Origin: Nocardioides scoriae
Lineage (GTDB): Bacteria > Actinomycetota > Actinomycetes > Propionibacteriales > Nocardioidaceae
Assembly: GCF_900104965.1 (NCBI RefSeq)
Contig: NZ_LT629757.1
Span: forward strand, 3,968,001-4,032,000
DNA length: 64,000 bases
Direction: 5' to 3'
Shown here: piece by piece, positions 1 to 64,000 of the stretch
Layout of the letters: every line of letters starts with the position of its first letter
How positions within the stretch are numbered: position 1 is the first letter of the stretch
Position numbers and translations under genes: made by a program
Notes under the pieces: model-generated
What the model was told of the DNA's origin: nothing
Seen by the model: the letters and a program-made list of their open reading frames with translations, nothing else
Databases searched by the model: none

Positions 1-150
1 GGCACCGACGCCATCACCCGGGTGCTGATCGAGACCACCGACGGCGAGAGCTCCTGGGTGACGGTCGGCGTGGGCCACAACGTCATCGAGGCGTCGTGGA
101 TGGCGCTCATCGACAGCCTCACCTTCGGGCTGCGCCGCCACGACGCCTGA
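1..150 (+). CDS. cimA: Citramalate synthase, C-terminal end (partial)
   Basis: The window opens inside this gene; only the last 49 codons and a TGA stop are present. The translated end, with [18 protein letters not shown] and VIEASWMAL, matches the end of the LeuA-type regulatory dimer domain of (R)-citramalate synthase, which condenses pyruvate and acetyl-CoA on a threonine-independent route to isoleucine. The 2-isopropylmalate synthase family shares this domain, so the assignment to citramalate synthase is by resemblance of the tail only. The product would feed LeuCD, whose genes lie at 14.2-16.3 kb. Confidence 0.7.
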
Positions 151-224
151 GTGCGTCAGGCGGGGCCGCTAGGGTCGCGCCACAGACCCGGCGACCGGTC
201 CGGGCAGCGCGCGAGAGGCCCCCG

Positions 225-1604
225 ATGACGGACGTGAAGCAGCACAAGATCCTGCTCGACGAGAGCGAGATGCCGACCCGCTGGTACAACGTCCTGCACG
301 ACCTCCCGACGCCGCCGCCCCCGCCGCTGCACCCCGGCACCGGGCAGCCGATCGGGCCCGAGGACCTCACCCCGCTGTTCCCGATGGCGCTGATCGAGCA
401 GGAGGTCTCGACCGAGCAGTACGTCGACATCCCCGACGAGGTCCTCGACGTCTACCGGTTGTGGCGCCCGAGCCCGCTGTTCCGTGCCCACCGCCTCGAG
501 AAGGCGCTGGGCACCCCGGCGAAGATCTACTACAAGTACGAAGGCGTCTCGCCCGCCGGCTCGCACAAGCCCAACACCGCCGTGCCGCAGGCCTACTACA
601 ACAAGCAGGCCGGCATCTCGAAGCTCACCACCGAGACCGGCGCCGGCCAGTGGGGCACCTCGCTGGCCTTCGCCTGCGCGCAGTACGACATGGAGTGCGA
701 GGTCTGGCAGGTCCGGGCCTCCTACGACCAGAAGCCCTACCGCCGGATGATGATCGAGACCTTCGGCGGCACGGTCCACCCCAGCCCCTCGGAGCTGACC
801 GCCGCGGGCCGCGCCATCCTGGCCGAGCACCCCGACTCCACCGGCTCGCTCGGGATCGCCATCAGCGAGGCCGTCGAGGTCGCCGCCCAGGACCCGACGA
901 TCAACTACGCGCTCGGCAGCGTGCTCAACCACGTGCTGCTGCACCAGACGATCATCGGCGAGGAGGCGCTGCTCCAGCTGGCCAAGATCGGCGAGACCCC
1001 CGACCTGCTCGTCGGCTGCACCGGCGGTGGGTCCAACTTCGGCGGGCTGATGTTCCCCTTCCTGCGCGAGAAGTGGGCGGGACGGATCTCGCCGGAGGTG
1101 CGCGCCGTCGAGCCGAGCGCCTGCCCGACGCTGACCCAGGGCACCTACGCCTACGACTTCGGCGACACCGCCGGCATGACGCCGCTGATGAAGATGCACA
1201 CGCTGGGCCACGACTTCGTGCCCGACCCGATCCACTCGGGCGGGCTGCGCTACCACGGCATGAGCCCGCTGATCAGCCACCTCTACGAGACCGGCGAGAT
1301 CGGGGCGGTCGCCAAGCCGCAGTCCGAGTGCTTCGCGGCCGGCGTGCTCTTCGCCCGGACCGAGGGCATCGTGCCGGCGCCCGAGCCGACCCACGCGCTG
1401 GCCGCGGCCATCGAGGAGGCGGTGCGCTGCAAGGAGACCGGCGAGGAGAAGGTCATCCTCACCGCGCTGTGCGGCCACGGCCACCTCGACCTGCCCGCCT
1501 ACGCCGCCTACCTCGCGGGCGACGTCGAGGACACCTCGTGGGAGGACGACGCCCTCCAGGCGGCGGTCGCCGAGGCCCTGACCAAGCTGGCGCAGCTGTC
1601 CTGA
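225..1604 (+). CDS. trpB: TrpB2-type tryptophan synthase beta-like PLP enzyme
   Basis: A 459-residue fold-type II PLP enzyme that would join indole and serine to make tryptophan. The long N-terminal region ([20 protein letters not shown]) and the motif [15 protein letters not shown], with K115 as the expected PLP lysine, are those of the TrpB2 subfamily rather than TrpB1, which works in complex with TrpA. The glycine-rich phosphate loop [10 protein letters not shown] lies near residue 268. The ATG at 225 is chosen because homology begins there; the frame is open further upstream but runs over cimA. No trpA lies nearby, so it may act alone or salvage indole. The amidase gene starts two bases after its stop. 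Confidence 0.88.
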
Positions 1605-1606
1605 CG

Positions 1607-3013
1607 ATGGCCGAGCTCCACGACCTCACGGCCCTCGAGCAGGGCGCGGCGATCGCGGCGGGGGAGACCTCGAGCGCCGAGCTCGTCGAGCACTACCTGG
1701 CGCGCGTCGAGGCCCGCGGCAGCGAGCTGGGTGCCTTCGTCACCGTGACGCCCGAGCGGGCGCGGGCGGCCGCCCGGGCGGTGGTGGCGACGGGCCCGCT
1801 CGCCGGGGTGCCGACGGCGGTCAAGGACCTCAACGCGACCGCGGGCGTGCGCACCACCTTCGGCTCGCCGGTCTTCGCCGAGCACGTGCCCGAGGTCGAC
1901 GACGAGGTGGTGCGCCGCCTCGCCGCCGGCGGCCTGGTCAGCCTGGGCAAGACCAGCACGCCGGAGTTCGGCTCACCCTGCTACACCGAGCCCGAGGGGC
2001 TGCTCCCGGCCGTCACGCCCTGGGACACCACCCGGATGGCGGGCGGCTCCAGCGGCGGCGCCGGGGCCGCCGTGGCGGCCGGCCTGGTGCCCCTCGCCCA
2101 GGGGTCCGACGGAGGCGGGTCCATCCGGATCCCCGCCAGCTGCTGCGGGCTGGTGGGGCTCAAGCCCACGCGGGGCCGCATCTCCGGCGCCCCGACCTAC
2201 GGCGACCCCGTCGGCCTCTCGACCGCGGGGCCGCTGGCCCGGACCGTGCGCGACGCCGCGGCCCTGCTCGACGTCATGGCCGGCCGCGCCGTCGGCGACC
2301 CGTCGTGGGCCCCGGAGCCGGCCGTGCCGTTCCTCGAGGCCTGCGACCGCGAGCCCGGCCGGCTGCGGGTCGGCCGGTTCCTGGAGCCGGTCATCGCCGA
2401 CGTCGGCCCGCAGGGGCTCGACCCGGCGGTCGTCGCGGCGTACGACGCCACCAGCCGGCTGCTCGAGGACCTCGGCCACGAGGTCGTCGAGATCGAGGCG
2501 CCGCTCGGCCGCGAGGCGGTGCCGTTCTTCGAGACCTGCTGGGCGGTGCTGACCGCGCAGTCGGTGGTGCCGCTGCCCGAGGCCGCCCGGCCGCTGCTGC
2601 GCCCGCTGACCCGGTGGCTGGCCGATCGTGGCACGGCCGTCAGCGGCCCGGAGTTCGCGCTCGCGCTCGGCGAGCTGCGGCGGGTGGCGGCCCGCGCGCT
2701 CGCGGCCGTGGCGGCGTACGACGTGGTGCTGACCCCGACGCTGGCCCAGCAGCCGCTCCCGGTCGGCGCGATCCGCGACGACGCCGACCCGGCGGCCGAC
2801 TTCGAGGCCCAGAAGCGGTTCACGCCGTACACCTCGATGTGGAACGTCACGGGGAGCCCGGCGGTCTCGCTGCCGGTGCACGTCTCGCCCGAGGGCCTGC
2901 CCGTCGGCGTCATGCTCGCGGCCCGCCCGGGCGAGGAGGCGCTGCTGCTGTCGCTGGCGGCCCAGGTCGAGGCGGCCGACCCGTGGCGGGAGCGGCACCC
3001 GCCGGGCTGGTGA
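1607..3013 (+). CDS. Amidase-signature family hydrolase
   Basis: A 468-residue amidase-signature enzyme that hydrolyses a C-N amide bond. The Ser-cisSer-Lys triad is visible: K73 in TAVKDL, the serine pair S148-S149 in GGSSGGAGA, and nucleophile S172 in GGGSIRIPA. Length is normal for the family. The ATG follows the trpB stop by two bases, so the two are probably co-transcribed. There is no gatC or gatB beside it and the substrate loops differ from GatA, so it is more likely a free amidase than the transamidosome subunit. The substrate cannot be told from sequence. Confidence 0.85.
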   Translation: MAELHDLTALEQGAAIAAGETSSAELVEHYLARVEARGSELGAFVTVTPERARAAARAVVATGPLAGVPTAVKDLNATAGVRTTFGSPVFAEHVPEVDDEVVRRLAAGGLVSLGKTSTPEFGSPCYTEPEGLLPAVTPWDTTRMAGGSSGGAGAAVAAGLVPLAQGSDGGGSIRIPASCCGLVGLKPTRGRISGAPTYGDPVGLSTAGPLARTVRDAAALLDVMAGRAVGDPSWAPEPAVPFLEACDREPGRLRVGRFLEPVIADVGPQGLDPAVVAAYDATSRLLEDLGHEVVEIEAPLGREAVPFFETCWAVLTAQSVVPLPEAARPLLRPLTRWLADRGTAVSGPEFALALGELRRVAARALAAVAAYDVVLTPTLAQQPLPVGAIRDDADPAADFEAQKRFTPYTSMWNVTGSPAVSLPVHVSPEGLPVGVMLAARPGEEALLLSLAAQVEAADPWRERHPPGW

Positions 3014-3017
3014 CGGC

Positions 3018-4319
3018 TCAGGCGTCCGCGGTGTCGCGGGGGCGGGCCGCCTCGACGGTGAGCGCGGCGATGGCGGTCGTGATCGGCACGGCCAGGACCA
3101 GCCCGATGCCCGAGGCCAGGGTGCGCACGATCTCCTCGGCGAAGTCCTCGGTCGAGACCAGGGACAGCGCCGGCCGCTCGTAGAAGGAGAGGAGCAGCAG
3201 CACCGAGAGCGCGGCGCCGGAGTAGGCGAACACGATGGTGTAGATCGTCGAGGCGATGTGGTCGCGCCCGATCCGCATGCCGCGGGTGAACAGCTCGGCC
3301 CGTCCCAGCTCGGGCGCCACGGCCCGCAGCTCCCACACGGCCGAGGCCTGGGTGATGGTGACGTCGTTGAGCACGCCGAGCCCCGCCACGATGACCGCGC
3401 AGGTCAGCAGGCCCTGGAAGTCGAGGTCGGTGAGGAAGGTCGCGAGCAGCTGGCCGGTCTCGTCGGAGACGCCGGTCAGGCGGGTGCGGTCGATGGCCAG
3501 GATCCCGATGGCGGCGGTGACCGCGACGCCGAGCAGGGTGCCGGCGAGCGCCGCGCTGGTGCGGACCGAGACGCCGTGGGCCAGGTAGAGGACCACGAAC
3601 ATGATGGCCGAGGACCCGGTCATCGCCACCAGCAGGCCGTCGCCGCCCTCCAGCAGCGCCGGCAGCACGAAGCGCACCAGGACGAGGGCACCGACCCCGA
3701 GGCCGACCAGGGCCAGCAGCCCGCGCAGCCGCGCCACCAGCGCGACCACGACGACGAAGGCCAGCGCCAGCCACCCGATCGGCGCGTTGCGCTCGACGTT
3801 GACGAACGAGAACGGCGTCTCGGTGCCGGCCTGGGAGGGCACCTGGAGCAGCTGCACCCGGTCGCCGGACCGCAGGCCCGAGCGGCTGACCTCGGGCGGC
3901 ACCCCGACGGTGACCTCGGTGCCGGCCTCGTCACCGGTCAGCACCCGGGCGCTGACCTGGCCGCAGCCCTGCTGGCGCTCGACGTCGCCCCGCGAGGTGC
4001 CCGGTGTCGGCGCGGCGGGGTCCGAGCCGGTGCCGCCGGTGCCGCCGGCGGGCTGCGGGGCGGGGCACGCCTCGGCCACGTCGGTGACCTCGGCCGACTG
4101 GAAGGTGACGCCGGGGGCGACGAAGGCCGCGGAGGCGTCCTCGACCCGGGCGTCGCCCTGCGGCCACAGCAGCACCAGGCCCAGGACCGTGGCCAGGCCG
4201 GCCACCCCGAGGAAGGCCAGCAGCGCCCGCCGGGCGCCGGGCCGGGACCCGACGTCCGGGCCGTCGGGAGCGTCGAGGTGGCTGTGCGCGTGGGCGTGGC
4301 GACCGGTCACGCGGGCCAT
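3018..4319 (-). CDS. YibE/F family multi-pass membrane protein
   Basis: A 433-residue integral membrane protein of the YibE/F family. After a His-rich N-terminus (GRHAHAHSH) and one membrane segment (about residues 30-50) comes an extracytoplasmic domain of about 120 residues, then seven or so hydrophobic segments. The C-terminal half carries the family stretch GLGVLNDVTITQASAVWEL. The role of the family is not established; transport has been suggested. The ATG at 4319 is preferred over an upstream in-frame start because the extra residues are a low-complexity Arg/Ala run. Its 3' end lies 4 bases from the amidase stop, in convergent orientation. Confidence 0.82.
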   Translation of the reverse strand: MARVTGRHAHAHSHLDAPDGPDVGSRPGARRALLAFLGVAGLATVLGLVLLWPQGDARVEDASAAFVAPGVTFQSAEVTDVAEACPAPQPAGGTGGTGSDPAAPTPGTSRGDVERQQGCGQVSARVLTGDEAGTEVTVGVPPEVSRSGLRSGDRVQLLQVPSQAGTETPFSFVNVERNAPIGWLALAFVVVVALVARLRGLLALVGLGVGALVLVRFVLPALLEGGDGLLVAMTGSSAIMFVVLYLAHGVSVRTSAALAGTLLGVAVTAAIGILAIDRTRLTGVSDETGQLLATFLTDLDFQGLLTCAVIVAGLGVLNDVTITQASAVWELRAVAPELGRAELFTRGMRIGRDHIASTIYTIVFAYSGAALSVLLLLSFYERPALSLVSTEDFAEEIVRTLASGIGLVLAVPITTAIAALTVEAARPRDTADA

Positions 4320-4368
4320 CCGACCACAGCCCGGCCCCGCTCGCGCCCGGGCCCGCCCGCCGCGCGGC

Positions 4369-4653
4369 TCAGAACGTGACCGAGCCGCCGGAGCGGTGGT
4401 AGACGCCACCCTCGCGGGCCAGGAAGCCCTCGTCGACGAGGTGGCGGCGCAGCGCGGCGACGTCGTCGTGGAAGCCGCGGAGGATCTCGTTGACCTGCGT
4501 CTCGGCGTACTCCCGGCCGGGCTCGAAGGACTGCGCCAGGTGGTCGAGCACCAGCCGCAGCTTGCTCCGCCGGGTCGGCATGATCACCAGCCGCCCGTCC
4601 TGCACGAAGCGGCCGACCACGTCGGCGTCGGTCGGTCCCGAGGTCGTCCCCAT
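4369..4653 (-). CDS. DUF2087 domain protein
   Basis: A 94-residue protein that is almost entirely a DUF2087 domain: RRSKLRLVLDHLAQSFEPGREY, EVNEILRGFHDD and LRRHLVDEGFL are the family landmarks. The arrangement looks like a small winged-helix fold and the domain is also found fused to regulators, so a DNA-binding or regulatory role is possible but not shown. The start at 4653 (MGTTSGPTD) is chosen; an ATG twelve codons upstream is also open. It lies upstream of the YibE/F gene on the same strand with a 49-base gap, so the two may be co-transcribed. Confidence 0.75.
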   Translation of the reverse strand: MGTTSGPTDADVVGRFVQDGRLVIMPTRRSKLRLVLDHLAQSFEPGREYAETQVNEILRGFHDDVAALRRHLVDEGFLAREGGVYHRSGGSVTF

Positions 4654-4761
4654 GGGGGCAGGGTAGGAGGCGTCGCCGGGTCCGGCCACCGGTTTGCGAG
4701 ACGCGACCGCCCCGTCGGGGCTCGCAGGGAACCGCGCCGCCCGGCCTCGCGTCGAACGGGC

Positions 4762-5262
4762 ATGGGTGCTCGGGGAGGTCGTGGACGGGATCGTGGACGG
4801 GGTCGTCGGCTCGCCGCGCTGGCGGCCGGGGTGGTGCTCGTCTCGGTGCCGGTCGCGGGCAGCGGCAGCGCCCGCGCCAGCTGTGCCGCCCCGGAGCTCG
4901 CGGTCGCGGGCGCCGGGACCGGACCGGCCGGGGTGGCCCGGGTGCCGGCCGGCGGGTCGCTGGCGGTGGCGGGGCGGGGGTTCGTCGAGGGCTGCGACGA
5001 CACCGGGGGCGCGACGACCGGGCCGGGCTGCGGCGCCCGCGAGCCCCGCGAGGTCGAGCGCCCGCGCCGCGACGTCGCGCTGGTGCTGGTGCAGGGCTCG
5101 CGGCGCTGGACCCTCGGCACCGCCGACGCGGGCACCGCGTCCGACGACCGGCTGGGTCGGGTGTCGTGGCGGGTCGAGGTGCCGGCGGCCGTCCGGCCCG
5201 GCCCGGCCCGGCTGGTCACCCGGGACGCCGAGCTCAGGGTGCGGGTCGTCGCGCCGGGGTGA
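4762..5262 (+). CDS. Small secreted protein of unknown function
   Basis: A 166-residue protein with an Arg-rich start and a hydrophobic stretch (LAALAAGVVLVSVPVAG) ending in SARASC, which looks like a Sec signal peptide cleaved near residue 34. The mature part is short, has four cysteines that could pair, and reads like one small beta-sandwich domain (PAGGSLAVAGRGF, WRVEVPAAVRPGPARL). No function is recognised. The last 29 bases overlap the 3' end of the convergent downstream gene. The frame is open far upstream, but the signal peptide supports the ATG at 4762. Confidence 0.6.
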   Translation: MGARGGRGRDRGRGRRLAALAAGVVLVSVPVAGSGSARASCAAPELAVAGAGTGPAGVARVPAGGSLAVAGRGFVEGCDDTGGATTGPGCGAREPREVERPRRDVALVLVQGSRRWTLGTADAGTASDDRLGRVSWRVEVPAAVRPGPARLVTRDAELRVRVVAPG

Positions 5263-6160
5263 GCGCGTCCGCGTGCGCCAGCAGGTCGTCGCAGGCGGCG
5301 ACGAGGCGAGCGCGGAGCGGGGCGCCGCGCTCGGCGAAGTCGCGCTGCGCGGCGGCGTACTCCTGCTTGCCGGCGGGGGTCTCGATCCGCACCGGCACGA
5401 GGCCGAGGCCGGCGAAGTCGTACGGCGAGGCCCGCATGTCGAGCTCGCGGATCTCCCACGCCAGGGCGAAGCAGTCGGCGACCAGCTCGGAGGGCACCAG
5501 CGGCGTCAGCCGGAACGCGTGCTTGTAGAGGTCCATCCCGGCGTGCAGGCAGCCCGGCTGCTCGTGCGCCTCCCGGTCGTCGCGGCCGGGGGAGAGGGTG
5601 TTGAGCGGCCGCGCGGTGTCGGTGAAGAACCGGAACGCGTCGAAGTGGGAGCAGCCGATGCGGTGGCTCTCCACCACCCGGTCGGTGCCCTCGCCGCCCA
5701 GGCGCAGCGGCCAGTCGTGGCGGACCCCGTCGGCGGGCAGCCGGTGCACCATCGCCCACTCGTGCAGCCCGAAGCACCCCAGCGTGGGCGGCCTCCCCGC
5801 CGTGGCGACCAGCAGCCGCCGCGTCGCCTCCACGAGCGGGAGCCGGGAGAGCAGGACCTCGGGGGTGACCGACAGCCCGGGACCTCCCACGCCGGCGGCG
5901 TCCGCCTCGTCCGGGCCGACCGTCGCGGCGTACCCCTTCCGGTCGGCGAGCTCCGGCGCGTCCAGCAGGCGCACGCCGAACCCGGGGTGCCAGCGCCGGA
6001 ACGCGGCCGGCGACTGGGAGTAGTAGCCGAACAGGAAGTCGTGGACCGGGTGCTTCTCGCCCCGGCGGCGGCGCTCGAGGTGGGGCACCACCCAGGTGTC
6101 GACCCGTCGGGCGTGCGCCTCGGCGCGCGCCAGCCAGTCGTCCCGGGTGAGGTCCTCCAC
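5234..6160 (-). CDS. Conserved actinobacterial protein, annotated by some as 3-methyladenine DNA glycosylase
   Basis: A 308-residue soluble protein with the conserved block GEKHPVHDFLFGYYSQSP near residue 34, then RRWHPGFGV, GLHEWAMVH, HRIGCSHFDAFRFF and CLHAGMDLYKHAF. Relatives in many actinobacteria carry the name 3-methyladenine DNA glycosylase, but no helix-hairpin-helix or Mag/AAG landmarks are visible, so that activity is doubtful. The repeated conserved His, Asp and Cys residues suggest a metal site. The gene is transcribed alone and overlaps the convergent upstream gene by 29 bases. What is certain is a real, conserved family of unknown function. Confidence 0.7.
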   Translation of the reverse strand: MEDLTRDDWLARAEAHARRVDTWVVPHLERRRRGEKHPVHDFLFGYYSQSPAAFRRWHPGFGVRLLDAPELADRKGYAATVGPDEADAAGVGGPGLSVTPEVLLSRLPLVEATRRLLVATAGRPPTLGCFGLHEWAMVHRLPADGVRHDWPLRLGGEGTDRVVESHRIGCSHFDAFRFFTDTARPLNTLSPGRDDREAHEQPGCLHAGMDLYKHAFRLTPLVPSELVADCFALAWEIRELDMRASPYDFAGLGLVPVRIETPAGKQEYAAAQRDFAERGAPLRARLVAACDDLLAHADALTPARRPAP

Positions 6161-6200
6161 AGGCGACGACGGTAGTTCCTCGTCGCCGACCCCGCCTCGG

Positions 6201-6206
6201 TAGGCT
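6201..6206 (+). promoter_or_regulatory. -10 box of a probably leaderless transcript
   Basis: TAGGCT ends six bases before the GTG at 6213. A TANNNT box at this distance from a start codon is the usual sign of leaderless mRNA in actinobacteria, and it favours the second of the two adjacent GTG codons as the start. Confidence 0.5.
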
Positions 6207-6212
6207 CAGGTG

Positions 6213-7019
6213 GTGCGTATCGCGAGATTCACCACGGGGGACGACCCCCGCTTCGGCCTTGTCACCGGCGACCCGAGCACGGGGGACGACCTCGACGTCT
6301 CCGACCCGGACGCCCTCGTCACCGTCCTCGCGGGCGACCCGCTCTACGTCGGCATCGAGCCGACGCAGGAGCAGGTCCGGCTCGCGGACGTGCGGCTCCT
6401 CTCCCCGGTGCTGCCGCGGAGCAAGGTGGTGGGGATCGGCCGCAACTACGCCGCCCACGCCGCCGAGATGGGGGGTGAGGTGCCCGACGAGCCGCTGATG
6501 TTCCTCAAGCCCAACACCTCGGTGATCGGTCCGGGCGACCCGATCTTCTACCCCCGCCAGACCCAGAATCTGCACTACGAGGGCGAGCTGGCCGTCGTCA
6601 TCGGCCGCATCTGCCGCGACGTGCCGAAGGAGAGGTGGGCCGACGTGGTCCACGGCTTCACGATCGGCAACGACGTGACCGCCCGCGACCTGCAGAAGAA
6701 GGACGGCCAGTTCACGCGGGCCAAGGGCTTCGACTCCTTCTGCCCGCTCGGGCCCTGGATCGAGACCGAGCTCGACGTGAGCGACCTGCGGGTGCAGACG
6801 TTCCTCGAGGGCGAGGTCCGCCAGGACGGCCGCACCTCCGACCTGATCTTCGACGTCCCCACCCTGATCGCCCACGTCAGCAGCGTGATGACGCTGCTGC
6901 CCGGCGACGTGATCCTCACCGGCACCCCCGAGGGTGTCGGTCCCATGGAGGTCGGTGACGAGGTCGAGATCGTCGTCCAGGGCATCGGCTCGCTGACCAA
7001 CAAGGTGGCCGCCCGATGA
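6213..7019 (+). CDS. Fumarylacetoacetate hydrolase family protein
   Basis: A 268-residue member of the FAH family (catechol-pathway hydratases, isomerases and acylpyruvases). The core begins near residue 70 with [18 protein letters not shown], followed by [18 protein letters not shown], the metal-ligand region [12 protein letters not shown], and [12 protein letters not shown]; the end has [15 protein letters not shown]. The acidic residues of the E-x-E metal site are present. Substrate is unknown; housekeeping acylpyruvate or oxaloacetate turnover is typical for such single copies. Two GTG codons are adjacent at 6210 and 6213; the second suits the -10 box. The stop overlaps gltX by four bases (ATGA). 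Confidence 0.85.
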
Positions 7020-8518
7020 GCGCCGACGACGTCACCGGCGGCCGGCCCGTCCGGGTCCGGATGGCCCCCAGCCCGACCGGGTCGCCCCACGTCGGCCTGG
7101 CCCGCACCGCCCTCTACAACTGGGCCTTCGCGCGCCACCACGGCGGCACCTTCGTCTTCCGCATCGAGGACACCGACCTCGCGCGCAACACCCAGGAGTC
7201 CTACGACGGGCTCTTCGAGGTGATGCGCTGGCTGGGCCTCGACTGGGACGAGGGGCCCGACGTCGGCGGCCCGCACGCGCCGTACCGCCAGAGCGAGCGG
7301 AGCGAGATCTACACCGACGCGCTGGCGCGGCTCAAGGGGTCCTCGCGCACCTACGACTGCTACTGCACCAACGAGGAGGTCGACGCGCGCCGCAAGGCCT
7401 CGGGCTCCAAGGTGATGGGCTACGACGGCTTCTGCCGCGAGCTCACCCCGGAGCAGGTGGCGGCGTTCGAGGCCGAGGGCCGGGCGCCGGTCGTGCGGTT
7501 CCGGATGCCCGACGGCGAGATCACCTTCGACGACCTGGTGCGCGGCGAGATCACCTTCTCGACCGAGCACGTGCCCGACTTCGCGCTGGCGCGGGCCAAC
7601 GGCCAGCCGCTCTACACCCTGGTCAACCCCGTCGACGACGCGCTCATGGAGATCACCCACGTGCTGCGCGGCGAGGACCTGCTCTCCAGCACCCCCCGCC
7701 AGGTGGCGCTCTACGACGCCCTCGTCGAGGTCGGCATCGCCACCGGCACGCCGCGCTTCGGACACCTGCCCTACGTCATGGGCCAGGGCAACAAGAAGCT
7801 CTCCAAGCGCGACCCCGAGGCCCACCTGCTGGCCTACCGCGACCAGGGGTTCCTGCCGGAGGGGCTGCTCAACTACCTCGCGCTGCTCGGCTGGGCCATC
7901 GCCGAGGACCGCGACGTGTTCACCCTCGAGGAGATGGTGGCCGCCTTCGACGTCCGGCGCGTCAACCCCAACCCGGCCCGCTTCGACGTCAAGAAGGCCG
8001 ACGCCATCAACGCGGCCCACATGCGGATGCTCACCCTGGAGGACATGACCGCCCGCGTCACGCCGTACCTCCAGGAGGCCGGGGTGCTCTCCGACCCGGT
8101 GACCGACGCCGAGGCCGAGCGCCTCGCCGCCGCGATGCCGCTGGTGCACGAGCGGATGAACAAGCTGACCGAGGCCGCCGACATGCTGGGCTTCCTGTTC
8201 ACCGACGAGGTGGCCTACGACGAGGCCGACGTCGCGAAGCTGCTGGCCGGCGACGGGGGAGCCGTGGTCGAGGCCGCCGAGCGGGCGCTCTCCGGGCTGG
8301 CCGAGTGGACCACCCCCGCGATCGAGGAGGCGCTGCGCGTCGCCCTGGTCGAGGAGAGGGGCCTCAAGCCGCGCAACGCCTTCGGGCCGGTGCGGGTGGC
8401 CGTCACGGGCCGCAAGGTCTCCCCGCCGCTGTTCGAGTCGCTGGAGCTGCTGGGACGCGAGGAGTCCCTGGCCCGGCTGGCCGGCGCCCCCCGTCCTGCG
8501 GCAGGAGCCGACGCGTGA
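7016..8518 (+). CDS. gltX: Glutamate--tRNA ligase
   Basis: A 500-residue class I aminoacyl-tRNA synthetase that charges tRNA-Glu. The HIGH-type signature is [18 protein letters not shown] (from about residue 19) and the KMSKS-type motif is [11 protein letters not shown] near residue 262, followed by the helical anticodon-binding C-terminal part. Length is standard. Actinobacteria usually lack glutaminyl-tRNA synthetase, so this enzyme probably also mischarges tRNA-Gln for repair by GatCAB; both tRNAs lie 1.2 kb downstream. The start overlaps the FAH gene stop, which implies translational coupling. Confidence 0.97.
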
Positions 8519-9618
8519 GCGGCTCCTGGCCGCCGCCGGGGGCCCAGCCGCCGGCAGCAGGGGGGCAGCCGCCGGCGTACGGCCAGCAGCCCTACGGCCA
8601 GCAGCCCTACGGCCAGCCGCCGTACGCCGGGCCGCAGGTCCCGCAGCGCCCCGGCCACCCCCACGCCGAGCCGCGCACCTACCCGCTGATGCTGCGCACG
8701 TGGACCTACGCCGCCTGGAAGCCGATCCTCGGCATCTTCGTCATGGCGGTCGGTGGTCTCATCGTGTTCCCGATCCTGCTGCTGCCCGTCCTGGTGGTGG
8801 GCGTGGCGCTCGAGGGGGGCCAGGGGCCGTTCCTGCAGCGGGTCTCCGACGCCGCGTCGCTGGAGTCGGTGACGCCGTCCTCGATGCTCTACATCAACCT
8901 GGCGCTGGCCTCGCTGATCGTGCTGGCCATGCTGCTGGTGCGCTTCCTGCACGGCCTGCGACCGCGCTGGCTGGCCTCGGTGCAGCCCGGCATCCGGTGG
9001 AAGTTCCTGCTGGTCTGCGTGGGCCTCTCGGTGGTCGCGCTGGCGGCCTCGCTGGTCACCTCGGCGCTGCTCCCGCAGGACCCGCAGGAGCTCTCGGGCT
9101 CCCCGGCGTTCCCGACCGGTCAGCTCGCCGTCACCGCGGTCGTCATCCTGCTCACGACGCCGCTGCAGGCGATCGGCGAGGAGTACGCCTTCCGCGGCTA
9201 CCTGATGCAGGCCTTCGGCTCGCTGTTCGGCAACCCGTGGGTGGCGCTGGTGCTGACCTCGCTGCTGTTCGGCCTGGCCCACGGCACCCAGAACTTCCCG
9301 CTGTTCTTCGACCGCTTCGCCTTCGGGATGATCGCCGGAGCCACCGTGATCCTCGTCGGGGGCCTGGAGGCCGGCATCGCCCTGCACGTGCTCAACAACC
9401 TGGTGGCCTTCGGCTTCGCGATCGCCTACGACCAGCTCCAGGGGTCGCTGACGGTCTCCGAGGCGTCGTGGTGGCAGCTGCCGGTCACGGTCGTCCAGAA
9501 CGGCCTCTACCTGGTGCTGGTGCTGCTCGTGGCCAGGCGGATGGGGCTGCGCCGCACCACCGCGCCGCCGGTCGCCGAGGGGCGCCAGGACGCGGTCGCG
9601 GGAGCTCCCGCGTCGTGA
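8515..9618 (+). CDS. CPBP-family intramembrane metalloprotease
   Basis: A 367-residue membrane protein of the CPBP (Abi/CAAX protease) family. The N-terminus is a Pro/Gly/Gln/Tyr-rich cytoplasmic tail with repeated YGQQP units (residues 21-40), then about eight membrane segments. The three family motifs are visible: EEYAFRGY near residue 222, FGLAHGTQN near 254 and HVLNNL near 290, which supply the glutamates and histidines of the metal site. The GTG start overlaps the gltX stop by four bases, so it belongs to that operon. The substrate is unknown. Confidence 0.87.
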
Positions 9619-9665
9619 CGCAGCGCGCACGCGGCGTTCGTCACACCGCTGGAGGGACCCCTCGA

Positions 9666-9695
9666 TTGGTGGCCCGGCGGCGCCTTGTGTATGTT
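9666..9695 (+). promoter_or_regulatory. Candidate promoter for the tRNA pair
   Basis: TTGGTG (9666-9671) and TATGTT (9690-9695) are separated by 18 bases and lie about 50 bases upstream of tRNA-Gln in an otherwise empty spacer. The spacing and sequences fit a primary sigma-factor promoter. Confidence 0.4.
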
Positions 9696-9748
9696 TTACC
9701 CTCGGTTCGCACGGACGGCCAGCAGGCCTGAAACGCGGACCGATCCCA

Positions 9749-9820
9749 TGGGGTATGGGGTAATTGGCAGCCCGACTGGTTCTGGTCCAGTTAGTCTAGG
9801 TTCGAGTCCTAGTACCCCAG
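9749..9820 (+). tRNA. tRNA-Gln (anticodon CTG)
   Basis: A 72-base cloverleaf. Acceptor arms TGGGGTA (9749-9755) and TACCCCA (9813-9819) pair fully with G9820 as discriminator. The anticodon stem ACTGG/CCAGT holds the loop TTCTGGT, with anticodon CTG at 9782-9784. The T arm contains GTTCGAGTC. The 3' CCA is not encoded. It lies 130 bases after the CPBP gene, on the same strand as gltX, and 56 bases before tRNA-Glu. Confidence 0.95.
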
Positions 9821-9876
9821 CGATGTCACGGATTTGGTGGCTGGTTCAACCAGACGCTACAGTTCCGCTGGCTCAG

Positions 9877-9952
9877 GCCCCCGTTGTGTAGTGGCCTAGC
9901 ACGCCGCCCTCTCAAGGCGGTAGCGCGGGTTCGAATCCCGTCGGGGGTACCA
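9877..9952 (+). tRNA. tRNA-Glu (anticodon CTC)
   Basis: A 73-base cloverleaf plus an encoded CCA at 9950-9952. Acceptor arms GCCCCCG and CGGGGGT pair with a G-U at the first position. The anticodon stem CCGCC/GGCGG holds the loop CTCTCAA with anticodon CTC at 9911-9913, and the T arm has GGTTCGAATCC. A strong hairpin follows three bases after the CCA. It is the direct substrate of the GltX encoded just upstream. Confidence 0.95.
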
Positions 9953-9954
9953 CC

Positions 9955-9987
9955 CAGCAGCCCGGTCTCGTCGAGACCGGGCTGCTG
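9955..9987 (+). terminator. Hairpin terminator after the tRNA pair
   Basis: A perfect inverted repeat with 16-base arms (9955-9970 and 9972-9987, beginning CAGCAGCCCGG) starts two bases after the tRNA-Glu CCA. There is no T tract, as is common for actinobacterial terminators. It is not a duplicate of the tRNA 3' end, so it is not an attachment site. Confidence 0.75.
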
Positions 9988-10091
9988 TCGTTCCCGGACA
10001 CGGCCGGTCCCGAGCCTGGTCCCACGGCTGGCCCCACGGCCGTGTCCGATTCCCGCGAGAAGTGGTCGGGGCGGGCGGGCACACTGGTGCC

Positions 10092-11690
10092 GTGACCACG
10101 ACGGAGCCCCGCGAGGGCCGGCCCGGGGACGACCCCGACTGGGAGGCGCGCTACCGCGCCGTGCAGGGCCGCGACCGGCGCTTCGACGGCATGTTCTACA
10201 CCGCGGTGCGGACCACCGGCATCTACTGCCGGCCCTCGTGCCCGGCCACCACCCCGCAGCGCCGCAACGTCGACTTCTACGCCACCGCGGCCGGCGCCCA
10301 GGAGGCCGGCTTCCGGGCCTGCCGCCGCTGCCTGCCGGACGCCACGCCGGGCTCCCCGCAGTGGGACGTGGTGGCCGACGCCGCCGGACGTGCGATGCGC
10401 CTGGTCGCCGACGGCGTCGTCGAGCGCGAGGGCGTGGAGGGCCTGGCCGCGCGGATGGGCTACTCGGTGCGGCAGCTGCACCGCGTGGTCACCGGGGAGT
10501 ACGGCGCGGGCCCGCTCGCCCTGGCCCGCTCGCGCCGCGTGCAGACCGCCCGGGTCCTCGTCGAGACCACCGACCTGCGCTTCGCCGACGTCGCGTTCGC
10601 GGCCGGGTTCGCCAGCGTGCGGCAGTTCAACGACACCGTGCGCGAGGTGTACGCCGCGACGCCCCGCGAGCTGCGCGCCTCCGCCCGGGGGCGCGAGCAC
10701 ACCCGTGGGGCCGGCCCCCCGTCCGCCTCGCCGGGCACGCTGCGCGTGCGGGTCGCGGTGCGCGAGCCCTTCGCCGCCGAGGACCTGCACTGGTTCCTCG
10801 CGGTCCACGTCGTGCCGGGGCTCGAGGCGGTCGGCGACGGCTGGTACGAGCGGGCCGTGCGGCTGCCGCACGGCCCCGGCGTGGTGCGGGTCGAGCTCGG
10901 CGACCGCCCGCCCGGGGTGGTGCCCTGCACGCTCACCCTGGCCGACGTGCGCGACCTGGCGCCGGCCACGGAGCGGGCCCGGCGGTTGCTGGACGCCGAC
11001 TGCGACCCCGTCGCCGTCGACGCCGCCCTGGCCCAGGACCGGGCCCTGGCGCCCCTGGTGCACGCCCGGCCCGGCCTGCGCGTGCCCGGGCAGCTGGAGC
11101 CGGCCGAGGTGGCCGTCCAGACGGTCCTGGGGCAGCAGGTCAGCCTGGCCTCGGCCCGCACCGCCACCACCCGGCTGGTCGCGGCCCACGGCGAGCCGCT
11201 CGGGCTGGCCGGCGACCACGAGGTGTCGCGGCTGTTCCCGACGATGGCCACCCTGGCGGCCCTGGACCCCGAGGACCCCGACGTGCTGCGGATGCCCCGT
11301 GCCCGGGCCCGGGCCCTGACCACGCTGGCGGCGGCGCTGGACGCCGGTGAGGTGCGCCTGGACCGCAGCCTGGACCGCCCGGCCGCGCGCGAGGCGATGC
11401 TGGCGCTGCGCGGCATCGGCCCCTGGACGGCCGACTACGTCGCGATGCGCGCCCTCGGCGACCCCGACGCCTTCCTGCCGACCGACATCGGGGTGCGCAA
11501 CGCGGCGCGACACCTCGGCATCGACGACGTGGTCGCCCGCAGCGAGACCTGGCGGCCGTGGCGCAGCTACGCCCTGATGCGGCTGTGGTCGGTGGTGCTC
11601 GACCAGCTGCGCGAGCGCATCACGACCGCCACCACGACCGCCACGACCACCAGCACCCGGCACGCCCCCGAGCTCGAGGAGGAGCGATGA
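10092..11690 (+). CDS. AlkA-type 3-methyladenine DNA glycosylase with Ada-like zinc and AraC domains
   Basis: A 532-residue fusion for alkylation repair. Residues 15-85 form an Ada N-terminal zinc module with C46, C50, C77 and C80 (GIYCRPSC, ACRRC). An AraC-type helix-turn-helix follows to about residue 200. The rest is an AlkA glycosylase: LGQQVSLASART, the helix-hairpin-helix LRGIGPWTADYVAMRALG, then FLPTDIGV with the probable catalytic Asp. It would excise alkylated bases and may also regulate. The Ada O6-methyltransferase domain is absent and is supplied by the next gene, which overlaps it by four bases. The GTG at 10092 is chosen because the upstream residues are low complexity. Confidence 0.9.
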   Translation: MTTTEPREGRPGDDPDWEARYRAVQGRDRRFDGMFYTAVRTTGIYCRPSCPATTPQRRNVDFYATAAGAQEAGFRACRRCLPDATPGSPQWDVVADAAGRAMRLVADGVVEREGVEGLAARMGYSVRQLHRVVTGEYGAGPLALARSRRVQTARVLVETTDLRFADVAFAAGFASVRQFNDTVREVYAATPRELRASARGREHTRGAGPPSASPGTLRVRVAVREPFAAEDLHWFLAVHVVPGLEAVGDGWYERAVRLPHGPGVVRVELGDRPPGVVPCTLTLADVRDLAPATERARRLLDADCDPVAVDAALAQDRALAPLVHARPGLRVPGQLEPAEVAVQTVLGQQVSLASARTATTRLVAAHGEPLGLAGDHEVSRLFPTMATLAALDPEDPDVLRMPRARARALTTLAAALDAGEVRLDRSLDRPAAREAMLALRGIGPWTADYVAMRALGDPDAFLPTDIGVRNAARHLGIDDVVARSETWRPWRSYALMRLWSVVLDQLRERITTATTTATTTSTRHAPELEEER

Positions 11691-12220
11691 GCACGACCAC
11701 CAGCCCCACGACCCCCGCAACCTCCGGCGCGGCGACCTCCTGGACCGAGGTGGGGTCGCCGATCGGCCCGTTGCGGCTGGTCGCGCGCGGCGGCGCGCTG
11801 GTCGCCATCGAGTTCAGCCCCTACCCGCCGGCCGACGTCGGCCCGGCCATCGGGGAGCGCGACGACGAGGAGCCGGTCCTGGTCGCCACCCGCGAGCAGC
11901 TGGCGGCGTACTTCGCGGGGGAGCGGGAGGACTTCGACCTGCCGCTCGCGCCCGTCGGGACGGCCTTCCAGCAGCGGGTCTGGACCGAGCTGAGGGGGAT
12001 CGGCTACGGCCGGACCGCGTCGTACGGCGAGGTCGCCCGGCGCCTGGGCATGACCGCCGCCGCCTCGCGCGCCGTCGGGCTGGCCAACGGGCGCAACCCG
12101 ATCCCGGTCGTGGTGCCGTGCCACCGGGTGATCGGGGCGAACGGGACCCTCACCGGCTACGCCGGCGGCCTGGAGCGCAAGCAGCAGCTGCTGAGCCTGG
12201 AGCAGCGCGGGCTGTTCTGA
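11687..12220 (+). CDS. ogt: Methylated-DNA--protein-cysteine methyltransferase
   Basis: A 177-residue suicide enzyme that removes alkyl groups from O6-guanine in DNA. The acceptor is C145 in VPCHRVIG, preceded by the helix-turn-helix TASYGEVARRLGM and the Asn hinge GLANGRNPIPVVV. The first 18 residues are a Thr/Ser/Pro-rich linker. The ATGA overlap with the glycosylase gene points to coupled translation, and together the two genes supply the functions that the multidomain Ada protein and AlkA have elsewhere. Confidence 0.95.
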   Translation: MSTTTSPTTPATSGAATSWTEVGSPIGPLRLVARGGALVAIEFSPYPPADVGPAIGERDDEEPVLVATREQLAAYFAGEREDFDLPLAPVGTAFQQRVWTELRGIGYGRTASYGEVARRLGMTAAASRAVGLANGRNPIPVVVPCHRVIGANGTLTGYAGGLERKQQLLSLEQRGLF

Positions 12221-12263
12221 GCCCGACATCACGCGGCTCGCCGGCGGGTGCTTGGCTGGGCCC

Positions 12264-13202
12264 ATGTCGGACGAGTCCACCGGAACCGTGCTCCTGGCCG
12301 GTGCGGCCAACGTGTCGATCGCGATCGCGAAGCTGGTCGGGGGCCTGGTCTCCGGGTCGACCGCCATGCTGGCCGAGGCGGCGCACTCCTTCGCCGACAC
12401 CCTCAACGAGCTGTTCCTGCTCGCGGCGCTCAAGCGCAGCAAGAAGCCGGCCGACCGGCAGCACCCGTTCGGCTACGGGATGGAGCGCTACTTCTGGGCC
12501 CTGATCGCCGCCGTCGGCATCTTCGTGCTGGGCGGCGGCTACTCGATCTTCGAGGGCGTCCGGGCGATGCTCACCCCCGAGGAGCTCGGCCCGCTGACCA
12601 TCCCCTACGTCGTGCTCGCCCTCAGCTTCGTCTTCGAGGGCATCTCGTGGCTCAAGGCGGTCCGCCAGCTGCGCGGCGAGGCCCAGGAGCGCGACCGCGG
12701 CTTCTTCGAGCACCTGCGGATCACGCCCGACCCCACGGTCAAGACGGTCGCCTTCGAGGACACCGCCGCCCTGGTCGGCATCGTGCTGGCCGCGGCCGGC
12801 ATCACGCTCCACCACTACACCGAGCAGGGCTTCTGGGACGGCCTCGCGTCGGTCCTCATCGGCGTGCTCCTGGTCGCCGTGGCGTACGCCCTGGGCCAGC
12901 AGAACAAGAGCGCGCTCATCGGCGAGGCGCTGCCCGGCGGGACCGAGGACGCCATCCGGCGCACCATCGCCGACTCCCCGGGCATCGACCACGTGGTCGA
13001 GCTGCTGACGATGCGGATGAGCCCCGACGAGGTGATCGTCGCGGCCCGGGTGGACCTCGACGACACCTCGTCGGTGGCCGAGCTGGAGGAGGCCGCCGAC
13101 GAGGTCGAGCGCCGGCTGCGCGCCGACCACCCCGAGGTGCGCCACGTCTTCCTCGACCCGACCGACTCCCCGGCAGCAGACGACCGGGTGCACCGGGACT
13201 GA
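12264..13202 (+). CDS. Cation diffusion facilitator, SLC30A9-like
   Basis: A 312-residue CDF transporter with about six membrane segments and a C-terminal cytoplasmic domain that ends in a ferredoxin-like metal-sensing fold (residues 228-300). The first transport motif HSFAD (H41, D45) is standard for divalent-metal efflux. In the fifth membrane helix the usual HxxxD is replaced by FEDTAAL (E165, D166), as in the SLC30A9 group, so zinc specificity should not be assumed. The ATG at 12264 is preferred over an upstream start that would begin in the spacer. It stands alone, 43 bases after ogt. Confidence 0.85.
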   Translation: MSDESTGTVLLAGAANVSIAIAKLVGGLVSGSTAMLAEAAHSFADTLNELFLLAALKRSKKPADRQHPFGYGMERYFWALIAAVGIFVLGGGYSIFEGVRAMLTPEELGPLTIPYVVLALSFVFEGISWLKAVRQLRGEAQERDRGFFEHLRITPDPTVKTVAFEDTAALVGIVLAAAGITLHHYTEQGFWDGLASVLIGVLLVAVAYALGQQNKSALIGEALPGGTEDAIRRTIADSPGIDHVVELLTMRMSPDEVIVAARVDLDDTSSVAELEEAADEVERRLRADHPEVRHVFLDPTDSPAADDRVHRD

Positions 13203-13237
13203 GCCCGGACCTGACGAATCGGGCGCTGCGGACGGGC

Positions 13238-13299
13238 GAAACTGCCCGTGGACGTCCGGTTCGCCCGTTCCTGCGGGCAGTTTCCCCGGTCGACCGGGG
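13238..13299. terminator. Bidirectional terminator between the CDF gene and ndgR
   Basis: Between the two convergent genes lies an inverted repeat GAAACTGCCCG (13238-13248) with CGGGCAGTTTC (13274-13284), directly followed by the palindrome CCCCGGTCGACCGGGG (13284-13299). Such paired hairpins would stop transcription from both sides. The 115-base spacer holds nothing else recognised. Confidence 0.55.
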
Positions 13300-13317
13300 A
13301 ATCCGCCCGTCGCCCGT

Positions 13318-14040
13318 TCAGTCCGCCGACGACCGACGCAGCGACTCCGAGAGCCGCTCGGCGGCGGCGAGGACGGCGGGGGCGTGCATCCGGCCGGGCT
13401 GGCGGGAGAGCCGCTCGAGCGGGCCGGAGACGGACACGGCGGCGATGATCTTGCCGCTGGGGGAGCGCACCGGGGCCGAGACCGACGCGACGCCCTGCTC
13501 GCGCTCGCCCACCGACTGGGCCCAGCCGCGGCGGCGGATGCCGGCCAGGGCGGTGGCGGAGAAGGCGGCGTTCTGCAGGCCGCGGTGCATCCGCTCGGGG
13601 TCCTCCCACGCGAGCAGGACCTGGGCGGCGGAGCCGGCGCGCATGGTCAGCTGGGAGCCGACGGGGATGGTGTCGCGCAGGCCGCTGGGGCGCTCGGCCG
13701 CGGCGACGCACACGCGGTGCTCGCCCTGGCGGCGCCACAGCTGGGCGGACTCGCCCGTGATGTCGCGCAGCCGCGCGAGCACCGGGCCGGCGGTCGCGAG
13801 CAGCCGGTCCTCGCCGGCGGCGGCCGACAGCTCGGACAGCCGGGGGCCGAGGACGAAGCGGCCCTGCATGTCGCGGGCCACGAGCCGGTGGTGCTCCAGC
13901 GCGACCGCGAGGCGGTGCGCCGTGGGGCGGGCGAGGCCGGTCCCGGCGACGAGGCCGGCGAGGGTCGCGGGTCCGGACTCGAGGGCCGTCAGCACGAGGG
14001 CGGCCTTGTCGAGGACGCCGACTCCACTTGTGTTGTCCAT
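13318..14040 (-). CDS. ndgR: IclR-family regulator of leucine biosynthesis (NdgR/LtbR type)
   Basis: A 240-residue IclR-family regulator. The N-terminal winged helix (TLAGLVAGTGLARPTAHRLAVAL) is followed by a GAF-like effector domain ending in VSVSGPLERLS. The N-terminus MDNTSGVGVLDKAALVL is almost the signature of Streptomyces NdgR and Corynebacterium LtbR, which control leuCD and other amino-acid genes. It is transcribed away from leuC with a 146-base shared control region, as in those organisms. The ATG at 14040 is chosen from that N-terminus. An effector is not evident from the sequence. Confidence 0.88.
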   Translation of the reverse strand: MDNTSGVGVLDKAALVLTALESGPATLAGLVAGTGLARPTAHRLAVALEHHRLVARDMQGRFVLGPRLSELSAAAGEDRLLATAGPVLARLRDITGESAQLWRRQGEHRVCVAAAERPSGLRDTIPVGSQLTMRAGSAAQVLLAWEDPERMHRGLQNAAFSATALAGIRRRGWAQSVGEREQGVASVSAPVRSPSGKIIAAVSVSGPLERLSRQPGRMHAPAVLAAAERLSESLRRSSAD

Positions 14041-14151
14041 GATGTAATACTGCCGTCTCAGATGTTGGGATGCAACGCGACGAGGTTTCTCGCGTCGCCT
14101 GGTCATGGCGTTCAGTAGGTCTCGACGCCTGCCGGCCGAGCCCGGCGTTTG

Positions 14152-14164
14152 TTCAGCATGTGAA
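14152..14164. promoter_or_regulatory. Candidate IclR-type operator in the ndgR-leuC spacer
   Basis: The inverted repeat TTCA-gcatg-TGAA lies 23 bases before the leuC start in the divergent spacer. Its size and dyad symmetry suit an IclR-family site, but four-base arms are weak evidence. A second small dyad, GTTG with CAAC, lies nearer ndgR. Confidence 0.3.
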
Positions 14165-14186
14165 ACGAGACAGCAGGAGTTAGGTC

Positions 14187-15650
14187 ATGGAGTCGAACGG
14201 AGCTGGCGGTTTCTCGCCACGCACCCTGGCCGAGAAGGTCTGGGACGAGCACGTGGTCCGGAGCAGGCAGGGCGAGCCCGACCTGCTCTACATCGACCTC
14301 CACCTCATCCACGAGGTCACCTCGCCGCAGGCGTTCGACGGCCTGCGGCTCGCGGGGCGCAGCGTGCGCCGTCCCGACCTGACGATCGCGACCGAGGACC
14401 ACAACGTCCCCACGGTCGACTGGGACAAGCCGATCGCCGACCCCGTCTCCCGGACCCAGGTCGACACGCTGCGCCGCAACGCCGAGGAGTTCGGCGTGCG
14501 CCTGCACCCCCTGGGCGACAAGGAGCAGGGGATCGTCCACATCATCGGCCCGCAGCTGGGCCTGACCCAGCCCGGCATGACGATCGTGTGCGGTGACAGC
14601 CACACCTCGACCCACGGCGCCTTCGGTGCGATCGCCTTCGGCATCGGCACCTCCGAGGTCGAGCACGTGCTGGCCACCCAGACCCTGATGCAGACCCGGC
14701 CCCGGACGATGGCCGTGACCGTCAACGGCTCGCTGCCGGCCGGCGTCACCGCCAAGGACCTGGTGCTGACCCTCATCACCCACACCGGCACCGGCGGCGG
14801 CCAGGGCTACATCGTGGAGTACCGCGGCCAGGCCATCGAGGAGCTCTCGATGGAGGGCCGCATGACGGTCTGCAACATGAGCATCGAGTGGGGTGCCAAG
14901 GCCGGCCTGATCGCCCCCGACCAGACCACCTTCGACTACATCGAGGGCCGGGCCGAGGCCCCGAAGGGCGCCGACTGGGACGCCGCCGTCGAGCACTGGA
15001 CCAGCCTGCGCACCGACGACGACGCCACCTTCGACGCCGAGATCGTGCTGGACGCCTCCACGATGACCCCCTTCGTCACCTGGGGCACCAACCCCGGCCA
15101 GGGCGTGCCGCTGGGCGGCTCGGTCCCCGACCCCGCGTCGTACGACGACGCCGACGACCGCGTCGCCGCCGAGAACGCCCTGCGCTACATGGACCTGCAG
15201 GCCGGCACCCCGATGCGCGAGGTCAAGGTCGACACCGTCTTCGTCGGCTCCTGCACCAACGGCCGCATCGAGGACCTGCGCCTGGCGGCCGAGATCCTGC
15301 GCGGTCACACCGTCGACCCCGACACCCGGCTGCTCGTCGTGCCGGGCTCGGTGCGGGTGCGGCTGCAGGCCGAAGAGGAGGGCCTCGACGTGGTGTTCAA
15401 GGAGGCCGGCGCCGAGTGGCGCGGTGCCGGGTGCTCGATGTGCCTGGGCATGAACCCCGACCAGCTCGCCCCCGGCGAGCGCAGCGCCTCCACGTCGAAC
15501 CGCAACTTCGAGGGCCGCCAGGGCAAGGGCGGTCGCACGCACCTGGTCTCGGTCCCGGTCGCCGCCGCCACCGCCGTGCGCGGCACCCTCTCCTCGCCCG
15601 CCGACCTCGAGCCGGTCGCGGGCGGGCCCGCCGAGACCCAGGAGGCCTGA
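14187..15650 (+). CDS. leuC: 3-isopropylmalate dehydratase large subunit
   Basis: A 487-residue aconitase-fold subunit that with LeuD isomerises 2-isopropylmalate to 3-isopropylmalate for leucine, and can also act on citramalate. The three [4Fe-4S] cysteines are in VGSCTNGR and [11 protein letters not shown]; substrate-loop motifs [13 protein letters not shown] and EDHNVPT are present. An AGGAG site lies seven bases before the ATG. It is divergent from ndgR and forms an operon with leuD. It is slightly longer than the common 465-470 residues because of N- and C-terminal tails. Confidence 0.97.
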
Positions 15651-15653
15651 GCC

Positions 15654-16256
15654 ATGGACAAGTTCACCACCCACACCGGGGTCGGCGTCCCGCTGCGGCG
15701 CAGCAACGTCGACACCGACCAGATCATCCCGGCCGTCTACCTCAAGCGGGTCACCCGCACCGGCTTCGAGGACGGCCTGTTCGCCGCCTGGCGCAACGAC
15801 CCGGCCTTCGTGCTCAACCGTCCGGAGTACGCCGCGGGCTCGGTGCTCGTCGCCGGTCCCGACTTCGGCACCGGCTCCTCGCGCGAGCACGCGGTCTGGG
15901 CGCTGCAGAACTACGGCTTCCGCGTGGTCATCAGCTCCCGCTTCGCCGACATCTTCCGCGGCAACTCCGGCAAGGCGGGCTTCCTGGCCGCCCAGGTCGA
16001 CGAGAAGGTCGTCCAGCGGCTGTGGGACCACCTCGAGGAGCACCCGGGCGCGACCGTGACCGTGGACCTCGAGTCGCGCACGGTGCGCGCGGGCGAGGGG
16101 CCCGACGCGATCGAGGACTCCTTCGACATCGACGACTACACCCGCTGGCGGCTGCTGGAGGGGCTCGACGACATCGGCATCACGCTCTCGCACGCCGACG
16201 ACATCGAGACCTTCGAGCAGACCCGGCCGGCGTGGAAGCCCGTCACGATCCACTGA
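15654..16256 (+). CDS. leuD: 3-isopropylmalate dehydratase small subunit
   Basis: A 200-residue swivel-domain subunit that completes the LeuCD active site. It has the typical [15 protein letters not shown] start, [16 protein letters not shown] and [15 protein letters not shown] blocks. It begins three bases after the leuC stop with AGGAGG eight bases before its ATG, so the two are translated together. The length matches the family. Confidence 0.97.
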
Positions 16257-16316
16257 CCGGCACGAGCCCGGTGCCCGCGTCGCACGACCCGGCGCCGGGC
16301 CGCGCCGGGCGCGTCG

Positions 16317-16345
16317 TTGTGGTGGGCGCCACGATTGCCTAGCGT
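16317..16345 (+). promoter_or_regulatory. Candidate hupB promoter
   Basis: TTGTGG (16317-16322) and TAGCGT (16340-16345) stand 17 bases apart, 55 bases before the hupB GTG, in the 144-base spacer after leuD. They fit a sigma-A type promoter; the rest of the spacer is GC-rich and shows no other signal. Confidence 0.4.
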
Positions 16346-16400
16346 GCTCCGAGGACGCGACGGGCACCGGCCCGACGGACCGAGGACCTGGGGTGGACCC

Positions 16401-17102
16401 GTGAACAAGAGCCAGCTGATCGACACCCTCGCGGCGAGCTTCGAGGGCAACCGCAAGGCGGCCGCCCACGCGCTCGACTCGGTGCTCGACACCATCACCC
16501 GCGAGGTCGCCAAGGGCGAGAAGGTCGCGATCACGGGCTTCGGGTCGTTCGAGCGCAAGGTCCGCCAGTCGCGCTGGGTCCGCAACCCCGCCACCGGCGA
16601 CCGCATGAAGTCCACGACCAAGGCGGTGCCGGCCTTCAAGCCCGGTGCCCAGCTGCGCGACGTGGTCTCCGGTGCCAAGAAGCTGCCCGCGCTCACCCTG
16701 GCGGTCGTCGAGGCGGCCGCTCCCGGCGTCGCCCAGCCCGCCATCAAGCGCACCGCCGCCGCGGCCCGCCGGGTGACCGGGACCGAGGCGGCGGAGCCGG
16801 CACCCGTGGAGGCAGCCCCCGCCAGCAAGGCCCCCGCCCGGAAGACCCCGGCCAAGAAGACCACCGCCAAGCAGACCCCCGCCAAGAAGACCACCGCCAA
16901 GCAGACCCCCGCCAAGAAGACCACCGCCAAGCAGACCCCGGCCAAGAAGTCCACCGCCGAGAAGTCCACCGCCAAGAAGTCCGCCGCCAGGACCCCTGCC
17001 ACGAGGGCCACTGCGGCGAAGACCACCGCGGCGAAGACCACCGCCACGAAGGCCCCGGCGAAGAAGAGCGCGAAGAAGAGCGCGGCGACGAAGAGCTCCT
17101 GA
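16401..17102 (+). CDS. hupB: HU-family nucleoid protein with Lys/Ala-rich tail
   Basis: A 233-residue histone-like protein. Residues 1-92 are a complete HU fold (NKSQLIDTLA, GEKVAITGFGSFERK, RNPATGDRMKSTTKAVPAFKPG) that dimerises and bends DNA. Residues 130-233 are a basic, Lys/Ala/Thr/Pro-rich tail with PAKK repeats like the histone-H1-like tail of mycobacterial HupB and Streptomyces HupS. GTG at 16401 is the only start that gives the canonical HU N-terminus. It is monocistronic. Confidence 0.95.
   Translation: MNKSQLIDTLAASFEGNRKAAAHALDSVLDTITREVAKGEKVAITGFGSFERKVRQSRWVRNPATGDRMKSTTKAVPAFKPGAQLRDVVSGAKKLPALTLAVVEAAAPGVAQPAIKRTAAAARRVTGTEAAEPAPVEAAPASKAPARKTPAKKTTAKQTPAKKTTAKQTPAKKTTAKQTPAKKSTAEKSTAKKSAARTPATRATAAKTTAAKTTATKAPAKKSAKKSAATKSS
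16845..16964 (+). repeat. In-gene 30-base tandem repeat of the HupB tail
   Basis: Four 30-base units in frame encode TPAKKTTAKQ three times and a diverged TPAKKSTAEK. The second and third units (16875-16904 and 16905-16934) are identical. They are coding repeats whose copy number can change by slippage or recombination, which would alter tail length. Confidence 0.9.
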
Positions 17103-17117
17103 CGGGCGGGGTGCCGG

Positions 17118-17714
17118 CTAGTCCGGCGCGGCCGACGCCAGCGTCGCGCGGGTCGCGGCGCCCACGCCGAGGGCGATCGCGGCGTCGAGGTCGGCCGGGG
17201 TGTCGACGTCGCAGCGCAGCGTCGTGAGCTCGGCCCGGACCGGGGTGGCGCCGGAGCGCTCGTGACGCCCCGCCGAGTCGACGCCGAAGTGGGGGTCGAG
17301 GTCGACGCCGGGGCCGGCGGCCAGCAGGGTCGTGCCGGTGCCCTCGGCGTCGGCGACGTACCACCGCGGGGTCATGCCGGCCCGCAGGGCGGCGGTCAGG
17401 TCGGACCCCGCGAGCGCCGGCAGGTCGGCACACATGGCGGCGACGCCGCAGCCGGGGTGGCGCAGCCTCGCCTCGAGCGCCGCGTGCCGCAGGGCGGCGT
17501 TGAGGTCGCCCTCGCCGAGGTCGGGCAGGCTCGGGCCGAAGCCGGCCTCGGCGGTCACGGCGTACACCTGCGCGACCGCCTCGCTCGCGCCGGCGGCGTG
17601 CAGGGCGTCGAGCGCGAAGGCGCGCATCAGGCGGTCGCGGTGGGGACGCGGGGCCAGCCGGCTCTTGGCCAGGGCCAGCGTCTTCACCGGGAGCAGCAGC
17701 ACGAAGGACGACAT
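17118..17714 (-). CDS. cofC: 2-phospho-L-lactate (or phosphoenolpyruvate) guanylyltransferase
   Basis: A 198-residue nucleotidyltransferase of the CofC/FbiD family, which activates phospholactate or phosphoenolpyruvate with GTP in coenzyme F420 synthesis. The start LLLPVKTLALAKSRLAP is the nucleotide-binding motif; MCADLPAL carries the metal-binding Asp, and TTLLAAGPGVDLDPHFG the substrate loop. The length is normal. Its presence implies that the organism makes F420, as most actinobacteria do. It is convergent with hupB, with only 15 bases between stops. Confidence 0.9.
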   Translation of the reverse strand: MSSFVLLLPVKTLALAKSRLAPRPHRDRLMRAFALDALHAAGASEAVAQVYAVTAEAGFGPSLPDLGEGDLNAALRHAALEARLRHPGCGVAAMCADLPALAGSDLTAALRAGMTPRWYVADAEGTGTTLLAAGPGVDLDPHFGVDSAGRHERSGATPVRAELTTLRCDVDTPADLDAAIALGVGAATRATLASAAPD

Positions 17715-17885
17715 CCCCCCGATCCTCCCAGAGCCCCGAGCTGCGGCCCGAGCCGCGGCCCGTCCGGCCCGTCCGGCCCGACCGCCGCGTCCGCACCCGC
17801 CGGGAGAGCGCCGTCACAGTAGGCTCGCGACCGGCCACGGCGGGCGCGGCCACGAGGCGGCAGTGCCGAGGAGGGAGGCGGTCCG

Positions 17886-18653
17886 GTGTCCAAGGTGCGC
17901 GAGCTGCAGCAGCGGCGGGGCTGGGCGTGGACCGTGGTCGTGGGCATCGTCAAGCCCACGCTGCTGGCCCTCACCAAGCGCGACTGGCGCCACGGCGAGA
18001 AGGTGCCGGCGACCGGTGGCTGCGTCGTGGTGGTGAACCACATCTCCCACCTCGACCCGATGACGCTGGGCCACTTCCTCTACGACCACGGCCGGCTGGT
18101 GCGCTACCTGACCAAGGACGCGCTGTTCCGCACGCCCGTGGTCAGGCACGTCGTGCGCGACGCGGGCCAGATCCCCGTGCGCCGCCAGACCGAGGGCGCG
18201 GCCACCGCGTTCGCGGCCGCCGTCGACGCGGTCCGGGCGGGGGAGTGCGTGGGCGTCTACCCCGAGGGCAGCATCACCAAGGACCCCGAGGGCTGGCCGA
18301 TGCGGGGCAAGACCGGGTCGGCCCGGATCGCCCTGGCCACCGGTGCCCCCGTGGTCCCCATCGGCCAGTGGGGCGCCCAGGAGGTGCTGCCGGCGTACTC
18401 CGCGCGCCCGCACCTGTTCCCGCGCCGCACCACCCACTACCTGGTGGGCGACCCGGTCGACCTGTCCGACCTCGCCGACCAGCCGCTCACGCCCGAGCTG
18501 CTGCGCGAGGGCACCGACCGGATCATGGCCGCCATCACGGCACTGGTGGAGGAGCTGCGGGGCGAGCGGGCCCCCGCCGTACGCTTCGACCCCAGATCGT
18601 CGGGGATCAACGAGATCGGCAACCCCCACCAGCAGAAGCGGGAGCACGGATGA
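17886..18653 (+). CDS. plsC: 1-acyl-sn-glycerol-3-phosphate acyltransferase
   Basis: A 255-residue PlsC-type acyltransferase that makes phosphatidic acid from lysophosphatidate. Block I is NHISHLDP (about residues 52-59), with the HxxxxD pair; block III is VYPEGSITKD near residue 124. The GTG start has an upstream AGGGAGG. The C-terminal tail is basic. The stop overlaps the gpsA start (ATGA), which places it beside glycerol-3-phosphate synthesis and supports a role in phospholipid building. Confidence 0.9.
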   Translation: MSKVRELQQRRGWAWTVVVGIVKPTLLALTKRDWRHGEKVPATGGCVVVVNHISHLDPMTLGHFLYDHGRLVRYLTKDALFRTPVVRHVVRDAGQIPVRRQTEGAATAFAAAVDAVRAGECVGVYPEGSITKDPEGWPMRGKTGSARIALATGAPVVPIGQWGAQEVLPAYSARPHLFPRRTTHYLVGDPVDLSDLADQPLTPELLREGTDRIMAAITALVEELRGERAPAVRFDPRSSGINEIGNPHQQKREHG

Positions 18654-19651
18654 CCAAGGTGGCAGTCTTCGGCGCCGGATCCTGGGGCACGGCGTTCAGC
18701 CTGGTCCTGGCCGACGCCGGCAACGAGGTCACCATCTGGGGGCGCCGGCCCGAGGTCGCGGCGGCGATCAACGAACGCCACGAGAACACCGAGTACTTCC
18801 CCGGCATCGAGCTGCCGGCGGGCGTCCGGGCCACCACCGACCCGGCCGAGGCCGCGCGCGGGGCGGAGTTCGCGGTGCTGTCGGTGCCCTCCCAGACGCT
18901 GCGGGAGAACCTCACCCACTGGGTCGACGTGCTGCCCGACGACGTCGTGCTGATCTCCTTGATGAAGGGCGTCGAGCTCGGCACCACCAAGCGGATGAGC
19001 GAGGTGATCGCCGAGGTCACCGGCATCGGTCCCGACCGGATCGCGGTGGTCAGCGGCCCCAACCTGGCCCGCGAGATCGCGCTGCGCGAGCCCGCGGCCA
19101 GCGTCGTGGCCTGCACCGAGGAGAAGGTCGCCCACCGCGTCCAGGAGCTGTGCCACACGCCGTCCTTCCGGCCCTACCGCAGCACCGACGTGTTGGGCTG
19201 CGAGCTCGGCGGGGCCTACAAGAACGTGATCGCGGTGTGCGTGGGGATGGCGGTCGGGCTCGGCTTCGGCGACAACACCACGGCCTCGCTCATCACCCGC
19301 GGCCTGGCCGAGACCGCCCGGCTGGCCCAGCGGCTCGGCGCCGACCCGCTCACCCTCATGGGCCTGGCCGGGCTCGGCGACCTGGTCGCGACCTGCTCCT
19401 CGCCGCTCTCGCGCAACCGCACGTTCGGCGAGAAGCTCGGGCAGGGGATGACGACCGAGGAGATCGTGGCCTCCACGCGGCAGGTCGCCGAGGGCGCCAA
19501 GTCGTGCGCCTCGATCTACGACCTCGCCGCCGCCCACGGGGTCGACGCCCCGGTCGCGGAGCACGTCGACGCCGTCGTGCGGGGCGAGATCAGCGCGCGC
19601 GAGATGATGTACGCCTTCATCGCGCGCGACACCAAGCACGAGAAGGACTGA
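18650..19651 (+). CDS. gpsA: Glycerol-3-phosphate dehydrogenase (NAD(P)+)
   Basis: A 333-residue cytosolic enzyme that reduces dihydroxyacetone phosphate to glycerol-3-phosphate for lipids. The Rossmann motif is VFGAGSWGTAFS at the N-terminus; the catalytic region has SGPNLAREIA, GGAYKNVIAV with the active Lys, and GLAGLGDLVATCSS. It overlaps plsC by four bases. Length is normal. Confidence 0.97.
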   Translation: MTKVAVFGAGSWGTAFSLVLADAGNEVTIWGRRPEVAAAINERHENTEYFPGIELPAGVRATTDPAEAARGAEFAVLSVPSQTLRENLTHWVDVLPDDVVLISLMKGVELGTTKRMSEVIAEVTGIGPDRIAVVSGPNLAREIALREPAASVVACTEEKVAHRVQELCHTPSFRPYRSTDVLGCELGGAYKNVIAVCVGMAVGLGFGDNTTASLITRGLAETARLAQRLGADPLTLMGLAGLGDLVATCSSPLSRNRTFGEKLGQGMTTEEIVASTRQVAEGAKSCASIYDLAAAHGVDAPVAEHVDAVVRGEISAREMMYAFIARDTKHEKD

Positions 19652-19669
19652 GCCGGCCAGGCGCGGTCG

Positions 19670-20722
<1,053 letters not shown>

Positions 20723-20789
20723 CGCCCCAGCGTAGGTGGCCCCGCGGGGGCTCGCGGTGCGGGTCCGCTGCGGCGCCCGTCGCACGCCG

Positions 20790-20795
20790 TAGGGT
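20790..20795 (+). promoter_or_regulatory. -10 box of ddl, probably leaderless
   Basis: TAGGGT lies six bases before the GTG of ddl and there is no ribosome binding site between them. This layout implies that transcription begins at or next to the start codon. Confidence 0.5.
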
Positions 20796-20801
20796 CGGCG
20801 G

Positions 20802-21917
20802 GTGAGCAGCGTCCAGGGTCAGCCCGCCCGTCGTCCTCGCGTGGCCGTCGTCTTCGGCGGCCGCTCCAGCGAGCACTCCATCTCCTGCATCTCGGCCGGC
20901 AGCGTGATCGCGGCCCTCGACCCCGAGCGCTGGGACGTCGTCCCGGTCGGCATCGCCACCGACGGCCGCTGGGTGCTCGAGTCGGCCGAGCCCGAGCGCC
21001 TCGCCCTGGGGCCCGGCGGCGAGCTGCCGACGGTGACCGGCGACCGCGAGGTCACCCTGACCGCGGGCCAGGGCCTGGTCGTCACCGAGCCCGGCGACGT
21101 GCCGCAGGTGCTGGGCCAGGTCGACGTGGTCTTCCCGGTCATGCACGGGCCCTGGGGCCAGGACGGCACCCTGCAGGGCCTGCTGGAGATGACGGGCGTG
21201 CGCTACGTCGGCGCCGGCGTCCTCGCCAGCGCCGTCGGCACCGACAAGCACTTCATGAAGCAGGTCTTCACCGCCGCCGGGCTGCCGGTGCTGCCCTACG
21301 TGCTGGTGCGGCCGCGGCAGTGGGAGCGTGACCCCGCCGCGGTGCGCGAGGCCGTCCACGCCCTGGGCCTGCCCGTCTTCGTCAAGCCCGCGCGGGCCGG
21401 GTCGAGCTTCGGCATCAGCCGGGTCGACGACCTCGCCGACCTCGACGCCGCGGTGGAGGAGGCCCGCCGCTTCGACCCCAAGGTGCTGGTCGAGGCCGCG
21501 GCGACGGGCGCCCGCGAGATCGAGGTCGGGGTGCTCCAGGGCCTCGACGGGGGCGACCCGGAGACCAGCGAGCTCGCCGAGATCACGGTCAGCGCCGAGC
21601 ACGCCTTCTACGACTTCGAGGCGAAGTACCTCGAGCAGTCGTTCACGCTGCCGGCCTCGGTGCCGCCCGAGGTGCGCGCCCAGGTGCTCGACCTGGCGGT
21701 GCGTGCCTTCGAGGCCCTCGACGTCGAGGGCCTGGCGCGGGTCGACTTCTTCGTCCTCGCCGACGGCCGCGTGGTCGTCAACGAGGTGGAGACCATGCCG
21801 GGGTTCACCGCCACGTCGATGTTCCCGCTGATGTGGCGGGAGTCGGGGCTCAGCTACCCCGAGCTGGTCGAGCGGCTGGTCCGGCTCGCGACCGAGCGCT
21901 CGACCGACCTGCGCTGA
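20802..21917 (+). CDS. ddl: D-alanine--D-alanine ligase
   Basis: A 371-residue ATP-grasp ligase that makes the D-Ala-D-Ala dipeptide of peptidoglycan. The N-terminal domain has VVFGGRSSEHSISCISA and VFPVMHGPWGQDGTLQG; the ATP-grasp part has FVKPARAGSSFGIS; the end has ARVDFF and NEVETMPGFTATSMFP for magnesium and substrate binding. The motif glutamate of the D-Ala:D-Ala type (SEHS) is present. It starts at GTG 20802 directly after a -10 box. Confidence 0.96.
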   Translation: MSSVQGQPARRPRVAVVFGGRSSEHSISCISAGSVIAALDPERWDVVPVGIATDGRWVLESAEPERLALGPGGELPTVTGDREVTLTAGQGLVVTEPGDVPQVLGQVDVVFPVMHGPWGQDGTLQGLLEMTGVRYVGAGVLASAVGTDKHFMKQVFTAAGLPVLPYVLVRPRQWERDPAAVREAVHALGLPVFVKPARAGSSFGISRVDDLADLDAAVEEARRFDPKVLVEAAATGAREIEVGVLQGLDGGDPETSELAEITVSAEHAFYDFEAKYLEQSFTLPASVPPEVRAQVLDLAVRAFEALDVEGLARVDFFVLADGRVVVNEVETMPGFTATSMFPLMWRESGLSYPELVERLVRLATERSTDLR

Positions 21918-21932
21918 GCGGCGGGGCTCCCG

Positions 21933-22484
21933 TCAGGAGCAGGACGTGTCGGGGCCCGGGGTGCCGGCCTCGCGGCCCAGGGCGTCGGACAGGTCGGTCA
22001 GGATGCCCTGCGGGGGCCGCAGCTGCGCCGGGACGGCGACCTCGACCCGCGGCAGCGTCGCCATGGTGGTGGCCACCACGTCGGCGCCCTGGTCGGTGAT
22101 CTGGTCGTCGGGGACGAACCACAGCACGCCGTTGATGTCCTGGCAGACCGAGGTCTTCGTGAAGTCGTCGGGGGTCTCGACGCCGCAGCGCAGCACCACC
22201 GCCGGGTCGCCCCACGCCGCCCCGAGCGGGTTGCCGGTCGTCTGGCGCCGTGGCAGGTCACCCACCCGGTCGGGCAGCGCGTCGACCAGCCGCTCGCAGG
22301 CCGTCACCTGGGCGTCGGGGAGGGCGTCGGCGCCGCGGCTGGGCTCGATGGCGACGTCGCTGGAGCAGCCGGCGAGCAGGACGGTGCCCACCAGCGCGAC
22401 GACGCCCGCCACCACGGAGGATGACGGGCGTCTCGTGGTCGGGAGGGACCTCCCGGCCGGGGTCAGATGTGGACGACGGGGCAC
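21933..22484 (-). CDS. DUF3515 lipoprotein
   Basis: A small exported protein of the DUF3515 family. A hydrophobic run ends in the lipobox LLAGC, followed by about 145 residues with ACERLVDALP, PLGAAWGDPAVVLRCGV and WFVPDDQ as family landmarks. Its place next to thiL and an Lrp-like gene is conserved in actinobacteria, and its function is unknown. The start is uncertain: GTG at 22415 would remove the positive n-region, GTG at 22484 keeps TTRRPSSS but overlaps the upstream gene by 22 bases, and a non-standard ACG at 22436 follows a GGGAGG. The mature part is secure. Confidence 0.75.
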   Translation of the reverse strand: MPRRPHLTPAGRSLPTTRRPSSSVVAGVVALVGTVLLAGCSSDVAIEPSRGADALPDAQVTACERLVDALPDRVGDLPRRQTTGNPLGAAWGDPAVVLRCGVETPDDFTKTSVCQDINGVLWFVPDDQITDQGADVVATTMATLPRVEVAVPAQLRPPQGILTDLSDALGREAGTPGPDTSCS

Positions 22485-22699
22485 GTGAGCGTGCGGGTGA
22501 TGCCGTCGAGGGTCTGCACCTTGGCCACGACCAGCTTGCCGAGCTCGTCGACGTTGCGGGCCTCGGCGCGCACGATCACGTCGTACGGACCGGTGACGTC
22601 CTCGGCGAGGATGACGCCCTTGATGTCGCTGATCTGCTGCGCGACCTCGGCGGCCTTGCCGACATCGGTCTGGATCAGGATGTAGGCCTGGACGACCAT
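22463..22699 (-). CDS. Stand-alone Lrp/AsnC ligand-binding (RAM) domain
   Basis: A 78-residue protein consisting only of the RAM domain of Lrp/AsnC regulators: VQAYILIQTDVGKAAEVAQQ, GPYDVIVRAEA and VDELGKLVVAKVQTLDGI. There is no helix-turn-helix, so it cannot bind DNA itself; such SraA-like proteins form ring oligomers that bind amino acids. AGGGAG lies five bases before the ATG at 22699, which decides the start against an overlapping GTG. It precedes the DUF3515 gene and is divergent from thiL. Confidence 0.85.
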   Translation of the reverse strand: MVVQAYILIQTDVGKAAEVAQQISDIKGVILAEDVTGPYDVIVRAEARNVDELGKLVVAKVQTLDGITRTLTCPVVHI

Positions 22700-22851
22700 G
22701 TGCACTCCCTCGTGTCAGGTGTCGGTGAGGCGCCACGAGCAGCCCTGCGGGCCGGCCCCGTCGCGCCACGGGCAACCTACCCGACGTGGGCCCCCGGGGG
22801 AACGCAGGCCGCCCCGGCGCCCGGCGGCCCCGGGTCTGGTGGGATGGGGCC

Positions 22852-23829
22852 ATGAGCCCGGAGCCGACCGCCTCGTCCCCGTCGACCCTCGCCGACACCG
22901 GGGAGTTCGCGCTGATCGCCGACCTCACGGGCCGCTTCCCCCAGGGCCCCCACGTGTACGTCGGACCCGGTGACGACGCTGCCGTGCTGCGGACCCCGCG
23001 GGGCCACGTCGTGGTCTCGACCGACGTGCTGGTCGAGGGTCGCCACTTCCGCCGGGAGTGGGCCGGCGCGGTCGAGATCGGCCGCAAGGCCGCCGCCTCC
23101 AACCTCTCCGACGTCAACGCCATGGGCGGTCGCGCCCACTCGCTGACCGTCGGGCTCGCGGCGCCGGCCGACCTGCCCGCCCGCTGGGCCACCGACCTCG
23201 CCGACGGCATCGCCGAGGAGGCGGGCCTGGTGGGGGCGAGCGTCGTCGGGGGAGACCTCACCACCGCGAGCGAGGTCGTCATCGCCATCACGGTCCTCGG
23301 CACCTGCGACCAGGCGCCGGTGCTGCGCAGCGGCGCCCGGCCCGGCGACGTGGTCGCGCTGGCCGGCCGCCAGGGGTGGGCGGCCGCCGGGCTCGCCGTC
23401 CTGACCCGGGGCTTCCGGTCCCCGCGCGCGCTCGTCGAGGCCTACCAGCGCCCGCAGCCGCCGTACGACGCCGGGCCCGCCGGCGCGGTCGGCGGCGCCA
23501 CCGCCATGATCGACGTCTCCGACGGGCTGCTCGCCGACCTGGCCCACGTCGCCTCGGCCTCGGGCGTGGGCATCGACGTGCGCCGCGACGCCTTCGAGCT
23601 GGCCGAGCCGATGCGCGCCGTCGGCGCCGCGCTCGGCGTCGACCCGATGCAGTTCGTCCTCGGCGGCGGCGACGACCACGCCATCGCCGCGACCTTCCCG
23701 TCCGGCACGCCGCTGCCCGCCGGCTTCACGGCCGTCGGCCAGGTCACCGAGCCCGGCCCCGGGGGCCCGGTCGTCACGGTCGACGGGGCGGCGTACGACG
23801 GTCCGACCGGGTGGGCCCACTTCCAGTAG
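22852..23829 (+). CDS. thiL: Thiamine-monophosphate kinase
   Basis: A 325-residue AIR-synthase-fold kinase that turns thiamine phosphate into the active diphosphate. Landmarks are GPGDDAAVL, STDVLVEGRHFRREW, AASNLSDVNAMGG and MIDVSDGLLADLAHVA, which bind magnesium, ATP and substrate. The ATG at 22852 gives the usual N-terminus, ahead of which the frame is low complexity. It is convergent with rpmB. Confidence 0.95.
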   Translation: MSPEPTASSPSTLADTGEFALIADLTGRFPQGPHVYVGPGDDAAVLRTPRGHVVVSTDVLVEGRHFRREWAGAVEIGRKAAASNLSDVNAMGGRAHSLTVGLAAPADLPARWATDLADGIAEEAGLVGASVVGGDLTTASEVVIAITVLGTCDQAPVLRSGARPGDVVALAGRQGWAAAGLAVLTRGFRSPRALVEAYQRPQPPYDAGPAGAVGGATAMIDVSDGLLADLAHVASASGVGIDVRRDAFELAEPMRAVGAALGVDPMQFVLGGGDDHAIAATFPSGTPLPAGFTAVGQVTEPGPGGPVVTVDGAAYDGPTGWAHFQ

Positions 23830-23855
23830 CGCCCGGGGGCCCGGGCGGGAAAGCA

Positions 23856-23889
23856 GCACCGCCCCCGTCCCGGGGGACGGAGGCGGTGC
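23856..23889. terminator. Bidirectional terminator between thiL and rpmB
   Basis: GCACCGCC (23856-23863) pairs with GGCGGTGC (23882-23889), and inside it CCGTCC (23865-23870) pairs with GGACGG (23875-23880). The long stem lies between two convergent genes with 26 and 20 bases on either side. Confidence 0.7.
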
Positions 23890-23909
23890 GAGGAGCGGGT
23901 GTCAGCAGG

Positions 23910-24095
23910 TCAGCGGGAGACCTTGCCGGCCTTGAGGCAGCCGGTGCAGACGTTGAGGCGCTTGGGCGCACCGTTGACGGTCGCCCGCACCCGCTGGATG
24001 TTGGGGTCGAAGCGACGCTTCGTGATCTTGCGGGACCAGGGTCGGTTGTTGCCGAAGCCGGGCTTCTTGGCGCAGATGTCGCAGACGGCAGCCAC
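23910..24095 (-). CDS. rpmB: 50S ribosomal protein L28
   Basis: A 61-residue L28 with CDICAKKPGFGNNRPWS at the start and the family core RKITKRRFDPNIQ. It has both CxxC pairs (C5/C8 and C50/C53), so it is the zinc-binding form; organisms with it often keep a zinc-free copy under Zur control elsewhere. The start is GTG at 24095 with GAGGAG eight bases upstream. It is divergent from the DAK2 gene across a 194-base spacer that must hold both promoters. Confidence 0.96.
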   Translation of the reverse strand: MAAVCDICAKKPGFGNNRPWSRKITKRRFDPNIQRVRATVNGAPKRLNVCTGCLKAGKVSR

Positions 24096-24289
24096 CGTGC
24101 ACTCCTCGGGTAGGACGGGAAACGAAAATGGGGGGTCCGGTCGGAGCCCGGACAACCGCACGAGAATAACTCAGGGGCTGCCCCGGACGGAAATCGAGCG
24201 CGGACCGACTAGCGTGACGCCCCGCACCCCGACGTGGCCGCCGCGTCGCCGGGTGGTCCCAGCCGCAGCAGCACACCACGGGGAGCACG

Positions 24290-25927
24290 ATGCACGTCGA
24301 CGGGGTCGCCACGTTCGACCTCGGCGTCGTGCGCCGCTTCGCCGACCTGGCCGTCACCGGGCTCTCGGAGGCGCGCGAGGAGATCGACGCGCTCAACGTC
24401 TACCCCGTGCCCGACGGCGACACCGGCACCAACATGTTCCTCACGGTCGAGTCGGCCCGCGACGCGCTCGTGGCGGCCCTGGCCGAGCGGCCCGACGACC
24501 TGCGCCACGCCCTCCAGGGCTACGCCCACGGGGCGCTGCTGGGGGCGCGCGGCAACTCGGGGGTGATCCTCAGCCAGCTGGTGGGGGCGCTGCTGCGACG
24601 GATCCGCCACGCCGGCCCCGAGGACCGCTCCGCGGCGGTCTTCGCCGAGGGCATGGCGCTGGCCGCCGACGCGGCGTACGCCGCCGTCGGGACGCCGGTG
24701 GAGGGCACCATCCTCACCGTGGCCCGGGCGGCCGCGGAGGCGGCGGCGCAGGTCGCGGCCGACCCCGGCGCCCGGCTGGGGCCCGTGGTGCACGCCGCCG
24801 TCGGCGCCGCCCGGGAGGCGCTGGCCCGCACGCCCGACCAGCTCCCGATGCTGGCCCGCGCCGGGGTCGTCGACGCCGGCGGACGCGGGCTGTGCGTCGT
24901 GCTCGCCGCCGTCGAGTCGGCCGTCACCGGCGAGCACCCGCGCTCGGTCGCCCACGTGATCGGCACCCCGGTGCTGCCCGCCCCGCAGCTCCCGACCGGC
25001 GACCTGACCGAGGGCGGGCCGGCGTACGAGGTGATGTACCTGCTGGCCGCCGACGACGGCGCGGTGCCCGCGCTGCGCGCCGAGCTGGCACCCCTGGGCG
25101 ACTCGCTGGTGGTGGTCGGCGGCGACGGCCTGTGGAACGTCCACGTCCACGTCGACGACGTCGGGGCGGCGGTCGAGGCCGGCATCCGCGCGGGCACGCC
25201 GCGGCGCATCGAGGTCACCCACTTCGCCGAGCAGGTGGCCGCCTCCCGGCGCAGCCGCGCCCGCCGTCGCGGCCGGGCCCTGGTGGCGGTGGCCGCGGGA
25301 CCGGGCCTGCACGCGCTGTTCGAGGAGGCCGGGGCGCGGGTGATCGACGGGGGGCCGGGCCGTCGCCCGAGCACCGGCGAGGTGCTCGCCGCCGTGCTGG
25401 CCACCGGGGCCGGCGAGGTCGTGGTGCTGCCCAACGACCACGACACGGTGGGCGTGGCCGAGGCCGCTGCCCACGAGGCGGCCCAGCGCGGCGTGCACGT
25501 GGTCGTGGTGCCCACCCGCGCGCAGGTGCAGGGCATCGCGGCGCTGGCGGTCCACGAGCCCGGCCGTCCGCTCGACAGCGACGTCGTGCACATGACCGAC
25601 GCCGCCCGGAGCTCGCGCCACGGCGCCGTGACGATCGCGGCCCGGCAGGCCATGACCAGCGCCGGCCCCTGCGCCCCCGGCGACGTGCTCGGGGTGGTCC
25701 AGGGCGACTTCGTGATCGTGGCCGAGGACCTCTTCGAGGTGGCGACCGGCGTCCTGGAGCGGCTGCTCGGCGCGGGCGGCGAGCTGGTGACGCTGGTCGC
25801 GGGGGCCGAGGCGGGCGACCTCGCCCAGGCGTGCGAGCACTGGGTGACCCGCACCCACCCGGGGGTCGACGTGTCGGTCCACGACGGCGGGCAGGAGCGC
25901 TACCCGCTGCTGGTGTCGGTGGAGTGA
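24290..25927 (+). CDS. DAK2-domain protein, fatty-acid kinase FakA-like
   Basis: A 545-residue protein. Residues 1-200 are a DAK2 (DhaL) ATP-binding domain with NVYPVPDGDTGTNM, GALLGARGNSGVILSQ and GVVDAGGRGLC, where the clustered aspartates bind magnesium-ATP. The rest resembles the FakA middle and C-terminal regions that contact the fatty-acid carrier FakB. In Firmicutes FakA phosphorylates fatty acids for phospholipid synthesis; here that role is inferred. The stop overlaps the recG start by one base, a pairing common in actinobacteria. Confidence 0.85.
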   Translation: MHVDGVATFDLGVVRRFADLAVTGLSEAREEIDALNVYPVPDGDTGTNMFLTVESARDALVAALAERPDDLRHALQGYAHGALLGARGNSGVILSQLVGALLRRIRHAGPEDRSAAVFAEGMALAADAAYAAVGTPVEGTILTVARAAAEAAAQVAADPGARLGPVVHAAVGAAREALARTPDQLPMLARAGVVDAGGRGLCVVLAAVESAVTGEHPRSVAHVIGTPVLPAPQLPTGDLTEGGPAYEVMYLLAADDGAVPALRAELAPLGDSLVVVGGDGLWNVHVHVDDVGAAVEAGIRAGTPRRIEVTHFAEQVAASRRSRARRRGRALVAVAAGPGLHALFEEAGARVIDGGPGRRPSTGEVLAAVLATGAGEVVVLPNDHDTVGVAEAAAHEAAQRGVHVVVVPTRAQVQGIAALAVHEPGRPLDSDVVHMTDAARSSRHGAVTIAARQAMTSAGPCAPGDVLGVVQGDFVIVAEDLFEVATGVLERLLGAGGELVTLVAGAEAGDLAQACEHWVTRTHPGVDVSVHDGGQERYPLLVSVE

Positions 25928-28188
25928 TGGCGGGCCAGGGGGAGCGGCCGGCGGCCCGCACGGGCGGGTCGGGCGACGGCGTGGTGATCCGGTGGGACTC
26001 GCCGGTCGGCACGGTGGCGGGCAAGGACGCGCCCAAGCTGGTCAAGGCCGGCATCGAGACCGTCGGCGACCTCATCGGCACCTACCCCCGCAACCACGTC
26101 GCGAAGGGGTCGCTGAGCGAGCTCGACCAGCTGGTGGAGGGCGACGTGCTGTCGCTGGTCGGCCAGGTGGTCTCGAGCCGGCAGTTCACCTACCAGGACA
26201 AGCGGACGCGCCGCACGGCGTACCGCCTCGAGGTGCGGGTGCGGGCCGAGGAGGGCTCGCTGCTGCTCACCTACTTCGACAAGCACGAGGGCACCGCGAG
26301 CTGGCGGCTGCACACCGAGCTGCCGGTCGGGCGGGTCGGGGTCTTCAGCGGCCGGCTGCGCTGGTTCCGCGACGAGTGGCAGCTGACCAACCCCGCGTCG
26401 CGCCTGTACGCCGACGGCGACGACGCGGTCGACACCATGCCGGACCTGATCCCGATCTACTCCTCGATCGGCGGCATCACCACCTGGCAGCTCGAGGAGG
26501 CGGTCGAGCTGGCGCTGACGCTGGTCGACCGGGTGCCGGAGGTGCTGCCGGCCGAGGTCCGCGAGGCCGAGGACCTGGTCGGGGCCGCGCAGGCCGTGCG
26601 CTGGGTGCACCGGCCCGACACCTGGGCGCAGAAGACCGCGGCGGAGAAGCGCCTCAAGCACGACGAGGCCTTCGTGGCCCAGGCGGTGCTGGCGCGGCGG
26701 CGCCTCGCCGTGGAGCGCACGGTCGCCAACCCCCGTCCGGGGCGGCCGGGCGGCCTGCTCGACGCCTTCGACGACCGGTTGCCCTTCGCGCTCACCGCCG
26801 GCCAGCAGCGGGTGGGGGAGGAGATCGCCGACGAGCTCGGGCGGGGCCACCCGATGCAGCGCCTGCTCCAGGGCGAGGTCGGCTCCGGCAAGACCGTGGT
26901 CGCCCTGCGCGCGATGCTCCAGGTCGTCGACTCCGAGGGACAGGCGGCGCTGCTCGCGCCGACCGAGGTGCTGGCGCAGCAGCACCACCGCTCCGTCACG
27001 GCCATGCTCGGCGACCTCGCCCAGGGCGGTCTGCTGGGCGGGGCCGACCAGGCGACGCGGGTGGCCCTGCTGACCGGGTCGAGCAGCGCGGCGGCGCGGC
27101 GCTCGGCGCTGGCCGACGCGGCGGGCGGCGAGGCCGGCATCGTCATCGGCACCCACGCCCTGCTCGAGGACAGGGTGCAGTTCGCGGACCTCGGGCTCGT
27201 GGTCGTCGACGAGCAGCACCGCTTCGGGGTCGAGCAGCGGGCGGCGCTGGGCGCCAAGGCCGGGGTGCCGCCCCACGTCCTGGTGATGACGGCGACGCCG
27301 ATCCCGCGCACCGTCGCGATGACGGTCTTCGGCGACCTCGACACGTCCGTGCTCGCCGAGCTGCCGGCGGGCCGCGGCGAGGTCCAGACGACCGTGGTGC
27401 CGGTCAAGGCGCGCGCGTCCTGGCTCGACCGGGCCTGGGAGCGGGTCCGCGAGGAGGTGGCCGCCGGCCACCAGGCCTACGTCGTGGCGTCCCGGATCGA
27501 CCCCGGCGGCGGCGAGGAGGCGGCCACCGGCGACGAGCCCGCCGCGGGCGAGGGCGAGGCGCCGCGGGTGCTGTTCGCGGTGGAGGAGCTCGCGCCCGAG
27601 CTCGCCGCGGGGGCGCTGGCGGGGCTGCGGCTCGAGGTGCTCCACGGCCGGATGCTCCCGGAGGAGAAGGACCGCGTGATGCAGGCCTTCTCCCGGGGCG
27701 AGGTCGACGTGCTGGTGTCCACGACGGTCATCGAGGTGGGTGTCGACGTGCCCAACTCGACCGTCATGGTGATCCTCGACGCCGACCGCTTCGGGGTCTC
27801 CCAGCTCCACCAGCTGCGCGGCCGGATCGGGCGCGGCGGCCACGCCGGGCTGTGCCTGCTCGTCACCGGCGCCGACCCCGTGGGCCCCTCGATGGAGCGG
27901 CTGCTGGCCGTGGCCGGCACCCGCGACGGCTTCGAGCTCTCCCGCATCGACATGGAGCAGCGACGCGAGGGCAACGTGCTCGGCACCCAGCAGAGCGGCG
28001 GTCGGGCCGGGGGGTTCCGGCTGCTCTCGGTGCTGCGCGACGAGCAGGTGATCGCACGGGCCCGCACCGCGGCGTTCGTGCACCTGCGGCGCGACCCCTC
28101 CCTGTCCGAGGCGGGCAACGCCGACCTCGCGGACGCCGTGCGACGCCTGGAGGACTCCGCCCAGGCCGACTTCCTGGAGAAGACATGA
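25927..28188 (+). CDS. recG: ATP-dependent DNA helicase RecG
   Basis: A 753-residue helicase that reverses stalled forks and moves branched DNA. An N-terminal wedge/OB domain (about residues 20-200) is followed by the helicase lobes: Walker A GEVGSGKTV near residue 319, the box VVDEQHRFGVEQR typical of RecG, TATPIPRT, and the C-terminal lobe with VLVSTTVIEVGVDVPN and HQLRGRIGRGG. Two acidic insertions near residue 535 are loop expansions. The ATG overlaps the previous stop and rsmD overlaps its own end. Confidence 0.97.
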   Translation: MAGQGERPAARTGGSGDGVVIRWDSPVGTVAGKDAPKLVKAGIETVGDLIGTYPRNHVAKGSLSELDQLVEGDVLSLVGQVVSSRQFTYQDKRTRRTAYRLEVRVRAEEGSLLLTYFDKHEGTASWRLHTELPVGRVGVFSGRLRWFRDEWQLTNPASRLYADGDDAVDTMPDLIPIYSSIGGITTWQLEEAVELALTLVDRVPEVLPAEVREAEDLVGAAQAVRWVHRPDTWAQKTAAEKRLKHDEAFVAQAVLARRRLAVERTVANPRPGRPGGLLDAFDDRLPFALTAGQQRVGEEIADELGRGHPMQRLLQGEVGSGKTVVALRAMLQVVDSEGQAALLAPTEVLAQQHHRSVTAMLGDLAQGGLLGGADQATRVALLTGSSSAAARRSALADAAGGEAGIVIGTHALLEDRVQFADLGLVVVDEQHRFGVEQRAALGAKAGVPPHVLVMTATPIPRTVAMTVFGDLDTSVLAELPAGRGEVQTTVVPVKARASWLDRAWERVREEVAAGHQAYVVASRIDPGGGEEAATGDEPAAGEGEAPRVLFAVEELAPELAAGALAGLRLEVLHGRMLPEEKDRVMQAFSRGEVDVLVSTTVIEVGVDVPNSTVMVILDADRFGVSQLHQLRGRIGRGGHAGLCLLVTGADPVGPSMERLLAVAGTRDGFELSRIDMEQRREGNVLGTQQSGGRAGGFRLLSVLRDEQVIARARTAAFVHLRRDPSLSEAGNADLADAVRRLEDSAQADFLEKT

Positions 28189-28853
28189 CCCGCATCGTCG
28201 GCGGCTCGGCCGGTGGCCGGCGCCTGCGGACGCCTCCCGGCTCCGGCACCCGGCCCACCAGCGACCGCGTCCGCGAGGCGCTGTTCTCCTCGCTGGAGTC
28301 CGAGCTCGGTCCGCTGACCGGGCTGCGCGTCCTCGACCTGTACGCCGGCTCCGGCGCCGTCGGGCTCGAGGCGGTCTCGCGCGGCGCCGGCGTGCTCACC
28401 TCGGTCGAGTCCGACCGCCGCACCGCGCGGCTGGTCCGGGACAACGCCGGCACGCTGGGGTTCCGCCGCGTCGAGGTGGTCGCCCTGCCGGTCGCCCGGG
28501 CCCTGTCGCAGCACCCGCGGGCGCCGTACGACCTCGTCTTCGCCGACCCGCCGTACGCCGTGGGGGAGGTCGAGCTCGGCCAGGTGCTGCACCTGCTGGT
28601 CGCCCACGGGTGGCTGGCCACGACCGCCGTGCTGGTCGTGGAGCGCTCCGCGCGCAGCCCCGAGCCGGACTGGCCGGCGGGGTGGGAACGGGTCCGTCAC
28701 AAGGCGTACGGCGAGACGGCGCTCTGGTACGTTCGCGCCGACCCCGAGGAGGCGGTCGCCAGCAGCTCCGGGTCGTCCTCGGCGCAGGTGTGCGGCCAGG
28801 GGCCGGACCCGGGCTCGGACGCCGGTCCCGCGACCGACCCGCCCCTCGCCTGA
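28185..28853 (+). CDS. rsmD: 16S rRNA (guanine(966)-N(2))-methyltransferase
   Basis: A 222-residue SAM-dependent methyltransferase. It begins with RIVGGSAGGRRL, has the SAM site LDLYAGSGAVGLEAVSRGA and the catalytic FADPPYAV. The last 35 residues, after WYVRAD, are a Ser/Gly/Pro-rich tail not usual for the family. It overlaps recG by four bases and is followed 26 bases later by coaD, the usual gene pair. Confidence 0.95.
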   Translation: MTRIVGGSAGGRRLRTPPGSGTRPTSDRVREALFSSLESELGPLTGLRVLDLYAGSGAVGLEAVSRGAGVLTSVESDRRTARLVRDNAGTLGFRRVEVVALPVARALSQHPRAPYDLVFADPPYAVGEVELGQVLHLLVAHGWLATTAVLVVERSARSPEPDWPAGWERVRHKAYGETALWYVRADPEEAVASSSGSSSAQVCGQGPDPGSDAGPATDPPLA

Positions 28854-28878
28854 CCCCTGCCGACCCAGGAGCCCCGCC

Positions 28879-29379
28879 GTGCGCCGAGCCGTGTGCCCCG
28901 GATCCTTCGACCCGGTGACCAACGGTCACGTCGACATCGTCTCGCGCGCCGCGCACCTGTTCGACGAGGTGATCGTGGCCGTGGGCGTCAACAAGTCCAA
29001 GTCGCGGGCGCGGCTGTTCACCGCCGACGAGCGCATGGAGATGCTCGAGGAGGTGTGCGCGGAGTTCCCCAACGTCCGGGTCGCGGGCTTCGAGGGCCTG
29101 CTGACGACCTTCTGCCAGCAGCACGACGTCGACGCCATCGTCAAGGGCCTGCGCGCGGTCACCGACTTCGACTACGAGCTGCAGATGGCGCAGATGAACT
29201 CCTCGCTCACCGACGTCGAGACCGTCTTCGTGCCGTGCAGCCCGGAGTACTCCTTCCTCGCCTCCTCCCTGGTCAAGGAGGTCGCGACCTTCGGGGGCGA
29301 CGTCTCCGGGCTGGTGCCCCCGCGCGTGCTCGAGCGGCTGACCGCCCGGCTGGCCGAGCGGGCGCGGGACGACGCGTGA
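28879..29379 (+). CDS. coaD: Phosphopantetheine adenylyltransferase
   Basis: A 166-residue enzyme for the penultimate step of coenzyme A synthesis. The nucleotidyl-transfer motif GSFDPVTNGHVDI is at the N-terminus, KGLRAVTDFDYELQMAQMN in the middle and YSFLASSLVKEVATFGGDV near the end. GTG start with an AGGAG 9 bases upstream. Confidence 0.97.
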   Translation: MRRAVCPGSFDPVTNGHVDIVSRAAHLFDEVIVAVGVNKSKSRARLFTADERMEMLEEVCAEFPNVRVAGFEGLLTTFCQQHDVDAIVKGLRAVTDFDYELQMAQMNSSLTDVETVFVPCSPEYSFLASSLVKEVATFGGDVSGLVPPRVLERLTARLAERARDDA

Positions 29380-29452
29380 GCAGCGGGCCCGGCCGCGACC
29401 GGGCCGAGCCCGTCCCCTCCGGCCCGTTTTGGCCGCGGGTGGCATCCGCCGG

Positions 29453-29458
29453 TAGAGT
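29453..29458 (+). promoter_or_regulatory. Candidate -10 box for the DUF177-rpmF operon
   Basis: TAGAGT with TTGGCC 18 bases upstream (29429-29434) lies 30 bases before the DUF177 gene. A small hairpin TGCAGG/CCTGCA follows in the leader. Confidence 0.4.
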
Positions 29459-29488
29459 CCTGCAGGTTCTGCCTGCACCACGTTGGAG

Positions 29489-30067
29489 ATGACACCCTTG
29501 CGCACCCTCGACCCGAGAGCGCCGCTCGTGCTCGACACCCGCGAGCTCGGCCGCCGCCCGGGGTCGCAGCGCACGAAGGTCCTGTCCGTCGCGGCGCCGG
29601 CAGAGCTCGGTATCGACGTCCTGGGCGTCCCCGAGGGCAGCACGGTCGACTTCGACCTGCGCCTCGAGGCGGTCATGGAGGGGGTGCTGGTCAGCGGGAC
29701 GGCCTCGGCCGGCCTGGTGGGTCAGTGCTCGCGGTGCCTGGAGCCGATCGAGGACAGCATCACGGTCGACCTGCAGGAGCTGTTCGTCTACGACGACGAC
29801 CACCACGGCCGTCCCGGTGGGGACGACGAGGACGACGGTGTCAGCCGGCTCGAGGGCGACCTGGTCGACCTGGAGCCACTGCTGCGGGACGCGGTGGTGC
29901 TCGCACTGCCGTTCCAGCCGCTGTGCCGGGACGACTGCCCGGGCCTGTGCGTCGAGTGTGGCGCGCGGCTCGCGGACGACCCGGACCACCGGCACGACGA
30001 CCCGATCGACCCGCGCTGGGCCGCCCTGGGCCAGGTGGCCGTGGCGACCGAGCCGACCGACGACTGA
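29489..30067 (+). CDS. YceD/DUF177 family protein
   Basis: A 192-residue member of the YceD (DUF177) family that nearly always precedes rpmF and is linked to 23S rRNA accumulation. It has [52 protein letters not shown] and a cysteine cluster [16 protein letters not shown] that could bind zinc. An acidic loop ([13 protein letters not shown]) sits in the middle. The start may be ATG 29489 or TTG 29498; GGAG at 29485-29488 is spaced correctly only for the TTG, while family length favours the ATG. Confidence 0.88.
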
Positions 30068-30164
30068 CCCGCACCGCCCCGCACCCCCCGCACCACCGCT
30101 CGATCCGAGCGAGCACCACCAGACCAGCTCGACCACCAGCACCACCAGACCCCTAGGAGCAACC

Positions 30165-30350
30165 GTGGCTGTCCCGAAGCGGAAGATGTCGCGCAGCAAC
30201 ACCCGTCACCGCCGTTCGGCGTGGAAGGCCGTCGCGCCGTCCCTGGTGAACTGCTCGAACCCGGCCTGCGGCGCCAAGCACCTCCCGCACCGCGCGTGCC
30301 CCGAGTGCGGCCAGTACGGCGCCCGCGCCGACCGTCGTCAGGTCCTCTGA
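30165..30350 (+). CDS. rpmF: 50S ribosomal protein L32
   Basis: A 61-residue L32 beginning [20 protein letters not shown]. Four cysteines (C30, C35, C45, C48) form a zinc ribbon, so it is the zinc-binding form. GTG start with AGGAG nine bases upstream. It lies between DUF177 and rnc, the usual arrangement. Confidence 0.97.
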
Positions 30351-30361
30351 CCACGTCCGGC

Positions 30362-31177
30362 GTGCACGACGTGGCGACCTCGGCTGCCGGCGAGACGGCG
30401 GCCGAGGAGCTGCGTGAGGCGCTCGGGAGCCCCGTGCTGGCCCCCGAGCTGCTGCAGCTCGCCCTGACGCACCGCTCCTACGCCTACGAGAACGGCAACC
30501 TGCCGACCAACGAGCGCCTGGAGTTCCTCGGCGACTCGGTGCTCGGCGTCGTCGTGACCGAGACGCTCTACCGCAGCCACCCCGACCTCTCCGAGGGCCG
30601 GCTGGCCAAGCTGCGGGCCGCGGTCGTCAACGCGCGCGCGCTCGCGCAGGTGGCCCGCACCATCGACCTGGGCGTCCACGTCCACCTCGGCAAGGGCGAG
30701 GAGAGCACCGGCGGCCGCGAGAAGGCCTCGATCCTCTCCGACACCGTCGAGGCGCTCATCGGGGCGGTCTACCTCTCCGGCGGGTTCACCGAGGCGGCGG
30801 ACGTCGTCCACCTGCTCTTCGACCCGATGCTCGAGGCGGCTGCCGCCCTCGGCGCCGGCCTCGACTGGAAGACCAGCCTGCAGGAGCTGAGCGCCGTCCA
30901 CGACCTCGGCGTGCCCGAGTACGTCATCGAGGCCGACGGCCCCGACCACATGAAGACCTTCACCGCGCGGGTCCGCGTCGCCGGCCGGCTCCACGGCCAC
31001 GGCATCGGGCGGTCGAAGAAGGAGGCCGAGCAGCAGGCGGCCGAGTCGGCGTACAGCACCCTGCACCCCGAGCTGACCGCCGTCGCCGGTCCCGGGGGCG
31101 AGGCCGCCTCCGACGCGACGACCGGTGCGGGCCCCGACGCCGCGCCCGACGCCGCCCCCGACACCGCCGACGCCTGA
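30362..31177 (+). CDS. rnc: Ribonuclease III
   Basis: A 271-residue endonuclease for double-stranded RNA, which processes rRNA precursors. The catalytic domain has [16 protein letters not shown] near residue 49 and [13 protein letters not shown] with the metal-binding acidic residues; the C-terminal double-stranded RNA-binding domain runs from about residue 175 ([10 protein letters not shown] to [10 protein letters not shown]). A 30-residue Ala/Asp/Pro tail follows. Two GTG codons (30362 and 30371) are possible starts. Confidence 0.96.
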
Positions 31178-31192
31178 GCGACCCCCCTCCCG

Positions 31193-32098
31193 ATGCCCGA
31201 GCTCCCCGAGGTCGAGGTCGTCCGGCGCGGCCTCGAGACCCACGCCGTCGGCCGCACGCTGGCGGCCGTCGACGTCCTCCACCCGCGCCCGGTGCGCCGC
31301 CACGCGGGCGGTGCGGACGACTTCGCCGCCCGGCTCGCCGGTCGCACCGTCACCGGTGCCCACCGCCGCGGCAAGTTCTGGTGGCTCTCGCTCGACGACG
31401 GCGACGCCCTCCTGGGCCACCTCGGGATGTCGGGCCAGATGCTGGTGCAGCCGGCCGAGGCTCCCGACGAGAAGCACCTGCGGGTGCGCTTCCGGCTCGT
31501 CGACCTGCCCGCTGGGCGGGGGGGCGGCGCGGACGGCGCCGCCGGGTCCCCGACCGAGCTGCGCTTCGTCGACCAGCGGATGTTCGGCGGTCTGCTGGTG
31601 TCCTCGGGCGGCGCGGTCGTGCCCCCGGAGATCGCCCACATCGCCCTCGACCCCGTCGACCCGGCCTTCGACGACGCCGCCTTCGTGGCGCGCGTGCGGC
31701 GCAGCGAGTCGGGCGTCAAGCGGCTGCTGCTCAACCAGGCCGTGGTCTCCGGCGTCGGCAACATCTACGCCGACGAGGGCCTGTGGCGGGCCCGCGTCCA
31801 CGGGGAGCGCCCCGGCTCGCGGCTGCGCGTCGCCGACGTGCAGCGGGTGCTGGCCGGCTGCCGCGAGGTGATGCTGGCCGCGCTCGACCAGGGCGGCACC
31901 TCCTTCGACGCCCTCTACGTCAACGTCAACGGCCAGAGCGGCTACTTCGACCGCTCGCTGGAGGCCTACGGCCAGGAGGGACGGCCCTGCTCGCGCTGCG
32001 GCACGCCCATCCGCCGGGTCGCGTTCGCCAACCGCTCGTCGTACTTCTGCCCGGTCTGCCAGCCCGCACCGCGCGCCCGGCGCCGCGTCGCTCCCTGA
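31193..32098 (+). CDS. mutM: Formamidopyrimidine-DNA glycosylase
   Basis: A 301-residue bifunctional glycosylase/lyase that removes 8-oxoguanine. The catalytic PELPEVE start (P2, E3) is intact, with RRGKFWW carrying the lysine near 60, and the zinc finger [24 protein letters not shown] at the C-terminus. A short Gly-rich insertion ([11 protein letters not shown]) interrupts the first domain near residue 108. The gene follows rnc by 15 bases. Confidence 0.96.
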
Positions 32099-32161
32099 GG
32101 ACCGGCGAAGAGTTCACCACCGCCACGTCGTGCGGCCACCCGCCAGGTTGATGCCGGGGGC

Positions 32162-32190
32162 AGGGCCGTGAGACATTGCTAGACGGCCCT
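32162..32190 (+). terminator. Hairpin after mutM
   Basis: AGGGCCGT (32162-32169) pairs with ACGGCCCT (32183-32190) around a 13-base loop in the 126-base spacer between mutM and the next small gene. It could end the rnc-mutM transcript; the long loop makes this uncertain. Confidence 0.4.
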
Positions 32191-32224
32191 GATCGGGCCC
32201 TCGCTCCTGGAAGGCACACACCCC

Positions 32225-32434
32225 ATGGCCAAGGCGCTTCTCGGCTACGCGACCGGCACCGACCCTCGCGACCTCCACCGCCTCCACGTCGACAACCGCG
32301 CGCTGCGGCAGCGCGTCGTCGACCTCGAGGACCTCGTGCTCCGCCTGCAGCAGGAGAACGACGCCCTCGCCGCCGTCGCCTCCGCCTCCGTCGACGAGGC
32401 CGTGGCCCGCGACAGCTCGCTCACCCGCGCCTGA
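32225..32434 (+). CDS. Small conserved coiled-coil protein
   Basis: A 69-residue protein starting MAKALLGYATGTDPR, followed by a heptad-like helix (ALRQRVVDLEDLVLRLQQENDAL). Proteins with this MAKALLGY start and coiled coil are found across actinobacteria; no function is recognised. The length and oligomer-forming helix suggest a scaffold or partner protein. It has its own spacer on both sides, so it is probably transcribed alone. Confidence 0.75.
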   Translation: MAKALLGYATGTDPRDLHRLHVDNRALRQRVVDLEDLVLRLQQENDALAAVASASVDEAVARDSSLTRA

Positions 32435-32519
32435 CGCACTCCTGCCCCGGTGGCCGCGCGTGAGCGGTCTCACGCGCCGTCGTGGCCCGGGAATTGGGCG
32501 AGGCGCCGCTCGTGACCTA

Positions 32520-32542
32520 AAGTCAAGTGACTAACTTGACTT
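32520..32542. promoter_or_regulatory. Operator-like palindrome before the TauE/SafE gene
   Basis: A perfect inverted repeat AAGTCAAGT-(gacta)-ACTTGACTT with nine-base arms ends 19 bases before the start codon. It is AT-rich against a GC-rich background and of a size typical for a dimeric repressor such as a MarR or TetR protein. The likely regulator is not encoded next to it. Confidence 0.6.
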
Positions 32543-32561
32543 GTCGACACGGGAGCCTCCC

Positions 32562-33467
32562 ATGGAACGTCTGTTCGTCTTCGCCTTCGTGGGCCTCCTG
32601 GCCCAGGTCATCGACGGCTCGCTCGGCATGGCGTACGGCGTCACCGCCTCGACGCTGCTGCTCGCCAACGGCGTGGCCCCGGCCGTGGCCTCCGCCTCGG
32701 TGCACCTCGCCGAGGTCGGCACCACCGCCGCCTCGGGCTTCTCGCACTGGCGCTTCGGCAACGTCGACTGGAGCGTGGTGGCCCGCCTCGGCCTGCCCGG
32801 CGCGGTCGGCGCCTTCGTCGGCGCCAGCGTGCTGTCCAACCTCTCGACCGAGTCCGCGACGCCGTGGGTGGCCGTGCTGCTGCTCCTGCTCGGCGTCTAC
32901 ATCGTGGCCCGCTTCGTGTTCGGCAAGAAGCCGGTCGTGGTGACCCGCCGGCCGGGCACCCGCTTCCTCGCGCCGCTGGGCCTGTTCGCCGGCTTCATCG
33001 ACGCCACCGGCGGTGGCGGCTGGGGACCGGTCGCGACGCCCACGCTGATCTCCAGCGGCCGGCTGCACCCCCGCAAGGTCATCGGCTCGGTCTCGACCTC
33101 GGAGTTCGCGGTCACCATCGGCGCGAGCGTCGGCTTCCTCATCGGCCTCGGCAGCGAGGCCATCGACTGGCGCGTGGTCGGCGGCCTGCTGATCGGCGGC
33201 GTCATCGCGGCGCCGTTCGCGGCGTACCTCGTGCGGCACGTCTCGCTGCCCGTGCTCGGCGCCCTGGTCGGCAGCGTCATCCTCATCACCAACTCGCGCA
33301 CCCTGCTGCGGGCCTTCGACGCCGAGAGCGTCGGGGCCTACGCCGCCCTCGGCCTGGTCGCCGTCGTCCTCGTCGCCTTCGCGATCCAGCGCAGCCGCGG
33401 CGAGCACACCGAGGTCGTGCTCGACCTCGACGACGAGGACGACCCCAAGGTCGAGCAGCGCGCCTGA
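32562..33467 (+). CDS. TauE/SafE family membrane exporter
   Basis: A 301-residue TauE/SafE (sulfite-exporter) family protein with about eight membrane segments. Family features are GLLAQVIDGSLGMAYG in the first helix, HLAEVGTTAASGFSHW, and the repeat GLFAGFIDATGGGGWGPVATP in the second half. The family moves sulfur-containing or other organic anions; the substrate here is unknown. The ATG at 32562 has GGGAG nine bases upstream. The AT-rich palindrome just before it suggests regulated expression. Confidence 0.87.
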   Translation: MERLFVFAFVGLLAQVIDGSLGMAYGVTASTLLLANGVAPAVASASVHLAEVGTTAASGFSHWRFGNVDWSVVARLGLPGAVGAFVGASVLSNLSTESATPWVAVLLLLLGVYIVARFVFGKKPVVVTRRPGTRFLAPLGLFAGFIDATGGGGWGPVATPTLISSGRLHPRKVIGSVSTSEFAVTIGASVGFLIGLGSEAIDWRVVGGLLIGGVIAAPFAAYLVRHVSLPVLGALVGSVILITNSRTLLRAFDAESVGAYAALGLVAVVLVAFAIQRSRGEHTEVVLDLDDEDDPKVEQRA

Positions 33468-33545
33468 GCCGTCCCGTCCGGCCCCGAGCGGTGGGCCCGG
33501 CACCGGTGTGACAGCCGGCCCCCTCGCTTGCGAGGATCGCCCGTC

Positions 33546-34847
33546 GTGAGGTCCGTCGCGAGGTCAGCCGTCGAGCGGGTGCTGCCCGAGCGCCTCGGGC
33601 GGCCCTTCCGCTGGCTGGTCACCTCGAGCTGGATCTCCAACATCGGCGACGGGGTGGCGCTGGCGGCCGGGCCACTGCTGGTGGCCTCCGAGACGCGCTC
33701 GCCGCTGCTGGTCGCGCTGGCCGCGGTCATGCAGTTCCTGCCGCGGCTGCTCTTCGGCCTCGTCGCCGGCGTGGTGGCCGACCGGGTCGACCGCCGCCAC
33801 CTGATCGCGGTCGCCAACGCCTGCCGGGTCGTGGTGCTCGCGGCGCTGGTGACCACCCTGGTGACCGGTCAGGTCTCGATCGCGGTGGTGCTGGGTGCGG
33901 TCTTCCTGCTGGGCGTGGGGGAGACCTTCGCCGACACCACGACGGCGACGCTGCTGCCGATGCTCGTCGCCAAGGCCGACCTCGGCGTGGCCAACGCGCG
34001 GCTGCTGGCCGGCATCATCACGCTCGACCAGCTGGTCGGACCGCCGCTGGGGGCGCTGCTGTTCGGGCTGGGCCGGCAGTGGCCCTTCGTCACGCAGGCG
34101 GTCTGCGTGGCGCTCAGCCTGCTGCTGGTGCTGCACCTGCAGCTCCCGGCCCACGGCCGCCGGGCGGCAGGTGCCACCGACGCGACGGGCGGGCGGGGCA
34201 GCACGCTGGTGGCCGAGATCCGCGAGGGCCTGGGCTGGGTGCGCCGCCACGCGGCCGTGCGCACGCTGGTGCTGACCATCCTCATCTTCAACGTCACCTT
34301 CGGGGCGTCCTGGTCCGTGCTGGTGCTCTACGCCCAGGAGCGCCTGGGCCTGGGCAACCTCGGGTTCGGCCTGCTGACCTCGGCGCTGGCCTGCGGCGGC
34401 ATCCTCGGCACGGTCTCCTACGGCTGGCTGGAGCGGCACGTCAGCCTGGCCTGGATCATGCGCGGCGGGCTGGTCGTGGAGACCCTCACCCACCTCGTCC
34501 TGGCGCTCACCACGGTGCCGGCGGTCGCGCTGGCCACGATGTTCGTCTTCGGCGCCCACGCGTTCATCTGGGGCACCACCAGCACGGCCGTGCGGCAGCG
34601 GGCGGTGCCGATGCCGATGCAGGGACGGGTGCAGAGCGTCTACATGCTCGGCGTCACCGGCGGCTTCGTCCTCGGCTCGCTGCTGGGCGGCGTCGTGGCC
34701 CACGCGTACGGCGTGACCGCGCCCTTCTGGGTCGGGTTCGTCGGCTCGGCGGCGTTCCTGGCGCTGCTGTGGCACCAGCTGCTCCACGTCGCGCACGCCG
34801 ACGAGGAGGCCCTCGCGCGCGCCGGGACGGACGAGCCGGCCTCCTAG
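33546..34847 (+). CDS. MFS transporter
   Basis: A 433-residue major facilitator with about twelve membrane segments. The second-third loop GVVADRVDRRHLI is the MFS motif A, and the middle loop (ATDATGGRGSTLVAEIREGLGWVRRH) is of the enterobactin-exporter (EntS) type. It is probably a drug or siderophore exporter; substrate cannot be deduced. GTG at 33546 is chosen; the frame continues upstream to a TTG. The 208-base spacer that follows, before smc, holds a TAGGGT box at 34951-34956 and nothing else recognised. Confidence 0.82.
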   Translation: MRSVARSAVERVLPERLGRPFRWLVTSSWISNIGDGVALAAGPLLVASETRSPLLVALAAVMQFLPRLLFGLVAGVVADRVDRRHLIAVANACRVVVLAALVTTLVTGQVSIAVVLGAVFLLGVGETFADTTTATLLPMLVAKADLGVANARLLAGIITLDQLVGPPLGALLFGLGRQWPFVTQAVCVALSLLLVLHLQLPAHGRRAAGATDATGGRGSTLVAEIREGLGWVRRHAAVRTLVLTILIFNVTFGASWSVLVLYAQERLGLGNLGFGLLTSALACGGILGTVSYGWLERHVSLAWIMRGGLVVETLTHLVLALTTVPAVALATMFVFGAHAFIWGTTSTAVRQRAVPMPMQGRVQSVYMLGVTGGFVLGSLLGGVVAHAYGVTAPFWVGFVGSAAFLALLWHQLLHVAHADEEALARAGTDEPAS

Positions 34848-35055
34848 GCCGCTCGCGCGTGGGAGCTCCTGGTCCTCGGGGCTGCCTGCTGCTCCTCGGC
34901 TCCCGCCAGCCGCGCGGCGGGGGATCCCCGGCCGGGCCCCCGCCGCAGGTAGGGTCGCAGCGCGCTGCTTCCCCGGCGCGGCACCTCGTGGTCCCGGGAG
35001 GGACGTGGCGGGCGTCGCGTCCAGCGCGTCGGTCGGTCGATCCAGGGAGCAGACG

Positions 35056-38000
35056 TTGTACCTCAAGAGCCTCACGCTCAAGGGCTTCAAGTCCTTCGCC
35101 TCCTCGACGACCCTGCAGCTCGAGCCCGGCATCACCTGCATCGTGGGCCCCAACGGCTCGGGCAAGTCCAACGTCGTCGACGCGCTGGCCTGGGTGATGG
35201 GCGAGCAGGGCGCCAAGTCGCTGCGCGGCGGCAAGATGGAGGACGTCATCTTCGCCGGCACCTCCGGCCGCCCGCCCCTGGGCCGTGCCGAGGTCGCGCT
35301 CACCATCGACAACACCGACGGCGCGCTGCCCATCGACTACGCCGAGATCACCATCAGCCGCACGATGTTCCGCAACGGCGGCTCGGAGTACGCCATCAAC
35401 GGCAGCTCGTGCCGCCTGCTCGACGTGCAGGAGCTCCTCAGCGACTCCGGCATCGGCCGCGAGATGCACGTCATCGTCGGCCAGGGCCAGCTCGACTCCA
35501 TCCTGCGCGCCACCCCGGAGGACCGGCGCGGGTTCATCGAGGAGGCGGCCGGGGTCCTCAAGCACCGCAAGCGCAAGGAGAAGGCGCTGCGCAAGCTGGA
35601 GTCGACCGAGGGCAACCTGACCCGGCTCTCGGACCTGCTCAGCGAGATCCGGCGCCAGCTCAAGCCCCTGGGCCGCCAGGCGGAGGTGGCACGGCGGGCC
35701 CAGGTCGTGCAGGCCGACGTCCGCGACGCCCGGGCCCGGCTGCTGGCCGACGACCTCGCCGGCGCGCGCACGGCGCTGCAGCAGGAGCTGGCCGACGAGG
35801 GTGCGCTGCTGGAGCGCCGGACGGCCGTCGAGCAGGCGCTGGCCACCACCCGCGAGACGGAGGCCGGCCTCGAGGAGGCGCTGCGCGCGGACCTGCCGGC
35901 CCTGGCCGCCGCCCAGGAGACGTGGTTCGGCCTGTCGGGCCTGCGCGAGCGGCTGCGCGGCACGGCCGGCCTGGCCGCCGAGCGGGTCCGCAACGCCGCC
36001 TCCCAGCCCGAGGTGCCGCAGGGGCGCGACCCCGAGGAGCTCGAGGCCGAGGCGGAGCGGGTCCAGGCGCAGGAGGACGAGACCGCCGCCGAGGTCACCC
36101 GCCACCGCGAGGGCCTCGACGCCGCGGTCGCGGCGCGCCAGGGCTCCGAGCAGGCGGCCAGCGCCGAGGAGCGCCGGGTCGCCGACCTGCAGCGCGCCGC
36201 GGCCGACCGTCGCGAGGGCCTGGCGCGGCTGCACGGCCAGGTCAACGGCCTGCGGACCCGCGCGGCCGCGGCCGAGGACGAGCTCGGCCGCCTCTCCGAC
36301 GCCCGCGGGCAGGCGCTGGCGCGCGCCGAGCGCGCGCAGGCCGACTTCACCTCGCTGGAGTCCCGCGTCGCCGGCCTCGACGCCGGCGAGGAGGGGCTCG
36401 ACGCGGAGCACGAGGCGGCCACCGCCGAGCTCGCCGACCTCGAGGACCGGCTCGCCAAGCTGCGCGGCGAGCAGGCCACGGCCGAGCGCGAGCGCACCGC
36501 CATGACCGCGCGCAAGGAGGCCCTCGAGATCGGCCTCAACCGCAAGGACGGGGCCGGCGCCCTGCTCGCGGCCACCGAGCGGCTCGACGGCCTGCTCGGC
36601 TCGGTCGCCGCGGTGCTGAGCGTCCGGTCGGGCTTCGAGCGCGCCGTCGCGGCCGCGCTGGGCGCCGCGTCGGACGCCGTCGTGGTCCGCGACCTCGACA
36701 GCGCCGTGGGCGCCATCGACCACCTCAAGGACGACGACCTCGGTCGGGCCGGCCTGCTGGTCGGGGGAGGGGCGCCCGACAGCGCCGCCCCTGCGTCGCT
36801 GCCGTCGGGCGCGACGTACGCCGTGGACGTGGTGGAGTGCCCCGACGACGTCCGGGCCGCCGTCGCCCGGCTGCTGGCCCACGTCGCCGTCGTCGACGAC
36901 CTGCCCGCGGCCCGCGCGCTGGTCCACGACCGTCCCGAGCTGTCGGCCGTCACCCGCGAGGGCGACGTCCTCGGCACCCACTTCGCGGCCGGCGGCTCGT
37001 CCAGCGCCCCCAGCCTGCTCGAGGTCCAGGCGGCCGTCGACGAGGCCGGCGACCAGCTCGGACGGCTGGCCCACACCCTGGAGCGGCTCGGCTTCGACGC
37101 CGCCACCCTCGACCGCGAGCACGAGCAGGCCCGCCGCCGCGCCGACGTCGCGCTGGCCAAGCTCCACGAGTCGGACGCCACCCTGGCGGCCGTGGCCGAG
37201 GAGCTCGGCCAGTTCGGCTCCCAGGTCCGCAACGCCAGGGCGGAGGCGCAGCGGCTGACCGAGGCCATCGCCGCCGCCGAGGCGGGCCGCGACCGGGACC
37301 TGGAGGGGCTGGCGGCCCTGGAGCAGCGCCTGGCCGAGGCCCAGGACGCGCCCGAGGAGGACCCCGACACCGCCGAGCGCGACCGGCTGGCCGACCAGGC
37401 CCGGACGGCCCGCGGCGCCGAGACCGACGCGCGGCTGACGCTGCGCACCGCCGAGGAGCGCTTCCGCGCGCTGCAGGGCCGGGCCGACGGCCTGCGCCGC
37501 CGCGCGCGCTCCGAGCGCGAGGCCCGCGCCGCCGCCCTGGCCCGGCGCGAGCAGCTGCTGGCCGAGGGGCGCACCGGCGAGGCCGTCGGCCGCGCCGTGG
37601 CCCAGGTGCTCGCCCGGCTCGAGGAGTCGGTGGCCGTCGCCGCCGCCGAGCGGGCCCAGGTGGAGGCCGGCCGGGTGGGTCGCGAGACCGCGCTCCGCGA
37701 GACCCGGGTGGCGCTGCGCGACCTCGGCCGCGAGCTCGACGGCCTGGTCAACGAGGGACACCGCGACGAGCTCGCCCGCGCCCAGCAGCAGATGCGCATC
37801 GAGCAGCTCGAGGAGCGCGCCCTCGACGAGCTCGGCCTCGACGCCGACGCCCTGGTCGCCGACTACGGCCCCGACCAGCTGGTGCCGCAGCTGCGCGTCA
37901 CCGACTCCGGCGAGCTCGCCACGGGCGACGACGCCCCGCCGCCGGTCCCGTTCGACCGCCAGGAGCAGACCGCGCGCCTCAAGCTGGCCGAGCGTGCCCT

Positions 38001-38616
38001 GGCCCAGCTCGGTCGGATCAACCCGCTGGCGCTCGAGGAGTTCTCCGCCCTGGAGGAGCGCCACAAGTTCCTCACCGAGCAGCTGGAGGACCTGCGCAGC
38101 ACCCGCAAGGACCTGCTCGACATCGTCCGCCAGGTCGACGACCGCGTCGAGCAGGTCTTCACCGAGGCGTACGCCGACGTCAGCCGGGCCTTCGACGCCA
38201 CCTTCGCCCGCCTCTTCCCGGGCGGCGAGGGCCGCCTGGTGCTGACGGACCCCTCCGACATGCTCACCACCGGGGTCGAGGTCGAGGCCCGGCCGCCGGG
38301 CAAGAAGGTCAAGCGGCTCTCGCTGCTCTCCGGCGGCGAGCGCTCCCTGGTCGCCGTGGCGTTCCTGGTGGCGCTGTTCAAGGCGCGGCCCTCGCCGTTC
38401 TACATCCTCGACGAGGTCGAGGCCGCCCTCGACGACACCAACCTGGGTCGGCTGCTGGAGATCTACGAGGAGCTGCGCGAGAACTCCCAGCTGCTCGTCA
38501 TCACCCACCAGAAGCGGACGATGGAGGTCGGCGACGCGCTGTACGGCGTCACGATGCGCGGCGACGGCGTCTCCGCGGTCATCTCGCAGCGGCTGCGCGA
38601 GCAGGAGAGCGCGTGA
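35056..38616 (+). CDS. smc: Chromosome segregation protein SMC
   Basis: A 1186-residue SMC protein, the core of condensin. It begins LYLKSLTLKGFKSFAS, with Walker A VGPNGSGKSN near residue 32, two long Ala/Glu/Arg-rich coiled coils, a hinge at about 500-660, the ABC signature LSLLSGGERSLVA and Walker B FYILDEVEAALDD. The start is a TTG at 35056, decided by AGGGAG six bases upstream and by the family N-terminus. ScpA and ScpB are not in this window. The thioesterase gene overlaps its end by four bases. Confidence 0.96.
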   Translation: MYLKSLTLKGFKSFASSTTLQLEPGITCIVGPNGSGKSNVVDALAWVMGEQGAKSLRGGKMEDVIFAGTSGRPPLGRAEVALTIDNTDGALPIDYAEITISRTMFRNGGSEYAINGSSCRLLDVQELLSDSGIGREMHVIVGQGQLDSILRATPEDRRGFIEEAAGVLKHRKRKEKALRKLESTEGNLTRLSDLLSEIRRQLKPLGRQAEVARRAQVVQADVRDARARLLADDLAGARTALQQELADEGALLERRTAVEQALATTRETEAGLEEALRADLPALAAAQETWFGLSGLRERLRGTAGLAAERVRNAASQPEVPQGRDPEELEAEAERVQAQEDETAAEVTRHREGLDAAVAARQGSEQAASAEERRVADLQRAAADRREGLARLHGQVNGLRTRAAAAEDELGRLSDARGQALARAERAQADFTSLESRVAGLDAGEEGLDAEHEAATAELADLEDRLAKLRGEQATAERERTAMTARKEALEIGLNRKDGAGALLAATERLDGLLGSVAAVLSVRSGFERAVAAALGAASDAVVVRDLDSAVGAIDHLKDDDLGRAGLLVGGGAPDSAAPASLPSGATYAVDVVECPDDVRAAVARLLAHVAVVDDLPAARALVHDRPELSAVTREGDVLGTHFAAGGSSSAPSLLEVQAAVDEAGDQLGRLAHTLERLGFDAATLDREHEQARRRADVALAKLHESDATLAAVAEELGQFGSQVRNARAEAQRLTEAIAAAEAGRDRDLEGLAALEQRLAEAQDAPEEDPDTAERDRLADQARTARGAETDARLTLRTAEERFRALQGRADGLRRRARSEREARAAALARREQLLAEGRTGEAVGRAVAQVLARLEESVAVAAAERAQVEAGRVGRETALRETRVALRDLGRELDGLVNEGHRDELARAQQQMRIEQLEERALDELGLDADALVADYGPDQLVPQLRVTDSGELATGDDAPPPVPFDRQEQTARLKLAERALAQLGRINPLALEEFSALEERHKFLTEQLEDLRSTRKDLLDIVRQVDDRVEQVFTEAYADVSRAFDATFARLFPGGEGRLVLTDPSDMLTTGVEVEARPPGKKVKRLSLLSGGERSLVAVAFLVALFKARPSPFYILDEVEAALDDTNLGRLLEIYEELRENSQLLVITHQKRTMEVGDALYGVTMRGDGVSAVISQRLREQESA

Positions 38617-39080
38617 GCCGCGCGCCCGCCCCCGGCCGCGAGGAGTACGCCGTGTGGCGGCTCGCCACGACCCGGTGGGCCGACGACGACGTCTACGGCC
38701 ACATGAACAACGCCCGCTACTTCGAGCTGATCGACACCGCGGTCAACGCCCACCTCTCGGAGGCCACCGGGGTCGACATCCGGGCCCTCGACGCGGTCGG
38801 GGTGGTGGCCGAGGTCGGCTGCCGCTACTTCCACGAGGTCGGCTACCCGCGGCCCGTCGACCTGGGGCTCGTGGTCGACCACGTCGGCACCTCGTCGGTG
38901 GTCTACCGCGTCGGCGTCTTCCAGGGCGACGCGGACGCCGAGGGCGCGACCGCGGCCGCGGAGGGCCGCTTCGTGCACGTCTACGTCGACAACACCGCCG
39001 ACCGGGCCGCCGGCGCCCGCGGCACCCGCCCGGTCCCCGACGTGGTCCGCGCAGCCGTCACGCCGCTGCTGCGTCGCTGA
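38613..39080 (+). CDS. Hotdog-fold acyl-CoA thioesterase
   Basis: A 155-residue single-domain thioesterase of the 4-hydroxybenzoyl-CoA thioesterase/FadM type. The helix motif RWADDDVYGHMNNARYFELID contains the catalytic-region Asp and the conserved GHMNN. The substrate acyl group is unknown. GTG overlaps the smc stop (GTGA), so it is translated with smc, although no functional link is apparent. Confidence 0.88.
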   Translation: MSRAPAPGREEYAVWRLATTRWADDDVYGHMNNARYFELIDTAVNAHLSEATGVDIRALDAVGVVAEVGCRYFHEVGYPRPVDLGLVVDHVGTSSVVYRVGVFQGDADAEGATAAAEGRFVHVYVDNTADRAAGARGTRPVPDVVRAAVTPLLRR

Positions 39081-39218
39081 ACGGCGCCGTCGGGGGCGAC
39101 ACGCAGCCCCGTGGTCGATTTGGCCCCGTCCGGGTGGTCTGCCACGCTCGACGGAGCAGGCGCCGCCCAGCGGCGCCCGCGCCTTCCCCGACTCTTCCCC
39201 CGACGAAGGAGCCCCCTC

Positions 39219-39419
39219 ATGGGAGCCATCGTGGTCGTGGTGCTCGTCGCCCTCGCGCTCGCCGCCACCGTCATCGTGTACGCCGCCTACCCCTACCGCG
39301 GGGCCCAGACCCCGCTCTCGCCGCGCGTCGGCGAGGTGATGCGCCGCGGGGTCGACTCGCTGCCCACGCTCGACCCCCAGGCGGATCCGGAGCGCGTGCC
39401 CGTGCCCGCCGGGCGCTGA
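39219..39419 (+). CDS. Small single-pass membrane protein
   Basis: A 66-residue protein with one membrane segment (residues 2-22, GAIVVVVLVALALAATVIVYAAYPYRG) and a short soluble tail rich in Pro and Asp. AAGGAG lies eight bases before the ATG at 39219. No family is recognised. It sits between the thioesterase and ftsY on the same strand and may share their transcript. Confidence 0.6.
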   Translation: MGAIVVVVLVALALAATVIVYAAYPYRGAQTPLSPRVGEVMRRGVDSLPTLDPQADPERVPVPAGR

Positions 39420-39462
39420 CCCGCCCCACCCGCGCCGCGGGGGCGTCTGTTTGGATCGGGGC

Positions 39463-40626
39463 ATGAGCGCTGTCCTGATCTACGTCGTCGTCGGAGTCGC
39501 GATCCTCGTCCTCGGCGGGGCGATCGGCCTGATCGCGTTCGTCAACGGGCGCAAGCAGCCCAAGGCCCCCCCGGCGGACCGCGGCGGCGGGGTCATCACC
39601 GAGGAGCGTCCCCCCGGGGGACCCGGTCCCCTCGAGGCGCCGACCGACGAGGTCCCCGACGAGGAGACCGGTGCTCCGGTCACCACGCTCGAGCGGCCCG
39701 AGGGCACCGCCGGACGCCTGGTCCGGCTGCGCCAGCGCCTCTCGCGCTCGCAGGGCGGCCTGGGCCGTGGCCTGCTGCTGCTCCTCTCGCGCGACCGCCT
39801 CGACGAGGACACGTGGGAGGAGATCGAGGACACCCTCATCACCGCCGACGTCGGCGTCGGGCCCACGACCGAGCTGGTCGAACGACTGCGCACCCGGCTC
39901 CGCGTCGAGGGCAGCGCCAGCCAGGCCCACGACGTGCTCCGCGAGGAGCTGCTCGCGCTCGTCGACCCCGAGATGGACCGCCGCATCGCCATCACCGGCG
40001 AGGGCGACCTGCCCGGCGTGGTCCTCGTGGTCGGCGTCAACGGGGCCGGCAAGACCACCTCGGTCGGCAAGCTGGCGCGGGTGCTGGTCGCCGAGGACAA
40101 GACCGTCGTCCTCGGTGCGGCCGACACCTTCCGCGCCGCCGCCACCGAGCAGCTCAGCACCTGGGGCGAGCGGGTCGGCGTCCACGTCGTCACCGGCCCG
40201 GAGGGCTCGGACCCGGCCAGCGTGGCCTTCGACTCGGTCCGCACCGGCATGGAGCAGGGGGCCGACGTGGTGGTCATCGACACCGCCGGGCGCCTGCAGA
40301 ACAAGGCCGGCCTCATGGACGAGCTCGGCAAGGTCAAGCGGGTGGTCGAGAAGCAGGCCCGGGTGACCGAGGTGCTGCTGGTGCTCGACGCGACGACCGG
40401 CCAGAACGGCCTGGTGCAGGCGCGGGTCTTCCGCGACGTCGTCGACGTCACCGGCATCGTGCTGACCAAGCTGGACGGCTCGGCCAAGGGCGGCATCGTG
40501 GTCGCCGTGCAGCGCGAGCTCGGCGTCCCCGTCAAGCTCGTGGGGGTCGGCGAGGGCGCCGACGACCTGGCGCCCTTCGAGCCGCACGCCTTCGTCGACG
40601 CGCTGCTGGGCCAGGACCAGGCCTAG
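39463..40626 (+). CDS. ftsY: Signal recognition particle receptor FtsY
   Basis: A 387-residue SRP receptor GTPase that docks ribosome-SRP complexes at the membrane. The N-terminus is a genuine membrane helix ([20 protein letters not shown]), as in other actinobacteria, followed by a Pro/Glu-rich linker and the NG domain: P-loop [14 protein letters not shown] near residue 189, [20 protein letters not shown] and [10 protein letters not shown]. Its partner Ffh is at 46-47.5 kb. The stop shares the sequence CTAG with the stop of the convergent tetR gene. Confidence 0.96.
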
Positions 40627-41282
40627 GTCGCGACCCCGCGCACCACCAGCTCCACCAGCTCGTCGACCTCGTCGACGGCCGGCGGCTCGGTGCGCATCAC
40701 CGTGGCCACCACGATCAGGCCCATGAGCATCCGCACGGCGGCCGGCAGCGGCACGTCGGGCCGCACCTCGCCGCGGGCCACACCGCGCTCGAAGATCTGC
40801 ATCGCGCTGGTCTCCGCGCGCTGGCTGGCCTCCCGGTAGAGCGAGGCCATCCGGTCGTCGCGCATCGACTCCTTGACCAGGGTGCGCAGGTAGTCCGCGC
40901 CGGCGGGGGAGTTGGCGAAGAGCAGCGTGGAGCGGAACGCCTCGGTCAGGTCCTGGCGCAGCGAGCCGGTGTCCGGCACCGGCATCTCGTCGCGGTAGAG
41001 CTGCTCCATGGCGGCGAGCGCGAGGTCCTCCTTGCGGGCCCAGCGGCGGTAGACGGTGGCCTTGCCGACGCCGGCGTTGCTGGCGACCTCGTCGACCGTC
41101 ATGGCGTCGAAGCCGCGGAGCAGGATGAGCGAGGAGGCGGCGGCGAGGATGCGGCCGTCGGCCTCCGGGTCGCGCGGCCGGCCGCGCTTGCGGCGCACGG
41201 GCGGCCCGTCCGCTGGCGCGGGCGGGCTGACCCTCGTGGCCAGGGGGACGACCGCCGGGGCGGTGTCGACCTGGGCTCCCAT
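40623..41282 (-). CDS. TetR-family transcriptional regulator
   Basis: A 219-residue regulator. A basic segment [17 protein letters not shown] leads into the helix-turn-helix [27 protein letters not shown]; the C-terminal ligand and dimer part is family-variable. AGAG lies eight bases before the ATG at 41282. It is divergent from amtB over 243 bases, but the spacer carries a GlnR site, and no TetR-type palindrome was seen, so its target is unknown. Confidence 0.85.
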
Positions 41283-41387
41283 CGTGCTGGCTCTCACGCT
41301 TGAAAGGATAGGGAGGCTTGATGTAAGTTCGTGCGCTTTTTCCGAAATGTACCGATTTAACACGGGCGTAACACGGCCCCCCCAGGT

Positions 41388-41425
41388 GTGACCTCCAGGA
41401 AACGTCGGTCACAGGTCGGCGAAAC
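41388..41425 (+). promoter_or_regulatory. GlnR box upstream of amtB
   Basis: GTGAC (41388) - six bases - GAAAC (41399) is an exact match to the actinobacterial GlnR half-box pair GTNAC-n6-GNAAC. Another GAAAC stands at 41421, two helical steps of 11 bases further on, and a GTCAC at 41408 is slightly out of phase. The region lies 101-138 bases before amtB, where GlnR activates ammonium-uptake genes under nitrogen limitation. Confidence 0.7.
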
Positions 41426-41525
41426 CTCCTCCACGCATTGTTCTCCCCACCAGGGCCGCGCCGCTCGACGACGCAGTCGACTCGGGCGCGGTCCACGCAG
41501 GTCACTCACCACCACTGGAGGTCCC

Positions 41526-42860
41526 ATGGATACGGGCGATACCGCCTGGGTGCTCACGTCAGCCGCACTCGTGCTGCTGATGACACCCGGACTGGCGTTG
41601 TTCTACGGCGGCATGGTCCGCGCGAAGAGCGTGCTGAACATGATGATGATGAGCTTCGGAGCACTCGCCCTGATCGGCGTGCTCTGGATCCTCTACGGCT
41701 ACTCGATGGCGTTCGGCAACGACATCGGCGGCGGGCTGCTCGGCAACCCGACCGAGTTCCTCGGCCTCAAGGGCCTGATGAGCGAGGACTCGCTGGTCTT
41801 CACCATCCCCTCGCTGGCCTTCGTGGGCTTCCAGGCCGTCTTCGCGATCATCACGGTCGCGCTGATCTCGGGTGCGATCGCGGACCGGGCCCGCTTCGGC
41901 CCCTGGATGCTGTTCGCCGGCATCTGGGCCACGATCGTCTACTTCCCGGTCGCCCACTGGGTGTTCTCCTTCGACGAGGGCACCGCCCCCGTCGGCGGCT
42001 GGATCGCCAACAAGCTGGCCGCGATCGACTTCGCCGGCGGCACCGCGGTCCACATCAACGCCGGTGCGGCCGGCCTCGCCCTGGCCATCGTCCTGGGCAA
42101 GCGCCTGGGCTGGCGCCGCGACCCGATGCGGCCGCACAACCTCCCGCTGGTGATGCTCGGTGCCGGCCTGCTGTGGTTCGGCTGGTTCGGCTTCAACGCC
42201 GGCTCCGCGCTGGGCGCCAACACCATCGCCGCCGTCACCTGGGTCAACACCCTCGGTGCCACCGCTGCCGCCGCCCTGGGCTGGCTGCTGGTGGAGAAGA
42301 TGCGCGACGGCCACGCCACCTCGCTGGGTGCCGCCTCGGGCGTCGTCGCCGGCCTGGTGGCCATCACTCCCGCGTGCTCCGCGGTCAACCCCGTGGGCGC
42401 CCTCGTCATCGGCGTCCTCGCCGGCGTGCTCTGCGCCCTGGCCGTCGGCCTGAAGTACAAGTTCGGCGTCGACGACTCGCTCGACGTCGTCGGGGTCCAC
42501 CTCGTGGGTGGTCTGTGGGGCACGCTCGCCATCGGCTTCTTCGCCACGTCCAACGCACCGGCCGGTGTCGACGGGCTCTTCTTCGGCGGTGGCGTCGACC
42601 AGCTGTGGCGCCAGGCCGTCGGGGCGTTCGCCGTGCTGGCGTACTCCTTCGTCCTGACCCTGGTCATCGGCTTCGCCATCTCCAAGACGATCGGCTTCCG
42701 CATCGAGGAGGAGGACGAGGTCGAGGGCATCGACTTCACCGAGCACTCCGAGACGGGCTACGACTTCGTGTCCCGCTCGGGCGGCTCCAGCATCCTGAGC
42801 GGCGGTGCCCTCAAGCCGGGCACCCAGTCCGACGCCGAGGCGAGGGGGGTCAACGCATGA
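41526..42860 (+). CDS. amtB: Ammonium transporter
   Basis: A 444-residue Amt/MEP channel with eleven membrane segments. The twin-histidine pore residues lie in AVHINAGAAG and GVHLVGGLWG; GLALFYGGMVRAKSVLNMM at the N-terminus and WFGWFGFNAGSA are conserved. A long cytoplasmic C-terminus (from FRIEEEDEVEGIDFTEHSE) would contact the PII protein. The ATG at 41526 fits GGAGGT six bases upstream. It heads the nitrogen operon with the first PII gene, overlapping it by four bases. Confidence 0.97.
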   Translation: MDTGDTAWVLTSAALVLLMTPGLALFYGGMVRAKSVLNMMMMSFGALALIGVLWILYGYSMAFGNDIGGGLLGNPTEFLGLKGLMSEDSLVFTIPSLAFVGFQAVFAIITVALISGAIADRARFGPWMLFAGIWATIVYFPVAHWVFSFDEGTAPVGGWIANKLAAIDFAGGTAVHINAGAAGLALAIVLGKRLGWRRDPMRPHNLPLVMLGAGLLWFGWFGFNAGSALGANTIAAVTWVNTLGATAAAALGWLLVEKMRDGHATSLGAASGVVAGLVAITPACSAVNPVGALVIGVLAGVLCALAVGLKYKFGVDDSLDVVGVHLVGGLWGTLAIGFFATSNAPAGVDGLFFGGGVDQLWRQAVGAFAVLAYSFVLTLVIGFAISKTIGFRIEEEDEVEGIDFTEHSETGYDFVSRSGGSSILSGGALKPGTQSDAEARGVNA

Positions 42861-43195
42861 AGCTCGTGACCGCGGTCATCAAGCCGCACAAGTGGGAAGA
42901 GGTCCGCGCTGCGCTGGAGGCCTTCGGGGTCACCGGCATGACCGTGAGCGAGGTCAGCGGCTACGGCCGGCAGAAGGGCCACACCGAGGTCTACCGGGGC
43001 GCGGAGTACGACATCGCCCTGGTGCCCAAGATCCGGGTCGAGATCATCATCGACGACGCCGACGTCGAGGACGTCTCCGGCATCGTCGTCAAGGCGGCCC
43101 AGACGGGTCGCATCGGTGACGGCAAGGTGTGGATCTCGCCCGTCGAGAGCGTCGTGCGCGTGCGCACCGGCGACCGCGACGAAGCCGCGATCTGA
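42857..43195 (+). CDS. glnK: Nitrogen regulatory protein PII (GlnK-type), first copy
   Basis: A 112-residue PII protein that senses 2-oxoglutarate and ATP/ADP and blocks AmtB under nitrogen sufficiency. The T-loop [18 protein letters not shown] has Y51, the site modified (adenylylated in actinobacteria) by GlnD, and the C-terminal B and C loops [10 protein letters not shown] and [10 protein letters not shown] are complete. The ATGA overlap with amtB supports a GlnK role. A strong hairpin follows its stop. Confidence 0.95.
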   Translation: MKLVTAVIKPHKWEEVRAALEAFGVTGMTVSEVSGYGRQKGHTEVYRGAEYDIALVPKIRVEIIIDDADVEDVSGIVVKAAQTGRIGDGKVWISPVESVVRVRTGDRDEAAI

Positions 43196-43205
43196 CAGGT
43201 CCGTG

Positions 43206-43264
43206 ACGACGCCCGCAGCGGCGCCACCGCGTTCGGCGCGGTCGGTGTCCGCTGCGGGCGTCGT
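43206..43264 (+). terminator. Terminator between the two PII genes
   Basis: A perfect 16-base inverted repeat (43206-43221 with 43249-43264, starting ACGACGCCCGC) encloses 27 bases. It starts ten bases after the first PII stop and lies 37 bases before the second PII start. It should end or attenuate amtB-glnK transcription. Confidence 0.7.
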
Positions 43265-43289
43265 GCTGTGTCCGGGGTCCCCGGGCTGA

Positions 43290-43640
<351 letters not shown>

Positions 43641-43647
43641 GGCCGCG

Positions 43648-45882
43648 GTGACCGCCGCCGAGCGCGCGGAGCGCACCCGCGAGGCCGACGCCCTGTGCGA
43701 GGCCGCCTTCGCGAAGGCGGGCTGCCCCGAGTCGGGCGTGGCCCTGGTCGCCGTGGGCGGCTACGGCCGGGGCGAGCTGGCGCCGTACAGCGACCTCGAC
43801 GTCGTGCTCGTCATGGACGACGCCGTCGAGGTCGGCGACTGGGCGGGCCTGGTGTGGTACCCGCTGTGGGACTCCGGGACGACGATCGACCACTCGGTGC
43901 GGACCGTCGGCGAGGTGCTCGAGCAGGCCCGCGCCGACCTGCGCGTGGCCACCGGCATGCTCGACGTGCGCCACCTCGCGGGCGACCCCAGCCTGACCCT
44001 GCAGCTGCGCACGGCCGTGCTGACCCAGTGGCGGCGCGACGCCCGCACCCGGCTCGGCGAGCTGCGCGAGCTGGTCACCAGCCGCGGTCGCACCAACGGC
44101 GAGCTCGCCCACGCCTCGGTCCCCGACCTCAAGGAGTCGGTCGGCGGGCTGCGCGACGCCACCGTCCTCAAGGCGCTGGTCGCCAGCTGGCTGGTCGACG
44201 TGCCCCACGGCGACCTCGAGCGGTGCCGGGTGGCGCTGCTCGACGTGCGCGACGCGCTCCAGACCTCGGCGGGCCGGGCCACGGACCGGGTGGTGCCGGA
44301 GTACTGGGGCGACATCGCCGACGCCCTCGGCCTGCCCGACGCCCAGGCGGCCCAGGTCCACACCCGGCGGCTCGCCCGCCGGCTCACGCACCTCTCGCGG
44401 CTGGCCTGGCGACGCGCCGAGGCGACGCTGCGCGAGCCCCACCCCACCCGCAAGCGGGCGCCGCAGCTGCAGCGGATCGCCCCGGGCGTCGCGATCTCCT
44501 TCGAGGAGGTCGTCCTCGACCGGGGTGCCCCCATCGGCGAGGACCCGCTGCTGCTGCTCCGCTGTGCCACCGAGGCCGCCGAGCGCGACCTCGTGCTGGC
44601 CCCCACCACGGCCGCGCGGCTGGTCCGCGAGGGCGTGGCGCTGCCCGACCCCTGGCCCGCCGGGGCCCGCGACCTGCTCGTGCGGCTGCTCGCGGCCGGT
44701 CCCGGGCTGCTGGCGGTGTGGGAGACCCTCGACGAGACCGGCGCCCTGGAGCGCGTGCTGCCCGAGTGGGAGCGGGTGCGGCTGCTGCCGCACGCCTCGG
44801 TCGTGCACCGCTTCACCGTCGACCGGCACCTGGTCGAGACCTGCATCGAGGCCGCCCGGCTGATCCGTCGCGTGGCGCGCCCCGACGTGCTCATGGTCGC
44901 GGCGCTGCTCCACGACATCGGCAAGGGGCAGCTGACCGAGCACTGCGTCGCGGGGGAGCCGATCGCGCGCGAGATCGCCGAGCGGATCGGGTTCGACGCC
45001 GACGAGGTCGAGCTGATCGGCGACCTGGTGCGCTGGCACCTGCTCCTGCCCGAGACCGCCACCACCCGCGACCCCGACGATCCCGCGACCGTCGAGCTGG
45101 TGACCGCCCGGGTCCGCGACCGCGAGGAGCTCGAGCTGCTGGCGGCCCTCACCGAGGCCGACGCGCGGGCCACCTCCGACAAGGCGTGGACCCGCTGGCG
45201 GGCCTCGCTCGTGGCCGGGCTGGTGCGCCGTGCGGCCGCCGTGCTGGCCGACGAGCCGGTGCCCAGCGACGAGAGCGACGAGCTGGGCGTGCCCGAGGCC
45301 GTCGCGCGCGACGCCTCGGCCGTGTCCGTCGAGGTCGAGGAGAGCGGCGACGGCTCGCGCGTCACCGTCTGCTCGGGCGACCGGATCGGCCTGCTCGCCG
45401 ACGCCGCCGCGATGCTGGCCCTGCAGCGGGTCTCGGTGCGCGCGGCCCGGGCCTGGACCCAGGACCACGTCGGCTTCTCGGTGTGGGACGTGGCCGAGAC
45501 CGGGCTCGACGCCATCCTGCTGCGCCAGCGCCTCGAGGCGATCGTGGACCGCCGCATCGACGCCGCCGACCGGCTCAGCCGCGTCACGCCCGTCCGCCTC
45601 GAGCCCACGGTTGCCGTGCGCTCGGACGCCTCGCCGACGGCCACCGTCATCGAGGTCCGCTCCGCCGACCGGCCCGGGCTGATCCACACCGTGTGCGCCA
45701 CGCTCGCCGCCCAGGAGATCTCGGTGCGCTCGGCCCACGTCTCGACGCTGGGGCCGCAGGCGGTCGACGTCTTCTACGTCCAGGAGGCCTTCGCGGGGGC
45801 GCTCTCGGACGAGCGGGCGTCGGCGGCGGCGCACGCCGTGCGGCAGGCGCTGGTCGCGACGTACGCCGCCCCGCCGCGCTGA
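43648..45882 (+). CDS. glnD: PII nucleotidyltransferase GlnD
   Basis: A 744-residue bifunctional enzyme that modifies and de-modifies PII according to glutamine level. The nucleotidyltransferase motif GGYGRGELAPYSDLDV is at residues 37-52, with D49 and D51 binding metal; the PII-UMP/AMP-hydrolase HD domain has LLHDIGKG near residue 421; two ACT domains (from about 560 and 660, the second with SADRPGLIHTVCATL) sense glutamine. GTG start. In this phylum GlnD is an adenylyltransferase. Confidence 0.95.
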   Translation: MTAAERAERTREADALCEAAFAKAGCPESGVALVAVGGYGRGELAPYSDLDVVLVMDDAVEVGDWAGLVWYPLWDSGTTIDHSVRTVGEVLEQARADLRVATGMLDVRHLAGDPSLTLQLRTAVLTQWRRDARTRLGELRELVTSRGRTNGELAHASVPDLKESVGGLRDATVLKALVASWLVDVPHGDLERCRVALLDVRDALQTSAGRATDRVVPEYWGDIADALGLPDAQAAQVHTRRLARRLTHLSRLAWRRAEATLREPHPTRKRAPQLQRIAPGVAISFEEVVLDRGAPIGEDPLLLLRCATEAAERDLVLAPTTAARLVREGVALPDPWPAGARDLLVRLLAAGPGLLAVWETLDETGALERVLPEWERVRLLPHASVVHRFTVDRHLVETCIEAARLIRRVARPDVLMVAALLHDIGKGQLTEHCVAGEPIAREIAERIGFDADEVELIGDLVRWHLLLPETATTRDPDDPATVELVTARVRDREELELLAALTEADARATSDKAWTRWRASLVAGLVRRAAAVLADEPVPSDESDELGVPEAVARDASAVSVEVEESGDGSRVTVCSGDRIGLLADAAAMLALQRVSVRAARAWTQDHVGFSVWDVAETGLDAILLRQRLEAIVDRRIDAADRLSRVTPVRLEPTVAVRSDASPTATVIEVRSADRPGLIHTVCATLAAQEISVRSAHVSTLGPQAVDVFYVQEAFAGALSDERASAAAHAVRQALVATYAAPPR

Positions 45883-45975
45883 GCCACCGGCCCGGCTAGG
45901 CTGGACCCTCGGTCGGCCGGGCAGTCCCGAGGCCCGACCACCGCCCCCCGACGTCGTCACCCGAGGTAACCCCAC

Positions 45976-47538
45976 GTGTTCGCCACGCTCTCCGACCGGC
46001 TCTCCGACTCCTTCAAGAACCTCCGCGGCAAGGGTCGCCTCTCCGAGGCCGACATCGACGCCACCGCCCGCGAGATCCGTCTCGCGCTGCTGGAGGCCGA
46101 CGTCGCCCTGCCCGTGGTCAAGGAGTTCGTGGCCGCGGTCAAGGAGCGGGCGCGCGGCGCCGAGGTCAGCGGGGCGCTCAACCCGGCCCAGCAGGTCATC
46201 AAGATCGTCAACGACGAGCTGGTCACCATCCTCGGCGGCGAGACCCGGCGGCTGCGGTTCGCCAAGCAGGCGCCCACCGTGATCATGCTGGCCGGCCTCC
46301 AGGGCGCCGGCAAGACCACGCTCGCGGCCAAGCTGGCGCTGTGGCTCAAGGACCAGGGCTCCAGCCCGATGCTCGTCGCGGCCGACCTGCAGCGCCCCAA
46401 CGCGGTCAAGCAGCTCCAGGTCAACGGCGAGCGGGCCGGCGTCACGGTCTTCGCCCCCGAGCCGGGCAACGCCCAGGGCGTCGAGCACGGCGGCGACCCG
46501 GTCGACGTCGCGCGCCGCGCCATCGAGGAGGCCCGCCGCACGCTCCACGACGTCGTCATCGTCGACACCGCCGGTCGCCTCGGCATCGACGAGGAGCTGA
46601 TGCAGCAGGCCGCGGACATCCGCGACGCCGTCGACCCCGACGAGGTGCTCTTCGTCGTCGACGCCATGATCGGCCAGGACGCCGTCCGGACCGCCCAGGC
46701 CTTCCTCGACGGCGTCGGCTACGACGGCGTCGTCCTGACCAAGCTCGACGGTGACGCCCGCGGTGGTGCGGCGCTGTCGATCGCGAAGATGACCGGCAAG
46801 CCCGTCATGTTCGCCTCCAACGGCGAGAAGCTCACCGACTTCGACCTCTTCCACCCCGACCGGATGGCCTCGCGCATCCTCGACATGGGTGACCTGCTCA
46901 CCCTCATCGAGCAGGCCGAGAAGACCTTCGACGCCGACCAGGCCGCCAAGGCCGCGGCCAAGCTCCAGGGCCAGGGCGGGGAGTTCACGCTCGACGACTT
47001 CCTCGAGCAGATGCAGCAGGTCCGCAAGATGGGCTCGCTGACCAAGATGCTCGGGATGCTGCCCGGCATGGGCCAGTTCCGCGAGCAGCTCGAGAACTTC
47101 GACGAGCGCGAGATCGACCGCATCCAGGCGATCATCCAGTCGATGACGCCCGCCGAGCGCGCCCACCCGAAGATGATCGACGGGTCGCGCCGCTCCCGCA
47201 TCGCCAAGGGGTCGGGCCGCCAGGTCTCCGACGTCAACCAGCTCGTCGACCGCTTCTTCGAGGCGCGCAAGATGATGCAGCAGATGGCCCGCGGCGGGGC
47301 CCCCGGCCTGCCGGGCATGCCCGGCGCGGGCATGGGCAAGAAGGCCAAGGGCCGCCAGGCGCCCCAGAAGCGTGCCGCCAAGGGCAAGCGCGTCTCGGGC
47401 AACCCGGCCAAGCGCGGCCAGGGTGCCGCTCCCGCGGCCGAGCCGGCTCCCGGCACCGCCCTGGGCCTCGGCGGTCAGGACGCCCCGGCCGCCTTCGACC
47501 CCGCGCAGCTGCCGGACCTGTCGAAGTACCTCAAGTAG
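45976..47538 (+). CDS. ffh: Signal recognition particle protein Ffh
   Basis: A 520-residue SRP54 GTPase that binds signal peptides and SRP RNA. NG domain: P-loop LAGLQGAGKTTLAAKL, DTAGRLGIDEEL, TKLDGDARGGAAL. The M domain from about 310 is Met-rich and contains SRRSRIAKGSGRQVSDVN, the RNA-binding helix-turn-helix. A Gly/Met and Lys-rich extension (after residue 440) ends with the conserved-looking DLSKYLK. GTG start at 45976; a TAGGCT box lies at 45896-45901. Confidence 0.96.
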   Translation: MFATLSDRLSDSFKNLRGKGRLSEADIDATAREIRLALLEADVALPVVKEFVAAVKERARGAEVSGALNPAQQVIKIVNDELVTILGGETRRLRFAKQAPTVIMLAGLQGAGKTTLAAKLALWLKDQGSSPMLVAADLQRPNAVKQLQVNGERAGVTVFAPEPGNAQGVEHGGDPVDVARRAIEEARRTLHDVVIVDTAGRLGIDEELMQQAADIRDAVDPDEVLFVVDAMIGQDAVRTAQAFLDGVGYDGVVLTKLDGDARGGAALSIAKMTGKPVMFASNGEKLTDFDLFHPDRMASRILDMGDLLTLIEQAEKTFDADQAAKAAAKLQGQGGEFTLDDFLEQMQQVRKMGSLTKMLGMLPGMGQFREQLENFDEREIDRIQAIIQSMTPAERAHPKMIDGSRRSRIAKGSGRQVSDVNQLVDRFFEARKMMQQMARGGAPGLPGMPGAGMGKKAKGRQAPQKRAAKGKRVSGNPAKRGQGAAPAAEPAPGTALGLGGQDAPAAFDPAQLPDLSKYLK

Positions 47539-47548
47539 CCCACCCGGA

Positions 47549-47580
47549 AGCCGACCGCGTCGAGCGCGACGCGGTCGGCT
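47549..47580 (+). terminator. Terminator after ffh
   Basis: A 14-base perfect stem, AGCCGACCGCGTCG (47549-47562) with its complement at 47567-47580 around a four-base loop, starts ten bases after the ffh stop. Confidence 0.8.
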
Positions 47581-47613
47581 GGCCCCGGGACGGCGTGGGT
47601 CAGCGCGCGGGCG

Positions 47614-48807
47614 TCACCCCAGGGGCACCCGCGTCACGGTGCCGCCGTCGGCGCACACGCTGCAGGTGGTGACGTACGCCGCGCGGCCGCGCACCGCGAC
47701 GCCGTACGGCGCCGCCAGGCCGGACGCCACGGTGCTCGGCGAGCTGGACCCCCTCGCGACCCGCACCAGCGAACCGCTCGGCAGCTCGCCCTCGGGGGTG
47801 CCGAGCAGCCCGGCGTCGGCGAGCTGCACGGCGTGCAGCCGGCCGCGGTGCCAGGTCAGGTCGGTGACGTTGGTCAGGCCGGTGGCCCAGACCGTCGGGG
47901 CCCGGCCGGGCACGACGCGGAAGACCTTGGCGCCGCCCTGCGGGAACGGGAAGCCGACGAGCTGGCTGACGAAGAACGACCCGCCGGGGCCGCGGGTCAC
48001 CGACGTCGGCACCGCCTGGGCGTCGATCGCGGGTCCGCCGAACGGGTTCGGGACGCCCGCCGTGACCGGGAAGGTCGCCACGGTGCTCACCCGGCCGACG
48101 CGGGCCCGGAGCAGGTCGTTGCCGCCGGCGTCGGACACCAGCACCCCCGAGCCGGTGCGGACCAGGCCGCCCGGGTTGCTGTCGGGGCCGGCGCCGTCGG
48201 GGTCGGTGTCCTGCTCGTGGGCGACGAGATCGGCCAGCACGAACCGGCCGCCGCCGAGGGTGCCGCCCATCACCGTGCCGAGCTGGCGCCGGGCGGGCGG
48301 GGGCAGCTGGCGCCGGAAGTCCTCGTCGCCGCCGAGCCCGATCGAGACCCGGTAGCCGCCCCGCGGCCCGACGGCCACGTCGGTCGGCCCGGTGGCCTGG
48401 TTGCCACCCTCGGCCGCGAGCGACGGCAGCCCGGTCACGACGCGGCGCTGCTTCCCGCGGGCCAGCATCGTGACCGCCCCGCTGGCGCCGTAGCAGACCT
48501 CGTCGGACTCGGCGCCGGCCACGCACGGCCCCGACCCGCCGACCCCGGACTCGGCCACGAACAGCCGACCCCGCCGGTCGAAGGAGAGCTGGCGCGGGTT
48601 GTCGAGGCCGGAGGCCACCACGCGGGTGCGCGCGGCGTCGTCGGCCGAGCCGGCCCGGGCGGCCCGACCCGCGGCGGTGGGGGCAGCGGTCGAGGCCGGC
48701 GCGGCCAGGGTGACGGCCGCGGTGGCCAGCGCCGTGCCGAGCACGGCGGTCAGGCGCAGCCGGCGGGCGGAGCGCGTGGGGCGGCGGGTGGAGGCGGGCA
48801 GGGACAT
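47614..48807 (-). CDS. ScyD/ScyE family secreted beta-propeller protein
   Basis: A 397-residue exported protein. A basic start (STRRPTRSARRLRL) and hydrophobic run (TAVLGTALATAAVTLAAPASTAAP) form a signal peptide. The mature part has repeated propeller-like blades: VVASGLDNPRQLSFDRRGRLFVAESG, TDVAVGP, NPGGLVRTGSGVLVSDAGGNDLL and GLAAPYGVAVRGRAAYVTT, as in the ScyD/ScyE family named after scytonemin clusters but common in actinobacteria as proteins of unknown role. The ATG at 48807 follows AGGAG by seven bases. It is convergent with ffh. Confidence 0.8.
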   Translation of the reverse strand: MSLPASTRRPTRSARRLRLTAVLGTALATAAVTLAAPASTAAPTAAGRAARAGSADDAARTRVVASGLDNPRQLSFDRRGRLFVAESGVGGSGPCVAGAESDEVCYGASGAVTMLARGKQRRVVTGLPSLAAEGGNQATGPTDVAVGPRGGYRVSIGLGGDEDFRRQLPPPARRQLGTVMGGTLGGGRFVLADLVAHEQDTDPDGAGPDSNPGGLVRTGSGVLVSDAGGNDLLRARVGRVSTVATFPVTAGVPNPFGGPAIDAQAVPTSVTRGPGGSFFVSQLVGFPFPQGGAKVFRVVPGRAPTVWATGLTNVTDLTWHRGRLHAVQLADAGLLGTPEGELPSGSLVRVARGSSSPSTVASGLAAPYGVAVRGRAAYVTTCSVCADGGTVTRVPLG

Positions 48808-48952
48808 CGGTGGCTCCTGGGGGTGGGCAGGTCGTCCCACACCGTGGACCCGCCATTTTCGAGACCGCAAGGCCGGTCTAGGACGCTGAATCCGCCCATA
48901 GTCGGGCCAGTGGCACCAACCGGCCCGCGGGTCGGGGCGCCGGGGCCGTCTG

Positions 48953-48993
48953 CGTGGAGCATCCCGGGCACCCGGTGCCGATCATGCTCCGCG
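48953..48993. repeat. 41-base hairpin repeat, copy 1 (overlaps the stop of the DUF559 gene)
   Basis: Outer arms CGTGGAGCAT (48953-48962) and ATGCTCCGCG (48984-48993) pair with one G-U. The 21-base centre, CCCGGGCACCCGGTGCCGATC, contains the smaller stem GGCACC/GGTGCC. Copy 2 at 50036-50076 is in the same orientation and differs at four positions. The TGA stop of the DUF559 gene (complement of 48982-48984) lies within this repeat. Confidence 0.8.
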
Positions 48994-49953
48994 CTCGACC
49001 GGGCACGACGGTCCGCACGGGACCGGTTGGCCGGCCCATCCACGGGCCTGGAGCACCTGGCCCACCGCACGGGCGGTGCGGCACGGGTCCAGCACCTGGT
49101 GCCACCCGAGCCGGAGAGTGACCGCACCGCAGACCAGGGTCGCGACGTCCCGTCGGAGGTCGCTCCACCGGTCGCGCGCGAGCTCGTGGCCCAGGCGACC
49201 GTCGAGCTCGACCACGGTGGCGTGGGCGGCGTATTCGACGTCGCGGTAGGTGGTCCGGCCCCCGACCGCGAAGCGGGTCTGGCGGCCGCCGCGGGGCAGG
49301 CCGTGGCGGCGCTCGACGTCGACCAGGTAGGTCTGCTCGAGCACCGAGTGGGACCCGGTCGCCACGTCTCCCAGGAGCTGGGTGACCAGGGCGCGCCGGC
49401 GCATCCGGGAACGCCGCGCCAGGGCCGCCAGGAGCCGGGGCGCAGTGGTGCGTCGGCTGGCGACCGCGTCGGTGAGCACCGCCACGGCCGCGGCGTCGGA
49501 CGTGGCGTGCGCGGCCAGGTCGAGCACGACCGGCTCGAGCCGCAGGCGCGGTGGCGACAGGTGGGACAGGACCTCCTGGTCGAAGCGAGCCAGGCGCACC
49601 ACGACGATGCCGCGGCCGGGTCGCAGCCGTCGCTCCCGATCAACGGCCAGGTGGACGACGGCGTCCTCGACACCCGGCCCGCCCTCGCGCCCCGTCCGCA
49701 CCCCGTGGTGACGCAGGGCCGACCAGCCGGCCAGCGCGGCAGGAGCATGGTGGAGCACGGCAGCCCACTCCCGCTGGACCTGGGTCGGCGGACCGGTGTG
49801 CGCGACGTAGGTGCCGGGGTGCACCCGCGCCCACCGCCGCTGTCGCAGCATCCGCGCGACGTCGTCGTCGTCACCTCCTGCCGCGAGCACCTGCCTGCGC
49901 GAGACGACCTGCTCCTGGCGGGCGAGGAACCTGGCCACTGCCTGCTCGTCCAT
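48982..49953 (-). CDS. AbiEi-like winged-helix plus DUF559 (Vsr-like endonuclease fold) protein
   Basis: A 323-residue two-domain protein. Residues 1-85 resemble the AbiEi antitoxin N-terminal winged helix (VVSRRQVLAAGGDDDDVARM, RVHPGTYVAH). Residues 205-300 resemble DUF559: SVLEQTYLVDVERRHGLP, YRDVEYAAHATVVELDGRLGH and RDVATLVCGAVTLRLGWHQVL, with acidic residues placed as in PD-(D/E)xK nucleases related to Vsr. No AbiEii toxin gene is adjacent, so a classical toxin-antitoxin pair is unlikely. The gene stands between two direct hairpin repeats. Nuclease activity and role are inferred. Confidence 0.72.
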   Translation of the reverse strand: MDEQAVARFLARQEQVVSRRQVLAAGGDDDDVARMLRQRRWARVHPGTYVAHTGPPTQVQREWAAVLHHAPAALAGWSALRHHGVRTGREGGPGVEDAVVHLAVDRERRLRPGRGIVVVRLARFDQEVLSHLSPPRLRLEPVVLDLAAHATSDAAAVAVLTDAVASRRTTAPRLLAALARRSRMRRRALVTQLLGDVATGSHSVLEQTYLVDVERRHGLPRGGRQTRFAVGGRTTYRDVEYAAHATVVELDGRLGHELARDRWSDLRRDVATLVCGAVTLRLGWHQVLDPCRTARAVGQVLQARGWAGQPVPCGPSCPVERGA

Positions 49954-50035
49954 CCTCGGAGCCTCGTGGACCTGGGGCGCCGGGGCCAGGTCGTGGTTGG
50001 GGCCTGTGGACGAGGTGGGGCCGGTCCGACTTCGT

Positions 50036-50076
50036 CGTGGAGCATCCCGGGTACCTGCTGCCGATCATGCTCCACG
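50036..50076. repeat. 41-base hairpin repeat, copy 2 (upstream of the DUF559 gene)
   Basis: Perfect outer arms CGTGGAGCAT (50036-50045) and ATGCTCCACG (50067-50076) surround CCCGGGTACCTGCTGCCGATC minus nothing in length: the centre is 21 bases, as in copy 1. It lies 83 bases before the DUF559 start in that gene's orientation and 74 bases before the divergent amidohydrolase. Confidence 0.8.
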
Positions 50077-50136
50077 GACCGGCGCGGACCGGCTCGGCCC
50101 GGGCGGCGGGAGCGGGATGCCCGGGAGGACCCGCGG

Positions 50137-50142
50137 TAGCGT
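50137..50142 (+). promoter_or_regulatory. -10 box of the amidohydrolase gene, probably leaderless
   Basis: TAGCGT ends seven bases before the ATG at 50150 with no ribosome binding site between, a leaderless layout. Confidence 0.45.
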
Positions 50143-50149
50143 CGCGCGC

Positions 50150-51223
50150 ATGGCAGCGCAGCGATTCGCCGGACCGGTGCTCCCCGACGGCGAGACGAGG
50201 GACCTGTACGTCGTCGACGGTCGGGTCACCTACGAGAAGCAGGCCGGCGCGGAGACCGTCGCCAGCGGGTGGATCGTGCCGGGCCTGGTGGACGCCCACT
50301 GCCACCTCGGCCTCGACGACGACGGCGCGGTCAGCGACGCGGCGACCGAGGAGCAGGCGATCCTCGACCGCGACGGCGGCGCGCTGCTCATCCGCGACTG
50401 CGGCTCGGCGGCCGACACCGCCTGGGTCCACGAGCGCGAGGACCTGCCCCGGCTGATCCGGGCCGGGCGCCACATCGCGCGGACCAGGCGCTACATCCGG
50501 GGCTACGCCCACGAGGTCGAGCCGGACCAGCTGTCGGCGTACGTCGCCCAGGAGGCGCAGCGCGGCGACGGGTGGGTGAAGCTGGTCGGGGACTGGATCT
50601 CGCGCGACGCCGGTGACCTGACCCCGTCGTTCAGCCCCGAGGACTTCGCCGAGGCCATCCGCACCGCCCACGAGCACGGCGCCAAGGTGACGGCGCACTG
50701 CTTCGGCACCGACGTGCTCCCGGGCCTGATCGCCGCGGGCATCGACTGCCTCGAGCACGGCACCGGCCTCACGCCCGAGCTGATCGACTCGATGGTCGCG
50801 GGCTCGGTGGCGCTGGTGCCGACGGTGATGCAGCTGGAGAAGTTCCCGGAGTACGCCGAGGCGGGCGCGGCCAAGTTCCCGGCGTACGCCGAGACGATGA
50901 CCGACCTGCACGCCCGTCGCCGCGAGACGCTGATGAACGCCCACGAGGCCGGCGTGCAGCTGTACGCCGGGTCCGACGGCGGCGGGGTCGCCCGCCACGG
51001 CAACCTGGCCGGCGAGGTCGTCGCGCTGCACGAGCTCGGCCTGAGCACCGAGGCGGCGCTGGGGGCGGCGTCGTGGCGGGCCCGGGAGTGGCTGGGCCTG
51101 GACGGCCGCCTCTCGGAGGGCAGCAGCGCCGACTTCGTGGTGTACGACGCCGACCCGCTCGCCGACCTCGGCGTGCTCCACCGCCCCGCCGTCGTCGTGC
51201 TGCGTGGACGCGTCGTCGCCTGA
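50150..51223 (+). CDS. Amidohydrolase family protein
   Basis: A 357-residue metal-dependent hydrolase of the imidazolonepropionase/prolidase-like amidohydrolase group. The metal motif VDAHCHLGLDDDG is at about residues 45-57; TAHCFG near 186 and LEHGTGLT near 205 give the other histidines, and AGSDGGG near 280 the catalytic Asp. The composite beta-sandwich has its C-terminal strand LEGSSADFVVYDADPL-type end (here LSEGSSADFVVYDAD). Substrate unknown. The stop overlaps the next gene by 20 bases. Confidence 0.85.
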   Translation: MAAQRFAGPVLPDGETRDLYVVDGRVTYEKQAGAETVASGWIVPGLVDAHCHLGLDDDGAVSDAATEEQAILDRDGGALLIRDCGSAADTAWVHEREDLPRLIRAGRHIARTRRYIRGYAHEVEPDQLSAYVAQEAQRGDGWVKLVGDWISRDAGDLTPSFSPEDFAEAIRTAHEHGAKVTAHCFGTDVLPGLIAAGIDCLEHGTGLTPELIDSMVAGSVALVPTVMQLEKFPEYAEAGAAKFPAYAETMTDLHARRRETLMNAHEAGVQLYAGSDGGGVARHGNLAGEVVALHELGLSTEAALGAASWRAREWLGLDGRLSEGSSADFVVYDADPLADLGVLHRPAVVVLRGRVVA

Positions 51224-52016
51224 CGCCGACCCGGAGCTGGTCGCCCGGCTGCGGGCGGCCGGCTGCGTGTTCGCCGAGGACGAGGCCGCCCTGCTGGTCG
51301 GGGCCGCCGACGGGACGCGCGCCCTCGATGACCTCGTCGCCCGCCGGGTGGCGGGGGAGCCGCTCGAGCAGGTGCTCGGCTGGGCGGAGTTCTGCGGCCG
51401 CCGGGTCCGGGTGCTGCCCGGCGTCTTCGTGCCGCGCCGCCGCACCGAGGCGATGGCGCGGCTGGCCGTGCGGCTGCTGCGGGACCGCCCGGCACCGCGG
51501 GTGGTCGACCTGTGCTGCGGCACCGGCGCGATCGCCCTCGTGGTCGCGCAGGAGGTCCCCGGCGCGGAGGTGCACGCCGCCGACCTCGACCCGGTCGCGG
51601 TGGCCTGCGCGCGGCTGGAGCTGCCCCCGGGCACGGTCTACGAGGGCGACCTGTTCGACGCGCTGCCCCGGCGGCTGCGCGGCCTGCTGGACGTGGTGAC
51701 CTGCAACGCGCCGTACGTCCCGACCGGCCGGATCGCCCTGATGCCGCCCGAGGCCCGCGACCACGAGCACCGGGTCGCCCTCGACGGGGGCGCCGACGGC
51801 CTGGACCTGCACCGCCGGGTGGCCGCCTCGGCACCGGCGTGGCTGGCGCCCGGGGGCGTGCTGCTGCTGGAGTGCAGCCCGGCTCAGGCGCCGGTCTCGG
51901 CGGCGGCCTGCGCGGGCGCCGGGCTCCTCGCCGAGGTCCTCACCAGGCCGGAGGAGGGCTCGACGGTGGTCCTGGCGCGGCGGCCGGGGCCCGGTCCGAC
52001 CGCGGCGGACGGCTGA
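51204..52016 (+). CDS. PrmC-related protein-(glutamine-N5) methyltransferase, substrate unknown
   Basis: A 270-residue HemK/PrmC-like methyltransferase. An N-terminal helical part with [22 protein letters not shown] precedes the SAM site [16 protein letters not shown] and the catalytic motif, which reads NAPYVP instead of the NPPY of true PrmC. This and the [21 protein letters not shown] stretch place it with the PrmC-related family of unknown target rather than with release-factor methylase. GTG start within the previous gene. The last 77 bases overlap the convergent membrane-protein gene. Confidence 0.82.
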
Positions 52017-52578
52017 GCCAGAGCACCAGCGTCGTCACCAGGACGGCGAGGCCGGAGCCCCCGAGCAGCAGCGACCCCAGGACCGTGGCGACCAGCCCCA
52101 CGGCGAAGCCGGCGCCGAGCGGGCTGCCCACCCGGAGGGCGTCCACGGGGCTCGCGCACCCGATCCGGACCTCCGCGCTCGGGCTCGTGAAGGTCGCGAC
52201 GCCCACCCAGGTGCGGCCCATCGTGGTCACGGTGGTGCTGGTCGTGGTGGGCTCGAGCGCGAGGTCGGTGCCGTCCGCGGTGGTGACGGCGCAGTCGGGG
52301 ACCGGCTCGCCCCGGGGCACGAAGACCATCCGCTCCTCGCCCACGGGCACCCCCACCCCGACCGGCCGGCCCGCCCCGCGGAGCAGGACCACGGCGTCCG
52401 TCGCGACGCCGCGCGAGACGGTGAGGAACAGGCCGGTCGCGAGGACGGCCGCGCCCAGGAGGACCAGCACCCCACCGACCACGAACCACCGGGCGCGCGG
52501 CCGTGGCCTGGTCGGGCGGACGGGTCCGGCGGCGGGCCCGGCGGCGTACGACGGGGGAGGCGGTGGCGTCTGGCTCAC
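51940..52578 (-). CDS. Membrane protein of unknown function
   Basis: A 212-residue protein with a Pro-rich cytoplasmic start ([14 protein letters not shown]), a membrane helix [22 protein letters not shown] near residues 43-64, an extracytoplasmic domain of about 90 residues with two cysteines (VPDCAVT, RIGCAS), and a final hydrophobic region with two segments. No family is recognised. GTG at 52578 with AGGAT-like bases upstream is the likely start. The 77-base overlap with the convergent methyltransferase gene falls in the Pro/Ser-rich tail, so the true 3' end deserves doubt. Confidence 0.6.
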
Positions 52579-52638
52579 CCCAGGATCGTGCCACCGCGGG
52601 AGCGGCCGGTGGCTCGATTCGGTCGTGGTCGCGGGGCG

Positions 52639-52647
52639 TGGCAGAAT
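52639..52647 (+). promoter_or_regulatory. Extended -10 box (TGGCAGAAT) of rpsP
   Basis: TGGCAGAAT stands 133 bases before the rpsP start. The same nine bases stand before rplS at 55394-55402, which suggests a shared ribosomal-protein promoter type with an extended -10. Confidence 0.45.
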
Positions 52648-52779
52648 GACGCGCTGAGTCGTGCGCCGACCGGACCCTCTCATCCGGCCGGTGCCCGCCA
52701 TCGGGTCACCACCCGCCCTGTCCCCACGGGGTCGCGGAGGTCCCACCACCACACGAACCGTCAAGGAGACACCACAGAC

Positions 52780-53301
52780 GTGGCCGTCAAGATTCGCCTC
52801 AAGCGCATGGGCAAGATCCGCCAGCCGTTCTACCGCGTCGTCGTCGTCGACGCCCGCAAGAAGCGGGACGGACGGGTCATCGAGGAGATCGGCAAGTACC
52901 ACCCCAAGGAGGAGCCCTCGTTCATCGAGGTGACCTCCGACCGGGCGCAGTACTGGCTGGGCGTCGGCGCGCAGCCGACCGAGGCCGTCGAGGCCATCCT
53001 CAAGGTGACCGGCGACTGGCAGAAGTTCAAGGGCCTCCCCGGCACCGAGGGCACCCTGCGCGTCAAGGAAGCCAAGCGCGACAAGACCGAGATCTTCAAC
53101 GAGGCCCTCAAGGACGCCGCCAACGAGCCCAAGGGCGCGGCCGTGACCAAGAAGGCCTCCAAGAAGTCGGCCACCGCCGACGAGAAGACCGAGGACAAGG
53201 CCGCCGACCAGGCCGAGGAGAAGACCGAGGCGCCCGCCGCCGAGGCCGAGACCCCCGCCGAGGCCCCCGCGGAGACGCCGGCCGAGAAGACCGAGGCCTG
53301 A
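52780..53301 (+). CDS. rpsP: 30S ribosomal protein S16 with acidic tail
   Basis: A 173-residue S16. Residues 1-80 are the usual S16 ([41 protein letters not shown]). Residues beyond about 110 form an Ala/Glu/Lys-rich extension ([17 protein letters not shown]), which is common in actinobacteria and absent in other phyla. GTG start with AAGGAG nine bases upstream. It leads the rpsP-KH-rimM-trmD ribosome-maturation group. Confidence 0.96.
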
Positions 53302-53305
53302 GCCG

Positions 53306-53548
53306 ATGCTCGCCGAGGCCCTCGAGCACCTGGTGCGCGGGATCGTGGAGCACCCGGACGACGTCGCGGTGCGTGACAAGCCGATGCGCCGCGGGTCCAT
53401 CCTCGAGGTCCGCGTGCACCCGGCCGACCTGGGCAAGGTCATCGGGCGCGGCGGCCGCACGGCCACCGCGTTCCGCACCGTCGTGGGCTCCCTCGCGGGC
53501 CGCGACGGCGCACGGATCGACTTCGTCGACGTCGACCGACGTCGCTGA
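53306..53548 (+). CDS. khpA: KH-domain RNA-binding protein (KhpA)
   Basis: An 80-residue KH protein. The GxxG loop is VIGRGGRTATAFR. It starts MLAEALEHLVRGIVEHPDDV, normal for KhpA/YlqC, which pairs with KhpB in other bacteria to bind RNA broadly. It follows rpsP by four bases. Confidence 0.93.
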   Translation: MLAEALEHLVRGIVEHPDDVAVRDKPMRRGSILEVRVHPADLGKVIGRGGRTATAFRTVVGSLAGRDGARIDFVDVDRRR

Positions 53549-53557
53549 ACCCGTCCA

Positions 53558-53594
53558 CAGGGGCACCCACTCTCGTCGAGAGCGGGTGCCCCTG
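53558..53594 (+). terminator. Hairpin between khpA and rimM
   Basis: CAGGGGCACCC (53558-53568) pairs with its complement at 53584-53594, and inside CTCTCG (53570-53575) pairs with CGAGAG (53577-53582), giving a nearly continuous 17-base stem. It lies in the 72-base gap and may end or attenuate the rpsP-khpA transcript. Confidence 0.65.
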
Positions 53595-53620
53595 CGGCAT
53601 GTCACCCCGGAGGACCTGAC

Positions 53621-54178
53621 GTGAACGACCAGACCGGCTCCCCGAGCCCCTCGCCCGTCGGGCCGGCGCGCGACGAGGACTGGGTCGTGGTCGCCCGCGT
53701 CGGCCGGCCCCACGGCGTGCGCGGTGAGGTGACGGTCGAGGCCCGCACCGACGAGCCCGAGCGCCGCTTCGCGACCGGCGCGGTGCTGCAGGCGCCGGGC
53801 CGGACCCTCACCGTGGCCGGCTCCCGGCTGCACCAGGGCCGCTGGCTGCTGCGTCTGGAGGAGCTGCACAGCCGCGAGGACGCCGAGGCGGCGCGCGGCC
53901 TGGAGCTGAGCGTGCGGGTCGACCCCGACGAGCGGCCCGAGGACCCCGAGGAGTTCTACGACCACCAGCTGGTGGGGCTGCGCGTCGAGACCACCGACGG
54001 CACCCCCGTCGGGGAGCTGCTGCGCGTGGAGCACCACGGCGCCCAGGACCTGCTGGTCGTGCGGGCGGGGGAGCGCGAGGTGCTGTTCCCGTTCGTGGCC
54101 GCGCTGGTCCCCGTGGTCGACGTGCCCGGCGGCCGGGTCGTGGTCGACGACGCGCCCGGCCTGCTGGACCTGGAGTAG
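53621..54178 (+). CDS. rimM: Ribosome maturation factor RimM
   Basis: A 185-residue RimM that helps fold the 30S head with S19. The N-terminal RimM domain begins [23 protein letters not shown]; the PRC-barrel domain begins with [15 protein letters not shown] and ends with [17 protein letters not shown] short Ser/Pro tail precedes the domain. GTG start. Confidence 0.95.
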
Positions 54179-54183
54179 CCCGC

Positions 54184-55371
54184 GTGCGCCTCGACGTCGT
54201 CTCCATCTTCCCCGACTACCTGCGCCCGCTCGACCTCTCGCTGCCCGGCAGGGCGCAGCGCAACGGCCTGCTCGACGTGCGCGTGCACGACCTGCGCGAC
54301 TGGACCGGTGACCGCCACCGCACCGTCGACGACACGCCGTACGGCGGCGGCGCGGGCATGGTGATGAAGCCCGAGCCCTGGGGCGCGGCGCTCGACGAGC
54401 TGCTCGCCGCCCCCGGCGCGGCCCAGCGGCCGACCCTGGTGGTGCCGACCCCGTCGGGCCGGCCGTTCACCCAGGCGGTGGCGGCCGAGCTCGCGACGCG
54501 GGAGCACCTCGTGCTGGCCTGCGGGCGCTACGAGGGCATCGACCAGCGGGTCGTCGACGAGGCGGCGGGCCGCATGGAGGTCCGCGAGGTCTCGATCGGC
54601 GACTACGTGCTCAACGGCGGCGAGGTCGCCGTGCTGGCCGTGGTGGAGGCCGTGGTGCGGCTGCTGCCGGGCTTCATGGGCAACGCGGAGTCGCTCACCG
54701 AGGAGTCGCACGCCGCCGGGCTGCTGGAGTACCCCGTCTACACCAAGCCCGCGTCCTGGCGCGGCCACGAGGTGCCCGAGGTGCTGCTCTCCGGCGACCA
54801 CGCCCGGATCGCGGCCTGGCGCCACGAGCAGTCGGTCGCGCGCACCGCCGAGCGCCGTCCCGACCTGCTGCACCCCGCCCGCGTCGTCGCGACCGGCACC
54901 GAGCTGCGGCTGGCGGTGCCCGCCGACGCCGGCGAGGTCTTCACGCTGCAGCGGGCCTGCTGGGTCCAGGAGCAGCTGGCCAACCCCGAGGTCCGCATCC
55001 CCGCCCTGCACGAGTCGTACGCCGACGTGCAGGCCTGGCTGCCGGAGTGGACCACGCTCGTGCTGCGCCGCGGGGGCCGGCTCGTCGGTGCCGTCCGCGG
55101 CCGCACCGAGGGCGAGCACACCTGGGACGTCGGCCGCCTCATGGTCGCGCCCGACCTCCAGGGGGAGGGCCTGGGCCGGCTCCTGCTCGCCGAGACCGAG
55201 GCCGCCGCGCCCCCGCAGGTGCGCGACTTCGTGCTGTTCACCGGCGCCGGGAGCGTGCGCAACCAGCAGATGTACCGCCGCGCCGGCTACCGGTTGCGAC
55301 CCGATCTCGAGGCCCCGCCCGGTGCCGTCGTGCTGACCAAGACCCGGCGCGGGGCGGGCCGCACCCGCTGA
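54184..55371 (+). CDS. trmD: tRNA (guanine(37)-N1)-methyltransferase TrmD fused to a GNAT acetyltransferase domain
   Basis: A 395-residue fusion. Residues 1-235 are a full Trm[31 protein letters not shown], and the SAM trefoil-knot strands [11 protein letters not shown] (112-122) and [11 protein letters not shown] (137-147). Residues 238-387 look like a GNAT acetyltransferase, with the acetyl-CoA motif [17 protein letters not shown] (321-337) and [10 protein letters not shown] (360-369). TrmD is usually about 230-270 residues, so the added domain is the odd part. The frame is continuous. The acetyl acceptor is unknown. GTG start five bases after rimM. Confidence 0.92.
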
Positions 55372-55393
55372 TTTCGTCGTACGCCGCCCCGCA

Positions 55394-55402
55394 TGGCAGA
55401 AT
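55394..55402 (+). promoter_or_regulatory. Extended -10 box (TGGCAGAAT) of rplS
   Basis: TGGCAGAAT, identical to the box before rpsP, lies 128 bases before the rplS ATG and 23 bases after the trmD stop. It would give rplS its own transcript with a leader of about 120 bases. Confidence 0.45.
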
Positions 55403-55430
55403 CGCTCCTTGGCCCGGCTGCCACGGTCAC

Positions 55431-55514
55431 CTGCCACAGGGGGACGACCGGATCGGCGCCGAAGCAGGGCCCGACCATTCATCGAGACACCTATCCGTGG
55501 GTGACCTGTGGCAG
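55431..55514 (+). promoter_or_regulatory. Possible structured leader of rplS
   Basis: CTGCCACAG (55431-55439) pairs with CTGTGGCAG (55506-55514), closing a region of 66 bases that ends 15 bases before the rplS start. The layout suits a leader that could bind L19 or modulate translation, but no known leader family was recognised. Confidence 0.3.
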
Positions 55515-55529
55515 TCACGAGGAGACACC

Positions 55530-55880
55530 ATGACCAACGCCATCGACGCCCTCAACAGCGCCGTCAAGCGCGACGACGTCCCGGCCTTCCGCGCCGGTGA
55601 CACCATCAAGGTCCACGTCAACATCGTCGAGGGCAACCGCGCCCGCGTCCAGGTCTTCCAGGGCGTCGTGATCAAGGTGCAGGGCTCCGGCATCGGCCGC
55701 ACCTTCACCGTCCGCAAGGTCTCCTTCGGTGTCGGCGTCGAGCGCACCTTCCCGCTGCACTCCCCGATCTTCGAGAAGATCGAGGTCGTGACCCGCGGTG
55801 ACGTGCGCCGCGCCAAGCTCTACTACCTGCGCAACCTCCGCGGCAAGGCCGCCAAGATCAAGGAGCGCCGCGAGTTCTGA
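55530..55880 (+). CDS. rplS: 50S ribosomal protein L19
   Basis: A 116-residue L19 at the subunit interface. [29 protein letters not shown] and [17 protein letters not shown] are the family core, and [16 protein letters not shown] the end. GAGGAG lies six bases before the ATG. Confidence 0.97.
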
Positions 55881-55961
55881 GCCTCGTGCTCGGCTCGCCC
55901 GGACCGGTGGCCGTCGCGGTGGACCCGACAGGGTTCGTCCGCGGCGGTCACCGGCGCCGGT

Positions 55962-55967
55962 TAGGCT
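55962..55967 (+). promoter_or_regulatory. -10 box of lepB, probably leaderless
   Basis: TAGGCT ends seven bases before the GTG at 55975 with no ribosome binding site in between. Confidence 0.45.
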
Positions 55968-55974
55968 CGCCGAC

Positions 55975-56715
55975 GTGACCGACGTGGACGAGGCAGCCCC
56001 CACTCCCGCCGGTCGGCGGCGAGGCCGCAAGCAGGCCGGCGCCAAGAAGCCGATGCCGCTGTGGCAGGAGACGATCCTGCTGCTCGCGCTGGCCCTGGTG
56101 CTGGCGATCGTCATCAAGAGCCTGTTCGTGCAGGCCTTCTACATCCCGTCGCCGTCGATGGAGCCGCAGTTCGTCGAGAACGACCGGATCCTGGTCCAGA
56201 AGGTCTCCTACTGGGGCAGCGGCACCCCGCAGCGCGGCGACATCGTCGTCTTCGAGGACCCGGGTGGCTGGCTCGACCCCGCCGACTCCGCGGGCCCGAC
56301 CAACCCGGTCGCGAAGGTCCTGGAGCGGGTCGGGCTCTACCCGGCCGGTGGCCACCTCGTGAAGCGCGTCATGGCCGTGGGCGGCGACCACATCGTGTGC
56401 TGCGACAGCCGGGGCCGCATCACGGTCAACGACCGCGCGCTCGACGAGACCGGCTACCTCCCGAAGGGGATGGACCCCTCCGACATGACCTTCGACAAGA
56501 CGGTCCCGGCCGGCGACCTGTGGGTGATGGGCGACAACCGCTCCTTCTCGGCCGACTCGCGCTACCACACCGGGGGTGCCGGCGGCGGCTTCGTCGACCA
56601 GGACCTCGTCGTGGGCCGGGTGTTCGCGCTGATCTGGCCCTGGGGCCGCGCCGAGCTGATCCACCGCCCCGCCACCTTCGCCGACGTGCCCGACGCGAAG
56701 TCGGCCACGGACTGA
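55975..56715 (+). CDS. lepB: Signal peptidase I
   Basis: A 246-residue type I signal peptidase. After a basic start, the single membrane anchor is ILLLALALVLAIVIKSLFV (34-52). Catalytic S61 lies in SPSMEPQF and K130 in LVKRVMAVGGD, followed by WVMGDNRSFSADSRYH. It cuts Sec and Tat signal peptides, and the Tad-locus proteins nearby are among likely clients. GTG start directly after a -10 box. Confidence 0.95.
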   Translation: MTDVDEAAPTPAGRRRGRKQAGAKKPMPLWQETILLLALALVLAIVIKSLFVQAFYIPSPSMEPQFVENDRILVQKVSYWGSGTPQRGDIVVFEDPGGWLDPADSAGPTNPVAKVLERVGLYPAGGHLVKRVMAVGGDHIVCCDSRGRITVNDRALDETGYLPKGMDPSDMTFDKTVPAGDLWVMGDNRSFSADSRYHTGGAGGGFVDQDLVVGRVFALIWPWGRAELIHRPATFADVPDAKSATD

Positions 56716-56722
56716 GCTCCGC

Positions 56723-57463
56723 ATGACCGGCCTTCCCCGGGGGACCACCGTGCGGCGCGACGCGGGCCTCTACGGCTACGAGCGCGCGCTGCGGCGCGCC
56801 GGCCTGGCGCCGGTCGCCGGGGTCGACGAGGCCGGCCGCGGAGCCTGCGCCGGGCCCCTGGTCGCGGCCGCGGCGATCCTGCCCGAGGGCCGCTCGGGCA
56901 TCGTCCCGGGCCTGGCCGACTCCAAGCTGCTCACCGCCCGGGCGCGGGAGCGCTGCTACGACCAGGTGGTGCGCCGGGCGCTCGCGTGGTCCGTGGTGGT
57001 GGTCGAGCCGGGGGAGTGCGACCGGCTGGGCATGCACGTCGCCAACGTCGAGGCGCTGCGACGGGCGCTGGCCCGGCTGCCGCACCGCCCGTCGTACGTG
57101 CTCACCGACGGGTTCCCGGTCGACGGCCTCGAGGTCCCGGGGCTGGCGATGTGGAAGGGCGACCGCGTCGCCGCCTGCATCTCGGCGGCCTCGGTGATCG
57201 CCAAGGTGACCCGCGACCGGCTGATGTGCGAGCTGCACGAGCGCTATCCGGCGTACGACTTCGCGACGCACAAGGGCTACATCACCGACGAGCACGCCGC
57301 CGCGCTCGCCGAGCACGGCCCGAGCGAGGTCCACCGGATGCGCTTCGTCAACGTGCGGCGCGCCGCCGGGATCGTCGACCCACCACCGCTCAGTCTTGAA
57401 CCCCACCTGGAGCCGCCCGACCGGGCCGGCTCCCCCCACCCCGTGCAGGAGGCCGTGCGATGA
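56723..57463 (+). CDS. rnhB: Ribonuclease HII
   Basis: A 246-residue enzyme that removes ribonucleotides from DNA. The active site starts with VDEAGRGACAGPLVAAA (D35, E36), then LADSKLLTARARE and the third and fourth acidic sites in YVLTDGFPV and KVTRDRLMCELHERYP. The tail after NVRRAAGI is a short Pro-rich extension. It overlaps the next gene by four bases. Confidence 0.96.
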   Translation: MTGLPRGTTVRRDAGLYGYERALRRAGLAPVAGVDEAGRGACAGPLVAAAAILPEGRSGIVPGLADSKLLTARARERCYDQVVRRALAWSVVVVEPGECDRLGMHVANVEALRRALARLPHRPSYVLTDGFPVDGLEVPGLAMWKGDRVAACISAASVIAKVTRDRLMCELHERYPAYDFATHKGYITDEHAAALAEHGPSEVHRMRFVNVRRAAGIVDPPPLSLEPHLEPPDRAGSPHPVQEAVR

Positions 57464-57771
57464 GCGCCGAGGATCTCGAGAAGTACGAGACCGAGATGGA
57501 GCTCAACCTCTACCGCGAGTACCGCGACGTCGTGGGCATCTTCAAGTACGTCGTGGAGACCGACCGCCGCTTCTACCTGTGCAACCAGGTCGACGTGAAG
57601 GCCCGCACCGAGGCCGGCGACGTGTTCTTCGAGGTGACGATGACCGACGCGTGGGTCTGGGACATGTACCGCCCCGCCCGCCGGCTCGCCAAGAACGTCA
57701 AGGTGCTGACCTTCAAGGACGTCAACGTCGAGGAGCTCAGCCACTCCGAGATCGAGCCCCCCAAGGTCTGA
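57460..57771 (+). CDS. DUF2469 family protein
   Basis: A 103-residue actinobacterial protein that regularly follows rnhB. MSAEDLEKYETEMELNLYREYRDVV and YLCNQVDVKARTE are its signature. It is acidic at the N-terminus, has no membrane segment, and its function is unknown. The ATG overlaps the rnhB stop (ATGA). Confidence 0.93.
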   Translation: MSAEDLEKYETEMELNLYREYRDVVGIFKYVVETDRRFYLCNQVDVKARTEAGDVFFEVTMTDAWVWDMYRPARRLAKNVKVLTFKDVNVEELSHSEIEPPKV

Positions 57772-57787
57772 GGGTCGGCCCCCGGTC

Positions 57788-58405
57788 TCAGCCGATCAGG
57801 CGCCACACCGCGCGGCCCGAGGCGTCGTACGCCGTGACGGGGGCGCGCTGGTCGTTGGGCAGCCAGCTCGGGTCGAAGGTGAAGACCTTCATCGCGCTCA
57901 TGCTGTTGCACTGCGAGCGGTTGCCGTTGCAGGTGAGGCCGTTGTCCGAGGTCGCGTTGGGCGACTGGCGCGTCGAGGTGCCCGTCTCGTCGGTGATGAA
58001 GGCCGGCACGAAGCGCTTGATCGGCTGGAAGTTCTTCGAGCTCAGGAACGGCAGGAAGGGGAACTTCAGGTCGGCGCTGTCGAAGGCCACGCTCACCGTG
58101 ACGTCGTCGCCCTCGGCGACCGGCGTGGTGGCCGTGGAGTAGTCGCGGGTGACCACGACGTTGCCCGTCTGGACCGGGGCGATGCGCTGGGTGACGTCGC
58201 TGCGGAAGTCGGTGCAGGCCAGCGGCAGGCCCACGGCGGCGAAGCGGGCGGCGTCGCGGGCGGCGGCGGCGCCCACCTGGGAGGAGCGGAAGTAGAAGCC
58301 GTACTGCACGATCCCGAAGACGATCACCAGCAGCACCGGCAGCACGAGCGCGAACTCGACGGCGGCAGCGCCGTCCTCAGCGCGGCGGTGGTTGAGCAGT
58401 CTCAC
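57788..58405 (-). CDS. TadE-like pilus assembly protein A
   Basis: A 205-residue TadE-like protein. After RRAEDGAAAVEFALVLPVLLVIVFGIVQYGFYF, where the G-A-x-x-V-E-F motif heads a long hydrophobic helix, comes a periplasmic part of about 160 residues with several cysteines. TadE-like pseudopilins are cleaved and help build Flp-type pili. GTG at 58405 is the best start. It is divergent from the next TadE gene. Confidence 0.8.
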   Translation of the reverse strand: MRLLNHRRAEDGAAAVEFALVLPVLLVIVFGIVQYGFYFRSSQVGAAAARDAARFAAVGLPLACTDFRSDVTQRIAPVQTGNVVVTRDYSTATTPVAEGDDVTVSVAFDSADLKFPFLPFLSSKNFQPIKRFVPAFITDETGTSTRQSPNATSDNGLTCNGNRSQCNSMSAMKVFTFDPSWLPNDQRAPVTAYDASGRAVWRLIG

Positions 58406-58502
58406 AGCAGTAGTGCAAAGCCTGAGGTCTCCCGATGGTGACGAATCCGCCTGAACGGTAGTAGTACGAATGCATCGGTATGGACCAGAAAGCATAAATC
58501 AT

Positions 58503-58515
58503 CACGTAATACGTG
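58503..58515. promoter_or_regulatory. Palindrome in the divergent TadE promoter region
   Basis: CACGTA-A-TACGTG is a perfect 13-base palindrome in the 169-base spacer between the two divergent TadE-like genes. The spacer is notably AT-richer than the rest of the window. It could bind a regulator of both genes. Confidence 0.4.
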
Positions 58516-58574
58516 TATGTCCCTACAATCGCCGTGCTGGCCAGGAGGCCGGGAGTCCACAGCGAGGCGGCACG

Positions 58575-59030
58575 ATGGTCAGGTCCAGGAGCGACGACGG
58601 CGCGTCCGCGGTGGAGTTCGCCCTGGTGATGGTGCCGCTGCTGACGCTCTTCTTCGGCATCCTGCAGTACGGCCTCTACTTCTGGACGATGCAGGGCGGT
58701 GTCGACGCCGCCCGGCGCGCGGCCCGGACGGCAGCCGTCGGGACCACCGCCGGCTGCACCGACTTCCGACGCCAGGTCGCCGGCTCGCTGGGCGCCATCT
58801 CCTCGGACGCGACCAAGGTCAAGGTCGCCCGCACCTACACGACGCAGGCCGGGAGCACGACCGTCGCCCCGGGCGACAAGGTCGAGGTGACGGTCCAGCT
58901 GGCGGCGTACGACCTCAACCTGCCGTTCGTGCCCTTCCTCCGTGGGGGCCTGATCTCCTCCACGGCCAGCGCCCGCGTCGACTACCTTCCCGCCGCTCCC
59001 GAGAGGTCGTGCACCCTCGCGGCTCCGTGA
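58575..59030 (+). CDS. TadE-like pilus assembly protein B
   Basis: A 151-residue TadE-like protein with DDGASAVEFALVMVPLLTLFFGILQYGLYFW as its motif and helix, and an extracytoplasmic part ending in a single cysteine. It resembles its divergent neighbour closely through VEFALV-(12)-GI-QYG-YF and CTDFR, so the two probably arose by duplication. The ATG at 58575 follows AGGCGGCACG. It is convergent with the TadG-like gene. Confidence 0.8.
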   Translation: MVRSRSDDGASAVEFALVMVPLLTLFFGILQYGLYFWTMQGGVDAARRAARTAAVGTTAGCTDFRRQVAGSLGAISSDATKVKVARTYTTQAGSTTVAPGDKVEVTVQLAAYDLNLPFVPFLRGGLISSTASARVDYLPAAPERSCTLAAP

Positions 59031-59092
59031 CGAGCGGGCTGCCCAGGTGCAGCTGGTGCCCGCGCGCTCGTGATCGAGGTGCGACTCGATCC

Positions 59093-60373
59093 CTACCTGG
59101 AGAGGCTGGTCTCCCCAGGAAGGACGGCGTACGTCGCGTCGACCGGGTTCGCGACCTCGACGCAGGACTTGTTGCCGTTGGCCTTGATCACCCCGTCGAC
59201 GATGATGGGACCACCGCTGAACCCGAAGCACGAGTTGCCGTTGAAGTCGAGCTTCGATCGCGGTGCGTACAACGCGCCGGTGATGTTGGTGCCGCCGTTG
59301 CCCTGCAGACCGACGTCCCGGGTGTTCGACCGGTCGTACAGCAGTGCCACGCCCTGCAGCGGGCCGGAGGTCGGCGCGGAGAACGCGACCTCTCCGTTCT
59401 TTGCATCGAGGTAGCCACCCAGCTCCCCGGGGGAGTTGCAGGGGCGCGGAGTCGAGCCGGTGCTGCAGGTGAAGTAGAGCGTCACGCCGGTTCCGGCCAG
59501 GACGGATTTGTTGCTCTCGGTCCAGGCCCCCCGGACGACGTAGAGCCCGGGCTGGAGCGTGCATGTCGACTTGGGAAAGGCGAAGTCGCCGTAGATCCCA
59601 GGGCCACCGGCCGTGCCCGTCGAGCACGGGTTGGTCCTGGCGGTGAGTCCCGTGGTGCTGGGCGGAAGGTCCGTGCGGGCGGCCCAGGGGTCGGTGAAGG
59701 ACCTGATCGTGGTGGCGGCTGGGGTGTAGGTGCCGCCGGAGGCCGTCCCTGCGACCCCGATCGCCCCTCCGATGGCCTTCAGGTTGCCGTTGGGGCCCAT
59801 GGTGACGTCACCGTTGACGGCGATGCTCCCCCCGCTGACGGTGTAGTCGGCATTGCCCGAGTCCACGGGGCCGAGGAAGCACATTGCGCACTTGAGGGTC
59901 TGACCGATCGCGATCGACGCCTCCGCCGCCGCGTTCACGCCGAGCGTCCTGACTCCCGCGCCGGCTCCTATCGCTGTCTTGGTCTCCCGGACGGGGATCA
60001 GGACCCGCACCTTGGTCGGTGCGGTCGAGCTGTCGAAGGAGACACATCCGGTGGTCGCCGTGACGACGGCGAGCTTGGCCGGGTCGGTGCACGCGGTCCA
60101 GGTGCCAGGGGCCACCCCGGTGTTCTTCTGGGCGTAGCTGATGGCGACGGCGACGGCGGCACTGAGGTCGGGGGTCGAGGCGTTGCTCGTGCTGATGGTG
60201 AGCGCCGCGGCCAGGGCGGAGGCGTCGGCCGCGTTCTGCGAGTCCTGACGCACGTCGCGGGTGAAGCCGAACTGCACCACCAGGGCGGCCATGAGGAACA
60301 GCGTGCTGAACAGGATGCCCGCCAGCACTGCGACAGCACCCTCCTCGTCACGCGCTCGGTTTCTGCTCAGCAC
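59093..60373 (-). CDS. TadG-like pilus assembly / pseudopilin-associated protein
   Basis: A 426-residue TadG-like protein. RDEEGAVAVLAGILFSTLFLMAALVVQFGF is the signal-anchor helix, followed by a segment DASALAAALTISTS typical of TadG (DAAALAAA). The long C-terminal region has Gly/Ser/Thr repeats and beta-rich blocks (GGPGIYGDFAFPKSTC, NGGTNITGALYAP) resembling a polymeric secreted domain. GTG at 60373 overlaps the stop of the upstream TadE gene by seven bases; another GTG is at 60382. Codon choice looks less GC-strict than in the neighbours. Confidence 0.75.
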   Translation of the reverse strand: MLSRNRARDEEGAVAVLAGILFSTLFLMAALVVQFGFTRDVRQDSQNAADASALAAALTISTSNASTPDLSAAVAVAISYAQKNTGVAPGTWTACTDPAKLAVVTATTGCVSFDSSTAPTKVRVLIPVRETKTAIGAGAGVRTLGVNAAAEASIAIGQTLKCAMCFLGPVDSGNADYTVSGGSIAVNGDVTMGPNGNLKAIGGAIGVAGTASGGTYTPAATTIRSFTDPWAARTDLPPSTTGLTARTNPCSTGTAGGPGIYGDFAFPKSTCTLQPGLYVVRGAWTESNKSVLAGTGVTLYFTCSTGSTPRPCNSPGELGGYLDAKNGEVAFSAPTSGPLQGVALLYDRSNTRDVGLQGNGGTNITGALYAPRSKLDFNGNSCFGFSGGPIIVDGVIKANGNKSCVEVANPVDATYAVLPGETSLSR

Positions 60374-60873
60374 CAGCTCCACGACCCTCCGGTCGGATCG
60401 CTCGGGGGCGTGGGGTTGACCCACGAGGCCTTGAGCGCCTCCTGCTCGATGATCATCTGTGTCATGGCGCGGACGCGACCGCCGTCCGGCAGCGGGGCGA
60501 GACCGACGCCGCCCTTGGTGATCGCGGCCGAGCAGACGCGCAGCGACTTGCCCTTGACCCAGCCGTCGGGGGCGTACACCTTGAAGACCGGGGAGGCCGT
60601 GAGGCTGGAGCCGGTCTGCTTGCCGGCGATGCAGAGCAGCTTGTCGGCGCTGGCGCCGGTCGTGCAGCCGGGGTAGGTGAAGTTCTCCACGACCCCCGTG
60701 CGCGCCGTCTCGCGGACGCCCTGGCGCAGGAGGTTCACGTCGTTGAAGTACATGCCGTACTGGAAGATCCCGAAGACGACCAGGAACAAGATGGGGCTGA
60801 CCAGCGCGAACTCGAGCGCGGACGCGCCTCGTTCCCCGTCGCGCCGAAGCCACGACCGCATCCGGATGGTCAT
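60367..60873 (-). CDS. TadE-like pilus assembly protein C
   Basis: A 168-residue TadE-like protein: WLRRDGERGASALEFALVSPILFLVVFGIFQYGMYF gives the charged start, the GAxxLEF motif and the helix. The rest is extracytoplasmic with paired cysteines (PGCTTGASADKLLC). It is coupled to the TadG-like gene. ATG at 60873 is preferred; one six codons upstream at 60891 is also possible. The 232-base spacer up to yraN holds the divergent promoters and a few AT-rich stretches, nothing else recognised. Confidence 0.8.
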   Translation of the reverse strand: MTIRMRSWLRRDGERGASALEFALVSPILFLVVFGIFQYGMYFNDVNLLRQGVRETARTGVVENFTYPGCTTGASADKLLCIAGKQTGSSLTASPVFKVYAPDGWVKGKSLRVCSAAITKGGVGLAPLPDGGRVRAMTQMIIEQEALKASWVNPTPPSDPTGGSWSWC

Positions 60874-61105
60874 GGACTCATTAAACGACATCCCGCACCA
60901 TAATGGTGACAAACGGACATCTGGACTCGATCGGATGGTGGTTCCCGCCCGCCGCCACGGCGACCGCTCTCGGCACGCCCGGCTTCCGAGACCCGTCTCG
61001 CGGCCCCGACTGGTCGTGCGTCCACAGACGGACCTCGGCGACTGGTTCTCCACAGGAGCGTGCCAGGTGTTCTCGCCCGTGGTCGCCTGGAGGTGGGATC
61101 GGCCC

Positions 61106-61468
61106 ATGACCGGAGACCGCAACAAGAGCCTCGGAGCCTACGGCGAGCGGGTGGCCGCCCAGCGGCTGACCGACGCGGGGATGACCGTCCTGGACCGCAA
61201 CTGGCGGTGCGACGCCGGCGAGGTCGACCTCGTGCTGCGCGACGGGGAGGTGGTCGTGATCTGCGAGGTCAAGACGCGCAGCTCCGCGGCGTACGGCCAC
61301 CCGCTGGAGGCGGTCGGCGCGGTGAAGGCCGCCCGGCTGCGCCGGCTGGCGGCGCTGTGGCTGCAGGCCCACGACGTGCACGCCCCGGGCGTGCGGATCG
61401 ACGTCGTCGGGGTGCTGCTGGCCGCACGCGGCGCAGCCGAGGTCGAGCACGTGCGCGGGGTCGGCTGA
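61106..61468 (+). CDS. YraN/UPF0102 nuclease-fold protein
   Basis: A 120-residue protein of the UPF0102 family with a PD-(D/E)xK-like core: LGAYGERVAAQRL, NWRCDAGEVDLVLRDG and VICEVKTRSS supply the D, E and ExK residues. It usually sits next to rnhB or yifB and may act in DNA uptake or recombination; no activity is proven. The stop overlaps yifB by one base. Confidence 0.93.
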   Translation: MTGDRNKSLGAYGERVAAQRLTDAGMTVLDRNWRCDAGEVDLVLRDGEVVVICEVKTRSSAAYGHPLEAVGAVKAARLRRLAALWLQAHDVHAPGVRIDVVGVLLAARGAAEVEHVRGVG

Positions 61469-63084
61469 TGGTCGCGACCACGCACACCGTCTCCCTGCAG
61501 GGCACGACCGGTCACGTCGTCGACGTCCAGGTCGACCTGGCCCCGGGGGTGGTCGGCACGACGCTGGTCGGTCGGCCCGACGCCTCGATCAACGAGGCCC
61601 GCGACCGCTGCAAGGCCGCGATCGGCAACACGGCCTTCGCCAGCGACAAGCGGCGCTGGCCCAACACCCGTCGCGTCACGATCCTGCTGTCACCGGCCGA
61701 CCTGCCCAAGCGGGGCTCCCACTTCGACCTGGCCATCGCGGTCGCCGTCCTGGCCGCCGCCGACCCCTCGATCCCGGCGTCCTCGCTGCGCGACGCGGTC
61801 CTGGTGGGCGAGCTCACCCTCGACGGCCGGGTGCGGTGCGTGCCCGGCGTGCTGCCGATGGTGATGGCGGCCGCGGCCCGCGGCACCCGGACGGTCTACG
61901 TCCCCGAGCCGCAGGTCGACGAGGCGCTCATGGTGCACGGCGTCGCGGTCTTCGGCGTCCGGTCGCTGGGCCAGGTGGTCGCGCTGCTGGCGGGGGAGGA
62001 GGTGCCGGACGCCCCGCCCGTCGAGGCCGTGACGGGCGCGCCGCTGCTCGCGTGGCGGGGCGAGGAGCGCCTCGAGGACCTTGACCTCGCCGACTTGCTC
62101 GGCATCCCGGACACCCGCTACGCGGTCGAGGTCGCGGCCGCCGGTGGCCACCACCTGATGCTCACCGGTCCCAAGGGCTCGGGCAAGACCACCATCGCCG
62201 AGCGCATCCCGGGCCTGCTGCCCGACCTCAGCGACGAGGAGTCGCTCGAGCTGACGGCCGTGCACTCGCTGTGCGGCGCGCTGCCGCCCGGCACCACCCG
62301 GCTCACCCGCCCGCCCTTCCGGGCACCCCACCACTCCGCCTCGCGCAGCGGGCTGCTGGGCGGTGGCACCGGCCGGGTCCGGCCCGGCGACGTGAGCAAG
62401 GCCCACCTCGGGGTGCTGTTCCTCGACGAGTTCCCGCTGTTCCCCAGCGACGTCGTGGAGGCGCTGCGCGAGCCGCTGGAGGCGGGGGCGATCTCGATCT
62501 CGCGCGGCGACGACGACGCGACGTACCCCGCCCGGGCGATGTTCGTCTTCGCCGCCAACCCCTGCCGCTGCGGCGAGTACCACCCCTGGTCGCGCGAGCA
62601 CCGGTGCGTCTGCCACGAGGCGAAGCGCCGCGAGTACCGCGCCAAGATCTCGGGCCCGATCGCCGACCGCATCGACATCACCCGGTTCGTGGAGCCGGTG
62701 GACCCACGAGCGGTGGCGCCGCTTCCGTTCGAGCGGCCCGAGTCGAGCGCCGTCGTCCGCGAGCGGGTCACGCGCGCCCGGCAGCGGCAGGCGACCAGGT
62801 ACGCCGGCCTGCCGTGGCGCCTCAACGCCCACGTCCCCGGCCCGCTGCTGCGCGACGAGTGGCCGCTCGCCCCGGCCGCCGCGGCGCGCCTGGAGGAGGA
62901 GGTGGTGACCGGCCGGCTGACCAGGCGTGGTGCCGTCCGCGTCCACCGGGTGGCGTGGTCGGTCGCCGACCTGGGTGGCCGGACGCAGCCGGACGGCGAG
63001 GACCTCGACGTGGCGCTGCGGCTGCGCTCGGCGGCCCCGCTGCTGCTCGCCAGCCTCGACCGTCCCCGGGCGGTGGGGGCGTGA
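61468..63084 (+). CDS. YifB/ComM-family AAA ATPase (Mg-chelatase-like)
   Basis: A 538-residue ATPase. The N-terminal Lon-like fold with VEVQVDLAPG-type start and RRVTILLSPADLPKRGSHFDLAIAVAVL is followed by Walker A GPKGSGKTTIAERI near residue 235, LFLDEFPLFPSDVVEALREPL with Walker B, and a Cys cluster NPCRCGEYHP / RCVCHEAK. ComM/YifB is a branch-migration helicase in natural transformation in some bacteria. It overlaps yraN and dprA, a common trio. Confidence 0.93.
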   Translation: MVATTHTVSLQGTTGHVVDVQVDLAPGVVGTTLVGRPDASINEARDRCKAAIGNTAFASDKRRWPNTRRVTILLSPADLPKRGSHFDLAIAVAVLAAADPSIPASSLRDAVLVGELTLDGRVRCVPGVLPMVMAAAARGTRTVYVPEPQVDEALMVHGVAVFGVRSLGQVVALLAGEEVPDAPPVEAVTGAPLLAWRGEERLEDLDLADLLGIPDTRYAVEVAAAGGHHLMLTGPKGSGKTTIAERIPGLLPDLSDEESLELTAVHSLCGALPPGTTRLTRPPFRAPHHSASRSGLLGGGTGRVRPGDVSKAHLGVLFLDEFPLFPSDVVEALREPLEAGAISISRGDDDATYPARAMFVFAANPCRCGEYHPWSREHRCVCHEAKRREYRAKISGPIADRIDITRFVEPVDPRAVAPLPFERPESSAVVRERVTRARQRQATRYAGLPWRLNAHVPGPLLRDEWPLAPAAAARLEEEVVTGRLTRRGAVRVHRVAWSVADLGGRTQPDGEDLDVALRLRSAAPLLLASLDRPRAVGA

Positions 63085-64000
63085 GCGCCGCTCCCCAGGA
63101 CGAGCGCCTGGCCCGGGTGGTGCTCTCGCGCATCGGCGAGCCCGGCGACCCGCGGCTGACCGACCTGGTGCACGAGCTCGGCCCGCTGACCGTGCTGGGG
63201 AGCCTGCAGGAGCAGGCGGCCTCGCGCGAGCTGGGCGAGGACCTGGCCGACCGGCTGGTGGCCGTCGACCCGGCGCTCGAGCTGGAGCGCGCGGCCCGGC
63301 TCGGGGTCCGCTTCGTGGTGCCGGGAGACGCCGAGTGGCCGCCCGGGCTCGACGAGCTCGGCCGCGCCCCCCACCTCCACGAGCGGGGCGGGGTGCCGGT
63401 CGGCGTGTGGTGCCGCGGGCCGCTGCGGCTCGACGAGGCCGTCGGGCGCGCCGTGGCGGTGGTCGGCTCGCGCTCGGCCACGACGTACGGCGCCGCGGTG
63501 GCCACCGACGTCGGGTCGGTCCTGGCCCGGCACGGGTGGACCGTGGTCTCGGGGGCGGCCTTCGGCATCGACCAGGCGGCCCACCGCGGGGCGCTGGCGG
63601 GGCGCGGCGCGACCGTGGCCGTGCTCGCCTGCGGGCCCGACCGGGCCTACCCGACGGCCCACCGGGCCCTGATCGACCACGTCGCCGACGTGGGCCTGGT
63701 GGTCTCGGAGGCGCCGCCCGGCTGCGCCCCGACCCGGATCCGCTTCCTGGCCCGCAACCGGCTGATCGCGGCGCTGTCGCAGGGCACCGTGGTGGTGGAG
63801 GCGGCGGTGCGCAGCGGTGCCCTCAACACGGCGTCCTGGGCGGCCGGGCTGGGGCGCCCCGTCATGGGCGTGCCCGGTCCGGTGACCAGCGCTCCCTCCG
63901 CCGGGGTCCACCAGCTGGTGCGGGCCCGCGACGCGCTGCTCGTCACCAGCGGCGAGGAGGTGCTGGAGGCGGTCGCCCCCGCGGGCACCCACCTGCTCGT
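63081..64000 (+). CDS. dprA: DNA-protecting protein DprA (partial, runs off the window)
   Basis: The first 306 codons of DprA/Smf, cut by the window edge. The extended Rossmann fold is visible: VAVVGSRSATTYGAAVATDVG, VVSGAAFGIDQAAHRGALAG, the lid ARNRLIAALSQGTVVVEAA, and SGALNTASWAAGLGRPVMGVPGPV. A helical SAM-like part lies ahead of it. DprA loads RecA onto incoming single strands. GTG at 63081 overlaps the yifB stop (GTGA). Confidence 0.93.
   Translation, partial: MSAAPQDERLARVVLSRIGEPGDPRLTDLVHELGPLTVLGSLQEQAASRELGEDLADRLVAVDPALELERAARLGVRFVVPGDAEWPPGLDELGRAPHLHERGGVPVGVWCRGPLRLDEAVGRAVAVVGSRSATTYGAAVATDVGSVLARHGWTVVSGAAFGIDQAAHRGALAGRGATVAVLACGPDRAYPTAHRALIDHVADVGLVVSEAPPGCAPTRIRFLARNRLIAALSQGTVVVEAAVRSGALNTASWAAGLGRPVMGVPGPVTSAPSAGVHQLVRARDALLVTSGEEVLEAVAPAGTHLL

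Follow-up and report, generated by a model that had tools for sequence, protein, structure and literature searches.

REP palindromes associate with RAYT transposases, Vsr-like nuclease folds act in repair and defence, and proteobacterial DUF559 genes may adjoin CGTC REPs. REP-like palindromes are a long-standing puzzle: the CGTC REPs, a large class of dispersed palindromes with an unpaired CGTC tag that occurs in Proteobacteria and four other phyla, have no known transposase, and a dedicated one has been reported to be lacking (PMC3733652). A different kind of palindrome recognition is found in AbiE type IV toxin–antitoxin systems. Streptococcus AbiEi and Rv2827c each bind their own promoter, at a pair of 23-bp inverted repeats; the two repeats bound by AbiEi are 3 bp apart and span about 49 bp in total, and the two AbiEi proteins tested did not bind each other's repeats (PMC7319586).

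The locus described here lies in the window, i.e. the whole 64,000-nt stretch of Nocardioides scoriae DNA that was analysed, and comprises one gene bracketed by two palindromes. Its features, in window coordinates, are as follows:

48915–50131 (approximate), stretch lacking at the orthologous empty sites in two sister genomes (G002 and G009)
48953–48993, plus strand, palindrome copy 1, the downstream end of the unit, overlapping the stop codon of the nuclease gene
48982–49953, minus strand, CDS of 323 aa, predicted to encode an AbiEi-type DNA-binding module and a Vsr/EDxHD-type (DUF559-like) nuclease domain
49033–49365, minus strand, residues 197–307, predicted Vsr/EDxHD nuclease fold (3hrl, Z 12.0; I-Bth0305I, Z 11.6; Vsr, Z 10.5)
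49360–49953, minus strand, residues 1–198, predicted AbiEi antitoxin fold with an N-terminal winged helix (6y8q, Z 12.1 over 182 residues)
50004–50013, minus strand, TCGTCCACAG, a TCCACAG (DnaA-box-like) motif just inside the upstream palindrome
50036–50076, plus strand, palindrome copy 2, the upstream end of the unit, 83–123 nt before the start codon

The unit resembles the REP/RAYT systems, including REPINs, in that a single gene is flanked by palindromes and in that, among its relatives at ~30% identity, which form at least two groups (B and C; the window gene represents group A), the same palindrome is dispersed in the genome and gene and palindrome types co-vary. RAYTs are, however, HUH tyrosine transposases, whereas the window protein combines AbiEi- and Vsr/EDxHD-type parts; moreover, the window's group is without dispersed copies, and the palindromes are 39–51 nt rather than 20–40 nt in length. 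As judged from the predicted fold and from the Pfam matches of the family (AbiEi_4, DUF559, and REase_MTES_1575), no Y1 HUH tyrosine transposase is encoded, and because this defining enzyme is absent, the units are not members of the REP-RAYT class, although they may be similar in their working. The CGTC-tagged REPs are likewise dispersed palindromes, and the arms of the group B palindromes read (CG)TCATACG, but here the CGTC is base-paired, the hosts belong to the Actinomycetota, and there is a candidate for the partner gene.

IS200/IS605 elements likewise consist of roughly one ORF and a hairpin close to either end, the hairpins mostly sharing one orientation, and, like the window unit, they have subterminal hairpins at both ends and no pair of terminal inverted repeats. 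The enzyme fold is, however, unrelated: TnpA (the Y1 transposase) is absent here, and neither multi-copy identical elements nor a defined target site was seen. Residues 1–198 of the window protein have the predicted AbiEi fold with its winged helix, and the paired inverted repeats to which AbiEi binds have a comparable total length, but in contrast to AbiE systems, AbiEii is absent beside the window gene, a nuclease domain is fused C-terminally, a second palindrome is located at the 3′ end, and dispersed copies occur in relatives. I-Bth0305I (EDxHD), Vsr, and DUF559 proteins (NGO0050, 3hrl) share the nuclease fold and conserved acidic and histidine residues, whereas here the domain is fused to AbiEi and bracketed by palindromes and has no intron or intein host.

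The palindrome pair and the gene at the window locus

The two palindromes are 41 nt each, are identical at 37 of the 41 positions, and have the same orientation, with a single ORF (48982–49953, minus strand, 323 aa) between them, just as an earlier sequence-only reading of this DNA had described. Copy 2 has a perfect outer stem of 10 bp (CGTGGAGCAT/ATGCTCCACG), and the outer stem of copy 1 contains one T.G mismatch (ATGCTCCGCG). The second inner stem that had been proposed for copy 1 is present (GGCAC/GTGCC), and the stop codon of the gene (48982–48984) does fall inside this copy. Copy 2 contains the GGAGCATGA string without any gene ending there. The window palindrome, which was inspected for a GTAG/CGTC foot tag, starts with CGTGGAGC. 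The fold z-scores of the two copies (–2.2 and –1.2) are unimpressive on thermodynamics alone; a match of this kind was obtained in none of 100 shuffles of the window, which places the pair beyond chance. With up to three mismatches allowed, the 41-nt palindrome has two copies in the whole genome (G000, 4.06 Mb), both at this locus; 293 further family genomes contain no copy. Elsewhere in the window, TTCTCCACAG occurs at positions 61046–61055, just 5′ of an apparent yraN–comM pair, with one mismatch and at a frequency within chance for the window.

The neighbours of the gene are a minus-strand ORF without a Pfam match (47614–48870) and a plus-strand amidohydrolase gene (50150–51223), and no AbiEii toxin (nucleotidyltransferase) gene was found among these two neighbours by Pfam. 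The window protein scored under the cut-off against Pfam AbiEi_4, gave no match to PF04480, and matched the PADLOC AbiEi models with an E value of 2e-5; among 25 relatives, Pfam matches to AbiEi_4, DUF559, and REase_MTES_1575 were found in 14, 12, and 6, respectively. The PF04480 profile search of the control genomes yielded matches only in Caulobacter and Corynebacterium. An AlphaFold2 model was built from 73 sequences (mean pLDDT 92.9), in which residues 1–198 also match Rv2827c (1zel, Z 8.1) and the nuclease part (approximately residues 197–307) matches TnsA more weakly (Z 7.5). Five acidic or histidine residues (E206, D238, E249, D251, and H256) are invariant across the 73 sequences, as are R215, Q225, and R268. 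In this model, the window protein appears to consist of an AbiEi DNA-binding module joined to a nuclease of the Vsr/EDxHD type, and the DUF559/AbiEi-like nuclease label given earlier gains the backing of predicted structure for both of its halves, despite the weak Pfam matches.

Recurrence at homologous loci and presence or absence as a block

A protein search of 24 genomes of the genus yielded 29 places with homology, including five in the genome of the window itself, and most of these loci contain a near-identical palindrome pair whose sequence is different at each locus. Bracketing was then scored in 80 named loci from Nocardioides, Marmoricola, Mumia, Mycolicibacterium/Mycobacterium, and Gordonia, a set selected by similarity to the window protein, using the local alignment score between the upstream and downstream flanks and, as controls, windows taken from these loci with identical geometry. 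Scores of at least 40 and at least 34 were obtained at 50 and 54 of the 80 loci, respectively, whereas the 450 control windows never exceeded 39; at one of the 50 high-scoring loci (L081), the matching flanks are not palindromic. In the window's genus, 17 of 25 loci exceed the control maximum. When strict, orientation-neutral criteria were applied, palindromes were present on both sides of the gene at 54 of 101 loci, compared with 3 of 286 control windows. The bracketing is real and is no local accident. Approximately 40% of the homologues are without a clear pair at the thresholds used, and in some of these the palindromes have diverged.

The geometry of the unit was compared at 68 loci, a set in which two pairs represent the same locus present in two collections. 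The palindromes are mostly 39–51 nt in length and are separated by 0.99–1.19 kb from centre to centre; the upstream palindrome typically precedes the start codon by 60–150 nt, and the downstream one is situated around the stop codon. Among 46 related pairs, 30 are direct, 10 are inverted, and 6 are ambiguous, and direct orientation is therefore a tendency rather than a rule. The median palindrome identity is 0.885 within a locus and 0.64 between loci, and palindrome similarity rises slowly with protein similarity (Mantel rho 0.26 in group A, p 0.001). Judged by sequence, the palindrome of each locus is private to that locus, and for this reason the absence of the 41-mer elsewhere is the wrong test. 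The search of the genome and its relatives that had been suggested for the repeat thus returned the exact 41-mer at this locus only, but most homologous loci have palindromes of their own; similarly, the view that a repeat absent elsewhere indicates a local duplication holds literally for the exact sequence but is contradicted by the survey of homologues. At one locus (L011, G023:C1:3371716), the palindromes are continued, on either side of the gene, by CTTCGACAGGCTCAGGGGTCGAC repeats in tandem.

A TCCACAG motif, often in the form TTATCCACAGG or TTGTCCACAGG, is located just inside the upstream palindrome at most loci. It was found within 60 nt at 50 of the 68 loci and in 23 of 6,631 control windows (p about 1e-92), and outside the downstream palindrome it was found at none of the 68. 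In group B, TCCACAG is present at 28 of 30 loci (within 210 nt upstream) compared with 1 of 299 controls and is often doubled, with the two copies about 27–28 nt apart. The motif, which resembles a DnaA box in sequence, is a third part of the unit.

The loci are found in many different genomic contexts, and both neighbours are common to only a minority of locus pairs. No near-identical copies of the unit, which would point to recent transposition, were seen inside one genome. Comparison with sister genomes does reveal the unit as a block. In G002 and G009, whose amidohydrolase is 86–87% identical to that of the window, the counterparts of the two genes that flank the window unit lie next to each other, separated by ~33 unrelated nt in which there is no palindrome. 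At a second locus (L018 of G009), the gene and its palindromes are absent from the orthologous sites in G002 and G001, and the flanks of the site in G002 are 89% identical. Because sister genomes at two loci are without the gene and both palindromes, the unit behaves as one block. The change is block-wise, and two cases are compatible with insertion as well as with loss; the empty sites are only about 87–90% similar, and the exact insertion junctions are consequently unreadable. An empty site keeping one repeat, which the sequence-only reading had proposed to look for, was not found, the two empty sites examined being without either palindrome. The site in the window's own genome that is orthologous to the L018 insertion site (L137, G000 near 2885684–2886660) contains other palindromic repeats, with GACGGTCGCCAGGGCGACC and GGTCCCTGAGGAGGGCC strings.

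Dispersed palindromes in groups B and C

Group B genes are bracketed by GTCATACG-N24-CGTATGAC palindromes, which are sometimes arranged in tandem at ~52-nt spacing. This palindrome is present in 31 copies in the window's own genome and in 32, 33, 42, and 54 copies in others, whereas none or one was found in more than half of the genus genomes searched; genus genomes with a group B gene contain 15–54 copies, and a reversed-pattern control gave 0 throughout the genus genomes. Among 294 genomes of the family, at least four group B palindromes were found in 61 of 100 gene carriers and in 16 of 194 non-carriers (Fisher p 7e-22). In 10,000 label shuffles within genera, the mean was 33 and the maximum was 47, compared with the observed 61 (p 1e-4); this association is stratified by genus and is not tree-based. 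The 16 genomes with at least four palindromes and no detected group B gene may contain remnants of the unit, missed homologues, or incomplete assemblies. Five genomes (G022, G035, G056, G003, and G013) possess 8–25 group B palindromes and no group B gene at E ≤ 1e-30.

The stem sequence varies among genomes, and the palindromes adjoining the gene predict the dispersed type. In G212, the palindromes at the gene are of the GTCCTGCC type, and there are 38 dispersed copies of the GTCCTGCC type and 0 of the GTCATACG type. In G163 and G187, where GTCATGGC is found at the gene, the GTCATGGC type is present in 21 and 23 copies, respectively. G095 contains two group B genes (including L226, G095:C24:231500–235500), one flanked by the GTCATACG type and the other by the GTCATGGC type; dispersed copies of both are found in this genome (17 and 21, respectively). 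In most of the other 27 genomes tested, the counts of the palindrome types are at the control level. The group C palindrome (GTCGTG...CACGAC) is dispersed too, and the window's genome contains about 14 clear copies of it. The dispersed copies of groups B and C constitute evidence, at the level of sequence, for a matched specificity of gene and palindrome. In a comparison of the dispersed palindromes of G002 and G009, two were shared and one intergenic stretch was scrambled, and no clean insertion was seen. For group A, to which the window gene belongs, bracketing was found and dispersal was not; because its own palindrome has no dispersed copies, bracketing alone is demonstrated for the window member. 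One group A locus (L095) has a solitary group B palindrome at position 4924, ~1.7 kb downstream of the gene.

A candidate gene-plus-palindrome unit and its alternatives

The anatomy of the locus, its recurrence, its block-wise presence and absence, and the dispersed copies that match the palindromes of their genes are reasonably likely to reflect a gene-plus-palindrome unit, in which the AbiEi half binds a private palindrome and the nuclease acts there, thereby maintaining or spreading the unit. The window locus would be one member of a family of such small (~1.1 kb) units. Its AbiEi half may recognize the private palindrome as two half-sites; that this half reads the palindrome is the simplest reading, because the palindromes are of the size of the AbiEi repeats and are private to each locus. 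The Vsr/EDxHD half would act at or near the palindrome, whose two copies would mark the ends of the unit. We infer binding of the palindrome, cutting by the nuclease, and movement; the unit would be gained and lost as a block and would have colonized many intergenic sites, and in groups B and C the palindrome would in addition have been copied to tens of further places. The gene would thus act toward its palindromes as RAYT acts toward REPs, with an unrelated enzyme. The small nuclease-and-palindrome cassette suggested by the sequence-only reading accordingly survives as a unit, in that it recurs at unrelated sites and comes and goes as a block, and its amplifying character is borne out in the sister subfamilies but not for the window's palindrome.

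It is also conceivable, although unlikely, that the palindromes serve only as autoregulatory operators of the AbiEi-type repressor domain, the upstream copy repressing the gene and the downstream copy limiting antisense or read-through transcription, while the nuclease serves defence or repair elsewhere. Each of Streptococcus AbiEi and Rv2827c binds the paired repeats of its own promoter and does not cross-bind (PMC7319586), and the position of the upstream palindromes, ~60–150 nt before the start codon and followed by the TCCACAG motif, would suit an operator. This reading is at odds with the presence, at the majority of loci, of a second copy ~1.05 kb distant and around the stop codon, with the dispersed palindromes of groups B and C, which number in the tens and match the gene's own type, and with the window gene having no adjoining AbiEii toxin gene. 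Autoregulation alone is insufficient because of the fused nuclease, the far-end copy, the block-wise presence, and the dispersed, type-matched copies. We regard as still less probable a free-standing homing or defence nuclease that cuts alleles or incoming DNA without the unit, the palindromes being protected or immune sites or repair anchors. The nuclease domain does match I-Bth0305I (Z 11.6) and Vsr (Z 10.5), and empty alleles are present in sister species, but the dispersed palindromes would be left unexplained; the units occupy many different sites, and thus no common empty-site target is evident.

Two simpler explanations concern the local arrangement of the repeats. Hairpins flanking one gene, with an exact sequence that is found nowhere else in the genome, could represent two transcription terminators or a duplication confined to this locus; this is very improbable, since most homologous loci, in contrast to the control windows, have a pair of this kind with a private sequence, one of the two copies precedes the gene, and the hairpins have no T-run. 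The survey of homologues contradicts both variants. The collapse of a tandem gene array to one copy, leaving two repeat boundaries, had been proposed in view of the GGAGCATGA string in copy 2, where no gene ends. Among the homologous loci examined, however, there are no tandem gene copies with intervening repeats, and the sister sites have kept neither the gene nor the palindromes, so that this proposal goes unsupported and hardly merits credence.

With regard to the gene-plus-palindrome unit itself, no report of the association was found in the literature searched, from which subscription papers and most preprints were out of reach. The window locus looks like a member of a class of gene-palindrome units that has gone unreported and that resembles REP-RAYT in its working. 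More tentatively, it may possibly represent a new selfish or mobile unit, in which an AbiEi-guided, Vsr-type nuclease, i.e. an enzyme unrelated to known transposases, addresses a private palindrome, with gene and palindrome pairs diversifying side by side in one genome; such genes could be the missing partner of some REP-like palindromes. A common and poorly understood actinobacterial family, matched by AbiEi antitoxin and DUF559 models, is accompanied by palindromes of its own. Should the pairing prove functional, the family would provide a large natural set of orthogonal protein–palindrome pairs, a candidate route for the spread of palindromes without RAYT, and grounds for re-annotating genes that now resemble toxin–antitoxin or defence genes in databases.

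Two further DUF559 genes were inspected for flanking repeats. No flanking pair was found at one of them (L202). The other, a more distant DUF559 gene in the window's genome (L200, G000:C1:709294), has a near-direct pair of ~90 nt with GACGCGCGGACAC...GTGTCCGCGCGTC arms.
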